NCBI RefSeq assembly: GCF_000188155.2
Contig: NZ_KE124774.1
Location: forward strand, 718,736 to 782,735
DNA length: 64,000 bases
Source of the DNA: Methylocystis sp. ATCC 49242
GTDB lineage: Bacteria; Pseudomonadota; Alphaproteobacteria; Rhizobiales; Beijerinckiaceae
Direction: 5' to 3'
Part shown: positions 1-64,000 of the stretch, piece by piece
Layout of the letters: the number at the start of each line of letters is the position of its first letter
Position numbering within the stretch: the stretch's first letter is position 1
Program-made: the position numbers and the translations under genes
The notes under the pieces: generated by a model
Seen by the model: only the letters and a program-made list of their open reading frames with translations
What the model was told of the DNA's origin: nothing
The model's database searches: none

Positions 1-965
1 AGCGCCGTCGACAGATAGCGCTCGGCGAAGGACGGAATGATCAGAACGATATTTTTTCCTTCCGCCTCGGGCCGCGCCGCGATCTCGAGCGCCGCCGCGA
101 CCGCCGCGCCGGACGAAATGCCGACCGGAATGCCTTCGATTCTCGCGAGAAGGCGGGCCGTGTCGAACGCTGTCTGATTCCCGATTGTCACGATTTCGTC
201 GATCACGCCGCGGTCCAGCACGGGCGGCACGAAGCCCGCGCCGATGCCCTGAATCTTGTGCGGTCCCGGCGGACGCCCGGACAGCACCGCAGAATCTTCC
301 GGCTCGACCGCGACGACGCGCAGGCCCGGCTTGCGCTGTTTCAGCACCTGGCCAACGCCCGTGATGGTGCCGCCGGTGCCGACGCCCGAGACGAAATAAT
401 CGACCTTGCCCTCGGTGTCGTTCCAGATTTCCTCGGCCGTGGTCAGGCGGTGGATTTCCGGATTGGCGGGGTTCTCGAATTGCTGTGGAATGATCGCGCC
501 GGGAGTCTCGCCGGCAAGTTCGGACGCCTTTGCCAAGGCGCCCTTCATGCCTTGAGAGGCGGGGGTCAGGACCAGTTCGGCGCCCAGAAGCGCCAGCATC
601 TTGCGGCGCTCGATGGACATGGATTCGGGCATGACCAGAATCAGCCGGTAGCCCCGCGCCGCCGCGACAAAGGCCAGCGCGATGCCGGTATTGCCGGAAG
701 TGGGTTCAATCAGCACCGTCTTGCCGGGCGCAATCTTGCCGCTCTTTTCGAGCGACTCGATCATGCTGACGCCGATGCGGTCCTTGACGCTGGAAATCGG
801 ATTGAAGAATTCGAGCTTGGCGAGGAGATTGGCCTTGACGCCTTTCTCTTTCGCCAGCCGGTCGAGCCGGACAATCGGCGTGTCGCCAATGGTCTGGGTA
901 ATGGAGTTATATATGCGGCCGCGCCCGGGTTTGGCGGGCGGCGTGAAACTGGTCTCGTTCGACAT
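1..965 (-). CDS. cysK: cysteine synthase A (O-acetylserine sulfhydrylase), 3' end outside window
   Basis: PLP enzyme that makes L-cysteine from O-acetylserine and sulfide in the cytoplasm. About 321 codons are visible and no stop is reached, so only the last few residues are missing for a family of about 325. The protein opens MSNETSF. It shows the PLP-lysine region (SSVKDRIG, about residue 45), the substrate loop PTSGNTGI, the phosphate-binding GTGGTITG and the C-terminal SSGAAVAAA. The ATG at 965 is preceded by a GGAGGAG ribosome site. The next gene upstream, same strand, is a TauE/SafE permease, and a divergent Rrf2 regulator follows, so this looks like a sulfur-assimilation locus. Family assignment is firm; CysK rather than CysM is from overall motif likeness. 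Confidence 0.95.
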
Positions 966-991
966 GAGTCGCTCCTCCGGCTTGCGCCGTC

Positions 992-1795
992 TTATATCGA
1001 CAGTTTGAGTCCGACCACAGCCATCATGGTCGCAAGCACGGGGCGCAGGAAGCGGTCGGGAACTCTTGCAGCCAGATGGCTGCCGATGGCGATGCCCGGC
1101 AGAGATCCGATCAGCAGCGAAAACAGCAAAAGCCAGTTGACGCCGCCCATCATCCAGTGGCCGAAGCCAGCGACAAGCGTCAGCGGCACGGCATGGGCAA
1201 TGTCCGATCCCACCAACCGGACGGTCTGCACGCGCGGATAGAGCGCCAGGAGCACCGTCATGCCCAGCGCGCCGGCGCCGACGGACGAGATCGAGACGAT
1301 GACGCCGAGAAAGGCGCCAAGAGCGATGGTCAGCCAGCAGGTCTGGAGATCGCTGAGCCCGTCGGTGTGGCGGGCGATGTGATCGAGAATCCAGCGGCGG
1401 AACAGGATCGCGACGGCCGTCAGCAGAAGGGCGAAGCCGAGCGCCGAGGTGATGAGGCCGTTGGCGGCGTGGCCGGCGCTCTTGCCCATCCAGGCGAGAG
1501 TGAGCAGCGTGACGATCGTCGCGGGAATGCTGCCATAGGCGAGACGCCGCGTGATGCGCCAGTCGACCGTGCCGTTCAGGGCGTGAACGAGCGTGCCGTT
1601 GCTCTTGGTGATCGCCGCATAAAGGAGATCAGTGCCGACGGCGGTGGCCGGCGCGATGCCGAAGAAGAGCATCAGGATCGGGGTCATCAGAGCCCCGCCG
1701 CCGACGCCTGTGAAACCCACCAGGGCCCCGACGACAAATCCCGAAAGAGAATAGAGGGGATTGAAGGTGTGCAGCGCATCGAAAATTGAGGTCAT
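992..1795 (-). CDS. TauE/SafE-family sulfite/anion exporter, integral membrane
   Basis: A 267-residue hydrophobic protein with two similar halves of about four membrane spans each, the TauE/SafE (DUF81) layout. The first half has the typical Gly-rich [13 protein letters not shown] at about residues 24-36, and the second has the repeat-like [12 protein letters not shown]. Members move sulfite, sulfoacetate or other small organosulfur anions across the inner membrane; the substrate cannot be read here. It lies 26 bp upstream of cysK on the same strand, so the two are probably co-transcribed, which favours a sulfur role. The start ATG at 1795 was chosen because it gives a normal N-terminus. The open frame continues upstream to 2245 but that part is the complement of the Rrf2 gene. 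Confidence 0.88.
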
Positions 1796-1883
1796 GTGCT
1801 GAACTCCATCCGTGCCCGTATCCAGATCAGCGCCGCAACGCGACGAGGCGCGCTCTTTAAACGCCATCCGATAATCACCAAGT

Positions 1884-1895
1884 CTATTAAAATAG
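1884..1895. promoter_or_regulatory. short AT-rich palindrome between TauE/cysK and the Rrf2 gene (candidate operator)
   Basis: The 12-base sequence ctattaaaatag has perfect 5-base arms around a 2-base centre. It lies in an otherwise GC-rich 300-bp divergent intergenic region, about 90 bp before the permease start. Its position suits an operator or the -10 region of the permease-cysK promoter. Binding by the neighbouring Rrf2 protein is an inference; I know of no exact consensus to match it to. Confidence 0.35.
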
Positions 1896-2096
1896 TCAAC
1901 TACCCAGGGCTGGCGATGTCCCCGGCCGCCGCCCGCCGGGCGGATCCAGGCGGGAGGCGGCCGCTCGATCCTGTGGAAAAACCGCCCTATCTGAGTTAAT
2001 CGAACATGCCAATGGAGTTGATGGATTAGGTTCTCGTAGCCGAATCGACGAAATTCTCCTCCTGCGCGCCCGACTTTTCGGAAGGTTCTCGAGCGG

Positions 2097-2570
2097 ATGC
2101 TCACCAAGAAAGCCAAATACGGCCTGAAAGCGATGGTGCATCTTGCGGGCGTCGAGCCCGGGCAGACGGCGCTCGTCGCCGACATCGCCACAGCCAACCA
2201 GATCCCCAAGAAATTCCTCGATGCGATTCTCGGGGAACTGCGCAACGCCGGTTTCGTTCATTCCAAGAAAGGCAAGGGCGGGGGCTACATGCTGGCGCGC
2301 CTGCCCTCTGAAATCAGCGTCGGCAATCTCGTGCGGGCGCTTGATGGCCCCCTTGCGCCGATCCAATGCGCGAGCAAGACGATTTACCGCCGTTGCGACG
2401 ACTGCGTCGACGAGAAGCATTGCTCGGTGCGCCTCGTCATGATGGAGGCGCGCGACGCCATCGCCAAGGTGCTCGACAACACCTCACTCGAACGGATGCG
2501 CCTGCTCGGTCAGGCCGGTCAGGCGATCGTGCTCGCGGGCGATGGACATGGCGTGACCGCGAACCTATAA
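2097..2570 (+). CDS. Rrf2-family transcriptional regulator with a cysteine cluster
   Basis: A 157-residue winged-helix regulator. The N-terminal helix-turn-helix starts MLTKKAKYGLKAMVHLA, followed by the recognition segment IPKKFLDAILGELRNAG and the wing KKGKGGGYMLAR, all typical of Rrf2 proteins (IscR, NsrR, CymR, RirA). It carries cysteines at residues 91, 100, 103 and 109. IscR and NsrR ligate Fe-S clusters with three cysteines in this region, whereas the cysteine regulator CymR has none, so a redox or Fe-S sensing mode is possible. It is divergent from the TauE-cysK pair, which suggests control of sulfur uptake and cysteine synthesis. The target is inferred from position only. Confidence 0.9.
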   Translation: MLTKKAKYGLKAMVHLAGVEPGQTALVADIATANQIPKKFLDAILGELRNAGFVHSKKGKGGGYMLARLPSEISVGNLVRALDGPLAPIQCASKTIYRRCDDCVDEKHCSVRLVMMEARDAIAKVLDNTSLERMRLLGQAGQAIVLAGDGHGVTANL

Positions 2571-2635
2571 AGCGCCGGCCGGCTCTTGCGCCGGAGAATT
2601 CCCGAAAAGAAGGCCGGCGCGACGCCGGAAAGCGA

Positions 2636-3352
2636 ATGTCCGAAGCAGCGGTGGCGCCGGCGCGGCGCGAGGCGGAGCAGGGGGTAGCGACGGCGGAGTT
2701 GCGCCGCACGATGGTCGATCGGCAGCTGCGCCCCTACGACGTGACCGACGTTCCGCTCATCGAGCAATTCCTTGCCGTCCCGCGCGAATTGTTCCTGCCC
2801 GAGAGCCAGTCTGCGCTGGCCTACTCCGACCTCGCCGTGACGGTGAAGGGCGCGGGCGGCCGCAAGCGCAGCCTTTTGCCGCCGCTGGTGCTCGCCCGCC
2901 TGCTTCAGGGCGCTGCGCCCCGGCCGGGCGAGAAGGCGCTCGACATCGGCGGCGCCGGCTATTCCGCGGCGATTCTGTCCGGCCTCGTCGGCGAGGTGGT
3001 GGCGCTCGAGAGCGATCCGGAACTTGCCGCCCGCGCCCGCGCCGGCCTTTCGGCGCTCGGCGCCGGCAATGTTCGGGTTGAGACCAGCCCGCTCGAAAAA
3101 GGCGTTCCGGCGGCGGGGCCTTTCGATATGATATTCGTCCACGGACGGGTCGAAAGCGGTCTCGACGCGCTCTTCGCTCAGTTGACGCCGAACGGCCGCC
3201 TGCTCGCGATCGTGACGCCTGAGCCGGGCGCCGGCCAGCAGATCGTTCGATTCGAGCGGCAGGACGGGCGCGCCGCCGGCCAGCTCCCGCTCCTCAGCGC
3301 CAATGCGCCAGTCCTCGAAGGTTTCGAAAAGGCGCCGGCTTTCGCATTCTGA
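2636..3352 (+). CDS. protein-L-isoaspartate methyltransferase-like protein (TolC-linked paralogue)
   Basis: A 238-residue SAM-methyltransferase-like protein related to Pcm. It has TAELRRTMVDRQLRPYDVTD, the RELFLPE segment, a degenerate SAM motif I (ALDIGGAGYSAAIL, about residue 100) and VVALESDPELA for motif II. The isoaspartyl-recognition stretch of true Pcm enzymes (GHGQTISQP type) is absent; KGAGGRKRSLLPPLVLA stands in its place. Such paralogues commonly sit before a tolC gene in alphaproteobacteria, as here, with tolC 127 bp downstream. Activity on isoaspartate is doubtful. The ATG at 2636 removes an upstream extension that overlaps the Rrf2 gene. Confidence 0.82.
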   Translation: MSEAAVAPARREAEQGVATAELRRTMVDRQLRPYDVTDVPLIEQFLAVPRELFLPESQSALAYSDLAVTVKGAGGRKRSLLPPLVLARLLQGAAPRPGEKALDIGGAGYSAAILSGLVGEVVALESDPELAARARAGLSALGAGNVRVETSPLEKGVPAAGPFDMIFVHGRVESGLDALFAQLTPNGRLLAIVTPEPGAGQQIVRFERQDGRAAGQLPLLSANAPVLEGFEKAPAFAF

Positions 3353-3479
3353 CGCCGCCTTTTCGCCAAATCGCGTTCCTAGCGTTCTGTATCTGCGTGA
3401 TCGTTTCGATTCGCCGTTCCGTGCGGCGTTCGAGTTTTCGTGCGACGCCTCGCGTCGGAACGACGGAGGGACATCGGAT

Positions 3480-4934
3480 ATGGACTGGGCGGCCTCGAGG
3501 CGGCGTGCGGCCGGTCTTTTGTCCACGACTCGCATTTTCGCTCTCGCGCTCGCCTTTTCGGGCGCGAGCATTTGTCCTGCGTTTGCGGAGAGCCTTCTTT
3601 CCGCTCTGGCGCGGGCCTATGACGGCAATCCGGATCTGAATCAGAGCCGCGCCAGCGTCCGGGTGCGGGACGAGGACGCGCCCAAGGCGCTCGCGGGGCT
3701 TCGGCCGAAAGCCAGCATCACCGCCTCGGCGGGGCCGCAGCATGCGCGGATCAAGATCCCCTTCGGCGCCGACAATCAGCAGGCGGGGGCCTCCGGCGGC
3801 GGCAATTTCAGCGACGTCTACACCGGCTATCCGCGCGGCGCGACGCTGAACGTCTCGCAGACCGTGTTCGACGGCGGCCGCACGGAAAATTCGGTGCGGC
3901 AGGCGGAGTCCGGCGTCTTCTCCGCGCGCGCGACAATGCGGCTCACCGAGCAGGCGATCCTTCAGAACGGCGCCACGGCATACATGAATGTGCTGCGCGA
4001 CACGGCGGTTCTGGCGCTGCGCAAGAGCAATATCGCGGTGCTCGAGGAGCAGCTGAAGCAGACCCGCGACCGCTTCCAGGTGGGGGAGGTCACGCGCACC
4101 GACGTGGCGCAGGCGGAGGCTTCGCTCGCGCAGGCGCGTTCGGAGTTTTACGGGGCGCAGGCGCTGCTGAAGACGAGCGTCGCCAATTATCGCCAGATCA
4201 TCGGCAATGAGCCGAAGAATCTGGAGCCCGGCCGCTCGCTGGAGCCGCTGCTGCCGAAGTCGCTCAACGACGCCATCACGATTGCGCTCGCCGAACATCC
4301 GGGCGTGGCGGCGGCGCTGCATCAGGTGGATGTGGCGGAGCTCGCGGTGAAGGTGGCGGAGGGGGCGCTGGCGCCGTCGCTGTCGGTGAACGCGCAGCTG
4401 TCGAACCAGTATGATTCGTTTCTTGGCCTGCCGGGATCGCGGCAGTTCTCGGCCGCGGCGAGCGGGCAATTGAACATCCCGCTCTATCAGGGCGGGGCCG
4501 AATACGCCTCGATCCGTCAGGCGAAGGAGCAGCTGGGCCAGGCGCGGCTCAACGCCGATCTGCAGCGCGACAGCGTGCGGGCGAGCGTGGTGTCGAGCTA
4601 TGGCCTGCTGGAGACGGCGAAGGCGTCGATCATCTCGGGACAGGCGGCGGTGAAGGCGGCGGAGACGGCGCTCGCCGGCGTGCGCGAGGAGGCGAAGGTC
4701 GGGCAGCGGACGACGCTCGACGTGCTGAACGCGCAGCAGGCGTTGCTGAACGCGCGGGTGCAGCTGGTGACGTCGCAGCGCGACCGGGTGGTGGCGTCCT
4801 ATGCGGCGCTGGGCGCGATCGGCAGATTGTCGGCGCGCGAGCTCAATCTCAATGTCGCGCTCTACGACCCCGGAGTCCATTTCGAGCAGGTCAAGACAAA
4901 ATGGTTCGGAACCCAGACCCCGGACGGGCGGTAG
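3480..4934 (+). CDS. tolC: TolC-family outer-membrane efflux protein
   Basis: A 484-residue outer-membrane channel for type I secretion and RND/ABC efflux. A signal peptide covers about residues 1-37 and ends near CPAFAES. Two OEP repeats follow: the first has ALARAYDGNPDLNQSRASVR, and the second has ALAEHPGVAAALHQVDVAEL and the coiled-coil ending VGQRTTLDVLNAQQALLNAR. Gene order PCMT-like, tolC, popZ is common in Rhizobiales. The ATG at 3480 was picked because it is followed at once by a signal peptide; the open frame before it is not signal-like. Which inner-membrane pump it serves cannot be seen. Confidence 0.92.
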   Translation: MDWAASRRRAAGLLSTTRIFALALAFSGASICPAFAESLLSALARAYDGNPDLNQSRASVRVRDEDAPKALAGLRPKASITASAGPQHARIKIPFGADNQQAGASGGGNFSDVYTGYPRGATLNVSQTVFDGGRTENSVRQAESGVFSARATMRLTEQAILQNGATAYMNVLRDTAVLALRKSNIAVLEEQLKQTRDRFQVGEVTRTDVAQAEASLAQARSEFYGAQALLKTSVANYRQIIGNEPKNLEPGRSLEPLLPKSLNDAITIALAEHPGVAAALHQVDVAELAVKVAEGALAPSLSVNAQLSNQYDSFLGLPGSRQFSAAASGQLNIPLYQGGAEYASIRQAKEQLGQARLNADLQRDSVRASVVSSYGLLETAKASIISGQAAVKAAETALAGVREEAKVGQRTTLDVLNAQQALLNARVQLVTSQRDRVVASYAALGAIGRLSARELNLNVALYDPGVHFEQVKTKWFGTQTPDGR

Positions 4935-5072
4935 CCGTATTCGATGGATGACATCGACCTGCGAAAGGTGTGGAATTCGGCTTGGGCGAGTTGATTCGCA
5001 TCAGATGCGCGGTCACACATGAGGCGTTAGCCAGGACATGACCGTCGGCGCAAACCAGAAGAAGACCAATCC

Positions 5073-5783
5073 ATGAGCGCAGCGAACGCTACTGCACCTT
5101 CTCCCTCTCTCGAAGAAGAGATGCGCGCGCACGAGCCCTCCATGGAGGAAATCCTCGCGTCGATTCGTCGGATCATCGCCGACGACGACAGCCTGCCGGG
5201 AGTGCGTCGCGAGAGGGAAAGCCCGCGCCGCGTCCGCGAGCCTGAAGAAGCTGCGCCGGCCGTCGAGCCGCCGTCGGCCCAGAGCGCCTATCCCGCTCCG
5301 GCGCTCGATCGGCGTGAGGCGCAGGTCGCCACGCCCGTCGCGGAGCCCCACGCCGAGGAGGCGGCGGCGATCGAGGAGCCCGTCGAACGCGAGGCCACGC
5401 CCGTCGCCGAGATTCGTCAGCTGCGGGTCAATCGCGTGACGGAGGAGGCGCCCGTCGCCGACTACGACGCTGCCGAGCCGGAAGAAGACTACGACAATTC
5501 GCCCGAGGTCGGGGAGACTTACGCGCGGTCGGCTGACGAGACCTACGTCGTCGCGGAGAATGACGCGCCGCTCATGTCGCCCGACGCAGCCTCGTCGATC
5601 GCGTCGCATTTTCAGGCGCTGGCGGCGAGCATGGTCATCAATGACAGCGGGCTTCTGCACAAATATGCGCAGGAAATGCTTCGGCCGATGCTCAAGCAAT
5701 GGCTCGACGACAATCTGCCTGTGATTGTCGAACGTCTCGTCCGCGCCGAGATCGAGCGGGTTGCGCGCGGCGGTCGCCGCTGA
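5073..5783 (+). CDS. popZ: PopZ-like polar organizing protein (DUF2497)
   Basis: A 236-residue acidic, mostly disordered protein. Its N-terminus has the PopZ signature EPSMEEILASIRRIIADDD (about residues 16-34). The middle is a long Glu/Pro/Ala-rich linker. The C-terminal 55 residues form the oligomerization region, with LLHKYAQEMLRPMLKQWLDD and LVRAEIERVARG. PopZ forms a network at the cell pole that anchors ParB/parS and recruits polar proteins in alphaproteobacteria. The usual next gene, valS, is not here; an ftsB-like gene follows 69 bp later. The family call is strong because both conserved ends are intact. Confidence 0.92.
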   Translation: MSAANATAPSPSLEEEMRAHEPSMEEILASIRRIIADDDSLPGVRRERESPRRVREPEEAAPAVEPPSAQSAYPAPALDRREAQVATPVAEPHAEEAAAIEEPVEREATPVAEIRQLRVNRVTEEAPVADYDAAEPEEDYDNSPEVGETYARSADETYVVAENDAPLMSPDAASSIASHFQALAASMVINDSGLLHKYAQEMLRPMLKQWLDDNLPVIVERLVRAEIERVARGGRR

Positions 5784-5852
5784 TCTCCAGAAATTGCGCG
5801 CTTTCACAGCTCGTTAACGCCGCCTACACCAAGTCGGCGTTATTTTACGACA

Positions 5853-6185
5853 ATGCACCGTTTGCGCGTTCTTCTTCGCTCGCTGGTCCTGCCGTTCACG
5901 CTTTATTGCGTGGCGGGAACTGTGGCCGGCTATTTCGTTTGGCACGGCGTCCACGGCCAGCGCGGCCTGAAGACCGGCGAGGAATATGAGCAGAAGCTCG
6001 CGCAGCTGCGACTCGAACGGGACATTCTGAAACTGCAGCGGATGCAGTGGGAAAGCCGCCTAGCGCTGATCAAGGGCGAGAATATCGACGCCGACATTCT
6101 CGACGAGGAAACCCGCAAGCGGCTGGGGCGCGTTCACCGGAACGAAGTCGTGATTCTGCTGCCCTCCGAGAGCGACAAGCGCTGA
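5853..6185 (+). CDS. ftsB: FtsB/DivIC-like septum formation initiator
   Basis: A 110-residue bitopic membrane protein. It has a short cytoplasmic N-terminus, one membrane span (about residues 10-30), then a charged coiled coil (EEYEQKLAQLRLERDILKLQ) and a small C-terminal part ending in ESDKR. This is the FtsB layout, in which the protein joins FtsL and FtsQ in the divisome and helps activate septal peptidoglycan synthesis. In many Rhizobiales ftsB lies between eno and pdhA; here it follows popZ and the pdh operon is 37 kb away. The start at 5853 (MHRLRV) directly precedes the membrane span. Confidence 0.87.
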   Translation: MHRLRVLLRSLVLPFTLYCVAGTVAGYFVWHGVHGQRGLKTGEEYEQKLAQLRLERDILKLQRMQWESRLALIKGENIDADILDEETRKRLGRVHRNEVVILLPSESDKR

Positions 6186-6191
6186 CAGGTC

Positions 6192-7076
6192 TCACCGCCG
6201 CACGTAGCGCGCGGTCAAGGTCGCCGGGCCGTCGCTCTCCGCAAGCCCGCGAGCGATCAGATCTTCCATATGCGCGAAGACGGTCATCGCCGCCGCGCCG
6301 TGCAGCCGGCGGTCGACGCCCTCGTAAATTCGCGCGACGATCGCAGCGATGGTTTCGTCGCCGGCCTCCAGCCTCTGCAGGATCGCGGCTTCGCGCGCGC
6401 GGCGATGGTGGACAAGGGCGCGCAAGTAGCGTTGCGGGTCGCGCACCGGATCGCCATGGCCGGGCCAATAGATGTCGTCGTCCCGTTCGCGCATCCGCTC
6501 GATCGATTCCATATAGTCGCGCATCGAGCCGTCGGGCGGGGCGATTACCGTCGTCGCCCAGCCCATCACGTGATCGCCGGTGAACAGCGCTTTTTCTTCG
6601 CGCAACGCAAAACAGAGATGGTTCGTCGTGTGGCCGGGGGTCTCGAGCGCCTCGACCGTCACGCCGGCAAGGTCGAGCCGGTCGCCTTCCGCGAGGATCT
6701 CGTCGGGCGCGTAGCCCGTATCATGCGAGGCGTCGAGGCCGGGGCCGGTGACACCGATATCCTCCGGCGGCGAATAGGGCGCGCAGCCGGTAATGATCGC
6801 TCCAGTCGCCTCCTTAAGGGCTCTGGCGGCGGGGGAATGATCGCGATGTGTATGGGTGACGAGCACATGGCGCAGGCGCTCGCCGCGGATCGCTTCGAGC
6901 ATCGCGGCGATGTGTCGGGGATTGGCGGGACCGGGATCGACAATCGCAACGTCGCCTTCGCCGACGATGTAGGCGCATGTCCCCTTGAATGTGAATGGAC
7001 CGGGATTGGGCGCGACGATGCGTCTGACGAGCGGTGCGACTCGTTCTACGTCGGGCTGGGTGCTGGACTGGTGGAT
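6192..7076 (-). CDS. metallo-beta-lactamase-fold hydrolase (start codon uncertain)
   Basis: A roughly 295-residue MBL-fold hydrolase of the glyoxalase II/LACTB2-like group. It has the metal motif THTHRDHSP, later GHTTNHLCF, the FTGDHVMG aspartate/histidine motif and WPGHGDPV. The C-terminal winged-helix-like part (HHRRAREAAILQRLEAGDE) is usual for these proteins. The first standard start is ATG at 6902, but the frame is clearly coding upstream: PLVRRIVAPNPGPFTFKG then TCAYIVGEGDVAIVDPGP. No ATG, GTG or TTG exists in that frame before the stop at 7149-7151. The start given is an ATC at 7076 with AAGG nine bases before it. Substrate unknown; function call firm, start weak. Confidence 0.8.
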   Translation of the reverse strand: MHQSSTQPDVERVAPLVRRIVAPNPGPFTFKGTCAYIVGEGDVAIVDPGPANPRHIAAMLEAIRGERLRHVLVTHTHRDHSPAARALKEATGAIITGCAPYSPPEDIGVTGPGLDASHDTGYAPDEILAEGDRLDLAGVTVEALETPGHTTNHLCFALREEKALFTGDHVMGWATTVIAPPDGSMRDYMESIERMRERDDDIYWPGHGDPVRDPQRYLRALVHHRRAREAAILQRLEAGDETIAAIVARIYEGVDRRLHGAAAMTVFAHMEDLIARGLAESDGPATLTARYVRR

Positions 7077-7191
7077 TTTGTGACGCCTTGCGCAACCGGT
7101 TACGGCGGATGGCTTAGCATAATTTTCAGGACGCGGGGAGAAACGGGTTCAAGGCGAATGGCGTTGCGGCGCCATTCGCCTCGTGTCTCAG

Positions 7192-7686
7192 TTACATCGG
7201 GAAGAAGGCGCCCTGACGGCTGAGCAGTCCTTCCATCATATAGCCGACCCGGCCGTTGTAATGGACCTGGCACCAGTTGGTCTGCCAACCAGCGACGCAT
7301 GTGCCCTTGTTTACGGTCGCGCCGCCCGGCACCGCCATGATGACCTTGTAATTGGTGCCGGGACCCTTGTACATATTGCCCAGCTCGTTCGTCACGACCG
7401 GCGCGACGACCACATTGTTTCTGCCGGAGGCGGCGAGCACGCCGGCGGAGACGAAGCCGGTGACGCCATTATAATTGACTTGGCACCAGTCGCGCCGCCA
7501 GCCGCCATAGCAGTTCATCACCTGGACATCGGCGCCGGCGGGAATGACGGCGATTGCCGGCAATTTCGCATTCGGCCCCGAGCGCATATAGGCGGGGCTG
7601 ATGATGGACTCGGCAAAGGCCGAGGAGGTCAAGGCGCAAGCAAAAAATGTTGTCATCAGACGCAAAGTCGTTTTCGAGGCGTGCAT
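7192..7686 (-). CDS. secreted protein with two bacterial SH3 domains
   Basis: A 164-residue exported protein. A signal peptide spans about residues 1-25 (MHASKTTLRLMTTFFACALT, ending in SSAFAES). Two SH3_3-type repeats follow: one with AYMRSGPNAKLPAIAVIPAG and GGWRRDWCQVNYNGVTGFVS, the second with MYKGPGTNYKVIMAVPGGA and AGWQTNWCQVHYNGRVGYM. Such repeats often bind peptidoglycan or mediate periplasmic contacts; no enzyme domain is present. The ATG at 7686 has a GGGAGAG ribosome site; longer versions would hide the signal peptide. Stands alone between the MBL hydrolase and dnaE2. Confidence 0.85.
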   Translation of the reverse strand: MHASKTTLRLMTTFFACALTSSAFAESIISPAYMRSGPNAKLPAIAVIPAGADVQVMNCYGGWRRDWCQVNYNGVTGFVSAGVLAASGRNNVVVAPVVTNELGNMYKGPGTNYKVIMAVPGGATVNKGTCVAGWQTNWCQVHYNGRVGYMMEGLLSRQGAFFPM

Positions 7687-7812
7687 AAATCTCTCCCTTT
7701 TCGATTTTCGGATTGTGCTTGCGAAACTGCGCAAGGACAACGATTTCATAGCGCAATGGTTCCTTTTTTCTAACGTAAACGTCCAAGGGTCTGCTTGGAC
7801 GTGACTTTTGTT

Positions 7813-11037
<3,225 letters not shown>

Positions 11038-11055
11038 GGGCGGAACGGAATGCTT

Positions 11056-11070
11056 GTTCTCTTATTGTTC
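11056..11070. promoter_or_regulatory. LexA (SOS) box upstream of dnaE2
   Basis: The sequence gttctcttattgttc matches the alphaproteobacterial LexA operator, a direct repeat GTTC-N7-GTTC, exactly. It sits about 20 bp upstream of the dnaE2 start codon, on the promoter side. Established knowledge: in Rhizobiales and Caulobacterales, LexA binds this repeat and controls dnaE2/imuB cassettes. Match and position together make this one of the safest regulatory calls in the window. Confidence 0.85.
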
Positions 11071-11110
11071 CGTTTTTCGCCCCTGCGTCAAGCGGTGTGA
11101 TTCTGAAGGC

Positions 11111-11143
11111 AAAAAGAGGCCCCGTTGGAAAGGACGAGGCCTC
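11111..11143 (-). terminator. intrinsic terminator downstream of the small membrane-protein gene
   Basis: On the minus strand a stem GAGGCC/GGCCTC is followed directly by a run of T (aaaaa at 11111-11115 on the plus strand). It lies about 90 bp past the stop of the 66-residue protein gene and before dnaE2's promoter, so it separates the two units. Confidence 0.65.
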
Positions 11144-11231
11144 AGTTGGCCGGGCGAAGACAGACGCGCCGGCGACAACGATGTAGAGAGCAGATACGCG
11201 CTCGAAAGCTTTACCTGAAAACTTCGACTTC

Positions 11232-11432
11232 TCAGTCGAAGACCGCGCCGAGCGCCACGCCAAGCAAGCCCACCACGACCGCCGTGGGGAAGATGGCGTA
11301 GCCGCCCATCAGAAGCGCGCCGATGGCGCCGCCAATCACCGCGGCGACGGCGCCGCCGACGATTTTTCCGTTGTTGCCTTCTTTCTTTTCCGCCGCGACG
11401 TCGCCGGCGTTCTGCATCGTCTCTTTCGACAT
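11232..11432 (-). CDS. small glycine-rich membrane protein, unknown function
   Basis: A 66-residue protein with a charged N-terminus (MSKETMQNAGDVAAEKKEGN) and two short hydrophobic segments rich in Gly and Ala (VGGAVAAVIGGAIGALLMGG, then VVVGLLGVALGAVF). The GxxxG spacing resembles glycine-zipper membrane proteins. I do not recognise a family. The coding frame is supported by a clean start, a downstream intrinsic terminator and low overlap with other genes. A role in the envelope is only a guess from composition. Confidence 0.6.
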   Translation of the reverse strand: MSKETMQNAGDVAAEKKEGNNGKIVGGAVAAVIGGAIGALLMGGYAIFPTAVVVGLLGVALGAVFD

Positions 11433-11593
11433 GACATTTCCCCGGGAAGCAGACCAAATCGCCGCATCGGAGACATCCGTAGCGTTGTCATGTGAGAGTG
11501 TGATGAGAGTTTCGTGAAAGACGCGTCACGCCGACGTTGTCTATCCTTCACATGAACGCCGGAAGCGACGCGCGCTCCGGCCGCGCTGTCGCC

Positions 11594-13291
11594 CTATGCC
11601 GCCATGTCCGGCCGATCCGCCGACTCTTCGCGCGCCGGGCGATCCGAGAATCTGAAATGACTCAAAAGCTCGGAGAGTCTCTTGACCTGATCGCCAAGGC
11701 TGTGGCTCGCGGCGGTCGTCTCCTCGACCATGGCGGCGTTTTGCTGCGTATTCTGGTCGATGGCGCTGACTGCGGTGTTGACCTGCTGGAGCGACAACGC
11801 CTGCCTATGTGTGGCCTCCGCGATCGCCGACACATTCCTGTCGAGCTCCTGCATCTCGGCGACGATTGCGGTCAGCGCCTCGCCGGTGTCGCCGACCAGC
11901 GCCACGCCGGCTTCGACCTGATCGCTCGATTGGTTGATGAGGCCCTTGATTTCCTTCGCCGCATCGGCGGAGCGCTGAGCGAGCGCGCGCACTTCCGAGG
12001 CGACGACCGCGAAGCCGCGTCCTGCTTCGCCCGCGCGCGCGGCCTCGACGCCTGCGTTCAACGCGAGAAGATTGGTCTGGAAGGCGATCTCGTCGATGAT
12101 TCCGATGATGTTCGAAATCTGATCGGACGAATTCTTTATCTGTCCCATCGCCGCGACTGCGTCCCGCACGATGTCGCCCGACCTCTCGGCGTTGGCTTTT
12201 GTCTTGCCGACGAGGGCGCCGGCGCTCTGCGCGCTCCTGGCTGAATCCCTGACCGTGGCCGTGATCTCCGCCACGGTCGCGGCCGTCTCCTCGAGCGCGG
12301 CCGCCTGTTGTTCGCTGCGTGTCGCGAGATCGTCGGCTGCAGCGCGGATTTCCGCCGCGCCCACGTTGATCGTCTCGCCGCTCTCGCCGACGCGCCGCAA
12401 TGTCTCCTGCATTTCTTCGACGGAATGATTGAAGTCGATGCGCAGCTTGTCGAACGCCGGGACGAACGGGCGCTCGATTCTTTGCGTGAGATCGCCCTTT
12501 GCAAGCCGTTCGAGACCGCCGCCGATCTCGCTTACCGCCCGCACGCGATCGGTCACGTCCGTCGCGAATTTGACGATCTTGATCACATTATTGTTGAAAT
12601 CGAAGATTGGATTGAACGAGGCCTGAATCCAGACCTCCCTGCCGCCCTTGCCGCATCGCCTGAATTCTTCCGCAATATACTCACCGCGGTTGAGCCGCGC
12701 CCAGAGTTCCCGATATTCGGCCGATTGACCATAGGCCGGCTCGACGAACATGCGATGGTGCTTGCCCTGAATCTCGTGGAGTTCATATCCGAGCGTGCGC
12801 AGGAAATTCTCGTTGGCGGTAAGAATGATTCCGTCGACAGAGAATTCGATGACGCCCTGCGCGCGCGAAATTGCTTGGAGGATACCCTGATTTTCCGCGG
12901 CCTTGAGCTTTTCAGACGTGATGTCCGCCGCGACCTTAACGATCTTGACGACATCGCCTCTCGAATTGACGACGGGATTGTACGAGGCCTGAATCCAGAC
13001 GTCGCGCCCGCCTTTTCCTATGCGGTGATACTCGCCGGCGTCGAATTCCCCGCGGCCGAGTTTGGTCCAGAAGGCGCGATATTCCGGGCTATTTGCGTGA
13101 TCCCGCGAGATAAACATGCTGTGATGCTTGTCTTGAATCTCCGAGAGTTCGTAGCCGAGCGTCTTGCAGAAATTTTCGTTCGCGAAAAGGACGACGCCGT
13201 TCGGGTCGAATTCAATGATCCCCAGCGATCGGCTGATCGCGTCGAGGTCGGCCCTGGCGTTGGATCGGGAGGCTAATCTGGAGAAAAACAT
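11594..13291 (-). CDS. methyl-accepting chemotaxis protein with two PAS domains, soluble
   Basis: A 565-residue chemoreceptor. Two tandem PAS domains (about residues 15-130 and 138-255) each contain the pattern NENF, LGYEL and KGGR-x-VWIQAS. A short HAMP-like linker follows ([20 protein letters not shown] type). The signalling domain has the hairpin tip [20 protein letters not shown] and [20 protein letters not shown]. No membrane span is seen, so it is probably cytoplasmic, like Aer-type energy or redox sensors. It would signal through CheW and CheA. No che genes adjoin it. The PAS ligand (haem, flavin or none) cannot be told. Confidence 0.93.
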
Positions 13292-13471
13292 ATATGCGGC
13301 TCACCCTGCCTTACTGATTGAGCATATGATTCAGGCTCAACCGTTGCGAGTAAGCTCGGTCTTTGCAATTAAGATTTTGTAACGAGAGGCAACGTCGCGC
13401 AGGAATTTTTCAGTGCGCAACCAGCGCGGGCATGGTCGGCAAATAGCGGAGAGTGTTGATTTAACGCCAAC

Positions 13472-13494
13472 GGCGACCCTCGCTGAGGGTCGCC
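13472..13494 (-). terminator. perfect GC hairpin after the Pro/Ala-rich protein gene
   Basis: A 10-bp perfect stem (GGCGACCCTC / GAGGGTCGCC) with a 3-base loop lies 14 bp past the stop of the gene ending at 13508. There is no clear T run on either side, so it may act as a weak or Rho-assisted terminator or an mRNA-stabilising stem. Confidence 0.5.
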
Positions 13495-13507
13495 GCTATC
13501 GTCTCGA

Positions 13508-14050
13508 TTATTGGGCCGGTTCCTCAACCGGAATGCCGGTGGGCTCGGCCGGCTTGGCTTTCGGCTTAGCCTTCGGCTTGGGCTTCGGCTTGGGCTTCGG
13601 CTTAGCGGGCGCCGGCTTGGGCTCCTCGGCGGCCGGCGCGGGCTCTGCGGCCGGCGGAGCGGCTTCTGGCGCCGGGGCCGGCGGCGGCTCTTCGGCGGCG
13701 GGAGCGGGGGGCGGCGGGGGCTCTTCAGCCTTCGGCGCCTCGGCTGGCGGGGTCTCTGTCGGCGCGGCGCTCGTTTCAGCCGGCGGCGTCTCCGGCATGG
13801 TTGGCTCCGCCTCGGTCTTCGGCGCTTCCGCCTCGGCGGGAGCCGGCGTCGCGGGCGCTTCCGTCGCTGGAGCCTCGGCAGGCGCTTCAGGCTTCCGGTT
13901 CATCTTCTCCTTGAGAGAGTCTATCCGCGACTCGATCGCGGCCCGGAGGCCAGCGACCCCTTCGGTCGGCGCCGTATAGACGCCTAGTCCATAGCCGATC
14001 GCCCCTGCGACCACGGCCGTGACAAGAGTCGAAATTCCACTTCGGGCCAT
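13508..14050 (-). CDS. membrane-anchored Pro/Ala/Glu-rich low-complexity protein
   Basis: A 180-residue protein with one N-terminal membrane segment (MARSGISTLVTAVVAGAIGY) and a short charged helix (LRAAIESRIDSLKEKMNRK). Next comes about 110 residues of Pro-, Ala- and Glu-rich low-complexity sequence, ending in a basic Lys-Pro repeat near residues 148-170. The layout is like a TonB-type spanning spacer, but no TonB C-terminal domain follows. Codon-level repetition makes the DNA repetitive (ggcttcggcttg units). No family recognised. The frame is supported by the membrane anchor, absence of stops and a downstream hairpin. Confidence 0.65.
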   Translation of the reverse strand: MARSGISTLVTAVVAGAIGYGLGVYTAPTEGVAGLRAAIESRIDSLKEKMNRKPEAPAEAPATEAPATPAPAEAEAPKTEAEPTMPETPPAETSAAPTETPPAEAPKAEEPPPPPAPAAEEPPPAPAPEAAPPAAEPAPAAEEPKPAPAKPKPKPKPKPKAKPKAKPAEPTGIPVEEPAQ

Positions 14051-14070
14051 TCTATGCCTTCCTCCAAAAG

Positions 14071-14100
14071 AAGAAGCCCGCGCATCGACTCAGGCGGGCT
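14071..14100 (-). terminator. intrinsic terminator downstream of tRNA-Ala copy 1
   Basis: On the minus strand a stem AGCCCGC/GCGGGCT (14075-14081 with 14094-14100) is followed by a T-rich tract (TTCTTCTTTT). It lies about 135 bp after the tRNA and just upstream of the Pro/Ala-rich gene start. Confidence 0.65.
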
Positions 14101-14234
14101 CCCTGTTGAACGCATTACCGGATAAAGTCACACGGGAGAAATTAATTATCGGACAGAACAAACGGCAAGCTGACTTTGATCCGGTTGCATAAAGCTTTCG
14201 CTCATAAAGATGTTTGTAAAAAGGCTGGGGCGAC

Positions 14235-14310
14235 TGGTGGAGCTGGGGGGATTCGAACCCCCGACCTCTGCAGTGCGATTGCAGCGCTCTCCCATCTGAG
14301 CTACAGCCCC
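14235..14310 (-). tRNA. tRNA-Ala, anticodon CGC (copy 1)
   Basis: A full cloverleaf of 76 bases read on the minus strand, with encoded CCA. The acceptor stem GGGGCTG/CAGCTCC has the G3-U70 wobble pair that defines alanine tRNA. The anticodon stem CTGCA/TGCAG encloses loop ATCGCAC, giving anticodon CGC for GCG codons. The T arm is GGGGG-TTCGAAT-CCCCC. An identical copy lies at 19800-19875 in the same orientation; identity continues seven bases past the 5' end of the tRNA (tcggaac before it). Confidence 0.97.
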
Positions 14311-14540
14311 GTTCCGAACCGGGTGATCTCAATCTCCTGAAAAATCAGGATTAAATACAATTTACAGTCTGTTCACTTTAACGATCTGAATCTCGCTATT
14401 CAAGCAGCCTGCCTATTTTTCGAACCCGGACGAAGCAATCTCTCGAAAAGGGAAGGACGTTCAGATCGCCTTTTGATCGGACGATTGTGGCGGCAATGGA
14501 TCGTCGCGCGTCTCGCGTCGGACCCAACGAATCTCCGCGG
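14311..14540. other. tRNA upstream region with small hairpin, no gene
   Basis: AT-richer spacer between the tRNA and the deaminase gene stop. It contains a perfect palindrome TCCTGA-AAAA-TCAGGA at 14335-14350, 25 bp upstream of the tRNA 5' end, and presumably the tRNA promoter. No supported open frame seen. Confidence 0.5.
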
Positions 14541-15110
14541 CTATTCGGGCACTGGCGGCGGAAACAGCGCCAGCGCTTCCTTCGCGAAAACGCCGCCGGT
14601 TATGTCGATATTCGCGAATGACGCTGCGGCGGCCACGGTTTCGCTCGTAACCATGATCTGCCCGAGGCGAGTCGAAAGCTCCTGAATGGACGCCGCAAAG
14701 ACGACGCGCCTGAAGCCGCACCAGATGATCGCGCCCATGCACATGGGACAAGGTTCGCCGGTGGTGTAGATCGTCGCGCCATTGAGCTCGGCCGACGGAT
14801 GGCTCTTGATGAAGTTGCGGATCGCGACCATCTCGCCATGGGCCGTCGGGTCATTTGTCGATTTGCCGCTATTGTGACCGGTCGCGAGCACGCGCCCGCC
14901 TTTCTCGATCACGGCGCCGAATGGAAAATCTCCGCGCGCGGCCTCGTCGAGGGCAATGCGCATGTAGCGCTCGTCATCTGCCCGAACGGGTGTCTGCGTC
15001 GCGCGCGCCCAGGCGCCGGTCGAAGCTGCGGCGAATGCCGAGAGAAGAAGACCGCTCGTCACGCGGCGTCTATCCATGTCGCAATGACAACGGCATGATG
15101 GTTTGATCAT
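14541..15110 (-). CDS. nucleoside/cytidine deaminase-family protein with an export signal
   Basis: A 189-residue zinc deaminase of the CDA/guanine deaminase/TadA fold. The catalytic motif is TAHGEMVA (HAE type) and the zinc cysteines are in EPCPMCMGAI. Unlike normal cytosolic members it begins with an export signal: DMDRRRVTSGLLLSAFAAAS then TGAWA, with an RRR stretch resembling a Tat signal and a likely cleavage site near residue 35. The start at 15110 is favoured by an AAGGAG site eight bases upstream; a start at 15077 would begin MDRRRV. It lies downstream of a ClC exchanger gene. The substrate is unknown; guanine or related bases are typical of close families. Confidence 0.85.
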   Translation of the reverse strand: MIKPSCRCHCDMDRRRVTSGLLLSAFAAASTGAWARATQTPVRADDERYMRIALDEAARGDFPFGAVIEKGGRVLATGHNSGKSTNDPTAHGEMVAIRNFIKSHPSAELNGATIYTTGEPCPMCMGAIIWCGFRRVVFAASIQELSTRLGQIMVTSETVAAAASFANIDITGGVFAKEALALFPPPVPE

Positions 15111-15160
15111 TCCTAACTCTCCTTCGTCACGCCGCTCACGCTTGCGACGAGGAGCCTAAA

Positions 15161-15178
15161 TCACGCCTCTTGGCGTGA
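15161..15178. terminator. hairpin between ClC gene and deaminase gene
   Basis: A 7-bp perfect stem TCACGCC/GGCGTGA with a 4-base loop (TCTT), about 90 bp past the ClC stop and 50 bp upstream of the deaminase start. No T run follows on the minus strand, so it may equally be an operator for the deaminase promoter. Confidence 0.4.
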
Positions 15179-15270
15179 CAAATCGAGTTGTAATCGAGGG
15201 GGCGACGCGCAAGGCGTAGCAATCTGAGCTTGGGCGTTGATAATCTCTTGGTGAAGCGCGAAACGCTTTT

Positions 15271-16608
15271 TTATGTTTTCGTGTTTTGCTGCAAGGCTCG
15301 CTCGCGGCGCAGCGTGCCTGTGCGAAGCGATTCATATATGGGCGCATCGCGCAGCAGCGTCGGCGCAAGCATGGCGGCGAAACAGGCGCCCAGCATCGGC
15401 AGGAGCATGATCGTATTGGCGGTCATCTCGGTGACGAGGACGATGCCTGTCAAAGGCGCGCGCACGACGCCGGTGAAAAGCGCCGTCATGCCGACGAGCG
15501 CGAAAGCCTGCGGCTGAATGTCGGCTCCCGGGAAGAGATATTGGCAAATCGCGCCGAAGAACCAGCCGAACAGCGCGCCGAGCGCCAGCAGCGGCGCAAA
15601 CAATCCGCCGGGCGCGCCGGCCGAATAGGAGACATGGCCTAGCGCGAATCTGAGCAGCAAAATCATTGGCGCCGCTGAAAAAATCTCGGTGCCCATCAGC
15701 GCGCGCTGCGTGATTCCGTCGCCCCCGCCAACCATCGAAGGCGCATACCAAGCCAGCGCCCCGACGCCCGCGCCGATCACGCCCGCGCGCAACTCGATCG
15801 GCGCGAACTTCAGCCCTTCGGCCGCAGCAATCGTTGCAAGCAATGCGCGGTTATAGACGATCGCGAAGAGTCCGGCGACGCCGCCAAGGATGAAAAACAG
15901 CGGCTGCTGCGTGGCGGGAGGATAATGGAGCGCGCCGACATCGAAATCCGGCGTATCGCCGAGGATCATCCGCGCCACGGCGATCGCCGTTGCGGAGGAC
16001 GCGAGCGCGGCGATGGCGATGCGATGCTCGAACTTCTGAACCAGCTCCTCGAGCACAAAAGCCGCTCCCGCGATCGGCGCATTGAAGGCCGTAGCGAGAC
16101 CCGCCCCGGCGCCGGCGGCGATAAGCACGCGACAATCGGGCCAGCTCCGGCGCGACGCCCACCCGAACCAATGACCGATGACCGCCCCCATCTGCACGCT
16201 CGGCCCCTCCCGGCCAAGCGCCAGACCGGCGCCGATCGCCAGCGCGCCGCCAAGGAATTTCACGGCGAGCAGACGAAAGGGCGCCGGCGGGACAAGTCCA
16301 TGCAGCACGGCTTCGACATGCGGAATGCCGCTGCCCGATGCGTGCAAGGAAAAACACCGAACCATCCAGGCCGCGAGGAAGGTCGCCACGCCGCAAAGCG
16401 TCACGAAGAAGATGAACCCGTACGCATTGTCCCGATGCGCGACGATGATCAGCGCATCGCGCAACCGCTCGGCCCACTCGAGAGCGAGTCGGAATGCGGC
16501 GCCGACGAGTCCCGCCGCCGCCCCTGCGACAAGGGAGAGCAGCGCGAGAACCAGCAGGCCGCCTTCGTTTTCAATGGGCGCCGACTCGTGGTTTGGGTCT
16601 GTTTGCAT
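15271..16608 (-). CDS. ClC-family chloride channel/H+ exchanger
   Basis: A 445-residue polytopic membrane protein with the ClC selectivity-filter motifs: GSGIPHVEA (residues about 92-100), GREGPSVQMG with the external gating glutamate, and GAPGGLFAPLLALGA. The segment FVLEELVQKFEH supplies the internal glutamate typical of Cl-/H+ antiporters rather than channels. The length fits the bacterial form without CBS domains. It is 68 bp downstream of a CPA2 antiporter gene on the same strand and is probably co-transcribed with it, suggesting coupled proton, cation and chloride balance, for example in acid or osmotic stress. The physiological role is inferred. Confidence 0.93.
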   Translation of the reverse strand: MQTDPNHESAPIENEGGLLVLALLSLVAGAAAGLVGAAFRLALEWAERLRDALIIVAHRDNAYGFIFFVTLCGVATFLAAWMVRCFSLHASGSGIPHVEAVLHGLVPPAPFRLLAVKFLGGALAIGAGLALGREGPSVQMGAVIGHWFGWASRRSWPDCRVLIAAGAGAGLATAFNAPIAGAAFVLEELVQKFEHRIAIAALASSATAIAVARMILGDTPDFDVGALHYPPATQQPLFFILGGVAGLFAIVYNRALLATIAAAEGLKFAPIELRAGVIGAGVGALAWYAPSMVGGGDGITQRALMGTEIFSAAPMILLLRFALGHVSYSAGAPGGLFAPLLALGALFGWFFGAICQYLFPGADIQPQAFALVGMTALFTGVVRAPLTGIVLVTEMTANTIMLLPMLGACFAAMLAPTLLRDAPIYESLRTGTLRRERALQQNTKT

Positions 16609-16676
16609 ATGACGGGCGACGGAGACAGCAGTTTGCAGATTTCCTGTCTAGCCGAGTCGGCGCGACGGCTGAAGGA

Positions 16677-17951
16677 TCACTTTTTCAAATTCAGGCTCTC
16701 GGGCATCAAGGTGAGGAAGCGGGAGGCCATCGCTGAAAACCAGTCCGCGACGCTGCGCGATACAGCGAAAATGGCGCCGTCCGGATGCGTTCGCTCCGGA
16801 TTGGTCCGAAGCCAGAAGGCCAGGGCCGGGTAGACGGTCACCGTGACAATGGCGGCGCCGACGAGCGCCGTTGCATTTTCAGGCGCCATCTGGCTCGACC
16901 TCACGCCGAGATAGGTGATGGCGACGACGAGCGGGAGCGTGGTCGACGATAACAGCGCCAGCGCTGGCAGATCGCGTTCTGCAAGCGCCTTTTTGTACAA
17001 ATTCAGCGGCGCGAGGCGAATGACGAGAAGAACGAGTGAAAATAGCGCGAAACGCGCAAGGCTCGCGGGGCTTGTTACGAGGGCGGGCAGATCGAAGGCC
17101 ACGCCGCTGGCTACGAAAAACAGCGGGATGAAAAAGCCGGAGCCGATCGTGGTCAATCGATCCTCCAGCACTTCCGCCTTTGTGCCGCGAACCAGCATGG
17201 CCACCGCCATTCCAGCCGTATAGGCTCCGACGACGGTCTCGACGCCGAAACTGTTGGCCAACGCGACGAAGCCCAGAAGTATTAGCAGCGAAACGCGAAC
17301 GGGAAGAATCTCGCTGTCGCCGAGCCAGTTCACGATTTTTTCGGACAAGCGCTCGGACCGCATGGTCGTCAGGAAAAAAATCGTTCCAACCGCGATCGCA
17401 AGAAACAGGATGCTCAGGATCGTTTGATGGATGTGGTGTTTTTCCTGCGCCAGCGCGATCGAGGCCAGAATGAGCGGAGCAAGTTCGCCCATAGCGGCCG
17501 AGCCAAGAACATAATGTCCGAAATCACTGTCGAGATCGCCTGACTGCCGAAGGACCGGAATGAGAATGCCAAAGGCCGTCGTCGGCAGGACGAGCGCGAC
17601 GAGCAGAGGCGCGCGGACGAGGCCAGCGAAATAGAGCGCCCCGACGAAAACAATGGCGAGGCCGAACGAGGCAAGCCAGGCAAGCGCGCCGAGGCGAAGC
17701 GGCGCCAGACCGATTTCATTCTGCTTGAACTCGAAACCGGCCTGAAAGAATAGGAAGACGAGACCCAGTTCGCCAAGAAACTTTATTGTCTCATCACTCG
17801 TAACAAGCCCAATAACGCTGGGGCCCACGAGGACGCCGAGCATCAGTTCGAGCGCCACCACGGGCATTAGCGCGAGCGCGGGAAGCCGAACGAGGAGCGG
17901 CGCAAGAACGGCGATGCAGGAGATGATGAATACGCCATAGAAATCGTTCAT
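16677..17951 (-). CDS. CPA2-family cation:proton antiporter
   Basis: A 424-residue membrane protein of the monovalent cation:proton antiporter-2 family (KefB/KefC/NapA-like membrane domain). Around a dozen hydrophobic segments are visible. Diagnostic pieces are LELMLGVLVGPSVIGLV near residue 35, LGLVFLFFQAGFEF near residue 65, and VVGAYTAGMAVAML. No TrkA-N or TrkA-C domain follows, so it is a short form. It likely exchanges Na+ or K+ for H+. It is upstream of and probably co-transcribed with the ClC gene, and downstream of a channel-like gene. Confidence 0.9.
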   Translation of the reverse strand: MNDFYGVFIISCIAVLAPLLVRLPALALMPVVALELMLGVLVGPSVIGLVTSDETIKFLGELGLVFLFFQAGFEFKQNEIGLAPLRLGALAWLASFGLAIVFVGALYFAGLVRAPLLVALVLPTTAFGILIPVLRQSGDLDSDFGHYVLGSAAMGELAPLILASIALAQEKHHIHQTILSILFLAIAVGTIFFLTTMRSERLSEKIVNWLGDSEILPVRVSLLILLGFVALANSFGVETVVGAYTAGMAVAMLVRGTKAEVLEDRLTTIGSGFFIPLFFVASGVAFDLPALVTSPASLARFALFSLVLLVIRLAPLNLYKKALAERDLPALALLSSTTLPLVVAITYLGVRSSQMAPENATALVGAAIVTVTVYPALAFWLRTNPERTHPDGAIFAVSRSVADWFSAMASRFLTLMPESLNLKK

Positions 17952-18098
17952 GAACGAAACATCCTCTGGATCGGGGCGTCTCAGACGGCGCTCTGCCGCC
18001 CGGGCAAATTTGCTATTTCATATTCAGACTGTCTACCGGATCTGGAGGCGCTTATTAAACCGGATTGACGTGCGTAGGCATGTCACAGCCGCGTCTTG

Positions 18099-18530
18099 TC
18101 AACTCCGGCGCACGGGTCGGATTTCGGCGATTGCTCCGAAAAGAAACGCCGTCGTCAGACCGAAAAGGATCAGGCCGTTCATCGCCTCGATCGCGCCGAG
18201 GAGTCGCCAATTGTCTCTCAGGCCTATGTTGGCGTGACCGTAGCTCGTTATCGCGCCCAGGGAATAGAGCAGCGCGGTTTGCAGATCCGCCGCCGCGCCC
18301 AGCCAGGTGTATACAAGCGCCCAGACGCCGGCCTCGATTGAATGCATGCCCGCAGCGACAAGCGCGATCATCGCGACCATGATGATGAAATAGGGGATTG
18401 TTCGAGGGGTCTTCCGTCGCCGCTCCTGGAAGATCAGCGCCCATTCCATCAGGACGAGACCGCAAACGTGCCCGACGATCGTGACGACGAGAAGCGGTAT
18501 TCCCCATATCCAATCCGAAGCCCAATACAT
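18099..18530 (-). CDS. two-TM ion-channel-like protein with a degenerate K+ filter
   Basis: A 143-residue membrane protein with an N-terminal pair of spans (IWGIPLLVVTIVGHVCGLVL; TIPYFIIMVAMIALVAAGMH) followed by a pore-loop-like stretch and a last span. The pore segment reads LLYSLGAITSYGHANIGL, which aligns with the K+ channel pattern TTxGYGDI as T-S-Y-G-H-A-N-I, so GYGD becomes GHAN. The region after it (NGLILFGLTTAFLFGAIAEI) looks like the inner helix. The start at 18530 has a GGGAGAA site; a longer frame to 18704 is not protein-like. Ion selectivity is unknown. It lies 147 bp upstream of the CPA2 antiporter. Confidence 0.75.
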   Translation of the reverse strand: MYWASDWIWGIPLLVVTIVGHVCGLVLMEWALIFQERRRKTPRTIPYFIIMVAMIALVAAGMHSIEAGVWALVYTWLGAAADLQTALLYSLGAITSYGHANIGLRDNWRLLGAIEAMNGLILFGLTTAFLFGAIAEIRPVRRS

Positions 18531-19173
18531 CGCTTCTCCCTGGTTCTGGACGACTTTCGCATTTTCGTTGCTTGAACGGTCCGTTTTGGACGGCGGCGGG
18601 TGCCTCGTCCCGTCTTGCAGGATGAAGAGTATATTTCCCGGAGCGGCGCGGCAATGCTTGCGCGATCCCGCAACCGGCGGGCTGTCGAACGCGATTGTCA
18701 CCAAAGCCTCCGTTCATTATTTCATAAACAAGCGATGCACGCGCTTCGATATTGCGCGTCAGCATTGTCGGCCGGGCGACGACGCGGGAGCTATCGGCGC
18801 GCGCAGGTCGTGAACCGCGCGGCGCAAATGAAGCGGCAAAAAGTGAAGCTGCCGCCGGAAATCGCGATGCGAGTCGCGTGAGCGATTGCGAACCGGCTCC
18901 GGTGATTTCCGCATATGTTTTCCATGCAATGTGTCGCATGTGACCGGTTGTCGCTTGGCTTATCGAGAACGAAGCACAATTATATACATCCGCGGGGTGC
19001 GGCGTTTGACGTCATCTGCGGCGTCACATCCGGTGCGGCCGCGCGAGCGGAGGGGGGGGGATTCTCGGGATAGTTTTGTTGACGTCGAAAGCCTCCGCGC
19101 GGCGGCAATGCGGGCGACCCGAAGCGAGCCGCCCCGGTTTTGGCCCTCGGAATTGGGAAGTCGGGAGGATTAC
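18531..19173. other. 643-bp non-coding stretch between divergent genes
   Basis: It separates the minus-strand channel-like gene from a plus-strand secreted-protein gene. I read both strands and saw only short open frames without recognisable protein character. Some sections (around 18955-19000) are AT-richer and may hold promoters. No repeat, RNA gene or remnant is recognised. Confidence 0.5.
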
Positions 19174-19593
19174 ATGCGTAAATTTCTTGTCTCTTTGAGC
19201 GCTCTCTTGCTTGCGGCCAGCTCCGCCCATGCGTTGTGCGTGAAGCCCGCGGGGAAATACACAGGCTCGGCGGCGGGTCAGCATGTCAATAGAACTAATC
19301 GAACAGTCATCGACTGGGTCGCTTTCGAAACGAGCGTTTCAATATCGCCCGCCGGCGATGGCCTGATGTATCAGGTCGGAGAGGCGGCCGGGGCCGGCGT
19401 CTTCAGCGCGACCTATTCGTTCACGGCGTTCGCGAATGTTTTCAACCCCGCTTCCTGCACGGGCGCCATCACGACCAATATCGGGCGGCGTTATCACTAT
19501 GCGTCATCCGCGAACGGGAACGTCGTCACCCTGACCGACACGACCGGCGACGCCGTCGTGGCCGTCTACAACATTCGTCTCGAGAGGCAATGA
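19174..19593 (+). CDS. small secreted protein, unknown function
   Basis: A 139-residue exported protein. A clean signal peptide (MRKFLVSLSALLLAASSAHA) is followed by about 119 residues predicted mainly as beta-strands (KYTGSAAGQHVNRTNRTVID, FSATYSFTAFANVF). Two cysteines remain after cleavage (near CVKP at the mature N-terminus and PASCTGA), which could form a disulphide. A GGGAGG ribosome site precedes the ATG. Lies next to the second tRNA-Ala. I do not recognise a family. Confidence 0.75.
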   Translation: MRKFLVSLSALLLAASSAHALCVKPAGKYTGSAAGQHVNRTNRTVIDWVAFETSVSISPAGDGLMYQVGEAAGAGVFSATYSFTAFANVFNPASCTGAITTNIGRRYHYASSANGNVVTLTDTTGDAVVAVYNIRLERQ

Positions 19594-19799
19594 TGTCTTC
19601 GGCTAATCCCTGAGGTCGACCTTGTCGGCGCAGGGGCGCGGTCCGTTCGAGACTGTCGGAGAGCGAGCTGATCCGGACGGAGACGCTGGATCGGCCCGCA
19701 GTGCGCAACGCGCCGGGCGTTGCGGCGATCAGCGCGCGCCGACAGTCTCCTCGCGGCGCCGCCGCGATTGGAACTCTCTCACCAAGTTTTTGATTTCTT

Positions 19800-19875
19800 T
19801 GGTGGAGCTGGGGGGATTCGAACCCCCGACCTCTGCAGTGCGATTGCAGCGCTCTCCCATCTGAGCTACAGCCCC
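19800..19875 (-). tRNA. tRNA-Ala, anticodon CGC (copy 2)
   Basis: Identical over all 76 bases to the copy at 14235-14310, including encoded CCA, the G3-U70 pair and anticodon CGC. The shared block runs 83 bases in total (19800-19882 with 14235-14317). Both copies are on the minus strand about 5.57 kb apart. The 3' flank is different and contains CACCAA/TTGGTG arms around an AT-rich loop. Confidence 0.97.
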
Positions 19876-20031
19876 GTTCCGAGGGCGGTGGGTACACGGC
19901 GCGTCTTTTCCTGTCAATCGCCTCACGCATTTTTTGATCGCGTTCGGCGCGCATCTTTTTAGAAAGGATTGCCGCGCCGGGGCAGGGAGGCTAGACAATC
20001 CGCCGTCTTCCATATTCGCCGGGCCTCCAAG

Positions 20032-20328
20032 ATGTCTTACGCAGTGGTCAATCTTCTCGTCACGATCATCAACCTCTACTGGTGGGTCGTGATCGCCATG
20101 GCCGTCATGTCCTGGCTCATCGCATTCGACGTGGTGAACATGCGCTCGCAGGCGGCCTATTCGATCTGGAAGGCGCTCAACGCGCTGACGGAGCCTCTTC
20201 TGCGGCCGATTCGCTCGGTGCTGCCGAGCCTCGGGGGGCTCGACATTTCTCCGATCATCCTGCTGCTTGGTCTGCAGTTCCTTGCCGATCTGGTGAGCGG
20301 CGCCGGCGGCGGACTTGTCCTCAGATAA
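20032..20328 (+). CDS. yggT: YggT-family membrane protein
   Basis: A 98-residue integral membrane protein with two hydrophobic segments (VNLLVTIINLYWWVVIAMAV and ISPIILLLGLQFLADLV). Between them is the YggT-typical stretch ALNALTEPLLRPIRSVLPSL. YggT proteins occur across bacteria and cyanobacteria, often near DUF167 and cell-division genes; a role in division-site or membrane protein assembly has been proposed but is not settled. The next gene, DUF167, overlaps it by 14 bases, so they form one unit. The ATG at 20032 gives the usual short N-terminus. Confidence 0.92.
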   Translation: MSYAVVNLLVTIINLYWWVVIAMAVMSWLIAFDVVNMRSQAAYSIWKALNALTEPLLRPIRSVLPSLGGLDISPIILLLGLQFLADLVSGAGGGLVLR

Positions 20329-20647
20329 GCCGGCGCCCTGGTCGCCCGAGACCGGGGGCGTCGCGGTCTGGCTGCGGCTGACTCCCAAGGGCGGCCGGGA
20401 CGCCATCGAGGGCGTCGAGACGCTCTCGGACGGCCGCGCCGTGCTGAAGGCGCGGGTGCGGGCCGCGCCCGAAGACGGTCGCGCCAATGCGGCGTTGATC
20501 GAACTGATCGCGAAGGCGCTGCGCGCGCCAAAAAACGCGGTGTCGATTCGCTCCGGCGAGACGAGCCGCGTGAAGAAGATTTTCATTGCGGGCGATTCCG
20601 CGACCTACCTCGACGCGCTGGCGAAGCTGGCGCCAACAAGTGGCTGA
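20315..20647 (+). CDS. DUF167 (YggU-like) protein
   Basis: A 110-residue small soluble protein of the DUF167/YggU family. It has VAVWLRLTPKGGRDAIEGVE, the conserved ARVRAAPEDGRANAALIELI and IRSGETSRVKKIFIAG. The family's biochemical role is unknown. The start is a TTG at 20315 inside the end of yggT, implying translational coupling. YggT-DUF167 pairing is common in proteobacteria. It precedes the mesaconyl-CoA hydratase gene by 3 bp. Confidence 0.88.
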   Translation: MSSDKPAPWSPETGGVAVWLRLTPKGGRDAIEGVETLSDGRAVLKARVRAAPEDGRANAALIELIAKALRAPKNAVSIRSGETSRVKKIFIAGDSATYLDALAKLAPTSG

Positions 20648-20650
20648 GAG

Positions 20651-21709
20651 ATGAGCAAGTCCAAGATCAACGTCGGCAATTTCTTCGAGGATTTCAAAAT
20701 CGGTCAGGTGCTGCGCCACGCTGCGCCGCGTACCGTGACGACGGGCGAAGTCGCCTTTTACACTGCGCTTTATCTGCCGCGTTTCGCCGTGCAGTCCTCC
20801 AAGGCTTTCGCGCAGGCGATCGGCTATCAGGATGCGCCCATCGACGACATGCTGGTGTTTCACCTCGTGCTCGGCAAGACCGTGCCGGACGTGTCGCTCA
20901 ACGCCATCGCCAATCTCGGCTACGCGGATTTCAAATTTCTTACGCCCGTCTACCCCGGCGACACGCTCGACGCGACCTCGGAGGTCATTGGCCTCAAGGA
21001 GAACTCCAACAAGGAGACCGGCGTCGTCTATGTGCGCACGACTGGCAAGAATCAGCGCGGCGAGACCGTGCTCTCCTACGCCCGCTGGGTGATGGTGAAG
21101 AAGCGCGACAAGAACGCGCCCGTCGGCCCCGAAGTGATCCCCGATCTGCCCAAGGCCGTTGCGCCGTCCGAGCTCGGCAAGGCCGTGCCGGCGATCAATG
21201 TCGCGGCTTACGACAAGGCGCTCGCCGGCTCGCCGTTCTTCTGGGGCGATTACGAGAAGGGTGAGAAGATCGACCACATCGACGGCATGACGGTGGAGGA
21301 AGCCGAGCATCAGCTCGCCACGCGCCTCTACCAGAACAACTCGAAGGTCCACTTCAACCAGTATTACGAGGCGCAGGGACGTTTCGGAAAGCGCATTATC
21401 TACGGCGGCCATGTGATTTCCCTGGCGCGCGCTCTCTCCTTCAATGGCCTCGAGAACGTCTTCCACATCTCGGCGGTGAATGGCGGCCGGCACGTCAATC
21501 CGCTGTTCGCCGGCGGCACCGTCTTCGCCTGGAGCGAGGTGCTGGACAAGGCGGAAATACCCGGCCGCAGCGACATCGGCGCGCTGCGCATGCGTCTCGT
21601 CGCGACCAAGGACAAGCCCTGCGCCGATTTCCCGCTGAACGGCGCCGACGGCAAGCCGGACCCGGCCGTGCTGCTTGACCTCGATTACTGGGCGGTGTTG
21701 CCTAGGTAA
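20651..21709 (+). CDS. meaC: mesaconyl-CoA hydratase (beta-methylmalyl-CoA dehydratase)
   Basis: A 352-residue double-hotdog MaoC-like protein. N-terminal NVGNFFEDFKIGQVLRHAAP and the first half AFYTALYLPRFAVQSSKAFA match the mesaconyl-CoA hydratase (Mcd/MeaC) family; the second hotdog holds the hydratase loop FNQYYEAQGRFGKRIIYGGH. It interconverts mesaconyl-CoA and beta-methylmalyl-CoA in the ethylmalonyl-CoA pathway, which regenerates glyoxylate for the serine cycle in methylotrophs lacking isocitrate lyase. Length agrees with the family. Close spacing to DUF167 suggests co-transcription. No other pathway gene is nearby. Confidence 0.88.
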   Translation: MSKSKINVGNFFEDFKIGQVLRHAAPRTVTTGEVAFYTALYLPRFAVQSSKAFAQAIGYQDAPIDDMLVFHLVLGKTVPDVSLNAIANLGYADFKFLTPVYPGDTLDATSEVIGLKENSNKETGVVYVRTTGKNQRGETVLSYARWVMVKKRDKNAPVGPEVIPDLPKAVAPSELGKAVPAINVAAYDKALAGSPFFWGDYEKGEKIDHIDGMTVEEAEHQLATRLYQNNSKVHFNQYYEAQGRFGKRIIYGGHVISLARALSFNGLENVFHISAVNGGRHVNPLFAGGTVFAWSEVLDKAEIPGRSDIGALRMRLVATKDKPCADFPLNGADGKPDPAVLLDLDYWAVLPR

Positions 21710-21752
21710 GCCCCGACGCGCGCGCATCGCGGCGTAATTTGAGGAGGATTGT

Positions 21753-22169
21753 ATGTTCAAGGCTTCTCTCGTCGCCGTAATGCTCGCGTTTTCCGTCGCG
21801 ACCGCGCAGCCTGTCCGGGCCGAGGTACAGTCGATCGACGTCCTCGTCGTGCCGCTGGATAAATTGCCGAGCTACGGCTCGGTCGTGTCGGCCTGGTATG
21901 GCAAGCCGGTCTATGACCCGTCGGAAAAGAAGGTTGGCGCGATCACCGACATGCTGTTCGACGCGAATGGTTCGATCAACGCCGTGATGCTGAATGTCGG
22001 CGGCTTCCTCGGCGTGGGGGCGAAACATGTCGCCGTGCCGGTGACTGCCATCACTTTCACGGCGAAGAACAACAAGTCGTGGCTGACCATCAACACGACG
22101 AAGGACATTTTGAAAAAGGCTGTCGGCTACAAGTTCGACAAGCAGATGGGCGTGTGGAATCCGGAGTGA
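21753..22169 (+). CDS. secreted PRC-barrel domain protein
   Basis: A 138-residue exported protein. Signal peptide about residues 1-23 (MFKASLVAVMLAFSVATAQP, then VRAE). One PRC-barrel domain follows: WYGKPVYDPSEKKVGAITDM, LFDANGSINAVMLNVGGFLG and AKHVAVPVTAITF. PRC-barrel proteins of this periplasmic type are common in Rhizobiales, with unclear function. A GGAGG site precedes the ATG at 21753. The IS630 element begins 110 bp past its stop. Confidence 0.88.
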   Translation: MFKASLVAVMLAFSVATAQPVRAEVQSIDVLVVPLDKLPSYGSVVSAWYGKPVYDPSEKKVGAITDMLFDANGSINAVMLNVGGFLGVGAKHVAVPVTAITFTAKNNKSWLTINTTKDILKKAVGYKFDKQMGVWNPE

Positions 22170-22279
22170 TTTGAGTCGCTTGCGACATGAGGCGCGAGGA
22201 GGCCCGCACCCGCGCGCCAAATTGAAACCGCCCGCGCCGCCAGTCTTCGCCGGGATGCTAGGCGCAAGCCGAAAAGCTA

Positions 22280-23324
22280 GAGCATTTCCCTGTATTTCTG
22301 AATCGGGAGGGATTCCTGTTTTAGCAGGAGTGTGATTCAAGATGCTGGCTGGGCGGAGGCCAGCATCCAATGGTTCGACCTCTCTCCAATGATCTTCGAG
22401 AGCGTGTGGTTGCGTCGGTTTTGGCTGGCGAGAGTTGCCGCGCCGTGGCTTTGCGCTTTGGCGTGGCCGTGTCATCGGTCGTGAAGTGGTCGCAGCGCCA
22501 GCGCGAGACGGGCTCGGTCGCGCCGGCAAAAATGGGCGGCTATCGCAAGCGCGTGCTGGAGCCGCATCGCGCTTTCATTGTCGAGCGTCTGGCGCAGACG
22601 CCGCATTTGACGTTGCATGGCCTCAAGGACGAGCTGCTGGCGCGCGGGGTCAAGGTTTCGCACAACGCCATTTGGATGTTCCTGCGCCGCGAGGGGCTGC
22701 GGTTCAAAAAAACGCTGCTGGCGCTCGAACAAGGCCGCGCTGACATTGCGCGACGGCGCAAGCGCTGGCAATCGCTGCAAGCGCGCCTCGATCCCAGGCG
22801 GCTGGTCTTCATCGACGAGACCTGGATCAAGACGAACATGACGCCGCTGCGCGGCTGGGGCCCCAAGGGCAAGCGCTTGCGCGGCCTCGCGCCGCACGGC
22901 CATTGGCGCACGTTGACCTTTCTCGGCGCGCTGCGCTGCGATCGTCTCGACGCGCCCTGCGTCTTCGACGGGCCAATCAACGGCGCGTGTTTCCGCGCCT
23001 ATGTCGAACAACAACTCGTCCCCGCGCTTAAGCAGGGCGATATTGTCATTATGGACAATCTCGGCAGTCACAAGGGCGAGGCGGTGCGACGCGCGATCCG
23101 CGCCGCCGGAGCCAGACTGTGGTTTCTGCCGCCCTATTCGCCCGACCTCAATCCAATCGAACAGACCTTTTCCAAGCTCAAACACTGGATGCGACAGGCG
23201 CAGCAGCGAACCATCGATGAAACCTGGCGACAGATCGGACGCCTCGCAAAAGACATCCAACCACAAGAATGCAGCAACTACTTCACAAACGCAGGATACG
23301 CTTCCGTCAAAATATGAAACGCTC
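22280..23324 (+). mobile_element. IS630-family insertion sequence, complete
   Basis: A 1045-bp element with terminal inverted repeats: the left end reads gagcatttc and the right end, reversed, reads gagcgtttc (one mismatch in nine). It is flanked by the TA dinucleotides at 22278-22279 and 23325-23326, the target duplication expected for IS630. It holds a single intact transposase frame. It sits in the intergenic space between the PRC-barrel gene and dnaB, without breaking a recognisable gene. Confidence 0.85.
22370..23317 (+). CDS. IS630-family transposase
   Basis: A 315-residue transposase. The N-terminal helix-turn-helix ([36 protein letters not shown]) binds the ends. A winged helix with [20 protein letters not shown] follows. 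The DDE catalytic core shows [20 protein letters not shown] for the first aspartate, [16 protein letters not shown] for the second and [20 protein letters not shown] for the glutamate. All key residues are present, so the element may be active. Confidence 0.95.
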
Positions 23325-23416
23325 TAAATCGCAAATTTACGCTCTGCGGGGTTGGCGCCCCGATCGAGTCGATGGCCGGGACAAGCCCGGCCATTGCGTC
23401 TCAGGATCGAGCGTCG

Positions 23417-24928
23417 TCAATCCCCCATCCGCGCCGGCAGCTTGTCCTCGTCCGCGAGATTGGAGAATCGCGTCACCTCGGCCTCGAAGGCGAGCGGCAC
23501 CGTGCCCGTGGGGCCGTGGCGCTGCTTGCCGATGATGGCCTCGGCCCGGCCATGGGCGCGCTCCATCTCGGCCATCCAGTTGATGTGCTCTTCCGTGCCC
23601 TCGCGCGGTTCGCGGTTACGCAGGTAGTATTCCTCGCGATAAACGAAGAGCACCACGTCGGCGTCCTGTTCGATCGAGCCGGATTCGCGAAGGTCCGAGA
23701 GCTGCGGGCGCTTGTCGTCGCGCGCCTCCACCTGACGCGAAAGCTGGGACAGCGCGATCACCGGGACATTCAGCTCTTTCGCCAAAGCTTTCAGGCCCGT
23801 CGTGATTTCGGTGAGCTCCTGCACGCGATTGGCGTCGCGCGACTTCGATCCGGCGAGAAGCTGGAGGTAATCCACCACCAGCAGGTCGAGTCCCTTCTGG
23901 CGTTTCAGGCGCCGCGCTCTCGCGGTGAGCTGCGCGATGGAAATGCCGCCGCTCTGGTCGATGTAGAAGGGAATGCTCTGCATCTCGCGCGCGGCGTCGG
24001 TGATGCGGCGGAAATCGTCCTCATTGATGTCGCCGCGGCGGATCTTGTAGCTCGGCACGCCGGATTGTTCGGCGATCACGCGGGTCGCCAATTGCTCGGC
24101 GGACATTTCGAGCGAGAAAAAGCCGACAATGCCGCCGTTGATCGTCTTGTGCGAACCGTCGGGCTCGGTCTCGTATTGATAGGCCTTGGCGATGTTGAAG
24201 GCGATGTTGGTTGCGAGCGCCGTTTTGCCCATGCCGGGACGGCCCGCGACGATGATGAGATCGGATTTTTGTAACCCGCCCATCTTCTCGTCGAGATCGA
24301 TCAGCCCCGTCGCAATGCCGGAAAGATGGCCGTCGCGCATATAGGCGCTGTTGGCCATGTCGATGGCGATGACGAGCGCATCCGAAAAGCGCTGAAAGCC
24401 GCCGTCGTAACGGCCGGTCTCGGCGATCGAATAGAGCTTGCGCTCGGCCTCCTCGATCTGCGCGCGCGGGGTGGCGTCGATCGGCGAATCATATGCCGTG
24501 TTGACGATGTCCTCGCCGATGGCGATCAGGTCGCGCCGCGTCGCGAGATCGTGGACGATGCGGCCATAGTCTTCGGCGTTGATGATCGTCGTCGCCTCGG
24601 CGGCGAGTCGCGCTAGATAGGCCTGAATCGTCACGCCGGCCGGCAGTTCGATTTCCGCGAGGAAGGTTTTCAGCGTGACGACGGTCGCGAGCTTGCCGGC
24701 GCGGATGAGCTGCCCCGCGACCTCGAAGATGCGACGATGCAGCTCCTCGGAGAAATGCTCGGGCCGCAGGAAATCCGACACTCGGTCGAAGGCGTCATTG
24801 TTGACGAGGATGGCGCCAAGCAGCGCCTGTTCCGCCTCGATATTGTGGGGCGGCGTGCGATAGGCGGGCGTCTCGGGCTGCGCGACCTGAAAAGCGCGCC
24901 GACCCGCCAATTGTTCGATTGGAGGCAT
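23417..24928 (-). CDS. dnaB: replicative DNA helicase DnaB
   Basis: A 503-residue ring helicase for the replication fork. The N-terminal domain (PPHNIEAEQALLGAILVNND) is joined by a linker to the RecA-like C-terminal domain. Walker A is VAGRPGMGKTALATN, Walker B is LDLLVVDYLQLL, and the conserved VIALSQLSRQVEARDDKRP and ESGSIEQDADVVLFVYREE follow. No intein is present. It follows rplI on the same strand as is usual for the rpsF-rpsR-rplI-dnaB neighbourhood, but a strong terminator lies between, so it has its own promoter. Confidence 0.97.
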   Translation of the reverse strand: MPPIEQLAGRRAFQVAQPETPAYRTPPHNIEAEQALLGAILVNNDAFDRVSDFLRPEHFSEELHRRIFEVAGQLIRAGKLATVVTLKTFLAEIELPAGVTIQAYLARLAAEATTIINAEDYGRIVHDLATRRDLIAIGEDIVNTAYDSPIDATPRAQIEEAERKLYSIAETGRYDGGFQRFSDALVIAIDMANSAYMRDGHLSGIATGLIDLDEKMGGLQKSDLIIVAGRPGMGKTALATNIAFNIAKAYQYETEPDGSHKTINGGIVGFFSLEMSAEQLATRVIAEQSGVPSYKIRRGDINEDDFRRITDAAREMQSIPFYIDQSGGISIAQLTARARRLKRQKGLDLLVVDYLQLLAGSKSRDANRVQELTEITTGLKALAKELNVPVIALSQLSRQVEARDDKRPQLSDLRESGSIEQDADVVLFVYREEYYLRNREPREGTEEHINWMAEMERAHGRAEAIIGKQRHGPTGTVPLAFEAEVTRFSNLADEDKLPARMGD

Positions 24929-25154
24929 GGTTCTCGATTCTAGCGAGTTGTTCTTCCTCGGCTTTCAGACGCGACGCGGAAGCCGTCCGGAATGGGTCAA
25001 CCATCGCATGAGTCCGACCCTCCGCGCCAGACTTGACTTAACGCTTCGTTCCCTTGCCCCGACTTGCGAGTCTTTTCCACATGGCGGGAAAAGAATCTCG
25101 GTGCCTATGACGAATCGCTCTTGCATCGTACGCCGAATCGAAGCGCGCGAGCCA

Positions 25155-25188
25155 AAAAAGAAAACCCGGCGGTCGCACGACCGCCGGG
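25155..25188 (-). terminator. strong intrinsic terminator downstream of rplI
   Basis: On the minus strand a perfect 10-bp stem (CCCGGCGGTC / GACCGCCGGG, loop of 4) is followed by a T-rich tract (TTTTC then TTTTTT, plus-strand 25155-25164). It begins about 29 bp after the rplI stop. Confidence 0.85.
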
Positions 25189-25216
25189 CCAGAATTGTCG
25201 AGGATTTCTAAAGCTC

Positions 25217-25780
25217 TTACAGCTCGACGTCGCCGGCTTCGGCCAGGGCGGCGCCGACTTCGAGGCCGAGATCGTCCATCGAGGTCTCTTCACGGGTCGT
25301 GATCGACTCGCCGCGCGCCTGACGCTCGGCCTCTTCTTCCGAACGCGCGACGTTGATCATGATCTTGACGTCGACTTCCGGATGCAGATGCACCGGAACC
25401 GCATGCAGGCCAAGCGCCTTGATCGGATGCGTCAGAACGATCTGATTGCGGTTCAGCGAGAAGCCGCCAGCCGTCGCGGCGTCGGCGATGTCGCGCGTGG
25501 CGACCGAGCCATAGAGATGGCCACTCTCGCCAGCCTGGCGGATGATGATGAAGCTCTGGCCGTCGAGCTTCTCGGCGACGGCTTCAGCTTCCTTCTTGGC
25601 TTCGAGATTGCGGGCCTCGATCTGGGCGCGCTGCGTCTCGAATTGCTTCTTGTTGCCTTCGGTGGCGCGCAGAGCCTTGCCCCGGGCGAGAAGGAAATTG
25701 CGGGCGTAGCCGTCGCGCACGCGCACCGTGTCGCCCATCTGGCCAAGCTTGGCCACGCGTTCCAGCAGAATGACTTCCAT
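25217..25780 (-). CDS. rplI: 50S ribosomal protein bL9
   Basis: A 187-residue ribosomal protein bL9. The N-terminal rRNA-binding domain ([37 protein letters not shown]) leads to the long central helix and the C-terminal domain ([33 protein letters not shown]). It has the extended acidic tail frequent in alphaproteobacteria. It follows DUF2232 on the same strand with a 49-bp gap, and a terminator closes the unit downstream. The start at 25780 (MEVILL) is the conserved one. Confidence 0.97.
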
Positions 25781-25829
25781 GTTCTTGTCTCCGAAGGTTG
25801 TGCGCTTTGTCAGGAAAATCGGGACGAAG

Positions 25830-26837
25830 TCAATCCGATTTTTCCGCCGGTTTTTGCGGCTGAGCCGGCGCAGCGGCCGTTTTCCGGTCGCGATAGTTGA
25901 AAAAGAGGTCGGCGGCCCCGAGCGCCGCCAGCGGCACGATCGGCCATCCGAGCAGGCCGAGCATGAAGTAGATGATCGAGAGCACCAGCGCGCTCGACCG
26001 GGAGCCGCGAACCATAATATGGACGACGGCAAGACCCTGAAGCGCCAGCAGCAGGCCCATGGTCATGGCGAGCACGAGCCCCATTGCGCCGGACGGACCG
26101 CTGAACAGCGTCATCACGAGGCCGCTCAGAAAGACGCCGCCCACCGCGCGGGGCAGGTGAAAATCCGTCGCGATGTCCGGCCAGGGGCGGGTCAGGAGGC
26201 TGGACGCCTGCGCCAGCCGGGCGGCGATCCAGAGATTCGCGATGTGAATGAGCAGGCCATAGGCTGCGAGGAAGGCCGGCACGGCGCGGGCGACTGACCC
26301 TGAAAGCTCCGTGGGATTGATCTTGTCGGAGAGCTCCTTCTCCCTGACCATCGCGTCGAGGAGGATGAAGGCGCGCGCGCGGATCGGGTTCAGCGCCTCG
26401 TCGATGGAGCCGAAGCTGATAGTCGCGACGATGATCCAGAGCAAAATGGCGGTCGCAAGGACGGTGGCGGGGGCAAGCGAGGCCCAGCTCGAAACATGCG
26501 CGGTGACCAGATCGCGGCGGCCGCGCGGGGCGCCCGCGGCGACATAGGCGGCGAACCAGCCGGGGCCGGCGACCAGGAGCGCATAGGCCATGCCGATGAC
26601 GGGATGCAGCCAGATGGACAGGATCACCGTCGCGACGATCGCGGCGGAGAAGCCGTGGCGCACGCCGAAGCCGAGCGCGACGATCATCAGGGGCAGCGGC
26701 GCGAGATGCGCGAAGAGCAGTCCGCCAAATCCGCCGCGCGCGACCACTGCGAAAATCGCGGCCGCCGCGATTCCGCCGAGGATCGAAATCCCGATATTCT
26801 GCCAGGAGAACACGCTTTTGTCGGGCACGGACGTCAT
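25830..26837 (-). CDS. DUF2232 multi-spanning membrane protein
   Basis: A 335-residue polytopic membrane protein. Several hydrophobic segments alternate with short loops, for example [20 protein letters not shown] and [20 protein letters not shown] near the N-terminus and [20 protein letters not shown] near the C-terminus. DUF2232 genes commonly lie between rpsR and rplI in alphaproteobacteria; the family may resemble ECF-type small-molecule transport subunits, but its role is not established. The rpsF and rpsR genes normally upstream are not present here. Start ATG 26837 ([10 protein letters not shown]). Confidence 0.82.
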
Positions 26838-26881
26838 TTTCCGGGTTTCGAGGCGCCCCCGCAATGAAGCGCGGGAAAGCC

Positions 26882-26916
26882 AAAAAGCGCCGGGACGACC
26901 CTTCGGCCGGCGGCGC
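26882..26916 (-). terminator. intrinsic terminator of the ABC permease operon
   Basis: On the minus strand, outer arms GCGCCG/CGGCGC (26887-26892 with 26911-26916), with further pairing inside, are followed by TTTTT. It lies about 107 bp past the permease stop and in front of the DUF2232 gene, dividing the two units. Confidence 0.7.
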
Positions 26917-27022
26917 GCATCAGCTTTTATGCCGGAGCGAGGCGAAGGGCAAGGGCGCGGATGACCTTCTTGCCTGCGCGGCGGTTCCGGATTTCAAATT
27001 TCGTCTTGCCGATGCTCGAGCA

Positions 27023-29580
27023 TCACAATTCGCGCAATTCCGGGCCCGGGCGCCGCGAGAGAACGCGCCATGTGCCCGCCAAACCAAGCCCGATCGTGAC
27101 CGCCAGCGTCGCAGCCGTCGTCAGCGCGATCGTTCCCGGCAGGAAGACGAAGTCGAATTTCATCAGGAAGGTTGTCATCACATAGGCCGCTGCGGCGCCG
27201 GCGGCGAGCGCGATGAACGAGGCGACGAGTCCGACAAGTCCGAACTCCAGCCCATAGGCCGCGGCGAGCCAGCCGCGCGTCGCGCCAAGCGTCTTCAGCA
27301 CCACTGCGTCGTGCAGGCGGGCGCGCTGGCCGCTTGCGACCGCGCTGGCGAGCGCGAGAATCGCCGTCACGATGGCGAGCCCCGCCGCCGCGCGGGCGGC
27401 GAGCGCCAGCTGTCCGGCAATCTTGTCGATGGCGGCGATCGCCTCCTTGACCCTGACCGAGACGATCATCGGAAAGCGCTTCGCCGTCTCGCGGGCAATT
27501 TTCGCGTCCATGGCGTCGCGCGCCGCGATGGACGGCGCGCCATAGGCGATGGTGAACAGCTCGGTGTAGGGCGCGCCGGCGAAGACGTTGGGCGAGAACA
27601 CCATCACGAAATTGATTCCATAGCTGCGCCAGTCCACCTTGCGCAGGCTTGCGACTTTCGCGATTGTTTCACGGCCGAGGACATTCACCTTTATGTCGTC
27701 GCCAATGCCGAGGCTCATCCCTTCTGCGATCTTCGCCTCGAGCGATACGAGTGGCGGTCCGGCGTAGTCGGCCGGCCACCATTCGCCGGCGACGATCTGG
27801 GAATTTTCCGGAAGCCTCGCCGAGAAGGTCACACCGCGGTCGCCTTCCAGCGCCCATTTCGCCTCGTCGTTCACGGCGAGTTTTTCGACGGGGACGCCCT
27901 TCACCGCGACGATGCGGCCGCGCATCATCGGCACATGCGCGATATGCGCCGCCGGCGCCTGTTCGGCGAGGAAGGCGCGGAATTCCGCCGCCTGCGCCTT
28001 CGGCGCGTCTATGAAGAAGAAATTCGGAATTTCGCCCGCGTCCGCGCGGGCGAGTTCATTGTGGATCGCGCCCTCGACCAAAGCGAGCGCGATGAGCAAC
28101 GTTTGCGTAAGTCCGATGGAGACGATCAGAGCGGGCGTGAGACTTTTCGGCCGCCAAATATTGGCGAGCGCGAGCCGCAACCTGGCGTCGCGCGGGCGGG
28201 GCAGGGCGCGGGCGATCCGCATGGTGAGCCACGCCGCGCCGCGCAGCAGGCCGAAGGCGATGATCGCCGCGCCGAGATAGAAGACGCCGAGCTTGAGGTC
28301 CGAGGCGGAAAGAATCACCAGCGCGGTCAGGGCGACGCCGGCGGCCCAGGCGCCCACGCGGTAACGCGTGAGCTTCGCGCCGCGCGGGTCGTCGCGCAAA
28401 AGCGCGGCGACGGGAATTTCATGTGCGCGGCCCAACGGGACGAGCGAGAAGATCAGCGTCACCAGCAGCCCGTAAAGCGCGCCGAACGCCGCGCCGCGCG
28501 CGTCGAGCGCAGCGGACACCGGGAGCTCCGCGACCTGCCGCAATCCCTCCGACGCCGCCCATGGGATCACTGCGCCGACCGCGAGGCCGAGAATGATCGC
28601 GAAGGAGGCCGCCGCCAGCACTTGCGCCAGCGCGATGGCGAAGACGCGCGAACCCGTCGCGCCCAGCGCCTTCAGGACGGCGAATTGGGTCCGCTTGCGC
28701 TCCACGAAACCATGCACGGCGTTGGCTACGCCGGCGCCGCCCGCAACCAGCGCCGTCAACGCAACGAGCGTCAACAATTGCGTGAAGCGTTCGAGATTGC
28801 GGGTGAATTGCGGGGAGACGGCGTCGCGCGTTCTCGTCTCCCAGCCCGCCTGAGGAAAGGCGGTTTCGACTTCCGTCCTGAAAGCCTTTACCGCCTCGTC
28901 GCTTGCGTTACCGATCAGGGTCACGCGCGTGACATTGCGGACAACCGAACCGGCCGTGACCAGCCCGGCGTCGACGAGCGCGCGTCTCGACATCAGCACG
29001 CGTGGTCCGAGGCCGACGCCGCCCGCGAGCTTGTCGGGTTCGCTCACGAGCTTAGCGCGCAGCTGCACGCGCGAATTGCCGATCATCAGCGTGTCGCCGA
29101 GCCTCGCGTCGAGGCGCGCGAGAAGCATCGGATCGACGATTATCCCGGCGACGCCATCGCGTTCCGCCAGCGCTTCGGCGAGCGGGAGAGCAGGCTCCGT
29201 CTCGACCGCCCCGAAGGCGGGGTAGCTCGCCGGGTCTATGGCCTTGATCTCGACCATCGCCGCTTCGCCGTCGTCGCGCCGCGCCATGGCGCGCATGAGA
29301 GAGATTTCGGAAAGACGTCCGCGCGCCGCGAAATAGGCGCGCTGCTCGGGAGAAGGCTCCCGCGCCACGAGGCTGAAGGAGACGTCGCCGCCGAGGATCG
29401 TGCGGCCCTCGCGGGCGAGCCCCTGCGCCAGCGAGCGCGAGAGGCCCGAGACGCCCGAAATCGCCCCAACCCCGATCACGATGCAGGCGATGAAGATCCC
29501 GAAGCCGCGCGGGTCGCCCAGAAGGTCGCGCAGGGCGAAGCGCAGGCCGAAGGGCAGGGAGCGGAAACCAGAGGCGCGCA

Positions 29581-29581
<1 letters not shown>
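27023..29581 (-). CDS. ABC transporter permease, FtsX-like (YbbP type)
   Basis: An 852-residue permease with two FtsX-type core units: N-terminal span FGIFIACIVIGVGAISGVSG with a large extracytoplasmic domain, a core near residues 260-400 (LVALTALVAGGAGVANAVHG, KRTQFAVLKALGATGSRVFA), and a second core near the C-terminus (AIVTAILALASAVASG region, HDAVVLKTLGATRGWLAAAY). This matches YbbP/LolCE-relatives. The ATPase gene just upstream overlaps by the ATGA tetranucleotide. E. coli ybbA-ybbP is likewise divergent from tesA, as here. The exported substrate is unknown; a lipid or lipoprotein-related envelope role is likely. Confidence 0.9.
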
Positions 29582-30258
<677 letters not shown>

Positions 30259-30270
30259 GGAGGTTTGTCC

Positions 30271-30969
30271 TTGAACAATGCGCCTTCAAAGACGCCTGGA
30301 TTTTATCAGTCTTATCGCCTGTTCCGGCGCGGGCTCCAAATTCTGGCGGCGGCCACGCTCATGGTCGTGAGCGCGAGCGCGCAGGCCGGGCAATTGCGAA
30401 TCCTCGCCTTCGGCGACAGCCTCACGGCCGGCGCGGGCGTCACGGCGGAAGATTCGCTGCCGGCCCAGCTCAAGCGACGGCTCGTCGCCGACGGCTTCGA
30501 CATCGAGATGATCAATGCGGGCGTCTCCGGCGACACTACGGCCGGGGGCCTCGCGCGGCTCGATTACACGCTCTCGGCGGGGCCGGTGGACATGGCCATC
30601 GTGGAGCTGGGCGCCAATGACATGCTGACCGGCGTCGACCCCAAAAAGTCACGCGCCAATCTGGACCAGATCATCTCGACGTTGCGGTCGAAAGGTGTGA
30701 CTGTGATGCTCGCCGCCATGGTGTCGAGCGCCAATTGGGGGCAAGCTTACAAACAGGATTTCGATTCGATTTATCCCGATCTGGCGAAGAAGCATGGGGT
30801 TACGATGATTCCCTTCTTCCTCGAAGGCATCTGGGGCCATCCCGCGCTGCTCGTCGACGGCGTTCATCCGAATGCGGCCGGCGTCGCCAGGATCGTCTCG
30901 AAGATCGCGCCCCAGATCGAGAAGGTTCTGACATCCATGGGCGCCACGAGATTGGCGAGCCCGAAATAG
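30271..30969 (+). CDS. TesA-like GDSL arylesterase/lysophospholipase, exported
   Basis: A 232-residue SGNH hydrolase. A long signal peptide (LFRRGLQILAAATLMVVSAS then AQA) precedes block I RILAFGDSLTAGAGV (catalytic Ser), block III VELGANDML and block V VDGVHPNAAGVARI (Asp and His). It is likely a periplasmic esterase/thioesterase/lysophospholipase I. The start is a TTG at 30271, seven bases after GGAGG; a second TTG at 30265 is too near that site. It is divergent from the YbbA-type ATPase, as in E. coli. Confidence 0.9.
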   Translation: MNNAPSKTPGFYQSYRLFRRGLQILAAATLMVVSASAQAGQLRILAFGDSLTAGAGVTAEDSLPAQLKRRLVADGFDIEMINAGVSGDTTAGGLARLDYTLSAGPVDMAIVELGANDMLTGVDPKKSRANLDQIISTLRSKGVTVMLAAMVSSANWGQAYKQDFDSIYPDLAKKHGVTMIPFFLEGIWGHPALLVDGVHPNAAGVARIVSKIAPQIEKVLTSMGATRLASPK

Positions 30970-31001
30970 CGCGCGATTCGTAACGGACAGGGGAGGAGCT
31001 C

Positions 31002-31571
31002 ATGCCCAGACTGTTCACGGCCCTCGAAGTTCCTCCCCACGTCGCGGAGAGCCTCTCGCGGCTGCGCGGCGGCCTTTCCGGGGCGCGCTGGATCGACGTC
31101 GAGAACTATCACATCACCCTGCGCTTCCTCGGCGATGTCGATGACGCTTTCGCGCGGGACGTCGCCAATGCGCTCTCCTTCATCCAGCGGCCCGAAGTGA
31201 CGGTTACGCTCGACCAGCTCGATTCCTTCGGCGGCGACAAGCCGCGCGCCATCGTTGCGCGCGCGCGCGCCGATCAGGCGCTGCTGGAGATGCAGGCCGA
31301 GCAGGAACGGCTGCTTCGCCGGCTCGGCGCGCCGCCGGAGCCGCGCAAGTTCGTCCCGCATGTCACGCTGGCGCGTCTGCGCTACTCGAGCTCGGCGGCC
31401 GTCGCCGCCTATCTCGGCGCGCGCGGCTATTTCCCGCCGATCAAATTCACGGCAGAGCGCTTCGTGCTCTATTCCTCGCGGGATTCGGTCGGCGGCGGGC
31501 CTTACATCGTCGAAGCGGAATATCCGCTTCTCGAGCCGCGGCCGGCGCTGACGCGCGCGATGGGCGCATAG
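31002..31571 (+). CDS. thpR: RNA 2',3'-cyclic phosphodiesterase
   Basis: A 189-residue 2H phosphoesterase. The two catalytic HxT motifs are YHITLRFLGD (about residue 45) and PHVTLARLRY (about residue 126). MPRLFTALEVPPHVAESLSR is the standard N-terminus (RLFvAl-e-P type). ThpR opens 2',3'-cyclic phosphates on RNA ends to 2'-phosphates and was first seen as a tRNA half ligase in vitro. It is 32 bp after the esterase gene on the same strand. Confidence 0.92.
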   Translation: MPRLFTALEVPPHVAESLSRLRGGLSGARWIDVENYHITLRFLGDVDDAFARDVANALSFIQRPEVTVTLDQLDSFGGDKPRAIVARARADQALLEMQAEQERLLRRLGAPPEPRKFVPHVTLARLRYSSSAAVAAYLGARGYFPPIKFTAERFVLYSSRDSVGGGPYIVEAEYPLLEPRPALTRAMGA

Positions 31572-31654
31572 AGCGCGCCAAGGAAAAGAGCAGGCAGTTT
31601 TCCGTTCGAACGCGCGACAAGATATGACGCGAGAGCAAATTCGGCGAATGCGCT

Positions 31655-32431
31655 CTATGCCTTCTCCGCCGCCTTCGCACGATTGCGCTCAAGTCTCGCC
31701 GCCACTGTCGGGTCCTTCGCGACCGCTTCATCGATGAGGCGGTTGGACGCCGTCTCGATCTCGTTTTGCAAAAGCCGGAAGAATTCGCGCGGCGGCAGGC
31801 CCGGCGGGATGACGGGCAGGAATTCGATCACCGCCGTTCCCGGATAGATCAGGAAGGAGCGGCGCGGCCAGAACAGGCCGGCATTAAGCGCGACAGGCAG
31901 GACCGGGACGTTCGTCGCGTCATAGAGGTGTGCGATCCCGACCTTATATTGCGGCGGGGCGCCGACCGGACGGCGCGTTCCTTCCGGAAAGATGAAGAGC
32001 TGACGTCCCTGCGCGAAAATCTTCTTCGATTTCTCGATCAGCTGGGGCAGGAGCTTGCCGCCTTTGGCCCGGTCGATTGCAACCTGCTCGGCGGCAAGAA
32101 GATACCAGCCGAAGAATGGCAGCCAGATGAGCTCATGCTTCAAGATGTAGCTGAAATCGGGAAACTTGATCGGAAGAACGAAAGTGTCCCAGGTCGACTG
32201 ATGCTTGCAGGCCACGATCACCGCGCCTGAAGTAATGTTCTCCAGCCCGCGCCACTCGATCTTCGTGCCGCAAATCTTGTCGAGCAGCCACAGCGAAGTT
32301 CGGCCCCATGTTCGGCCGAGCTCCTGCGACACCTGCCGCCGCATGAAGAGGCCCGGCAGCCAGATGAGCATCAGGGCGATGGTGTTGGCAAAGAACACGA
32401 TCTGGAAGACGAGCGAGCGCAGGAAGAGCAT
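31655..32431 (-). CDS. plsC: 1-acylglycerol-3-phosphate acyltransferase (PlsC-like)
   Basis: A 258-residue membrane-linked acyltransferase. N-terminal hydrophobic segment VFQIVFFANTIALMLIWLPG anchors it. Block I is VIVACKHQSTWDTFVLP (HX4D), block II region is FFGWYLLAAEQVAIDRAKGG, block III is QLFIFPEGTRRPVGA and block IV is VPVLPVALNAGLFWPR. It forms phosphatidic acid from lysophosphatidic acid at the inner membrane. The neighbouring YdcF-like gene lies 67 bp upstream on the same strand; both follow ftsX, possibly as one operon ftsE-ftsX-ydcF-plsC. Confidence 0.92.
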   Translation of the reverse strand: MLFLRSLVFQIVFFANTIALMLIWLPGLFMRRQVSQELGRTWGRTSLWLLDKICGTKIEWRGLENITSGAVIVACKHQSTWDTFVLPIKFPDFSYILKHELIWLPFFGWYLLAAEQVAIDRAKGGKLLPQLIEKSKKIFAQGRQLFIFPEGTRRPVGAPPQYKVGIAHLYDATNVPVLPVALNAGLFWPRRSFLIYPGTAVIEFLPVIPPGLPPREFFRLLQNEIETASNRLIDEAVAKDPTVAARLERNRAKAAEKA

Positions 32432-32498
32432 GTCGGTTTTCGCTTGGCTGTTGGCATGCGCGTTTTACGCCGCCGGCGGCCAATAAAACAAGGCGGAG

Positions 32499-33251
32499 TT
32501 AATCGGGCGAGGCGCTGCTTCTGAGGGGGGCGGTCGCCAGGTCGTCCTCGCGGAGGCTGAGCCTCGTTCGCAGAAGCGCGCCGAGAAATTTGACGTATTC
32601 GCTGCCGACGAGCCGCGCGACGCCGAGGTCGGTCGCCCAGTCGGCGACGTCGACATGCTCGCTGACCACGGGGAATGGGTAAAGTTTGATGTCCGGCAGC
32701 GCCGCGGAGAGCTCCACCAGCGCGCGGGGCATGTGATAGTTCGAGGTCACGACAATGAGCGAGCGCGTGATGTTGCGCGACTGCGCCCATTCCCGCGTCT
32801 CGCGGGCGTTGCCGGCCGTGTCCATCGCCTGATAGCCGAGGTCGACGCAGCAATTGAAGAGATCGCGCGACACCGGCAGGATTCTGGCGAGGACGGAGCT
32901 GCGGGTGGCGCGGTTGACGCCGGTGATGAGCATTCGCTTCGCCTGCCCGCGGGCGAGGAAATCCGCAGCGTCAAGCACGCGGTCCGATCCGCCGGTGAGC
33001 GCCACGACGGCCTCCGCCTCGACCTTGAGAATCGGCTCCTGGCGGGCAAGCGAAAGCGCAAAGGCGACATAGCCGGCGACGAAAGCGGCCAATGTAGCGG
33101 CGAGGAGCCAAAGCGTTCCGCGGACAATCGCGCGTCCAACGCCGGCCGCAGCCTTCTCGGGCGCGATCCCCGTCACCTTGTCGCTCCTCCAGCCCATGTT
33201 TTTCAGACGATCGCGCGTCGAGGCCCGATTCGATTGAACATATAGAGTCAT
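32499..33251 (-). CDS. YdcF-family (DUF218) membrane-anchored protein
   Basis: A 250-residue protein with one N-terminal span (LWLLAATLAAFVAGYVAFAL, about residues 46-65) and a DUF218 domain: AEAVVALTGGSDRVLDAADF, RMLITGVNRATRSSV, and the conserved VVTSNYHMPRALVEL. DUF218 proteins (SanA, ElyC, YdcF) act in envelope integrity in enterobacteria; the exact chemistry is unsettled. In Rhizobiales the ftsE-ftsX-ydcF-plsC order is frequent, and it is seen here. The first 20 residues before GWRSDKVT may be non-native if a later start is used. Confidence 0.88.
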   Translation of the reverse strand: MTLYVQSNRASTRDRLKNMGWRSDKVTGIAPEKAAAGVGRAIVRGTLWLLAATLAAFVAGYVAFALSLARQEPILKVEAEAVVALTGGSDRVLDAADFLARGQAKRMLITGVNRATRSSVLARILPVSRDLFNCCVDLGYQAMDTAGNARETREWAQSRNITRSLIVVTSNYHMPRALVELSAALPDIKLYPFPVVSEHVDVADWATDLGVARLVGSEYVKFLGALLRTRLSLREDDLATAPLRSSASPD

Positions 33252-33287
33252 AATGCGGCGAATGGCACGGTCTCCGCGAATATGTGA

Positions 33288-34256
33288 TCAGCCGAGTCGC
33301 CGCAAATGGCGAAACACGGTTACCTGAGACAGATAGCCGGTCAGCACCGCAATGGCGCCCGCGAGGATGAGGATGACGGCGAAGCCGCCGGCCCCAAGCG
33401 CGAAATCGCCGAACATCGCCTGCATTTGATCGGCGCTCGCCGTTGCGCGCCAGTTGCGCGCCGCCATCTGCGCGAGCGCGAAGAAGGCGATGGCGGCGGC
33501 GCCGCCGATCAATGCGCCCTTGAGGCCCAGCGCCAGAAACCGGCGCTGGAATTCTTGCGCGATGAAATTGTCCGCGGCGCCGACGATGTGCAAAACCTCG
33601 ACGATCTCGCGGTTCGTCGCAACCGCAGCGCGGGTGGCAGAGGCTACCGCAATGCCCATCGTCACGAGGATGAGGATGAAGATCATCACCGCGACCGCAA
33701 CGGCGGCGCGGGACATGTCGCCGAGACGTTCGACGAAAATATGGTGGTCGTCAAGAACGGCGCTCGGGATGGCGAAGTTCAGCTCGGTGCGCAGGCTTTC
33801 AAGGTCCGGACGGCTCTTGGGATCGAGCTTGACCACGATCATGCGCGGCGTCGGTAACTCCGTCAGATCGAGACCTTTCCCGAGCCAGGGTGTGAGCAGC
33901 GCCTCGGACTCGGCCTTGGTGTAAACCTGTGCTTCACGCACGCCGGGGGTTTTCTGCAGGATTTCGGCGGCGCTCTTGAGATCGGCCTCGATGTCCCGGC
34001 CCGGCGTCGGACGCACCTGCACGCTCGCCTCGCTGCCTGCTTCCCTGCGCCATTCCGCGCTGGCGTCGGCGACGAGCAGGGCGGCGCCAGCGGCAAGCGC
34101 GGCGAGGAAGGTCATGATGGCGATGACGATGACAAGCGAGCGCCCCGCCACCGAGTCAGCCGGCACCAGCGGCGTCGGCAGGTTAGGCACGTCGTCCTCG
34201 GAGTTCGTCGACGCGGTCGCGCGTGTGAGGACTCGCTTTCTGATGAGCAGGGCCAT
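33288..34256 (-). CDS. ftsX: cell-division ABC transporter permease FtsX
   Basis: A 322-residue FtsX. An N-terminal cytoplasmic stretch precedes the first span (SLVIVIAIMTFLAALAAGAA), then a periplasmic domain (SVQVRPTPGRDIEADLKSAA), then three C-terminal spans including VMIFILILVTMGIAVASATR. The ATRAAVATNREIVEVLHIVG motif is typical of FtsX. With FtsE it regulates septal peptidoglycan hydrolases during division. The gene starts 5 bp after the ftsE stop. Confidence 0.95.
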   Translation of the reverse strand: MALLIRKRVLTRATASTNSEDDVPNLPTPLVPADSVAGRSLVIVIAIMTFLAALAAGAALLVADASAEWRREAGSEASVQVRPTPGRDIEADLKSAAEILQKTPGVREAQVYTKAESEALLTPWLGKGLDLTELPTPRMIVVKLDPKSRPDLESLRTELNFAIPSAVLDDHHIFVERLGDMSRAAVAVAVMIFILILVTMGIAVASATRAAVATNREIVEVLHIVGAADNFIAQEFQRRFLALGLKGALIGGAAAIAFFALAQMAARNWRATASADQMQAMFGDFALGAGGFAVILILAGAIAVLTGYLSQVTVFRHLRRLG

Positions 34257-34261
34257 CGCGC

Positions 34262-34924
34262 TTACTCGAACACATGCAGGCGGCCGTCGGCCAGCACGAG
34301 GCGCCGCGCGTCGTCATATTGGTCCATCAGGCTCAGATCATGGGTGGCGATGACGACAGCGGTGCCGGATTTGTGCAGCTCTACGAATAGTCGCAGGATG
34401 CGGCGCGCCAGCGTCGGATCGACGTTGCCCGTGGGCTCGTCGGCCAGTAGCAGTTTTGGCCGCGAGATGAGCGCGCGCGCGATGGCGGCGCGTTGCTTTT
34501 CTCCGCCGGAGAGCACATTCGGCAAGCTGTGCTTGCGCTCGCCGAGACCGACCCAGCGCAGCAGCTCCGTCACTTCCGAGCGGTAACTCGACTCCTCGCG
34601 GCCGAGCACGCGCAGCGGAAGCGCGACATTTTCATAAAGCGAAAGGTGGTCGAGCAGGCGGAAATCCTGGAAAACGATGCCGATCTGCCGCCGCGTCTCC
34701 GTGATCTCGTCCTTGTCGAGAGTCGCGGCGTCGCGGCCGAAGATGTTGATCAGTCCCCGCGTGGGCTTCAACGCCATGATGATGAGGCGCATCAGCGTCG
34801 TCTTGCCGGCGCCGGAAGGCCCGGTGAGAAACTGGAACGAGCGCGGCGCTATCTGGAAATTCACGTCGCGAAGGGTCTCCGGGCCGACGCCATAGCGCAG
34901 GCCGACATTCTCGAAGCTCAACAT
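34262..34924 (-). CDS. ftsE: cell-division ATP-binding protein FtsE
   Basis: A 220-residue ABC ATPase. MLSFENVGLRYGVGPETLRD leads to Walker A LTGPSGAGKTTLMRLI. Next come the Q-loop IGIVFQDFRLLDHLSLYENV, signature NVLSGGEKQRAAIARALI and Walker B LLLADEPTGNVDPTLAR, then VIATHDLSLMDQ. It pairs with FtsX at the divisome. The divergent gene on the plus strand begins about 180 bp away. Assignment to FtsE rather than another MacB-like ATPase rests on the adjacent ftsX. Confidence 0.95.
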   Translation of the reverse strand: MLSFENVGLRYGVGPETLRDVNFQIAPRSFQFLTGPSGAGKTTLMRLIIMALKPTRGLINIFGRDAATLDKDEITETRRQIGIVFQDFRLLDHLSLYENVALPLRVLGREESSYRSEVTELLRWVGLGERKHSLPNVLSGGEKQRAAIARALISRPKLLLADEPTGNVDPTLARRILRLFVELHKSGTAVVIATHDLSLMDQYDDARRLVLADGRLHVFE

Positions 34925-35101
34925 CGTGGGCTCGCTCCGGATGTTGGCGCCGCGCGGCGAGCGGCGGCCGGGGGTGAAGGACGATCTGGCGAACGCCAGA
35001 GTTGCGGAGAATAGCAGTTCACCACTTCTTAACCATAATTGGGGTTAATGATTTCTTGTCTGCGCGTTTTTTCAGAGACTTCCGGGGAGCGGGCGCGTCG
35101 C

Positions 35102-35725
35102 ATGAGACTTGGCTTCGACAGAGATTTCGATTCGGTCCTCCCAGCTCGCGAAATCGCGGCCGAAGCGTCGAGCGAATTTCTTCGAGCGCCAACTTACGAA
35201 GAAATGTGGGGGCGCCAGCCCCGATGGGCGAAACCGGAACCGGCGGCGACCAAGCACGACCGCTGGCCGGTTTTCGCCTCGATGATCGCCGTGGCGATTG
35301 GCGCCACGGCGCTGATCGGCATGCGCGAACGCATCGTCCGCCTCCTGCCGCAGACGGCGGCCGCCTATCGCGCCGTCGGGTTGCCGGTCAATCTCGCCGG
35401 GCTGGAGCTTCGCGACGTGCATTCGCGCATCGTGATGGACGGCATGCGCCGCGTGCTGACCATCGAGGGCGAGATCGTCAACATCCGCCGTGAGCAGAAT
35501 CGCGTGCCGCCGGTGACGCTGGCTGTCCGGGGCGATAACGGCCTCGACCGATACGCATGGACTTCCCCGGCGCCGAAGTCACGCCTCGAGGCGGGCGAGA
35601 AGATCGCCTTCCGCGCACGGCTGGCGTCGCCGCCGGAGGACGGCTCGCAGGTGGTGGTGAGATTCGCGAAGCTCGACGAGGCGAAGGAGGCGGCGACGGC
35701 GTTCAAGGGAAGCGTCAGGAAGTAG
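35102..35725 (+). CDS. membrane-anchored protein next to ftsE, DUF3426-like
   Basis: A 207-residue protein with a cytoplasmic N-terminus (MRLGFDRDFDSVLPAREIAA), one membrane span (WPVFASMIAVAIGATALIGM, about residues 58-77) and a periplasmic beta-rich part (VNLAGLELRDVHSRIVMDGM; LTIEGEIVNIRREQNRVPPV; FRARLASPPEDGSQVVVRF). This resembles the DUF3426 half of the MJ0042 zinc-ribbon proteins that often face ftsE in Rhizobiales, but the N-terminal zinc ribbon cysteines are absent. An upstream in-frame ATG at 35048 is possible. Function unknown; family call tentative. Confidence 0.65.
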   Translation: MRLGFDRDFDSVLPAREIAAEASSEFLRAPTYEEMWGRQPRWAKPEPAATKHDRWPVFASMIAVAIGATALIGMRERIVRLLPQTAAAYRAVGLPVNLAGLELRDVHSRIVMDGMRRVLTIEGEIVNIRREQNRVPPVTLAVRGDNGLDRYAWTSPAPKSRLEAGEKIAFRARLASPPEDGSQVVVRFAKLDEAKEAATAFKGSVRK

Positions 35726-35793
35726 CGCTGTCGCTCCCGCCGCGACGACGGCTCCACATTCCCAACCCGCCGAAAATGCCCTAAGCAGGCGCC

Positions 35794-37098
35794 ATGTCGC
35801 TTCATCGCCGGTCCGCGCCGCTCCTCTTCGTCAACGCCCGCCTGATCGACCCCGCCTCGGGGGCCGAGACTCGCGGCGGCCTTCTTGCCCGGGATGGGCG
35901 GATTGCCGATCTCGGCCCGCATCTCACCCGCGACACCGCGCCCGACGGCGCCCGCGTCGTCGACTGCGGGGGCGAGGTGATCGCGCCGGGCCTCATCGAC
36001 ATGCAGGCCTTTGTCGGCGAGCCGGGGGCGGAGCACCGCGAGACCATCGCCAGCGCCACAATGGCGGCGGCGGCCGGCGGCGTGACGACGCTCGTCGCCA
36101 CCTCCGCCACCGATCCCGCCGTGGACGACCCCGCAGTCGTGGATTTCGTGCTGCGCCGCGCTCGCGACACGGGCCGCGTGCGGGTGCTTCCCATGGCGGC
36201 GCTCACCAAGGCGCGTGAGGGCAAGGAAATCGCCGAACTCGGCCTGCTGCAGCAGGCGGGCGCGGTTGCCTTTTACGACGGCGCGCGCTCGGTGAAGAAC
36301 GCGCTCGTCATGCGCCGCGCGATGGCCTACGCCCGCGACTTCGATGCGCTGGTCGTGCATTTCGCGCAGGACGCCGATCTCGCCGGCGGCGTGATGAACG
36401 AAGGCGATTTCGCGCTTCGGCTTGGTCTTTCGGGCGTGCCGCGCGAGGCTGAAGCCATCATGCTCGACCGCGACCTGCGGCTCGCCGCGCTCACCGGCGC
36501 GCGCTACCACTCCGCGATCGTCACGACCACGCTGTCGCTCGATGCGCTTCGCGCCGCGAAGGACTCGGGGCTGACCGTCACCTGCGGAACGTCGATCAAT
36601 CATCTCACGCTCAACGAGAACGACATCGGCGATTATCGCAGCTTCCTGAAACTGCGCCCGCCGCTGCGTCACGAGGAAGAACGCAAGGCGCTGGTCGCCG
36701 CGCTCGCCGAGGGCCTCGTCGACGTCATCGTCTCGGACCATGATCCGCAGGACGTCGAGACGAAGCGCCTGCCATTCGCCGAGGCCGAATATGGCGCTAT
36801 CGGCGTCGAGACAATGCTCGCCGCCGGCATGCGGCTGGTGCATTCCGGAGATGTGACGCTGCCGCGCCTGCTGGCGGCAATGTCGTCGCGCCCTGCGGAA
36901 ATCCTCGGGCTGGAACAAGGGCGCCTGCAGAAAGGGGCGCCCGCAGATCTCATCCGCTTCGACCCCGACGCGCCCTTCGTCGTCGATCCCGCCAAACTTC
37001 ACTCACGCTGCCGCAACACGCCCTTCGACGGCGCGCTGCTGCAAGGGGTCGTGAACATGACGGTCGTCGACGGAGAGATTGTTCACGAGGCCGTTTGA
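35794..37098 (+). CDS. dihydroorotase-like protein, probably non-catalytic (PyrC')
   Basis: A 434-residue amidohydrolase-fold protein of the dihydroorotase family. The usual metal motif (DxHxH in PGLIDMHVHLREPG) is replaced by PGLIDMQAFVGEPGAEHRET, so both metal histidines are lost. Later parts remain recognisable (MAAAAGGVTTLVATSATDPA; CGTSINHLTLNENDIGDYRS; DVIVSDHDPQDVETKRLPF). This is the pattern of PyrC', the inactive partner that stabilises aspartate transcarbamoylase PyrB in several proteobacteria. pyrB is usually just upstream, but here the gene follows a membrane-anchored protein. Whether it still pairs with a distant PyrB is not visible. Confidence 0.88.
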   Translation: MSLHRRSAPLLFVNARLIDPASGAETRGGLLARDGRIADLGPHLTRDTAPDGARVVDCGGEVIAPGLIDMQAFVGEPGAEHRETIASATMAAAAGGVTTLVATSATDPAVDDPAVVDFVLRRARDTGRVRVLPMAALTKAREGKEIAELGLLQQAGAVAFYDGARSVKNALVMRRAMAYARDFDALVVHFAQDADLAGGVMNEGDFALRLGLSGVPREAEAIMLDRDLRLAALTGARYHSAIVTTTLSLDALRAAKDSGLTVTCGTSINHLTLNENDIGDYRSFLKLRPPLRHEEERKALVAALAEGLVDVIVSDHDPQDVETKRLPFAEAEYGAIGVETMLAAGMRLVHSGDVTLPRLLAAMSSRPAEILGLEQGRLQKGAPADLIRFDPDAPFVVDPAKLHSRCRNTPFDGALLQGVVNMTVVDGEIVHEAV

Positions 37099-37279
37099 GG
37101 CGAGCCTCTGACCCGTATTCGCGCGGCGCACCGTGACGCCGCATGGGGGATTGGCGAGAAACAAGCCGGATTCGTCGCCTTTCCGCGCTTGCCGCCCGGT
37201 CCGACGGCTGCATCTCTATGGGAAGTGTAATTTTTCGCGCCTGAGGCAAGGGCTCGGCGTCAACTCGAGGGCAGGCCGC

Positions 37280-37474
37280 ATGCTGGTCATCCTCTACATT
37301 TGTTCGATTTCGATCGCGCGGGAGAACTGCAACGACGCGACTGCGCGCGCCGTGATCCGGCAGAGGGTCGAAAGCGTCATGTGCGGCGTCCCGAGCCAAT
37401 ATGCGGCGCTGCTTGCCGGCGAGACCGGCGTGAAGGAAGGCGAATATGCGCGCGTGCGGTGCGAGATGCGGTAG
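37280..37474 (+). CDS. small hypothetical protein
   Basis: A 64-residue protein. A short hydrophobic N-terminus (MLVILYICSISIA) is followed by RENCNDATARAVIRQRVESV and MCGVPSQYAALLAGETGVKE, ending in ARVRCEMR. The pattern NCN-x-ATARAVIRQRV...C resembles small conserved proteins of Rhizobiales that I recall only as hypothetical. It may be exported; cysteines at three sites could form a disulphide. The longer frame upstream (from 37133) is not protein-like. Confidence 0.55.
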   Translation: MLVILYICSISIARENCNDATARAVIRQRVESVMCGVPSQYAALLAGETGVKEGEYARVRCEMR

Positions 37475-37500
37475 GCGCGTCCGCCTCGATCGCTAAAGCC

Positions 37501-38625
37501 TTACTTCCCCGCTTCCGTGGCGACGACGTATTGATGGCGAGATTTCAGCGCGCTGATCATCAGCCAGGCGGCGACGCCGAGGCCAACGAAATGAGCGAAC
37601 AGCAGGCTGAAATTCACCAGCAGGACGAAGACGTCGAGCGCGCGGATGATCTTCACCGGATCAGTGATCGCTATGCCCGGCGGTTGCGACACCGTCTTGC
37701 CAATGAGAAGGGCGACGCTCAGTCCGACGCCCACAAAGGACGCGAGCGCGCCGAGGACATTGAAGAAGCCGCCGCTGCCGACGAACCAGAAGGACATGCC
37801 TCTCTGGTGGGAGAGGTAATGTTCCGGCCGGTTCCTTATCCGCGCCGCCGTCTTCATGTAATAAAATGAAAAAATCGTCGTCAGCGCCAGAAGCCCAATG
37901 GCCGCCGTCGCCCAGTAGATCGCATCCCCGAAACCGGAGGCGTCGGGACTGACCGTATGTCCGACATATCCGAAGACAAGAAGCACGGCTGAAACGACGC
38001 CGAGCAATAGCTGCAACCAGAAGGCTGTGGCGCCGAAGAAGCCGAAGCTGTGCGACAGACCGTCCGCGATCATGGCGGCGATGGTCGTCGGAGCGGGAAC
38101 CTCGACCGCCCGCGAGCCGGCAGGAGCCGCGGGGGCGAACCGGTCGAAGAGGGTGAAGGCGATATAGGCGATGATCAGGCCGGCCAGCGCATAGGCCGCG
38201 TAGCCATGAACGGTCTTCAGCAGATCCGCCAGCAACCGGTCGCCGCCATTCCAGTAGGGCAGGGGATAAGCCCAAAAGAAGATCTGTTCTCCGCGATAGG
38301 CCAGGGCGAGCGCTCCAGAAATCACCAGCGCGAGGAATGCGACATAAATCAGCCGACGCAGCCAGAGCGCCACGGTCTGCCGTCCGCTGCGAATCTCGAA
38401 TGCGCCAGCGAGCAGGAGCGCCGCGCCGAGCAGAAACTGCGCAAGAAGCAGAATCGCCGCCGAGAGGCCGAGCGACACATGCAGGTCCGCAAGATAGACG
38501 CGGGTTTGGTCCTCGGCGGGGAGATTGTTCAGACTCCATCCGACGCCGAGGACGCCGACGCAAAGGACGAGAAAAATCCAGAAAAGCGCGATTGCCGCGA
38601 TATTGCGCCTCGGATTGGAGTCCAT
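37501..38625 (-). CDS. membrane protein with b561-like N-half and DUF3611-like C-half
   Basis: A 374-residue polytopic membrane protein. The N-terminal half has about five spans with histidines in LADLHVSLGLSAAILLLAQF and LLKTVHGYAAYALAGLIIAY, like a cytochrome b561 domain. A linker (APAAPAGSRAVEVPAPTTIA) leads to the second half, LSHSFGFFGATAFWLQLLLG with further spans, matching the DUF3611 pattern seen in cyanobacteria and plants. AAGGGG lies eight bases before the ATG at 38625. Possible electron-transfer or quinone link through the b561 half; function unknown. The frame upstream of the start is not protein-like. Confidence 0.72.
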   Translation of the reverse strand: MDSNPRRNIAAIALFWIFLVLCVGVLGVGWSLNNLPAEDQTRVYLADLHVSLGLSAAILLLAQFLLGAALLLAGAFEIRSGRQTVALWLRRLIYVAFLALVISGALALAYRGEQIFFWAYPLPYWNGGDRLLADLLKTVHGYAAYALAGLIIAYIAFTLFDRFAPAAPAGSRAVEVPAPTTIAAMIADGLSHSFGFFGATAFWLQLLLGVVSAVLLVFGYVGHTVSPDASGFGDAIYWATAAIGLLALTTIFSFYYMKTAARIRNRPEHYLSHQRGMSFWFVGSGGFFNVLGALASFVGVGLSVALLIGKTVSQPPGIAITDPVKIIRALDVFVLLVNFSLLFAHFVGLGVAAWLMISALKSRHQYVVATEAGK

Positions 38626-38829
38626 TGGACAATCCCCTTTCAAAAAATCGCCTGACCGAATTCGAGGTCTCGCGCTGCTGCATTGCAAACTGTTGTAGAC
38701 GATAGGGCGCAAGCGCGCCCGGCGCCAGCGGAGATGATCTCGACGATGACGGAGTTGCCCCACGCGTCGAAGACGCTGCATGCGTTGACGATCATCGGAA
38801 TTTTCAATTGCATCAAGGGCGTTTGAGAC

Positions 38830-39177
38830 GTGAAAACCTTTGCCGTCGCAGTCGTCTGCGCCGCCGCGCTCGCTCTGGTTCCTGTCGCCATGGCCAAGGC
38901 TCCGGCAGGCGTCCCTCACAGCGGGTCCTATTCCGCAGCGCGCAAATTTTTGTTGAAGGGCGGCTGGAAGCCGGTTCATCAGCCGGACCCAGGCTTCAAA
39001 TGCCCGCCCGGCGACCAACGCTGCGAAGGGCGTCCGGAGACAGTGGATTGCGCGGGCACGGGTCTGGGAAATTGCATCTTCCGCTGGAAGCGGAAGGGGG
39101 TCGTCGTCGATGTGATGACCGCAGGCGAAACTGATCCACAAATCAATGGCGTGCGCTGCAAGAAGGGATGCAGGTAG
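38830..39177 (+). CDS. small secreted cysteine-containing protein
   Basis: A 115-residue exported protein. Signal peptide about residues 1-22 ([20 protein letters not shown] then MAKA). The mature part has six cysteines ([31 protein letters not shown]), which suggests three disulphides. The start codon is GTG at 38830. No family recognised. It lies between a divergent membrane-protein gene and tuf. Confidence 0.65.
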
Positions 39178-39310
39178 CCTCTTTCCGCGCATTGCCCGCC
39201 AGGCGGGGTTTCCTGAAAGTGGGCGATGCCCCTTGCGGATTCTCTCCATCCGCCTTAAAGGCTCGCCGCGCTGAAGCGTCTGAGACTTCGCGTCTAACCG
39301 GAACGGGACC

Positions 39311-40501
<1,191 letters not shown>

Positions 40502-40528
40502 TCGGCTCCCACACATGCAATTTGGAAG

Positions 40529-40554
40529 AAGCGCGGTTCGCCGCGCTTTTTTTC
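40529..40554 (+). terminator. intrinsic terminator of tuf
   Basis: A stem GCGCGG-TTCG-CCGCGC (40531-40546) followed by TTTTTTT. AAG before and CTT after extend the pairing. The mini-plug gene on the opposite strand ends just beyond it, so it may serve both directions. Confidence 0.9.
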
Positions 40555-40555
40555 T

Positions 40556-40861
40556 TTACCAGCAACCCGAGACGGTTACCCCCGGCGCGTAACGCAGCGC
40601 ATCGCAGATATTTCGGGCGTTGATGTCGTCCATCATCTTGCGCGTGATGACAGTCGCCGAGCCGGGGTAATCCATGATGGGAGTTCTGGTCCCGCCCGGC
40701 CCGGTGAGATAATTCGAGAAATAGCCGTCATCCGCCGGACCGGCGGGCGCGATCCGCCCCGCCTGCGCCTGACCGCGATAGAGGCGCTTCTGGCTCGCAA
40801 AAGCTTCGTCGATCGCGAGGGAAGCGCTCATCAGGGCGCATATCATCACTATTTCGCGCAT
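40556..40861 (-). CDS. small secreted protein made of a TonB-receptor plug fragment
   Basis: A 101-residue exported protein. A signal-like N-terminus (MREIVMICALMSASLAIDEA then FAS) is followed by a short spacer and a segment TRTPIMDYPGSATVITRKMM then DDINARNICDALRYAPGVTV, ending SGCW. This matches the start of a TonB-dependent receptor plug (x-x-PQSx-TVITxxxLxD...DALRYxPGV). The protein stops where the plug would continue, with no barrel. The partial receptor at the right end of the window has the corresponding TPIMDIPQSITIIT. It could be a truncated gene or a dedicated mini-protein. No trace of the missing barrel is seen downstream (the tuf terminator lies there). Confidence 0.65.
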   Translation of the reverse strand: MREIVMICALMSASLAIDEAFASQKRLYRGQAQAGRIAPAGPADDGYFSNYLTGPGGTRTPIMDYPGSATVITRKMMDDINARNICDALRYAPGVTVSGCW

Positions 40862-40902
40862 GGCCGTCGTCCTGTCACGCGCTTCATATAGGGCGTCGAC
40901 GC

Positions 40903-41799
40903 TCAGGCCGCCTCCACCGTCACTTCCACGATTTCCGGCGGGCGCATGAAGCGCACGGGCAGGATCGACTCGCCGAGCCCGCCCGAGATCACCAAATGGC
41001 GGTCGTCCTCGATGAAATGCCCGTAGATGTTCTTGGTGCGCCAGCGCAGTTCGGCGACGATCGGCCCCGCGAAAGGCAGGTTGACCTGCCCGCCATGCGT
41101 ATGGCCGCAGAGCGTCAGCGCCACACGCTTCGGCGTGCGGGAGAAAATGAAGGGTTCATGCGCCAGCATGATCGCGGGCGCGTCGTCCGTAAGCAGGCCG
41201 AGCGTCGCGTCGAGATTGTCGTGGCCTTTCCAGCCGATCTTCCCGCCCAGATAAAACGCCATCTGGTCGCCGAGGCCGAGCAACCAGAACGGTTGACCAT
41301 CCTTTGTGAGGCGCAGCGCATCGTTCTCGTAGACGCGCGCGCCCATCTGCTTCAGCGCGCGACGAACGCTTTCGGCTTCGTCGGGTCGATCGCTCGGCAA
41401 CGGCCCATGCCACCAGTCGTGATTGCCGAGCACGGCATGGACGCCCAGCGGCGCCTTCAGTTCAGAGAGCGCTTCGCCCCACTGCTGGGGCGTGACGGGC
41501 CCTGTCGTCAAATGCGTGCCGGCGGCGAAATCGCCGAGCAGCGCGACAAGGTCTGGCGAAAGCGCGTTGGCGACCCGTGCGATCTCGCGAATGCGCGAGA
41601 CGGGCATCCATGGCTCGCAGGCGTGGAGGTCGGTGATGACCGCGATGCGCAGCCGCAGCCCATGCGGCCAACCCTTGGGCGTGACGCGGTAGCGCGTCAC
41701 GTCGAGCATGAAGCCCGGTTCGATGAGGACCGAGTAGGCTCCCAACCCGGCGAGCGCAAGCCCGCCTGGCCAGCGCAGGAAATCGCGTCGGCTGATCAT
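40903..41799 (-). CDS. Tat-exported metallophosphoesterase
   Basis: A 298-residue calcineurin-like phosphoesterase with a twin-arginine signal MISRRDFLRWPGGLALAGLG. Metal motifs are AVITDLHACEPW (D, H), ALLGDFAAGTH (GD), AVLGNHDWWHG (GNHD), IMLAHEP and TLCGHTHGGQVNLP. This is the YkuE/YaeI-like group, whose members include lipid-related UDP-diacylglucosamine or phosphodiester hydrolases. The Tat signal places it in the periplasm or membrane. Substrate not readable. Confidence 0.9.
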   Translation of the reverse strand: MISRRDFLRWPGGLALAGLGAYSVLIEPGFMLDVTRYRVTPKGWPHGLRLRIAVITDLHACEPWMPVSRIREIARVANALSPDLVALLGDFAAGTHLTTGPVTPQQWGEALSELKAPLGVHAVLGNHDWWHGPLPSDRPDEAESVRRALKQMGARVYENDALRLTKDGQPFWLLGLGDQMAFYLGGKIGWKGHDNLDATLGLLTDDAPAIMLAHEPFIFSRTPKRVALTLCGHTHGGQVNLPFAGPIVAELRWRTKNIYGHFIEDDRHLVISGGLGESILPVRFMRPPEIVEVTVEAA

Positions 41800-41853
41800 G
41801 TCCCATCCCTGGCCGGCGCGGCCTGTGCCGTGCGCGGGGCAGGAGGCGTTCTA

Positions 41854-42066
41854 TCAGGCGGCGAGATGATCGCCCAGCAGAACCGGCGGAACGCGGCGAT
41901 CGTCGAGGCTGACCGGCTCTTCAACCGGCTTTTGAGGAAATTGCGAGACTTCGAGCGCGGCCGCGACGGCGGAGATGCCGATTTCGCGATAGAGGCGCGC
42001 GAGGAGATCGTGGGGGTGGCCGCCCGACGGGGACTGGTCGAACTCTACTGAAAACTGGTCGGTCAT
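41854..42066 (-). CDS. small hypothetical protein
   Basis: A 70-residue soluble protein. The central part HDLLARLYREIGISAVAAAL (about residues 19-38) resembles short conserved proteins of Rhizobiales of unknown function. It is not exported. A clean ATG lies at 42066. It follows the divergent DUF1499 gene region by about 220 bp. No function can be proposed. Confidence 0.55.
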   Translation of the reverse strand: MTDQFSVEFDQSPSGGHPHDLLARLYREIGISAVAAALEVSQFPQKPVEEPVSLDDRRVPPVLLGDHLAA

Positions 42067-42289
42067 GGCTGCCTCTGTTACTCGTGACGGATAACGCGGA
42101 GCGAATGTTTCAGGCGAATTTGTCCTTATCGCGTTAATGATGTGCTAATCGCGCCAAATGCGTTACCGCTTTGTTCTCCCGATTTTTGGCGGCCGCGCTC
42201 CGGCGTTGCAATTCCTCCCGCATTTGCGAAAAATGCGGGCCGGCGTCGCGCAAAAGCGCGGCGCTCGAGCTTCCCGAGGCTTTTGACGA

Positions 42290-43069
42290 ATGCGCCGACA
42301 ACTTCCGCAGGAGCCATGGTCGCAGGCCGCGCTGTGGAGCCGCAGCGTCGCCATTTTCGCGGCGACGGTGGCGGTTATGTCGATCATCCTCGCGCGCCTG
42401 CACGTCATCGAGCCGCCCTCGGCGCTCGCGGCGCTTGGGTCGGCGATGGCGCTGGCGCTCATCTCGCTGCTGCTGTTCTGCGCGGCCTGCTACGTCATCT
42501 GGCGAACCGGGCGCCGAGGGGTCGGGGCCGCTGTCGGCGCGGCCTTCATCGCCTGCCTGACGCTCGCTTATCCCGCCTATCTCGCCGTCGAGGCGATGCG
42601 TCTGCCGGTGCTGTCGGATATTTCGACCGACATCGCCAATCCACCCTATTTCTCGCTGTCGCGTGCGGCCTATCAGGCGCGGAAGGGCTTTCAGCCGCAG
42701 GGCCTGCCGGCGAAGGCGCGCGAGGCCCAGCGCTCCGCCTATCCGGACGTCGAACCGATCGTCGTCGATCTCGACTCAGACGAGGCGTTCGCGCTGGTGC
42801 AAAAGACCGCCAAGGCGGTGGGCTGGAAACCCATCGACCAGCGCGCCGCGGGTGGCCGGACTGGCGAGGGGCATCTCGACTTTCTCGACCGAACGCTTGT
42901 CCTGGGTTTCGACGAGGATATTACGGTGCGCCTGAAACCCCTGCCGGGCGGGCAGACGCGCATCGACATTCGCTCCGCCTCCCGCTATGGCCGACATGAT
43001 TTCGGCGCGAACGCGCGGCGGATTACCGCCTTCGCAGAAGAATTGCAGTCGCAGCTCGACAGCCGCTGA
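42290..43069 (+). CDS. DUF1499 membrane protein
   Basis: A 259-residue protein. Three N-terminal hydrophobic segments (VAIFAATVAVMSIILARLHV; ALISLLLFCAACYVIW; AAVGAAFIACLTLAYPAYLA) precede the DUF1499 domain: DISTDIANPPYFSLSRAAYQ, AYPDVEPIVVDLDSDEAFAL and IDIRSASRYGRHDFGANARR. DUF1499 domains have no firm function. The gene precedes pdhA by about 97 bp on the same strand, but a functional link is not suggested. Confidence 0.87.
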   Translation: MRRQLPQEPWSQAALWSRSVAIFAATVAVMSIILARLHVIEPPSALAALGSAMALALISLLLFCAACYVIWRTGRRGVGAAVGAAFIACLTLAYPAYLAVEAMRLPVLSDISTDIANPPYFSLSRAAYQARKGFQPQGLPAKAREAQRSAYPDVEPIVVDLDSDEAFALVQKTAKAVGWKPIDQRAAGGRTGEGHLDFLDRTLVLGFDEDITVRLKPLPGGQTRIDIRSASRYGRHDFGANARRITAFAEELQSQLDSR

Positions 43070-43165
43070 GCATTAAAGATTAGCGGGCGCACTCGTGTTC
43101 AATGCGGAACTTTGGTATTGTCGTGGCCGATCTCGAAGCGACGGACGGGAGGCCCGAAACAGCCG

Positions 43166-44167
43166 ATGGCGAACGATAGCAACGGCGCTAGCGCACCCGA
43201 GCCAATACCGGATTTCACGCGCGACGAGGAACTCGCGGCGTTTCGCGAAATGCTGCTCATCCGCCGATTCGAGGAGAAGGCCGGCCAGCTTTACGGCATG
43301 GGCGTCATCGCAGGCTTCTGCCATTTGTACATCGGACAGGAGGCGGTCGTCGTCGGCGTGAAGATGGCTGCGCGCGAGGGCGACCAGTTCACCACGAGCT
43401 ATCGCGACCACGGACACATGCTTGCGAGCGGCATGGACCCCAAGGGCGTCATGGCGGAGCTCGCCGGCAAACGCGGCGGCTACTCCAAGGGCAAGGGCGG
43501 CTCCATGCACATGTTCTCGCTGGAGAAGAATTTCTTCGGCGGGCATGGCATCGTCGGCGCGCCCGCGCCGATTGGCGCGGGGATCGCCTTCGCCAACGCC
43601 TATCGCGGAGAAGACAGGGTTTCGTTGACATTCTTTGGAGAGGGCGCCGCCAATCAGGGGCAGGTTTACGAAACCTTCAATATGGCGGCGCTGTGGAAGC
43701 TTCCCGTTCTCTTCATCGTCGAAAACAATCGCTACGCCATGGGCACCTCGATCGCCCGCGCTTCGGCGCAGAAGGACTTTTCGAGGCGCGGCGCCGCCTT
43801 CGCAATTCCCGGAAAGCAGATCGACGGCATGGACGTGCGCGTCGTGCGAGCGGCGGCCGCGGAAGCGCTCGACTGGTGCCGTAAGGGCAACGGCCCCTAT
43901 CTTCTGGAGGTGCAGACATACCGCTATCGCGGCCACTCCATGTCGGATCCGGCGAAATATCGCTCCAAGGAAGAAGTCCAGAAAATGCGCGAGGAGCACG
44001 ATCCGATCGAGCAGGTGCGCATTCGCCTCCTGGCCGACGGCGTGAGCGAGGACGAATTGAAGAAGATCGACGCCGCGGTTCGCAAGATCGTCGCAGAGGC
44101 GGCGGATTTTGCCGTGAGCGACAAAGAGCCAGATCCCGGTGAGCTCTGGACCGATGTGGTGGCGTGA
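43166..44167 (+). CDS. pdhA: pyruvate dehydrogenase E1 component, alpha subunit
   Basis: A 333-residue E1-alpha. LAAFREMLLIRRFEEKAGQL, GFCHLYIGQEAVVVGVK and the GGKGGSMHMFSLEK-like phosphorylation-loop region are typical. The TPP/Mg motif reads FFGEGAANQGQVYETFNMAA (residues about 157-176) then VENNRYAMGT; the usual GDG is GEG here, as in branched-chain E1-alpha. With PdhB it decarboxylates pyruvate and acetylates the lipoyl group. The start ATG at 43166 is the normal one (MANDSNGASAPEPIP). pdhB follows after 12 bp. Confidence 0.95.
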   Translation: MANDSNGASAPEPIPDFTRDEELAAFREMLLIRRFEEKAGQLYGMGVIAGFCHLYIGQEAVVVGVKMAAREGDQFTTSYRDHGHMLASGMDPKGVMAELAGKRGGYSKGKGGSMHMFSLEKNFFGGHGIVGAPAPIGAGIAFANAYRGEDRVSLTFFGEGAANQGQVYETFNMAALWKLPVLFIVENNRYAMGTSIARASAQKDFSRRGAAFAIPGKQIDGMDVRVVRAAAAEALDWCRKGNGPYLLEVQTYRYRGHSMSDPAKYRSKEEVQKMREEHDPIEQVRIRLLADGVSEDELKKIDAAVRKIVAEAADFAVSDKEPDPGELWTDVVA

Positions 44168-44179
44168 GGAAGTGATCGG

Positions 44180-45574
44180 ATGACTGTCAACGTGCTCATG
44201 CCCGCCCTCTCGCCCACGATGGAGCAGGGCAAGCTCGCGAAATGGCTGAAGAGCGAAGGCGACGAGGTTAAAGCCGGCGACGTTATCGCCGAGATCGAGA
44301 CCGACAAGGCGACAATGGAGGTCGAGGCGGTCGATGAAGGCGTGCTCGCGCGCATCCTCGTGCCGGGCGGGACGGAGAACGTCGCCGTCAACACGCCGAT
44401 CGCGGTGATCGCGGGCGAGGGCGAGGACGCGTCGACCGTCGAAGCGCCCGCGCCGCCGCCACCCGGCGAGGAGGACAAGGCGCAGCGCAAGGAGGAAGCC
44501 GAGGCCGCCGCGCCGCCGAAGCCGGCGCAGACCACGATCGCGCCCTCGCCGAAAGTGAGCGGCGAGCCGGAGGTTCCCGCGGGCACGACGATGATCGCCA
44601 TGACGATGCGCGAAGCGCTGCGCGACGCCATGGCGGAAGAGATGCGCCGGGATCCCAATGTGTTCGTTATGGGCGAGGAGGTTGCCGAATATCAGGGCGC
44701 CTACAAGGTCACCCAAGGCCTCTTGCAGGAGTTCGGCCCCAGGCGCGTCGTAGATACGCCGATCACCGAATATGGCTTCGCCGGCATCGGCGTCGGCGCC
44801 GCATTCGCTGGGCTGCGGCCGATCGTCGAATTCATGACCTTCAATTTCTCGATGCAGGCCATCGATCACATCGTCAATTCGGCGGCCAAGACTCTCTATA
44901 TGTCGGGCGGGCAAATACGCTCCCCGATCGTGTTTCGCGGCCCAAATGGCGCGGCGGCGCGAGTTGGAGCGCAGCACAGTCAGGACTATTCGGCCTGGTA
45001 TTCGCAAGTGCCGGGGCTGATCGTCATCGCGCCGTCCAACGCCAGCGACGCCAAGGGCCTGCTGAAGGCTGCGATCCGCAGCGACAATCCGGTCGTGTTC
45101 CTCGAGAACGAGATTTTATACGGCAAATCTTTCGACGTGCCCGCGATCGAGGACTTCGTCCTGCCGATCGGCAAGGCCCGCGTCGCGCGCGCGGGCAAGG
45201 ACGTGACCCTCGTCTCTTTCTCCATCGGCATGACCTACGCGCTCGCCGCCGCCGATGAACTCGCCAAGGATGGGATCGAGGCGGAGGTCATCGACCTGCG
45301 GACGTTGCGCCCGATGGATAGCGCGACAGTCATAGAATCCGTGAAGAAGACCGGGCGCTGCGTTGCGATCGAGGAGGGATGGTCGCAGTGCGGCGTCTCG
45401 GCGGAGATCGCCATGCGGGTGCAGGAGGAGGCGTTCGATTATCTCGACGCGCCGGTCATGCGCGTCACCGGAAAAGACGTGCCCATGCCTTACGCCGCCA
45501 ATCTCGAAAAGCTTGCGCTGCCCAGCGCGGCGGAAGTAATCGCGGCGGCGAAGACGGTTCTTTACAGGACATGA
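44180..45574 (+). CDS. pdhB: pyruvate dehydrogenase E1 component, beta subunit with N-terminal lipoyl domain
   Basis: A 464-residue E1-beta. Residues about 1-80 form a lipoyl domain ([39 protein letters not shown] with the target lysine in ETDKATM). A Pro/Ala linker follows. From about residue 137 is the transketolase-like part: [58 protein letters not shown], then the C-terminal [20 protein letters not shown]. Lipoyl-bearing E1-beta is usual in alphaproteobacteria. The downstream E2 lacks its own lipoyl domain, so this one may be the only acyl carrier in the complex. Confidence 0.95.
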
Positions 45575-46530
45575 CGATGGCGCTCGTAACACCCGACAGC
45601 GGCGCGCCGAGGATCTTCGCGTCGCCCCTGGCGCGCCGTCTGGCGAAGGAGGCGGGGCTCGATATTGCGGGGCTGCAAGGCTCCGGTCCGCACGGCCGCA
45701 TCATCGAGCGCGACGTGAAGGACGCGATTGCCGGCGGCGGCGCCCGAAAGGCTCCGTCAACCACTCCGGCGGCTCCGCTCGCCGCGCCGCCCTCCGCCGG
45801 GACGACGCGCAAATTTTACGAGATCGACTCCTACGAGGAAATTCCGCACGACTCGATGCGCAAGGCCATCGCGCGGCGGCTGACGGAGTCGATCCAGACC
45901 GTTCCGCATTTCTTTCTCGAGGTCGATTGCGAGATCGACGCGCTGTTGCGGTTGCGCGAGGAGTTCAACGCCGCCGCGCCCAAGGGCGCCGATGGCGCGC
46001 CGGAATGGAAGACGTCCGTCAACGATTACGTGATCAAGGCGCTGGCGCTGGCGCTGCAGCGCGTGCCTGAGGCCAACGTCACCTTCACGCCCGACTTGAT
46101 GCTCAAGCACAAAGCCTCCGACATCGGCGTGGCGGTGGCGATCCCTGGTGGGCTGATTACGCCCATCGTGCGCAATGCTCAGGCGAAGACGGTGCGCGAG
46201 ATTTCCGAAGAGGTGAAGGAACTCGCTGCGCGCGCGAGAGAACGCAAGCTCAAGCCGCATGAGTATGAGGGCGGGGTCTCGGCGGTCTCCAATCTTGGCA
46301 TGTACGGTATTCGCAACTTTTCCGCCGTGATCAACCCGCCGCAATCGACGATCCTCGCGGTGGGGAAGGGCGAGCAGCGCATGGTCGTTCGCGACGGCGC
46401 GGCGGCGGTAGCAAATATCATGAGCGTGACGCTGTCCTGTGACCATCGCGCCATCGACGGCGCGCTCGGGGCCGAGCTGCTGGCGGAGTTCAAGCGGCTG
46501 ATCGAACATCCGATGGCGCTGTTCGCGTGA
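45571..46530 (+). CDS. pdhC: dihydrolipoamide acetyltransferase (E2) lacking the N-terminal lipoyl domain
   Basis: A 319-residue E2. It opens [20 protein letters not shown] and is at once in the peripheral-subunit-binding domain ([37 protein letters not shown], about residues 14-52). A short linker leads to the catalytic domain with [40 protein letters not shown] and the active-site [15 protein letters not shown]. The N-terminal lipoyl domain of normal bacterial E2 is missing: the start ATG overlaps the pdhB stop (ATGA), leaving no room for one. lpd does not follow. Family call is firm; the domain loss is seen directly. Confidence 0.95.
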
Positions 46531-46739
46531 AGCTGCAATCCACGCTTACCTGCCCCCACTGCGGCGCCTCGGAAATCCTGACCATGCCGCAGGACGCCTG
46601 CGTCGTCGTGCATGAGTGCCCGTCCTGCCGCGCTCGGCTCACCCCGAAGACGGGCGACTGCTGTGTGTTCTGTTCATACGGCGACGTTCCGTGTCCGCCG
46701 GTGCAGACGGAAGGGCGCTGCTGTTCGGCGTCCAAATAG
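46527..46739 (+). CDS. small cysteine-rich putative metal-binding protein (GDCC motif)
   Basis: A 70-residue protein with ten cysteines: LTCPHCGASEIL (zinc-ribbon half), HECPSCRARLTP (second half), GDCCVFCSYGDVPCPPVQ and GRCCSA at the end. The first two CxxC pairs suggest a zinc ribbon; the GDCCxFCSYGxxxCPPxQ tail is a motif I recall from small conserved proteins of unknown role, sometimes near metal or mercury genes. Start GTG overlaps the pdhC stop by four bases, so it is translationally coupled to the PDH operon. Confidence 0.75.
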   Translation: MKLQSTLTCPHCGASEILTMPQDACVVVHECPSCRARLTPKTGDCCVFCSYGDVPCPPVQTEGRCCSASK

Positions 46740-46782
46740 CCGTTTCCCATGGACGCGGGACGCGAATAGCGGCATATCCTTG

Positions 46783-46799
46783 TCTAGAATAACTCTAAA
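46783..46799. promoter_or_regulatory. Irr/ICE-like palindrome upstream of mrp (candidate)
   Basis: Sequence TCTAGAA-TAA-CTCTAAA. It resembles the alphaproteobacterial iron-control element TTTAGAA-N3-TTCTAAA, matching 12 of 14 arm positions, and lies 18 bp before the mrp GTG. Outer arms CTTGTC (46779-46784) and GACAAG (46802-46807) extend the symmetry. Irr is known to control Fe-S and haem genes in Rhizobiales; Irr itself was not found in the window. Confidence 0.4.
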
Positions 46800-46816
46800 T
46801 TGACAAGGAGCGGCCG

Positions 46817-47941
46817 GTGGCGACTGAAGCGGACATCCTCAAAGCTCTTGAAAATCTTTACGGGCCCGGCGGCGCGCCGCTCGCGGGCGCGGTTAGCGGG
46901 ATCACCTTGTCGGGCGCAAAAGCGTTTGTCTCGCTGGCCGGCGACCCGGCGCAGGGCGCGGCCTGGGAGGCTGCGCGCAAGGCCGCCGAAACAGCGGTGA
47001 AGGCCATTGCGGGCGTCGAGGCGGCCGTCGTGACGCTCACGGCCGAACGCGCCCCGCGCGCCGCTGGCCACAGCCACGCCCATGACCACCACGGCCATTC
47101 TCACGGAGCGCCCGCCGCGCCGCCCCCGCGCAAGGGCCTTGCGCCGGCGCTGGAGAAGATCCGCTTCATCATCGCCGTCGCCTCGGGGAAGGGCGGGGTC
47201 GGCAAATCCACCACCTCCGCCAATCTGGCGCTCGGCCTCGCGGCGCAGGGCTGGCGCGTCGGCCTGCTCGACGCCGACATTTACGGCCCCTCCATGCCGC
47301 GCCTCTTCGGCCTTTCGCAAAAACCGGCGGTCGAGGGCGGAAAGCTCGTGCCGCTCGAAGCCTACGGGATCAAGATCATGTCGATGGGCCTGCTCGTCGA
47401 CGAGAATGTGCCCATGGTCTGGCGCGGGCCAATGGTGACGCAGGCGCTGACGCAGATGCTCGGCGAGGTGAAGTGGGGCGAACTCGATGCGCTCGTCGTC
47501 GACATGCCGCCGGGCACCGGCGATGTGCAGTTGACGCTCGCCCAGCAGGTGCCGCTCGCTGGCGCGGTGATCGTCTCGACGCCGCAGGACCTGGCGCTGA
47601 TCGACGCCCGCCGCGCCGTCGCCATGTTCCAGAAGGTCGAAGCCCCTGTCCTCGGCATCATCGAGAACATGAGCTATTTCCTGTGCCCGCATTGCGGCGG
47701 CCGGTCGGAGATTTTCGCACATGGCGGCGCGCGTCACGACGCCGAAAAGATGGGCGTTCCCTTCCTCGGCGAGGCGCCGCTGGACATCAAGATTCGCGAG
47801 ACTTCGGATTCCGGTCGCCCTGTGGTCGGCGCCGAGCCGAACAGCCCGCAGGCGGCGGTCTATCTCAATCTTGCGGCCAAGGTGAAAACGCTGCTCGAGA
47901 CGCAAAAGCAGCGCGCGGCCCCCAATATCGTCGTCGGCTGA
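46817..47941 (+). CDS. mrp: Mrp/NBP35-family iron-sulfur cluster carrier ATPase
   Basis: A 374-residue P-loop ATPase. N-terminal MIP18/DUF59-like domain (ADILKALENLYGPGGAPLAG) is joined by a His-rich linker (HSHAHDHHGHSHG, about residues 87-99). The Mrp domain has the deviant Walker A VASGKGGVGKSTTSANLA, Walker B region VVDMPPGTGDVQLTLAQQ and the cluster-ligand ENMSYFLCPHCGGRSEIF (CPHC, ligands for a bridging Fe-S cluster). It transfers Fe-S clusters to target enzymes. GTG start at 46817 follows AAGGAG by six bases. Confidence 0.94.
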   Translation: MATEADILKALENLYGPGGAPLAGAVSGITLSGAKAFVSLAGDPAQGAAWEAARKAAETAVKAIAGVEAAVVTLTAERAPRAAGHSHAHDHHGHSHGAPAAPPPRKGLAPALEKIRFIIAVASGKGGVGKSTTSANLALGLAAQGWRVGLLDADIYGPSMPRLFGLSQKPAVEGGKLVPLEAYGIKIMSMGLLVDENVPMVWRGPMVTQALTQMLGEVKWGELDALVVDMPPGTGDVQLTLAQQVPLAGAVIVSTPQDLALIDARRAVAMFQKVEAPVLGIIENMSYFLCPHCGGRSEIFAHGGARHDAEKMGVPFLGEAPLDIKIRETSDSGRPVVGAEPNSPQAAVYLNLAAKVKTLLETQKQRAAPNIVVG

Positions 47942-47977
47942 AAAAACAGGCGCGCCTCCAGTTGCTGAAGGCGCGCC
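47941..47977 (-). terminator. intrinsic terminator of the FadL-type gene
   Basis: Two GGCGCGCC blocks (47949-47956 and 47970-47977) pair as a hairpin. On the minus strand it is followed by TG then TTTTTT. It lies about 42 bp after the FadL-type gene stop and just after the mrp stop. Confidence 0.75.
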
Positions 47978-48019
47978 CAGTCAGACGTCCACATCGGTCG
48001 TCGGGGAGCTGTCACAACG

Positions 48020-49360
48020 CTAGAAATGGGTGGGGATCAGCGAATGATCACCCGCATCCCATTTATAATTATAGCCTAATGTGAACTCCATACCCTGCAC
48101 CCAGGGTGAAATTGTCGCACGTGGGTTCGGCGCGCCGAAGGGCAGGCCCGGCTGCGCCGGAATCCACTCGATGCCGGTGAAGGAGTTCTTGAAGGCGTAG
48201 ACGAAGGCGAAATCCACGGATGAATTCGGCGTGACGACATAGTTCGCGCCGACGCTCGCATGATGGCGATTAATGATCGGCGACAGGGCGTTGACCGTCA
48301 CGGAGCGCCAGCGCAGCGGATTGGTGCTGTAGTGATAGCCGGTGCGCAACGTCAGCGCCGGAGAATAGCGCCACTCGACGCCGATGGCGCCGGAGTCGAC
48401 GTCCGTCCAGTCGAAGCCCGGACCCGAGCCCGTGCCGAGCGAACGATAGAGCGTGGGATTCGTCGGGTTCCCGAGCGCCGGCACGGCCGAGTAGAAAATA
48501 TGTCGCCAGTCCATCATGACCGTGAGGTTCGGCAGGACGTCATAGGCAAGGCCCGCCTGCATGTTGGCGGGAATGTCGAAGCGACCGGCGTCCGCGAAGA
48601 GGCCGGCGTATTTGTCGAAGCGCGACATCCACATCGGCGTCGAGCCAGAGAAGCCGAAGCGGAATTTGTCGGTGATGCTCCACAGAAGACCCGCATGCAC
48701 GCCGCCGCCCCATGACCAGTCGAAGGCCATGTCCGACATTTCCCAGGGGTTGGAGGAAAGGGGCGACAACATTTTGAGGCCCTGCACATTGATCATCTGC
48801 ACGGCGATGGTCGGCGCGAAGCCGATGGAGATCGCGCCGAGGGGCGTGGCGAAGCGTCGAGCGTAGCCGACGCTCATGAAGCCCTGATGCAGATCGACGC
48901 CCGCGAAGCCGCCGCCGAGCGGACCGCCGAAGGGCGCACGGTAATGACCCCAGTCATAGGCGGTGTTGATGCCGCCATTGGCGTAGCTGACGATGCTCCA
49001 TGCGGAATTGGCGTCGATCGGCTGGACGTAGCCGCTGTTCGGCACCGGGAACCAGGGGCGGCCGCTCTGCACTTCGCCGGGCGCGAGCACGCGCGGCGTT
49101 CCGGTCGTCTTGTAGCCGCGATCGGCGACGATGCCGGTCAGGCCGAGCTGGAACTGGCGCTCCAGACCGACGATGCTCGCTGGGTTGGTCGACAGCGCCA
49201 TGGCGTCACGCTGATCGGCGGCGCCGGCGCCGCCCAGCGCTTTTGCGCGTGGTCCATAGCCGATCAGGAAATAACCGTCGGCCGCATGGGCCGCCGAGAC
49301 GGCTCCGAGGACGATCGCGGACACGGCGAATGCGAATCGGCGCGAATAAGATTTGGTCAT
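48020..49360 (-). CDS. FadL/OmpP1-family outer-membrane transport protein
   Basis: A 446-residue outer-membrane protein. Signal peptide about residues 1-26 (FAFAVSAIVLGAVSAAHAAD). The FadL N-terminal hatch is visible: GYGPRAKALGGAGAADQRDA and the conserved STNPASIVGLERQFQLG. Many beta-strands follow with alternating aromatics, ending in MEFTLGYNYKWDAGDHSLIP. FadL relatives take up hydrophobic molecules such as fatty acids or aromatics; the substrate is unknown. A terminator lies downstream. Confidence 0.92.
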   Translation of the reverse strand: MTKSYSRRFAFAVSAIVLGAVSAAHAADGYFLIGYGPRAKALGGAGAADQRDAMALSTNPASIVGLERQFQLGLTGIVADRGYKTTGTPRVLAPGEVQSGRPWFPVPNSGYVQPIDANSAWSIVSYANGGINTAYDWGHYRAPFGGPLGGGFAGVDLHQGFMSVGYARRFATPLGAISIGFAPTIAVQMINVQGLKMLSPLSSNPWEMSDMAFDWSWGGGVHAGLLWSITDKFRFGFSGSTPMWMSRFDKYAGLFADAGRFDIPANMQAGLAYDVLPNLTVMMDWRHIFYSAVPALGNPTNPTLYRSLGTGSGPGFDWTDVDSGAIGVEWRYSPALTLRTGYHYSTNPLRWRSVTVNALSPIINRHHASVGANYVVTPNSSVDFAFVYAFKNSFTGIEWIPAQPGLPFGAPNPRATISPWVQGMEFTLGYNYKWDAGDHSLIPTHF

Positions 49361-49551
49361 CTGGAGCGGCCTGGTCTGGTCTCGAAAATCGCGTCGCAGC
49401 GCTGAAACGCTTTTGCGATATTCGAAAAATTAACAGACTTGCCTTGTCGCAGGCAGGCTAAGGCAGCGCTCAAGTTAAAAATTCGGGTGGACGTTACGTT
49501 ATTGCAACAGTCGTTATGTGGGCGACTGAGGCAATCATCGGCTTTTACACG

Positions 49552-49779
49552 CTACGCCGTACGTCGGATAACATACCGGTAATGCTCGGCTTCCCGCTCC
49601 GATGTCACGAGTTCGTTACCGGTCTGGCGGGCGAAGGCGGCGAAATCCGCGACCGAGCCGGGGTCCGTCGTCAGGACTTCGAGCGCGCCGCCGACAGGCA
49701 CTTCGGCCAGCGCCTTCTTGGCGCGAAGGATCGGGAGCGGGCAGTTCAGCCCGCGCGCGTCGACAGTTTTATCAGCCAT
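49552..49779 (-). CDS. tusA: TusA-family sulfur-transfer protein
   Basis: A 75-residue sulfurtransferase. The persulfide motif VDARGLNCPLPILRAKKALA has the catalytic cysteine (residue 13). TusA-like proteins pass sulfane sulfur between IscS/rhodanese and acceptors such as TusBCD or DsrE-type proteins. It lies 11 bp after the dsrE2-like gene on the same strand, so the two form a sulfur-trafficking pair. Confidence 0.92.
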   Translation of the reverse strand: MADKTVDARGLNCPLPILRAKKALAEVPVGGALEVLTTDPGSVADFAAFARQTGNELVTSEREAEHYRYVIRRTA

Positions 49780-49790
49780 GATTCGTCCGT

Positions 49791-50294
49791 TCAGATGAAA
49801 AGGTTCACGTCGGCCTTGACAGCCTGTTCGAGATAGGTCGCGGCTCCGCCGAAGGAGACGCCGTCGATCATGTCCTCCTTTTTGAACTCGAAGAGGTCCA
49901 TGGTCATCTGGCAGGCGACGAGCTTCACGCCGCTTTCGAGCGCGACGTCGCGCAGTTCCTCAATACTCGCCACGCCCTTCTTCTCGATCATGTTCTTCAT
50001 CATCGCCGTCGCGCCCGCGGTGACGCCGGGCAGGGCGGCGACGAGATTGGGCATGCCGAGATGCATGCCGGCCATCGGCATTTTCATCGCCGGATTTCCG
50101 AGCGGAGAAACCTCGAGGTCGAGCTTCTTCTTCAAGAGCCCGAGGCCATAGAAGGTGAAGAACAGCGTCGCGTCGATGTCCATCGCAGCGGCGGTCGTCG
50201 CCAGAATGAAAGGCGGATAGGCCCAGTCGAGCGTGCCTTTCGACACGATGATCGCCATGGACTTGCGGTTATCAACGCCGGAAGCGTCGGTCAT
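49791..50294 (-). CDS. dsrE2: DsrE2-like (DrsH/DsrEF-fold) sulfur-transfer protein
   Basis: A 167-residue protein of the DsrE/DsrF family, long DsrE2 form. It has SMAIIVSKGTLDWAYPPFIL, AMDIDATLFFTFYGLGLLKK, MAGMHLGMPNLVAALPGVTA and the conserved cysteine segment GVKLVACQMTMDLFEFKKED. DsrE2 often lies with tusA and rhodanese genes in sulfur-oxidising and other bacteria. The ATG at 50294 is preferred to the longer frame to 50342. The P-type ATPase gene upstream on the same strand ends 23 bp before it. Confidence 0.9.
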   Translation of the reverse strand: MTDASGVDNRKSMAIIVSKGTLDWAYPPFILATTAAAMDIDATLFFTFYGLGLLKKKLDLEVSPLGNPAMKMPMAGMHLGMPNLVAALPGVTAGATAMMKNMIEKKGVASIEELRDVALESGVKLVACQMTMDLFEFKKEDMIDGVSFGGAATYLEQAVKADVNLFI

Positions 50295-50317
50295 GAAGGC
50301 TCCTACGATGCGCGCGC

Positions 50318-52804
50318 TCAGAAGTCGATAAGGCGGCGCCACATCCCATACCAGCCGCCCGCGCTCAGGGCGAGCAGCGTTGCAAACGCCAGTCTGATGC
50401 CGTCTGGCGGCTCAAAGCGCAAGAGCCCCGCCAGCGGCGGAAAGAAAAGCCCCGCTGCTAGGATGGACAGAGCGGCCGCCGCGACCACCCAGAAAATAAT
50501 GTTCTCGCGGGCGAAGGGCGATACGCCCTTTGGCAAGGCGTTCGAAAGCGCAAGCGTGAGATTGCCGACAATGAGCGTGGCAAAGGCGAGGCCGCGCGCC
50601 TCGGGCTCGGGCACGCCGAAGCCATTGTCGATGACGTAGACGCTCATCACGGCCAGGAACACGATGAAGCCCTGTACAGCGCCTAGAGTCAGGTCGCGCG
50701 TTCCGAAGAGGGGCTCGTTGCGCGGGCGCGGAGGCCTCAGCATGGCGTCGGTTTCGCCGGGCTCGGCCTCGAAGACGAGCGAGCAGGTGGGATCGATGAT
50801 CAGTTCCATCAGCACCACATGCGGCGGCAGCAGGAGCGGCGGCAGTCCCATCAGGATTGGCGCCAGCGCGAGACCGGCTATCGGCACATGGATTGCGGTG
50901 ACGTAGGTGAGCGCCTTGCGCAGATTGGTGAATATGCGGCGTCCGAGCTGAACGCCCGCGACGATGGAAGCGAATCTGTCGTCGAGCAGCACAATATGCG
51001 CCGCCTCGCGCGCGACGTCCGAGCCGCGCTGGCCCATGGCGATGCCGATATGCGCGGCGGCGAGCGCCGGACCGTCGTTTACGCCGTCGCCTGTCATCGC
51101 GACGATATGGCCGTCATCCTTGAACGCCTCGACCAGCGCGAGCTTGCTCGTCGGCGTCACGCGCGCGAAGACGCGAATGTCGCGGATCTTGTCGGGCAGT
51201 TGCTCGGGCGGTGTGTCGGCGATGTCGACGCCGGTGAGAAAGCCGGCTTGCGCGTCGATTCCTGCCTCACGGGCGATGGCGAGAGCGGTCGCGGGATAGT
51301 CGCCGGTGATCATCGCCACGGTCACGCCTGCGCGCCGCGCCGCGGCGACGGCGTGAGGAACATCGTCGCGAACGGGGTCTTCGAAGGCCAGAAGGCCGAG
51401 AACGGCGAAGCTTGCCTCTTCGAGGCGGTCCTCGGGCGCGGGTTGCGTTTGCGCGACCGCGAGGACCCGCAGGCCGCGTCTCGCCATCTCCTCGACGACG
51501 GTCTTGTAACGGGCGCGCTCGTCGTCCGTTGAATGAGCCAGACGGAGTATTGCCTCCGGCGCCCCCTTCGCGGCCTTCGTCACACCATCCTCGACCCGCC
51601 AGGATTGAATGAAGGCCAGAAGCTCCGGCCTGATCGGGAAGCTCTCGATCGGCGTTCCTGCGGTTGTTACGCCGAGTTTCGCCGCGAGCGCATGGACCGC
51701 GCGATCCATCGGATCGACCGGGTTCTGCGAGCACGCGCGCAGCGCCGCGCGCAACAAGCGATGTTCGTCCGCGGACGGAGCTTCCGGAACGGGATTTATT
51801 CCGTGGCCCGTGGAAAGGGCCGTGATGGTCATGCGGTTTTGCGTGAGCGTGCCGGTCTTGTCGACGCAGAGGATCGAAGTCGATCCCAGCGTCTCCGTCA
51901 CCGAGGAACGACGGACGAGCACGTTGCGGCCCGCGAGGCGAAAGGCGCCGAGCGCGAGGAATATCGCGAGCACCATCGGAAACTCTTCGGGAAGCAGACC
52001 AATCGCCAGCGTGATCCCGGCAATGGCGCCCTCGAACCAGTCGCCATGCACGAGCCCGTAGGCGACGATGACGACCCCACAGAAAATCAGGGCGAACACG
52101 CCGAGTTTCGCAACCAGTTCGCCGGTGCGGCGTTGCAGGGGGCTCGGCTCTCCCTGTATCGCCGCGAGCGAGGCGCCGAGTCCGCCAACCGCCGTGCGCG
52201 CCCCCGTGCGCGCGACTTCCGCGACGCCGGAGCCGCGAACGATCATCGAGCCGGCATAGAGAAAGGGCGTGTAATCGCCGCCGGGATCGGGAAACGCCAG
52301 CTCCGCGCCGTCGCCAGCGAGCGTCTTGGTCACGGGCGCCGACTCGCCCGTGAGGATCGACTCGTCGATGACGAGGGCGTCTCCCGAAAGCAGGACGCCG
52401 TCGGCCGGAAGCCGCTCGCCCTCGCCGACGAGAATGACGTCTCCCGGCACGAGGTCGCGCGCCGGGATCCGCCGTTGCTCGCCGTCGCGCAGACAATGCG
52501 CCATTGGCTCGGCGAGCCGCTGCAAAGCCTTCAGCGCGCGCTCGCTGCGCAACTCCTGCACGACGACCAGCGAAATCGACGCAGCCGCGCCGGCCACCAT
52601 GAACAGGCCCTCGCCAAGGTCTCCGACGAAGAGATAAAGCGCCGCCGCCGCCATGAGCAGCGCGAACATCGGCTCTTTCAGCGTGCGAAGCGCGATGGCG
52701 AAGAAACCGAGCGGCGGCGCCTCGGGCGGGGCGTTGGGTCCGAACTGCGCAAGGCGGCGAGCGGCTTCCCCGGAGGTGAGACCCTGGAAGTTTCGCGGCG
52801 TCAT
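50318..52804 (-). CDS. P-type cation-transporting ATPase (P2-like)
   Basis: An 828-residue P-type ATPase. N-terminal cation-ATPase domain (GLTSGEAARRLAQFGPNAPP) is followed by the actuator with LVPGDVILVGEGERLPADGV and ESILTGESAPVTK. The membrane motif is LAIGLLPEEFPMVLAIFLAL (PEEFP in place of PEGLP). Phosphorylation site CVDKTGTLTQNRMTI, and MTGDGVNDGPALAAAHIGIA near residue 560. The C-terminal membrane part has PHVVLMELIIDPTCSLVFEA. Ca2+ or Mn2+ are typical for relatives; not certain. It is directly upstream of dsrE2-tusA, perhaps one operon. Confidence 0.9.
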   Translation of the reverse strand: MTPRNFQGLTSGEAARRLAQFGPNAPPEAPPLGFFAIALRTLKEPMFALLMAAAALYLFVGDLGEGLFMVAGAAASISLVVVQELRSERALKALQRLAEPMAHCLRDGEQRRIPARDLVPGDVILVGEGERLPADGVLLSGDALVIDESILTGESAPVTKTLAGDGAELAFPDPGGDYTPFLYAGSMIVRGSGVAEVARTGARTAVGGLGASLAAIQGEPSPLQRRTGELVAKLGVFALIFCGVVIVAYGLVHGDWFEGAIAGITLAIGLLPEEFPMVLAIFLALGAFRLAGRNVLVRRSSVTETLGSTSILCVDKTGTLTQNRMTITALSTGHGINPVPEAPSADEHRLLRAALRACSQNPVDPMDRAVHALAAKLGVTTAGTPIESFPIRPELLAFIQSWRVEDGVTKAAKGAPEAILRLAHSTDDERARYKTVVEEMARRGLRVLAVAQTQPAPEDRLEEASFAVLGLLAFEDPVRDDVPHAVAAARRAGVTVAMITGDYPATALAIAREAGIDAQAGFLTGVDIADTPPEQLPDKIRDIRVFARVTPTSKLALVEAFKDDGHIVAMTGDGVNDGPALAAAHIGIAMGQRGSDVAREAAHIVLLDDRFASIVAGVQLGRRIFTNLRKALTYVTAIHVPIAGLALAPILMGLPPLLLPPHVVLMELIIDPTCSLVFEAEPGETDAMLRPPRPRNEPLFGTRDLTLGAVQGFIVFLAVMSVYVIDNGFGVPEPEARGLAFATLIVGNLTLALSNALPKGVSPFARENIIFWVVAAAALSILAAGLFFPPLAGLLRFEPPDGIRLAFATLLALSAGGWYGMWRRLIDF

Positions 52805-53042
52805 GCGGTATCCGGATTGGAGTGGATCATCCTAAATGTAAAGCAGCTTACCCCATCAGGGGAAAGCCCCGGGATTTCATTCCGGACATTCAACATTTGC
52901 CGCCCTTTTTCAGGCGCTGGACCTGCGCGCCCTCGTCGGGATCTCTTGCGACATCGAGCGCTTCCGCGCGTCGATGTTGTGAACTGCCCGACTTGGGCGG
53001 CGATCTTGCGAGGAAAGGGCTAACACGCTACCTTCCTTCCAA

Positions 53043-53119
53043 TGGCGAGGGGCGCCGCGTTCGCGGCTGAGAAGCACCCGTCGAACCTGATCCGGGTCAT
53101 GCCGGCGGAGGGAATGCCA
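53043..53119 (+). promoter_or_regulatory. TPP riboswitch (THI element) upstream of thiC
   Basis: The conserved core ggctgagaagcacccgtc (53065-53082) and gaacctgatccgggtcatg, then ccggcggagggaatgcca, is seen. Outer stem tggc (53043-53046) with gcca (53116-53119). It binds thiamine pyrophosphate and lowers thiC expression. The thiC start is about 100 bp downstream, enough for an expression platform that could hide the AAGGAG sites. Confidence 0.93.
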
Positions 53120-53145
53120 GGTTCAGGGCCGCTTCGGTCCTCTAG

Positions 53146-55044
<1,899 letters not shown>

Positions 55045-55074
55045 ACTCTCCAAAGCGAGCCTCGGAAGGCCTCC

Positions 55075-55106
55075 AGCCGGTCGCGGAAATGCGACCGGCT
55101 TTTTTC
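55075..55106 (+). terminator. intrinsic terminator of thiC
   Basis: A 10-bp perfect stem AGCCGGTCGC/GCGACCGGCT with a 6-base loop, followed by TTTTTT. It begins 31 bp after the thiC stop. Confidence 0.92.
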
Positions 55107-55313
55107 GTCCGACAGGGGCCAGGCGCCGAAGCCGACGTTTCCGGCAGCTCCAGCGTCGCTTTGTTCGAGTCACTTTGGCGAGGAACGGCCCCCTTTTGAC
55201 CACAAACAGTCTATTCGGACCCCATCCACAGGACCACCTTACTCTCCGTAGTTTTCGTCGCTCCGCCCTTTGAAATCCGCCCGTGGAGCGCGCGTCCCGA
55301 AGGAGGATCCAAT

Positions 55314-55541
55314 ATGTCCAGCAGCGACTCGAACATGGACAAGCCCGGCATGCCGAAGGACAAATACACCGGCATGCGTTCCTTTGATTTCGCCATGACG
55401 CCGAACGTCTATATCTGCGGCGCGGCGGGAGCGGTCCTCGGTCTTATCCTCGCCATGTGGGGCACGAACGACGTCGGCATCGTCACCGCGACCGTCATCG
55501 TCTTCGCCATTCTTTCCGGCATCTTCGGAATGTTCGTCTGA
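55314..55541 (+). CDS. small two-span membrane protein, unknown
   Basis: A 75-residue protein. A polar N-terminus (MSSSDSNMDKPGMPKDKYTG) precedes two membrane spans (VYICGAAGAVLGLILAMWG; VGIVTATVIVFAILSGIFGM). A perfect AGGAGG lies six bases before the ATG. A terminator follows the stop. It recalls small oxidase-associated subunits, but no specific family is recognised. Confidence 0.75.
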   Translation: MSSSDSNMDKPGMPKDKYTGMRSFDFAMTPNVYICGAAGAVLGLILAMWGTNDVGIVTATVIVFAILSGIFGMFV

Positions 55542-55573
55542 GCTTCGGACCTCTCACCCGAGGTTCAGTCACG

Positions 55574-55597
55574 CGCCCGGCTTCGGCCGGGCGTTTC
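55574..55597 (+). terminator. intrinsic terminator of the small membrane-protein gene
   Basis: Stem CGCCCGGC-TTCG-GCCGGGCG followed by TTTCT. It begins 33 bp after the stop at 55541 and also faces the end of the carbonic anhydrase gene. Confidence 0.8.
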
Positions 55598-55630
55598 TGT
55601 TCAGCGGATGCGCCTCGACGCCGTTCCGCG

Positions 55631-56293
55631 TCAGCCCACCGGGACGGGCGTCTTGCGCACACGCTTCTGCTTGAAGATTACGTCGATGTCGCTACCCGGC
55701 GGCAATGTGATGAGCGGCTGAAGTATGCCGTCGCTGATGCTGTAGACCCAACCGTGGATCGTCGGGCTTCTGTCCTTTTCCCAAGCGTCCTGCACGATCG
55801 ACAGATGCGACAGGTTGTAGACCTGATGGATAACATTCAGCTCCACGAGACGCTCAAGTTGCTCCTTCTTGGTCGGCAGCGCGTCGATTTCTTCACGGTG
55901 TAGCTTGTACAGATCCTTGATGTGCATCAGCCATTTGTTGGCGAGCAAAAGTTCCGGGTCCTGAGGCGACATCGCGGCTTTGACGCCCCCGCAATTGTAA
56001 TGGCCGCACACGATCACGTCCCGCACTTTCAGCACCTGGACCGCATATTGAATCACGCTCAGACAATTGAAGTCCGTTGCGATGATCTGATTGGCGATGT
56101 TGCGCTGGACGAAGATTTCACCGGGCCTGAGGTTCATGATCGTGACCGCGGACACGCGGCTGTCCGAACAGCCGATCCAGAGAAACTCGGGGCTCTGGTT
56201 CTGCGCCATTTCCTTGAAGTAGTTCGGGTCTCGCTGCTTTGTTTCCGCCGCCCAAACCTTGTTCTCGAGTAGAAGTCTTTCTATCGATTGCAT
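55631..56293 (-). CDS. can: beta-carbonic anhydrase
   Basis: A 220-residue beta-class carbonic anhydrase. Zinc ligands: Cys42 in WIGCSDSRVSAV and His98/Cys101 in VIVCGHYNCGGVKAA; the Asp44-Arg46 dyad is intact. Other parts: PGEIFVQRNIANQI and the C-terminal GWVYSISDGILQPLI. It interconverts CO2 and bicarbonate in the cytosol, feeding carboxylases. It is divergent from a SulP-family transporter about 500 bp away. Confidence 0.95.
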   Translation of the reverse strand: MQSIERLLLENKVWAAETKQRDPNYFKEMAQNQSPEFLWIGCSDSRVSAVTIMNLRPGEIFVQRNIANQIIATDFNCLSVIQYAVQVLKVRDVIVCGHYNCGGVKAAMSPQDPELLLANKWLMHIKDLYKLHREEIDALPTKKEQLERLVELNVIHQVYNLSHLSIVQDAWEKDRSPTIHGWVYSISDGILQPLITLPPGSDIDVIFKQKRVRKTPVPVG

Positions 56294-56803
56294 CGCTGTC
56301 CGCCGCTTGTTTCATTCCTCGCAGCAATTCGCCGGAAAGACCCGGATTTCGCTATCGGACGACTAAAGCCGCCAGAAACAAAAGAGCAAAGCTCCAGAAA
56401 TATTTTTTGTCATGGGACCAAGACTCACGAATATCTCGCGCCTCCCAATGGCGCCACTCTATCCCCGCGGCGGGGCGAAATCCCCGCTCTCGGCGAGTTC
56501 ACATTGGCTTTAGCGATATTTGTTAGTGTGGAGCTATGAAATTACGATATTGATGCTTAATTGGAGACACATTCGGGAAAGAATCCGGAAACATCCCGGA
56601 AGGGCTCCGAATACGCGCCGCGGGGCGGGCTATCGCGTCAACGGGCGAGATCGAATTCTCGCGGAAGCCCCGCTTCGGATGAACGCGTTCCGGAAACTCG
56701 ATGACGAGCAACCGTTCCGGTCGAGCACGGAAGAACGTTGCGTCCCTTTGCTACGCAGCGAAAACCCGCCCGGCGCGCGCGCTCGAGATCAGGGAGATCA
56801 GAA
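56294..56803. other. 510-bp divergent intergenic region, no clear gene
   Basis: It lies between the carbonic anhydrase and SulP genes. Open frames exist on the plus strand (for example from 56520), but their translations are Arg-rich and not protein-like. It must hold both promoters; the stretch around 56500-56545 is AT-richer. No repeat or RNA gene recognised. Confidence 0.5.
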
Positions 56804-58552
56804 TTGTCCGTTCCAACTATCGCAAGAACACGGCAGTCCGAACGCAGCGGTCTCGCGGAACTTTACATGCCGAAGCTGTTGACGGTGCTGAGGGAGGGCT
56901 ATGGCCTCGCGCAGCTGCGGGCAGACGCGATCGCGGGTCTGACGGTCGCCATTGTCGCGCTGCCGTTGTCGATGGCGATCGCGATCGCTTCCGGCGCGAG
57001 CCCCGCGCAAGGGCTTTTCACGGCGATCGTGGGCGGTTTTCTCGTTTCCGCGCTCGGCGGATCGCGTTTTCAGATCGGCGGGCCCGCCGGCGCCTTTATC
57101 GTTCTGGTGGCGACGACCGTCGCTACGCATGGAATGGACGGCCTGATCCTCGCGACATTCCTCTCCGGCGTGATCATGGCCGCAATCGGGTTCCTGCGGC
57201 TAGGAACCTTCATCAAATTCATCCCGTTTCCGGTCACGGTCGGCTTCACCGCCGGCATCGCTGTCATCATTTTCGCCAGCCAGATCAGGGAACTCCTTGG
57301 GCTAACGCTTCCTGCGGGCGGAGAGCCCGGGGAACTCCTCGAAAAACTGCCCGTGCTGTGGTCGGCGCTTCCGACGCTCACGCCTGCCGCAATGGGACTT
57401 TCGTTTGCGACGGTCGCGGTCATCGTCGGCCTCAAGCAGGTGCGCCCCCATTGGCCGGGAATGCTCATCGCCGTCGTTGCGACTGCGGCGGTCACGGCGG
57501 CCCTCGGGCTTCCGGTGACGACGATCGGCTCGAAATTCGGCGGCATCCCCAATGTTCTGCCCGCGCCGAGCCTGCCTGATTTCTCCATCGAAAAAATTCG
57601 GGCGGTTTTTCCGGCGGCGGTTTCCTTCGCGCTGCTGGGCTCCATCGAGTCGCTTCTCTCGGCGGTCGTTGCGGACGGCATGACCGGCCGGCGTCATCGG
57701 TCGAATTGTGAACTGGTCGCGGAGGGCGCGGCGAACATCGGCGCCGCGCTTTTCGGGGGATTCTGCGTGACCGGCACGATCGCGAGAACGGCGACCAATG
57801 TTCGCGCCGGCGCGCATGGTCCAGTCGCGGGCATACTGCATGCGGTTTTCCTGCTCCTTTTCATGCTGCTTGCCGCGCCACTCGCCTCTTTCATTCCTCT
57901 GGCGGCGCTCGCGGGAGTGCTCGCAATCGTCGCGTGGAACATGATCGAGCGGCCCGCCATTGCGGTCCTGCTGAGATCGGGCTGGGGTGACGCCGCCGTT
58001 CTGGCCGCGACCTTCTTCCTCACCATCTTCCGCGACCTGACGGAGGCCATCACCGTCGGCTTCGCTCTGGGTTCTGTTCTGTTCATTCACAGAATGTCGC
58101 AGGCGACCGAGGTCGAAACCCATATGCCCTACGTCGGCGAGGACGCGCCGGACGACGAGGCGGGTTACGACGAGGCCCGCTCGGCGGATCCCGAAGTCGT
58201 CATCTACCGGATCACCGGCGCGTTCTTCTTCGGCGCGGCGGCGTCGATCGGCTCCGTGCTGGATCGAATCTCCGATACGCACCGGGGGCTGATAATCGAT
58301 TTTTCGGCGGTGCCTTTCCTCGATTCGACCGGCGGCAATGTCATGGAAGGGCTTGCGCACAAGACGCATCACAGGGGTGTGGAGCTTTTCATATCGGGCG
58401 CCAATGCGGATATTCGGCGCGCGCTGCTCGCCCATGGCGTGCGTCCGCCGCAGGTGCATTTCGCCGCCACGATCGACGACGCCATGGCCCAATACAACGA
58501 AATCTGGCCGAGCCATGCCGCAAGGGCAGGGACTGTAGCGGAGCCGGCGTAG
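56804..58552 (+). CDS. SulP-family anion transporter with STAS domain
   Basis: A 582-residue SLC26/SulP transporter. The N-terminal region LRADAIAGLTVAIVALPLSM is the classic SulP start. Many membrane spans follow (GGSRFQIGGPAGAFIVLVAT; FVTGTIARTATNVRAGA-like). From about residue 460 a STAS domain: VVIYRITGAFFFGAAASIGS, LIIDFSAVPFLDSTGGNVME. Substrates include sulfate or bicarbonate; the divergent carbonic anhydrase favours bicarbonate (BicA-like), as inference. The TTG at 56804 has GGGAG eight bases upstream and keeps the conserved LAELYMPKL; an ATG at 56867 would cut it. Confidence 0.9.
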   Translation: MSVPTIARTRQSERSGLAELYMPKLLTVLREGYGLAQLRADAIAGLTVAIVALPLSMAIAIASGASPAQGLFTAIVGGFLVSALGGSRFQIGGPAGAFIVLVATTVATHGMDGLILATFLSGVIMAAIGFLRLGTFIKFIPFPVTVGFTAGIAVIIFASQIRELLGLTLPAGGEPGELLEKLPVLWSALPTLTPAAMGLSFATVAVIVGLKQVRPHWPGMLIAVVATAAVTAALGLPVTTIGSKFGGIPNVLPAPSLPDFSIEKIRAVFPAAVSFALLGSIESLLSAVVADGMTGRRHRSNCELVAEGAANIGAALFGGFCVTGTIARTATNVRAGAHGPVAGILHAVFLLLFMLLAAPLASFIPLAALAGVLAIVAWNMIERPAIAVLLRSGWGDAAVLAATFFLTIFRDLTEAITVGFALGSVLFIHRMSQATEVETHMPYVGEDAPDDEAGYDEARSADPEVVIYRITGAFFFGAAASIGSVLDRISDTHRGLIIDFSAVPFLDSTGGNVMEGLAHKTHHRGVELFISGANADIRRALLAHGVRPPQVHFAATIDDAMAQYNEIWPSHAARAGTVAEPA

Positions 58553-58618
58553 AGCGCCGGCGCCGCACGGGCTGACAAATCCGCCGCGAGGCGCCAAACA
58601 GGCGGCGGGAGAAATCAC

Positions 58619-59164
58619 ATGACCGACACGAAACGCGACGCCGTCATCGGCGTCGTCACCGCCTCCGACCGGGCCAGCGCCGGCGTCTACAAGGACGAGA
58701 GCGGCCCGGCGATCGAGGCCTATCTTTCCTCCGTGCTCACGACGCCGTTCCGCATCGAGCGGCGCGTTATTCCCGATGGTTTCGAGAGCGTGCGCGACAC
58801 GCTGATCGACCTGGCCGACAATGTCGGCTGCGATCTCGTCGTCACCACCGGCGGCACGGGGCCGAGCCCGCGCGACCTGACGCCCGAGGCCACGCTCGCC
58901 GCCTGTCCGCGCGAACTGCCAGGTTTCGGGGAACTCATGCGCAGCGTCTCGCTGGCCCAGACGCCGACCGCGATCCTGTCGCGCCAGCTGGCGGCGCACA
59001 GAGGCAAATGCCTCGTCATCAATCTGCCGGGCAAGCCGGCGGCGATAGAGCTTTGCCTTGACGCCGTCATGCCGGCGGTGCCCTATTGCCTCGATCTCAT
59101 CGGCGCCGCCTATATCGAGACCGATCCGGCGCGCGTGAAAGCCTTCCGCCCCAAGCCGAAATAA
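58619..59164 (+). CDS. mogA: molybdopterin adenylyltransferase
   Basis: A 181-residue MogA/MoaB-family protein. [20 protein letters not shown], the MPT-binding [20 protein letters not shown] and the C-terminal [20 protein letters not shown] are intact. MogA adenylylates molybdopterin before Mo insertion by MoeA. No other moa/moe gene is adjacent. ATG 58619 follows GGGAG. Confidence 0.93.
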
Positions 59165-59307
59165 CTACCCGTTCGGGTGGGTTTCCATCGCCCAAGGCGA
59201 CAATCCGCCCGCTTCTCATCCTGCCCCGCCGCCTGTATAGGGAGAGCGCGTTTGAGGGGACGAGTCGTCGCAAACGCGTCTCGAATTGCGGGCGGGGGCT
59301 TCCAAAG

Positions 59308-60123
59308 ATGAACGATTTGCGTCTGGTCGTTGTGGGCGCCGCGGGCCGTATGGGCCGTATGCTAACGCAGGTCATCCCCGATACTCTGGGCGTCCGCCTC
59401 GTCGCGGCGCTCGAGGCCGAAGGCGCAGCGACAATCGGCGCCGACAGCGGCGCCGCCTTCGGCCAGGGGCCGAATGGCGTTCCGGTGACCAGCGATGTCG
59501 CCGCAGCTCTCGCCGGGGCCGACGCCGTCGTCGATTTTTCCTGTCCCGCCGCCACTGTCGCCATGGCGAAGGCCGCGGCCGGGGCGGGCGTCGCCCATGT
59601 CATCGGCACGACCGGACTGTCGGCGGAAGACCTCGACGCTATCGCCGCGGCGGCGCGGGAGACGGCGGTCGTGCGCTCCGGCAACATGAGCCTCGGCGTC
59701 AATCTGCTCGCTGTTCTCGTGGAGCGCGCGGCGCAGGCGCTCGGGCCGGCATGGGACGCGGAAATCGTCGAGATGCATCATCGGCTGAAGGTCGACGCTC
59801 CGTCGGGCACGGCGCTGCTGCTCGGCGAGGCTTTGGCGCGGGGCAGGGGGATCGACCTTTCCGAACACAGCGCGCGCGGCCGCGACGGCATGACGGGCGC
59901 GCGCAAGGGCGGCGACATCGGCTTCGCGAGCCTGCGCGGCGGAACGGTCATCGGCGATCATACAGTGTATTTCGCCGGGGCCGGCGAGCGCATCGAGCTG
60001 TCGCATCGGGCCGAGGACCGCGGCATCTTCGCCCGCGGCGCGCTGGCGGCCGCGCTCTGGACGCGCGGCAAGGCGCCGGGGCTCTACTCCATGGCCGACG
60101 TGCTGGGCCTTTCCGGCCACTGA
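59308..60123 (+). CDS. dapB: 4-hydroxy-tetrahydrodipicolinate reductase
   Basis: A 271-residue DapB. N-terminal NAD(P) motif [12 protein letters not shown], substrate motifs [20 protein letters not shown] and [20 protein letters not shown], with conserved [12 protein letters not shown] and [10 protein letters not shown]. It reduces HTPA to tetrahydrodipicolinate for lysine and diaminopimelate. gpmA follows after 16 bp, the usual Rhizobiales dapB-gpmA pair. ATG 59308 is the normal start; a longer frame upstream is not protein-like. Confidence 0.96.
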
Positions 60124-60139
60124 CCTTCACGAGACCCCA

Positions 60140-60766
60140 ATGAGCATGCATCGCACACTCGTCCTCGTCCGGCATGGCCAGAGCGAATGGAACGCCAAGA
60201 ACCTTTTCACGGGCTGGAAGAATCCCGACCTGACGCCGCTCGGGATAGAGGAAGCGCGTCGCGCGGGGCAGGAGCTCAAGAAGCTCGACCTGCTGTTCAG
60301 CATTGGCTTTACTTCGGCGTTGATCCGCGCGCAGCACACGCTGGAGCTGATCTTCGAGGAGCTGGGTCAGTCCGGCGTGCCGACCGTTAAGGACCGCGCG
60401 CTGAACGAACGTCATTACGGCGATCTTTCTGGCCTCAACAAGGACGAGGCGCGCGAGAAATGGGGCGAGGAGCAGGTGCATCTCTGGCGGCGCTCCTATG
60501 ACGTGCCGCCGCCCGGCGGCGAAAGCCTGAAGGACACGGTGGCGCGCGTTCTGCCTTTCTATTGCCAGCGCATTCTGCCGCCGGTGATGCGCGGCGAGCG
60601 CGTGCTGGTCGCGGCGCATGGCAATTCATTGCGCGCGCTCGCGATGGTGCTCGACCAGCTGACGCCCGAGAGCGTGACGAAGCTGGAGCTCGCGACAGGC
60701 GTGCCGATCATATACCGGCTCAACGCCGACTCGACCGTGGCGTCGAAGACGGTGCTGGAGCATTGA
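60140..60766 (+). CDS. gpmA: 2,3-bisphosphoglycerate-dependent phosphoglycerate mutase
   Basis: A 208-residue mutase, the short form. [20 protein letters not shown] gives the phosphohistidine, [20 protein letters not shown] and [20 protein letters not shown] give the rest of the active site. It interconverts 3- and 2-phosphoglycerate, which in serine-cycle methylotrophs lies on the path to PEP. Translationally close to dapB. A GC hairpin follows the stop. Confidence 0.96.
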
Positions 60767-60771
60767 AAATT

Positions 60772-60804
60772 CTGCAGCGACGCCTCGAGGAGGCGCCGTT
60801 GCAG
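60772..60804 (+). terminator. long GC hairpin after gpmA
   Basis: Arms CTGCA (60772-60776) and TGCAG (60800-60804) enclose CGCCTC-GAG-GAGGCG (60781-60795), forming an imperfect long stem 5 bp after the gpmA stop. No T run follows, so it may be a weak terminator or mRNA end-stabiliser. Confidence 0.5.
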
Positions 60805-60935
60805 CGTGTCATGATCGCAACACTGCCCGATATTCGTTTTATTGCGTTTCTTTGCAGGTTGCGCGGCCGCCGCGAATCCTAACAAATTGTATACAATGTT
60901 TCTCGTTTTCGATTTTATTGCAGAGGGCGTTTCAC

Positions 60936-61973
60936 ATGCGCGATTCAAAGTCGCATCCATTCAAGTTCATCGCTTGTATAGCCGCGATCAGCGTCATGGC
61001 GTCGGGTCTTGCCGGATGCATTGTTCCGGAGGCGGGCGCGCTGCTCGGTCACGAACGGAAAAAGCGAATACTTTATGACGTCATCCGCGGCGTTCAGTGC
61101 GAAATACGCAGGGCGGTAAGAGTTCAGCTCTTCGGCGACGGCCGGACGCGGGTCGGCGACCGGTTTGGAGAGAACGGCAAGAGAAAACTCCAATGGTTCG
61201 AGAAATGGAACTCCCTGATTACGCTCACATTGCGTATTGACGACAGTATAGAGTTCAATCCCGGCGTCTCGATCAAGACACCGAACATGGTAAATAATTA
61301 TGTCGGGATAAACGACTTTTGGGACCCCGTGCGCGTTGTCAGTCAGGATTACAGCTTCGGATTCGGCGGCGGAATCAAATATGACACCAGCCGGGAAGAC
61401 ATCGTGACATTCGCCTATCCCTTCAGCCAGTTCGTCGACGAGGAAGACGAAGACCTCAATAAGCCCTGCTACACTATCGGCGGGATCACGATTGAAGCGG
61501 ACCTGAAGATAGACGATTGGCTCGACGATGTTCTGGAGCCGATAAAGAAATGCGCGTTCCTTGGCCGAGCCGCGCGCGAGCAAGAAACTTCCCTGCCGTT
61601 TTCCACCGAAACGATAGCGGCCGACCCTCGCTGCCGTAATACGGAGTTTCCCACCGATCCGATAACGGCGATTACGCATGAAATCGACTTTATCCTTTCC
61701 TTCAACGCCAACGCGACGCCGACATGGAATCTCGTGCGCGTATCGACGACGAGTGGAAAGCTGTTCGCCGCCAGCAGAACGGACACCAGTCGCCTGCTGA
61801 TCTCCTTTGGTCCTCCGAAGGACGGCGTCAGCGGGCTTGCCAAAGTCGGCGCGTCGAGGGCGGGGAAAATGGCGGCTTCCGGCCGGTTGGCGAGCACGAT
61901 CTCGCCCGAGATGATGTATCTGCACAACGCGATCGTCACCGGCAACGCCGTGAGCGATTCCCTGAGGCGCTGA
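60936..61973 (+). CDS. putative lipoprotein, unknown function
   Basis: A 345-residue protein with a lipoprotein signal: FKFIACIAAISVMASGLAGC, lipobox LAGC. The mature part begins IVPEAGALLGHERKKRILYD and is rich in beta-strand-like sequence (WNSLITLTLRIDDSIEFNPG; YSFGFGGGIKYDTSREDIVT). Late in the protein is HEIDFILSFNANATPTWNLV. An AT-rich spacer precedes it. No family recognised; an outer-membrane or periplasmic location is expected. Confidence 0.75.
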   Translation: MRDSKSHPFKFIACIAAISVMASGLAGCIVPEAGALLGHERKKRILYDVIRGVQCEIRRAVRVQLFGDGRTRVGDRFGENGKRKLQWFEKWNSLITLTLRIDDSIEFNPGVSIKTPNMVNNYVGINDFWDPVRVVSQDYSFGFGGGIKYDTSREDIVTFAYPFSQFVDEEDEDLNKPCYTIGGITIEADLKIDDWLDDVLEPIKKCAFLGRAAREQETSLPFSTETIAADPRCRNTEFPTDPITAITHEIDFILSFNANATPTWNLVRVSTTSGKLFAASRTDTSRLLISFGPPKDGVSGLAKVGASRAGKMAASGRLASTISPEMMYLHNAIVTGNAVSDSLRR

Positions 61974-62057
61974 CGGTTCCGCCGCGATCCTCTTCGAATC
62001 CGCGGCGCGAAGGCGTATGAAGCGGTCAATGATGACCCTCGTCAAAACTTGGCGCTG

Positions 62058-62681
62058 ATGCCCGAAATCGCTCCCGGCGCGTTCCATTATCCCGGCTTTC
62101 TCGATGGCCGGGCGCAGGAGGCCCTTGCGCGGGAGATCGCGGAGGTCATCGCGCAGGCGCCGCTCTTCGTGTCGCTAATGCCGAAGAGCGGCCTGCCGAT
62201 GTCGGTGCGCATGACCAATTGCGGGCCGCTCGGCTGGATGAGCGACAAGGACAAGGGCTATCGCTACGAGCCGCGCCATCCCGAGACGAGCGAGCCCTGG
62301 CCCCCGATGCCGCAAATGCTGCTCGATACTTGGGACGCGTTGACGGGCTATCCGAAGCCGCCCGAGGCCTGCCTCGTCAACGTCTATTCGGACGACGCGA
62401 AAATGGGTCTGCATCAGGACCGCGACGAAGCGGACTTCGACGCGCCGATACTCTCCCTGTCGCTCGGCGCCGATTGCCGCTTCCGGCTGAGCGGTCCGCG
62501 CCGGGCCGACAAGTCGATCGCCTTCGTGCTTGCCGCCGGCGACGCGCTCGTTCTCTCCGGCCCGTCACGCCGCTCTTTTCATGGCGTCGACCGCATCCTG
62601 CCGACTGTCCACGCCGAATTGCCGGCGCCGCTCGCAGGGGTGGGCGCGCGGGTCAACCTCACTTTGCGTCGTGTTACATGA
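62058..62681 (+). CDS. alkB: DNA/RNA alkylation repair dioxygenase AlkB
   Basis: A 207-residue Fe(II)/2-oxoglutarate dioxygenase. PEACLVNVYSDDAKMGLHQD has the HxD iron ligands (HQD), ILSLSLGADCRFRLSG follows, SRRSFHGVDRILP gives the third histidine and ARVNLTLRRV the 2-oxoglutarate arginines. It removes methyl groups from 1-meA and 3-meC. The start ATG at 62058 is used; a TTG at 62049 would add three residues. No ada gene is adjacent. Confidence 0.94.
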   Translation: MPEIAPGAFHYPGFLDGRAQEALAREIAEVIAQAPLFVSLMPKSGLPMSVRMTNCGPLGWMSDKDKGYRYEPRHPETSEPWPPMPQMLLDTWDALTGYPKPPEACLVNVYSDDAKMGLHQDRDEADFDAPILSLSLGADCRFRLSGPRRADKSIAFVLAAGDALVLSGPSRRSFHGVDRILPTVHAELPAPLAGVGARVNLTLRRVT

Positions 62682-62900
62682 GCGCCGACCGCGGATCGCG
62701 GTTCAGCTTCGGTTCACTGCGCACGGGATAATCTCCCAACCGTTCGAGAGTCGGGGTCTGGCGTATTGTCTCGGGGCGCACCTTCGTTGTAGTTTCGAAG
62801 TCGTCTAAAGAGCGCCACAGAGGCGCCAACTTTTGGCCAGGCGCGTTTCAAGAAAAGGGCGGACGCTGAAGTGGACGCCGAGATGAGGAAAGGAACAAGG

Positions 62901-63299
62901 ATGAAGACGATTTCCCTGCTGACGTTCGCTGCGAGCGTCGCTTTCGCCGCTTCCGCCGGCCAGGCTTTCGCTGGCGGCGACGCCGCGGCGGGCGAGAAGG
63001 TCTTCGCCAAGTGCAAAGCCTGCCATCAGGTTGGCGAAGGCGCCAAGAACGCCGTCGCGCCGCAGCTCAACGGCATCGACGGCCGCAAGGCTGGCTCGGT
63101 TGAGGGCTACAACTATTCCGAGCCGATGAAGGCCTCCGGCATCGCGTGGGACGAGGCGTCCTTCAAGGAGTTCATCAAGAACCCGAAGGCCAAGGTCCCC
63201 GGCACGAAGATGATCTTCCAGGGTCTCGCTTCCGACGGCGACCAGGAGAACGTCTGGGCCTACATCGCCCAGTTCGGCGCCGACGGAAAGAAGAAGTAA
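62901..63299 (+). CDS. class I cytochrome c (cytochrome c2-like)
   Basis: A 132-residue periplasmic cytochrome. Signal peptide about residues 1-24 (SLLTFAASVAFAASAGQAFA). Haem site CKACH at residues 38-42; axial methionine in VPGTKMIFQGL (about residue 103). GEKVFAKCKACHQVGEGAKN and LNGIDGRKAG are typical of c2/c550 of alphaproteobacteria. It would carry electrons between respiratory complexes or dehydrogenases such as methanol dehydrogenase. A strong terminator follows. Confidence 0.95.
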   Translation: MKTISLLTFAASVAFAASAGQAFAGGDAAAGEKVFAKCKACHQVGEGAKNAVAPQLNGIDGRKAGSVEGYNYSEPMKASGIAWDEASFKEFIKNPKAKVPGTKMIFQGLASDGDQENVWAYIAQFGADGKKK

Positions 63300-63328
63300 G
63301 AATCAGGATCTTTCGCGATCCAGAGAAG

Positions 63329-63353
63329 CGGCCCTCCGGGGCCGTTTTTTTTT
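63329..63353 (+). terminator. intrinsic terminator of the cytochrome c gene
   Basis: Stem CGGCCC-TCCG-GGGCCG (63329-63344) followed by nine T. It begins 30 bp after the stop. Confidence 0.92.
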
Positions 63354-63595
63354 GGCGCGCCGCCAGCGCTGTATCGAATTTGCCACAGTCAAGAACAATT
63401 ACTTTTGTAGGCAATGAAACAATTCCAACAAAGGCGTTTTGACTGCTTTGCGCCAATAGACGGCATCTTTTTACAAGACTTCCAACATCAGCTGGCGCGC
63501 GTTGACGGAAATCATATCCTAAGAATACTTGAGAAACAGACCGCAGCTTGAGTCCTGTCACGACTCTTGCGCCAGTTGTTCCTTTGGAGCCCGCC

Positions 63596-64000
63596 ATGAC
63601 GCCTGTTTCCTTGCCCGCGAAGCGTATTCGTCGCCCCTTGGTCAGCCTCTGCGCGCTCAGCGCCGCATTGGCGATTTATAACGACGCTGCGCGGGCCCAA
63701 CAGGTTTTGCCCGGTATCGACGTCGGCGGACGCCGTCAGGTTTCAAGGTCGGGAACGCCGCGCGCGGCGGCGCCCAGAACTTCGGCTCCCGCAGTCGCCG
63801 CTTCCTCCGGGCCTGCGGTTCCCGGTCCCGCCTCGGGCCCGGCTCCCTTCGTGCCGCCAGGCCAGCATATCTGGCGCGGGCCGACCGGCGTCGTCGGCTA
63901 TCTGGCGCGCGGCACCTCGACCGCGACCAAGACCGACACGCCGATCATGGACATTCCGCAGTCCATCACGATCATCACGCAGCAGCAGCTTCAGGACCGC
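63596..64000 (+). CDS. TonB-dependent siderophore receptor, 5' part only (runs off window)
   Basis: 135 codons are visible. Signal peptide about residues 1-36 (RPLVSLCALSAALAIYNDAA, then RAQQ). A Pro/Ala/Ser-rich linker follows (TPRAAAPRTSAPAVAASSGP), then VVGYLARGTSTATKTDTPIM and the plug start DIPQSITIITQQQLQDR, where the window ends. This is the typical opening of the siderophore receptor group, which imports ferric siderophores with TonB/ExbBD. The 240-bp upstream stretch is AT-richer and probably carries its promoter, but no definite Fur or Irr box was recognised. Confidence 0.88.
   Translation, partial: MTPVSLPAKRIRRPLVSLCALSAALAIYNDAARAQQVLPGIDVGGRRQVSRSGTPRAAAPRTSAPAVAASSGPAVPGPASGPAPFVPPGQHIWRGPTGVVGYLARGTSTATKTDTPIMDIPQSITIITQQQLQDR

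Follow-up and report, generated by a model that had tools for sequence, protein, structure and literature searches.

The window (the whole 64,000-nucleotide stretch of DNA analysed here, G000:C6:718736-782735 of a 4.7-Mb Methylocystis genome) encodes a zinc deaminase that is probably exported by the twin-arginine (Tat) system and that, together with the membrane protein DUF2165, probably acts outside the cytoplasmic membrane as an aminohydrolase of a small heterocycle. The fold and the family of this enzyme are already known; what is new is the export signal, the narrow distribution and the pairing with DUF2165. Toxins apart, no paper on an exported deaminase with this fold was recognised among the open-licence papers listed for deaminases and Tat, signal peptides or the periplasm. 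The gene, its parts and its neighbours in the window are located as follows:

14541..15110, minus strand: deaminase gene, 189 residues, ATG at 15110, stop codon at 14541-14543 included in the coordinates
15118..15123, minus strand: ribosome-binding site AGGAGA, 7 nt ahead of the ATG
15006..15110, minus strand: Tat-type signal, residues 1-35, read from the sequence and kept in orthologues
15081..15095, minus strand: cysteines C6, C8 and C10 of the n-region (CRCHC)
15063..15071, minus strand: RRR, residues 14-16, twin-arginine motif
14694..14978, minus strand: zinc deaminase domain PF00383, residues 45-139, Pfam match
14832..14840, minus strand: H91-G92-E93, zinc ligand and catalytic glutamate (sequence; roles by homology)
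14739..14753, minus strand: P120-C-P-M-C124, with zinc ligands C121 and C124 (sequence; roles by homology)
15271-16608: ClcA-type chloride transporter, neighbour
16677-17951: CPA2 antiporter, neighbour

Among the start codons that spare the deaminase domain, the one that includes the signal has the best ribosome site, in line with the good site noted in the initial annotation: AGGAGA ahead of the ATG at 15110 agrees with AGGAGG at 5 of 6 positions, and the two starts that lie between signal and domain score 3/6 (GTG, codon 17) and 4/6 (ATG, codon 50), either of which would cut the signal off. An in-frame ATG at codon 12, which would retain the RRR, has 2/6 matches, and a GTG at codon 74 has 5/6 at a spacing of 4 yet lies inside the deaminase domain. 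Downstream of the gene lie a tRNA-Ala (cgc) at 14235-14310 (minus strand) and, at 13508-14050 (minus strand), a gene for a small protein without a Pfam family, with a start that looks hydrophobic by eye and a long tail rich in Ala, Pro, Glu and Lys.

Membership of the deaminase fold is clear, with PF00383 (dCMP_cyt_deam_1) matching at E 2.2e-26 and 92.1 bits against a cut-off of 25. The HGE (91-93) and PCPMC (120-124) zinc motifs, reported as intact in the initial annotation, are both present in the 189-residue ORF, and none of the 44 rows of alignment A3 departs from H91, E93, C121 or C124. The substrate-anchoring Asn position is retained as N80, and the five residues N80, H91, E93, C121 and C124 are spaced identically to Asn69, His80, Glu82, Cys110 and Cys113 of the Arabidopsis guanosine deaminase described in an excerpt of PMC9739398. 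Zinc-dependent hydrolysis of an exocyclic amine is, by homology, very likely the chemistry. The protein also matches MafB19-deam (PF14437; 68.1 bits versus a Pfam cut-off of 27), as do all 44 rows of A3, which is expected of a related fold. No NCBIfam model scores above its cut-off; the best, TadA (NF008113), reaches 70.8 bits against an equivalog cut-off of 150, and another gene of the same genome scores higher as TadA at 124.7 bits, itself below 150. A further PF00383 protein of this genome (L004, G000:C6:2054019-2057291; 35.7 bits), read from a chosen start, matched no NCBIfam model.

The structure model of the deaminase has a mean pLDDT of 90.9, with block means of 96-99 over residues 41-180, and the residues up to 36 are of low confidence and without helix or strand. 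Its structural neighbours are TadA, the tRNA adenosine-34 deaminase (Z ~21, engineered and natural), Arabidopsis guanosine deaminase (GSDA, 7dbf; Z 19.7), and yeast cytosine deaminase and the Msmeg3575 deaminase (Z ~19). Because these scores are nearly tied, the structural neighbours do not give the function. TadA has the highest of them, but the window protein stays below the TadA equivalog cut-off, and a periplasmic protein would meet no tRNA.

A periplasmic guanine (or guanosine) deaminase serving purine salvage is favoured by the profile search of solved structures, in which Bacillus subtilis guanine deaminase (GuaD; 1wkq, 1tiy) comes first (E 3.1e-36) and the Arabidopsis guanosine deaminase follows (E 3e-34). 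GuaD shares with the window protein the PF00383 fold, the H-x-E and PC-x-x-C zinc site and the anchoring Asn, and is a cytoplasmic enzyme with a closing C-terminal Tyr. The marks of membership in the GuaD/GSDA group are, however, absent from the window protein. The GFDD that follows the fourth strand in guanine and guanosine deaminases aligns with the k-l-s-q of the family profile and is replaced by RLGQ in the window protein (aligner confidence at this segment ~0.8), and Gln151 is nearly invariant, being shared by 90% or more of the 44 A3 rows. The C-terminal Tyr is also lacking, the window protein ending in LFPPPVPE; in guanosine deaminase, which carries GFDD as well, the corresponding Tyr185 caps the active site (PMC9739398, in excerpt). 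The genome, moreover, contains no match to the nucleobase permease families NCS2 (PF00860) and NCS1 (PF02133); molybdenum hydroxylase domains are present, with a xanthine dehydrogenase identity that is putative at most. A guanine or guanosine deaminase is thus quite improbable in spite of the profile scores and the retained N80, and the initial suggestion of extracellular purine salvage finds no support in the permeases or in the subfamily marks. With these marks absent, the substrate cannot be read from a known subfamily.

The twin-arginine-like signal at the start of the protein is present as first described: DMDRRRVTSGLLLSAFAAAS forms residues 11-30 and is preceded by MIKPSCRCHC. The signal comprises RRR at 14-16, the uncharged hydrophobic stretch VTSGLLLSAFAA and an A-x-A at 33-35 (AWA, then RA), and a cleavage site is proposed after AWA (A35). 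TatC is encoded in the genome (E 7.6e-72). The two Tat signal profiles that were run do not recognise the window protein; PF10518 matches 2 of the 44 rows of A3 (best E 0.23) and TIGR02811, a formate-dehydrogenase TAT model, matches 1 of 44, the window protein being in neither case among them. Signals were also scored with a written rule, namely RR.[FGAVML][LITMVF], a stretch of 12 residues that is free of D, E, K and R and has a mean hydropathy of 0.9 or more, and then A-x-A. This rule accepts 3 of the 97 ORFs of at least 150 residues in the window. A calcineurin-like phosphoesterase at 40903-41799 (minus strand) carries a textbook-like Tat signal, MISRRDFLRW. The signal of an OmpP1/FadL-type outer-membrane transport protein at 48020-49360 (minus strand), which is probably a Sec substrate, passes the rule, so the rule is not fully specific for Tat.

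The relatives were collected at 61 loci, of which 30 belong to the same genus, 27 lie on named contigs and 4 are more distant; they yield 51 distinct proteins. The full rule is satisfied by 38 of the 51, versus 0.27 expected from 500 shuffles of each, and the RR.[FGAVML][LITMVF] pattern alone occurs in 41. The 13 failures consist of four proteins without a signal (L033, L054, L061 and L112), eight with variant or interrupted motifs (L006, L009, L021, L031, L043, L057, L060 and L106), and L105, which is counted as a failure because the rule ignores its GTG start, though GRRRFLETAAGAAL stands upstream, and which is labelled signal-bearing in the tree. The signal is also absent in L173 and L178. 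Some relatives carry a textbook-like signal (e.g., MHRRTVLQGG in Hyphomicrobium); in others the arginine motif is degenerate (PR in L031, RQ in L009) or an R lies inside the hydrophobic stretch. The n-regions differ widely among members that keep the RR (Hyphomicrobium, Acetobacter, Streptomyces), and the flanking residues vary while RR, hydrophobic stretch and A-x-A persist in the 38. Export, as the initial annotation proposed it, is well supported as a prediction by the conservation of the signal and by TatC, and the silence of the Tat profiles on the window protein counts against it.

This pattern bears on whether the signal is a Tat signal at all. Export by Sec, or anchoring in the membrane by an uncleaved signal, with the arginines serving merely as a positive n-region, would account for the weak or silent Tat profiles, for the FadL-type protein that passes the same rule, and for the orthologues with RQ, PR or an R within the hydrophobic stretch. 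It is nevertheless unlikely, given that the arginine pattern recurs in 41 of the 51 distinct members despite very different n-regions. The Tat system carries folded proteins, and an enzyme with zinc-binding cysteines that folds around its metal would, as a matter of general knowledge, suit that route.

Alternatively, the enzyme may be cytoplasmic in this species, its N-terminus being a remnant, a dimerisation segment or a regulatory tail. Relatives without the signal (L033, L054, L061 and the cyanobacterial proteins) do exist, so the fold does not need a signal and export is not essential to it. The cyanobacterial and plasmid 'nucleoside deaminases' (e.g., Stanieria, Nostoc) are 40-49% identical to the window protein and share an [AG]SI..L...QI segment, but lack the arginine signal and usually start ~3 residues before the domain; no clear function emerged from the neighbourhoods of the cyanobacterial genes. 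Mapped on a tree of 72 rows, the presence or absence of the signal requires no fewer than 4 changes (shuffled mean, 21), and well-supported branches force at least 2 of them. The cyanobacterial group is signal-less in this tree, and a Streptomyces/Labrenzia/Alcaligenaceae group bears the signal in 3 of 4 rows. The signal appears to have been lost in Methylocella (L061) and in genomes G003 (L033) and G008 (L054) of the window's genus, the forks near the window deaminase being poorly resolved and compatible with both loss and separate origins. A second point in favour of a cytoplasmic tail is that the n-region is rich in cysteine, which is unusual for a signal and may indicate another function: CxC, CxxC or CC precedes the arginines in 24 of the 46 proteins with an arginine motif, and any Cys does so in 34 of the 46, mainly in Methylocystis. 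Cysteine-rich n-regions (CRCHC, CGCG, CECEIC and others) were seen in the window protein and in L006-L020, L022-L024, L026, L028, L040, L050 and L056. Before it leaves the cytoplasm, the precursor could use these cysteines to bind metal. Against a purely cytoplasmic role, RR, hydrophobic stretch and A-x-A persist in 38 of the 51 distinct members amid varying flanks, and this reading is accordingly rather unlikely.

The premise of the initial annotation that the known members of this family are cytosolic holds as a general rule and is not absolute. Polymorphic-toxin deaminases of the MafB19 type (PF14437) are secreted by other routes. Escherichia coli YahJ has an amidohydrolase barrel, which differs from the fold of the window deaminase, and the cytosine deaminase CodA likewise has another fold. 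YahJ, a putative deaminase, is among the predicted Tat proteins tabulated in PMC3027627 (in excerpt), and CodA is reported to work extracellularly in Bifidobacterium once it is given a signal peptide (PMC4472781, in excerpt), although this is a man-made fusion with another signal, unlike the window deaminase.

Tat export of a heterocycle deaminase remains the preferred reading, and the distribution of the gene is narrow. Of the 36 further genomes of the genus that were examined, 31 have an orthologue at 56-67% identity (E <1e-50), giving 32 of 37 with the window's own; among the five genomes that lack one, G024 is complete and the other four have a completeness of 59-81%. One genome (G027) has a second copy (E 2e-51). 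Named matches at 51-65% identity come from Methylocystis, Methylocapsa, Methylocella, Hyphomicrobium and Acetobacter nitrogenifigens, and further matches in this range from Beijerinckiaceae, Xanthobacteraceae and other Alphaproteobacteria. A family sweep recovered the deaminase in 26 of 199 genomes and 4 of 41 genera. In a phylum sample in which 8 candidates per genome were scored, at least 1 of 397 genomes has it, the window's own being the only one among the matches listed (profile A1, E 1e-38). The class sample gave at least 9 of 289 genomes at E 1e-21 (profile P0001); eight of these nine matches end in Tyr and carry FDD or FRD, as GuaD does, which leaves the window's own.

The distribution within the genus also bears on the initial proposal of a role in defence. 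A secreted antibacterial toxin or an antiphage deaminase could be read from the MafB19-deam match above its Pfam cut-off and from partial matches to the antiphage dCTP deaminase (NF041025; 29 bits versus a cut-off of 400) and to the PADLOC dCTPase (E 9e-7). The latter two matches, however, are confined to residues 91-138, so that the PADLOC match spans 48 residues only and neither covers a whole model. The protein consists of nothing beyond a signal and one short domain, whereas MafB19-type toxin deaminases have a large delivery region before the domain. That 32 of the 37 genomes examined in one genus carry it is also unlike the patchy occurrence of defence genes. A defence role therefore finds no support and is highly improbable.

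The pairing with DUF2165 was observed in relatives outside Methylocystis. In an all-against-all comparison of neighbouring ORFs at 28 loci (the window and L038-L064), DUF2165 (PF09933; E 5e-55 and 1e-59 for two copies) was the only gene family that recurred right beside the deaminase outside Methylocystis. Of the 27 loci L038-L064, 7 have it next to the deaminase gene (L043, L050, L055, L056, L058, L059 and L060, the DUF2165 gene of L060 being cut by the contig end), none of which is Methylocystis. In the family sweep outside the window's genus, DUF2165 lies within the 1.5-kb flank in 11 of 15 deaminase genomes. As L043 is the same locus as L166, and L050 the same as L164, the two sets make 16 distinct DUF2165-adjacent loci, arranged as follows:

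DUF2165 upstream of the deaminase, 10 loci: L043, L050, L060, L161, L162, L163, L167, L168, L170, L171
DUF2165 downstream of the deaminase, 5 loci: L055, L056, L058, L172, L174
DUF2165 convergent with the deaminase, 1 locus: L059

The two genes are thus on the same strand in 15 of the 16 loci, with junctions of -4 to 198 nt (14 of 15 at no more than 64 nt, lengths that rest partly on chosen start codons); the -4 junction is an ATGA overlap in L043. Under random placement, adjacency in 7 loci of a set of 16 that was meant to exclude Methylocystis and wrongly includes one genome of the window's genus (L054, G008) has P ~1.5e-18, and three independent events in 15 have P ~2e-7; since related genomes are not independent, the latter figure is the fairer one.

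Other neighbours were less consistent. The ClcA-type transporter and the CPA2 antiporter beside the window gene were considered as functional neighbours and rejected, because they do not recur around orthologues except for a ClC domain at L050, beside the Methylocapsa aurea gene, which is taken as coincidence. That domain belongs to a single ORF of 1023 residues (L050:6526-9594, minus strand) that combines a KAP P-loop NTPase with a ClC chloride channel and adjoins the deaminase. One group of Methylocystis loci has an acyl transferase and an acetyl-CoA synthetase as syntenic neighbours. A recount of families present in at least 3 of 15 loci outside Methylocystis returned the deaminase, DUF2165, ABC-transporter ATPases at varied distances, one gene common to three Hyphomicrobium-type loci, and three clusters in which some or all ORFs run antisense to the deaminase or to genes beside it.

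Adjacency to DUF2165 tends to coincide with the signal. All 11 DUF2165-adjacent loci of the family sweep bear an arginine signal by eye (the variant in L166 fails the written rule), and among the four non-adjacent loci the signal is absent in L173, L176 and L178 and present in L175. This is suggestive of DUF2165 going with the exported form of the deaminase, but L176 (the Methylocella silvestris contig of L061) and L178 are close sisters, and the signal-less Methylocystis genome G003 keeps a distant DUF2165 gene.

At the level of whole genomes, DUF2165 was found in 17 of the 289 class genomes, counting that of the window, in 14 of the 20 genomes reached through deaminase loci (absent from 6) and in 0 of 14 well-known control genomes. 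Among 61 genomes compared, it is present in 29 of 32 with a strong orthologue of the deaminase (E <1e-50; the exceptions are G008, G010 and G029) versus 5 of 29 without, a contrast that reflects mostly kinship as all 32 genomes belong to one genus. Within Methylocystis both genes are usually present but apart: in the genome of the window ~153 kb separate DUF2165 from the deaminase, the fetched flanks of the Methylocystis deaminase loci contain no DUF2165, and the proposed partnership therefore rests on the relatives. DUF2165 also occurs without the deaminase (in G012, in G024 and in 16 of 288 other genomes of the class), which implies other roles for this family, and 23 DUF2165-centred loci (L118-L140) contain no such deaminase within ~1.5 kb or less, so that, within this sampling, the association is seen in this deaminase clade only. 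One genome (G352) has two DUF2165 matches in tandem on one contig.

The fold of DUF2165 predicted from 6 sequences (pLDDT 78) matched no solved structure at E <=0.001. In the literature, taken in excerpt, DUF2165 appears as an ORF conserved in three genera on the downstream side of the gene cluster for the antibiotic D-alanylgriseoluteic acid (PMC11350110), as a row beside efflux genes in a quorum-sensing transcriptome table (PMC12114271) and among the unknowns of a Pseudomonas aeruginosa pangenome (PMC4710005). The proteins of the antibiotic and quorum-sensing settings share the family name with the partner proposed here, and the excerpts of PMC11350110 and PMC12114271 mention no deaminase. 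These contexts hint that DUF2165 may handle small, possibly toxic ring compounds at the membrane.

Taken with the conserved signal and the intact active site, the pairing is most consistent with the following course of events. The enzyme, of the TadA/guanine-deaminase fold, would fold and take up zinc in the cytoplasm and would then cross the inner membrane as a folded zinc enzyme through Tat. Cleavage at A35 would leave a periplasmic enzyme of ~154 residues, in which H91, C121 and C124 would serve as zinc ligands and E93 as the general base, and which would act on a small heterocycle, such as a nucleobase, a nucleoside or a similar ring, by hydrolysing its exocyclic amino group. DUF2165, an integral membrane protein, most likely works with the deaminase, and may bring or remove its substrate or product or anchor the enzyme at the membrane.

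A more specific proposal, which we hold only tentatively, is that methanotrophs and other Alphaproteobacteria, many of them methylotrophs, possess a module of two genes, DUF2165 and the Tat-exported deaminase, in which a nitrogen heterocycle is finished or detoxified in the periplasm, with DUF2165 moving this compound across the inner membrane or anchoring the enzyme there. Should this module exist, it would to our knowledge be without precedent as a periplasmic pathway based on a deaminase of the TadA fold, and DUF2165 would receive an assigned role for the first time. Through the recurring pair, DUF2165, so far a membrane family without a function, acquires a definite partner that can be tested, and the natural signal-less relatives offer ready controls. 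If the proposed export is correct, base or nucleoside chemistry that is usually deemed cytoplasmic would also occur outside the inner membrane of methane oxidisers, organisms that are environmentally important.

Follow-up and report, generated by a model that had tools for sequence, protein, structure and literature searches.

A family of short genes for predicted exported proteins homologous to the start of the TonB-dependent transporter plug in Methylocystis and other genera

It has long been debated what portion of the plug exits the barrel when TonB drives transport, and by what means the outer membrane stays sealed. Force applied via TonB unfolds a mechanically weak half of the plug in FhuA and BtuB (PMC5413942) as well as in FpvAI (PMC10994204). 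The weak subdomains span residues 20-83 in FhuA and 23-73 in BtuB (PMC5413942), and the corresponding part of FpvAI reaches up to residue 215 (PMC10994204). When the soluble FpvAI plug was made in trans, a plugless barrel was partly restored (PMC10994204), and a free plug can therefore dock. Half-plugs, on the other hand, may not dock, since the FepA plug, once isolated, behaves like an unfolded protein (PMC11658791) and the non-labile half of FpvAI alone did not restore function (PMC10994204). In a limited search of open papers, we found no earlier account of stand-alone plugs or half-plugs as a family.

The window analyzed here is a stretch of 64,000 nucleotides from Methylocystis sp. ATCC 49242, whose 4.7-Mb genome holds 17 plug matches besides the gene described below. 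A sequence-only reading of the window had proposed that positions 40556-40861 encode an intact 101-residue frame with its own start and stop, and this ORF turned out to be real: it lies on the minus strand, where it translates as MREIVMICALMSASLAIDEAFASQKRLYRG...TPIMDYPGSATVITRKMMDDINARNICDALRYAPGVTVSGCW and then stops, while the plus strand at these positions holds an unrelated frame. The true receptor that the reading had placed at 63596 was likewise found, carrying TPIMDIPQSITIIT; it leaves the window at its end and is whole in the genome as an 836-residue frame. We refer to the short protein as a mini-plug. Its layout of signal peptide, linker, and plug start (Table 1) is common to all homologues in sequence comparisons. 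The Pfam Plug profile (PF07715) aligns at positions 2-38 of 107 (E = 1.3e-6) with 29.3 bits against a curated cutoff of 23.9, which qualifies the protein as a Plug homologue, and four mini-plugs of other lineages score 26.8 to 38.9 bits over profile positions 2-36 to 2-37. The plug domain is incomplete, with only the first beta-alpha-alpha-beta part present, and there is no outer-membrane beta-barrel domain, as the ORF stops after the plug start and no barrel sequence lies nearby. Plug is the only domain found by Pfam, the NCBIfam matches are receptors aligned at their plug, and neither database revealed an STN or other signaling domain. The solved structures nearest in sequence are 5nec, 5fok, and 5fp1, siderophore receptors of the PiuD/PiuA type, and 3qlb, the enantio-pyochelin receptor. 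AlphaFold2 models of the mini-plug itself were too weak to use because of their low confidence (mean pLDDT of 57 for the full protein and 51 for residues 42-101).

Table 1. Features of the mini-plug gene and its surroundings in the window
Feature	Position	Strand	Basis
Mini-plug gene, 101-aa predicted exported protein	40556..40861	-	ORF, Pfam match, orthologues
Signal peptide, residues 1-22, cleavage between DEAFA and SQK	40796..40861	-	AxA-type cleavage site by inspection
Variable basic linker, residues 23-41, without TonB box	40739..40795	-	dN/dS, motif scan
Receptor-plug-homologous region, residues 42-98	40568..40738	-	Pfam, profile alignments
Pfam Plug match proper, residues 62-98	40568-40678	-	Profile search
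Family signature Pro66-Gly67	40661..40666	-	Receptors have Pro-Gln/Arg/Lys instead
Cys86, first cysteine of conserved pair	40604..40606	-	Homologue alignment
Cys100, second of pair, adjoining C terminus	40562..40564	-	Homologue alignment
tuf, convergent to mini-plug gene	39311-40501		ORF
Metallophosphoesterase gene, same strand as mini-plug	40903-41799	-	
Terminator-like GC-rich hairpin plus T tract, between tuf and mini-plug	40530..40553	.	By inspection
Shine-Dalgarno-like AGGACG	40868..40873	-	Orthologue comparison
TATATG element, promoter -10-like, conserved upstream of subfamily A genes	40885..40890	-	

The surroundings of the gene bear on whether it is the stump of a once longer receptor. 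The stops of the mini-plug and of the convergent tuf are separated by 54 bases, so that there is no room for a barrel after the mini-plug. In agreement with the claim that no barrel remnant follows, a search of positions 38000-44000 of the window with 108 receptor proteins as queries gave nothing outside the mini-plug itself better than E = 0.008. A split receptor continued nearby is ruled out by these two observations. Upstream, the Shine-Dalgarno-like element has its counterpart in an AGGAGG ribosome-binding site in front of most orthologues of the subfamily found at this tuf/PDH locus (subfamily A). Inspection of the conserved upstream elements of the mini-plug genes revealed no iron-regulator box or operator. 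Proteobacteria often have tuf in more than one copy, and this may be why many draft contigs of relatives end near the mini-plug. Another short ORF of 70 residues (41854-42066, minus strand) is conserved at the Methylocystis tuf/PDH locus, directly upstream of either the mini-plug or the metallophosphoesterase gene, and has no Pfam match.

Short homologues that end at the same plug position are present in 24 of 39 Methylocystis genomes, some of which have two copies, and subfamily A accounts for 20 genomes of this genus. Mini-plugs were further found in 7 of 10 Methylosinus genomes, including that of M. trichosporium OB3b (G201), where the gene occupies 2464052-2464321 of contig 1 on the minus strand. 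The same family has a third genus with mini-plugs (g64; 5 of 15 genomes), in which one copy has an in-frame stop and another an altered C terminus. A genus of another family (g68, probably Bradyrhizobium) has one mini-plug per genome in at least 41 of 118 genomes, counted under a strict threshold, and nearly all of these proteins end in ...TAGVTIGR. The sequence-only reading had asked for intact orthologues of similar short length, and many exist: altogether, orthologues of equal length occur in more than 75 genomes of four genera, a recurrence that is far more than chance. Non-exhaustive samples of 385 genomes of the class, 398 of the phylum, and 297 of the order, in which scoring covered the best candidates per genome, gave no clear short homologue in further genera, and none was recognized among the matches listed for plasmid records. 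Where Methylocystis genomes lack the tuf-locus copy, the flanking gene order was kept in nearly all of 11 inspected loci, with no remnant of a mini-plug at any of them.

The dN/dS check proposed with the original observation was made by Nei-Gojobori comparison with bootstrap intervals. The plug part gave ratios of 0.15 to 0.28, whereas signal peptide and linker together gave 0.4 to 0.6. In the bootstrap analysis of the plug part, omega was 0.17 (0.08-0.29) for Methylocystis subfamily A, 0.21 (0.11-0.35) for Methylosinus, and 0.14 (0.07-0.20) for g68. Purifying selection acts on the plug part, with bootstrap intervals far below 1, and the relaxed selection typical of a pseudogene is not seen there (omega 0.14-0.21). 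In the g68 mini-plugs (e.g., L144-L171), pS is 0.47 in the signal/linker part but drops to 0.31 in the plug part; this lower level of synonymous differences looks as though the nucleotide sequence there were under an extra constraint. The view of the gene as a receptor fragment in decay, or as an artefact of annotation, would be consistent with the loss of some copies, namely the second copy in G035 (L071), which has an internal TAA, and the copy in G280 (L098), which has an internal TGA. However, this reading, one of those first offered for the gene, is ruled out by the combination of same-length orthologues, purifying selection, conserved ribosome-binding site and promoter-like element, missing downstream remnant, and clean presence or absence between genomes, and we give it hardly any credence. 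The two stop-bearing copies are best described as occasional pseudogenes within an otherwise conserved family. What did hold up, as the description of a protein family, is the idea of a plug mimic of small size in the periplasm: the mini-plugs are a real, conserved, and apparently undescribed family of small proteins, exported by prediction from their sequences.

Several positions set this family apart from the receptors. A glycine follows the conserved proline in 76 of 77 distinct mini-plugs but in 0 of 108 receptors that were picked for their similarity to mini-plugs; the receptors carry glutamine, arginine, or lysine there. The cysteine content of the mature proteins varies: 49 mini-plugs have none, 26 have two, and one has three. 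Where two are present, subfamily A and part of g64 have one in the second helix and the other at the C terminus, while in subfamily C (L068, L069, and L205) both cysteines fall in the linker region and not in the plug part. These pairs suggest disulfides, and subfamily C looks as though it had acquired its disulfide elsewhere in the protein. Finally, one crude pattern for a TonB-box-like motif, applied to both sets, matched 0 of 76 mini-plugs and 56 of 108 receptors. The window ORF combines all three properties by which we delimit the family, i.e., Pro-Gly, an end at about plug position 38, and no TonB box.

The last of these properties weighs on the suggestion, already raised from the window sequence, that the protein titrates TonB. 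In its broader form, the mini-plug would compete for plug-handling factors (TonB, ExbD, or Bam/SurA-type chaperones) and thereby titrate TonB or assembly factors; its retained plug-type sequence speaks for this. Titration of TonB is nevertheless disfavored, because no mini-plug has a TonB-box-like motif, and the linker where such a box would sit is the variable part of the protein, as its dN/dS given above indicates. We therefore regard competition for these factors as unlikely.

As to their origin, the mini-plugs, apparently an undescribed family, arose from the 5' end of genes for TonB-dependent transporters (TBDTs), and selection now keeps them. In a tree built from 42 columns, from which the Pro-Gly column was left out, the Beijerinckiaceae mini-plugs form one cluster and those of g68 another, each near the receptors of its own family; a single clade of both was not rejected on the same columns (p-AU of 0.73).

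The neighboring genes, with product names assigned by inspection of the sequences, differ between genera: tuf/PDH in Methylocystis, mutS/acyl-CoA dehydrogenase in Methylosinus, and GGDEF-EAL and metallo-beta-lactamase-like genes in g68. No operon partner is shared across genera, and the differing neighbors therefore imply no partner gene. In most lineages, including that of the window, the mini-plug does not adjoin TonB genes. Three contexts form an exception. In G250 (L311, 4491-7381), the mini-plug is convergent beside a row of receptor, PepSY, PiuC-like, ExbB, ExbD, and TonB genes; in G025 (L315, 8377-15111), it is divergent from a receptor, two PiuC-like genes, ExbB, ExbD, and a TonB-sized ORF; and in G280, the broken mini-plug lies near PepSY, sigma-like, FecR-like, and receptor genes. 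The TonB uptake loci of G250 and G025 are complete and similar in make-up. Three such contexts among about 14, a total set by our own judgment, would arise by chance with a probability of about 0.01 (rough binomial, assuming 17 receptors per 4.7 Mb). This is modest support for a function at the transporters, although the proximity in G250 may reflect descent from the neighboring receptor rather than function. The G280 context, together with the small size and predicted export of the protein, might also hint at a signaling or regulatory partner, e.g., an additional periplasmic component that would signal the opening of a TBDT to an ECF sigma/anti-sigma pair. Yet that particular copy has an in-frame stop, no STN domain was detected, and linkage to sigma factors is not conserved, which makes a signaling role rather improbable.

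Taken together, the explanation that we put first, tentatively and with a good deal less than even confidence, is that a TBDT-derived mini-plug kept by selection is a periplasmic half-plug that docks in TBDT lumens, a mechanism that we infer from sequence. The protein would be exported to the periplasm and would dock in the lumen of at least one TBDT barrel, at the site of the receptor's own weak half-plug, the piece that TonB pulls out for pore opening. Because it lacks a TonB box and probably has a disulfide in some lineages, the mini-plug itself could not be pulled; as a TonB-blind plug, it would then damp open transporters or reseal them. Against docking speaks that most mini-plug loci are unlinked to TonB genes. 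This lack of linkage would fit a plug fragment co-opted for some other, new task in the envelope that has nothing to do with TonB transport, such as that of a small adaptor or chaperone in the periplasm, a metal binder, or a surface peptide, in which the plug would reflect ancestry only. Such a TonB-independent role, possible but short of convincing, is nearly as likely as the docking half-plug. It is favored by the missing TonB box, by the divergence from receptors seen in the Pro-Gly change and the paired cysteines, and by the absence of an iron-regulator box from the upstream elements inspected. In contrast, the conserved residues of the mini-plugs are those of the plug, their C-terminal end is constant relative to the plug across genera that belong to two families, and three contexts adjoin TonB transporter loci, all of which argue against a TonB-independent role.

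The full form of the docking proposal, in which a diffusible, TonB-blind copy of the removable half-plug seals or throttles TonB-dependent pores in trans and has perhaps evolved twice, is doubtful. If true, trans sealing by mini-plugs would be an outer-membrane gating layer not described before. A natural gene for the removable half alone, without TonB box and under strong selection, also occurs in the methanotroph OB3b, mutants of which have been made (PMC9601215), and gives a direct handle on the questions about the plug. More generally, short ORFs labeled "TonB receptor plug," easily dismissed as fragments, can be genuine genes.

Compared with the described systems, the mini-plug is homologous to the TBDT plug domain (PF07715) over about 57 to 60 residues at the plug start and is, by prediction, likewise exported. 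Unlike that domain, it ends at about position 38 of 107, lacks the second plug half, the barrel, and the TonB box, has a glycine after the conserved proline, and has cysteines that are paired or absent. Mini-plug profiles align to residues 20-80 of the FhuA chain, 24-55 of BtuB, and 142-198 of FpvA, and the mini-plug thus maps within the stretch that forms the weak half of the plug in these receptors; it differs in being a separate gene product rather than a receptor part. The engineered FpvAI 1-276 supplied in trans (PMC10994204) is similar in that it is a free periplasmic plug piece, a location that for the mini-plug is presumed, whereas the engineered piece has the full plug, a TonB box, and a signaling domain, and the mini-plug is part of a plug only.
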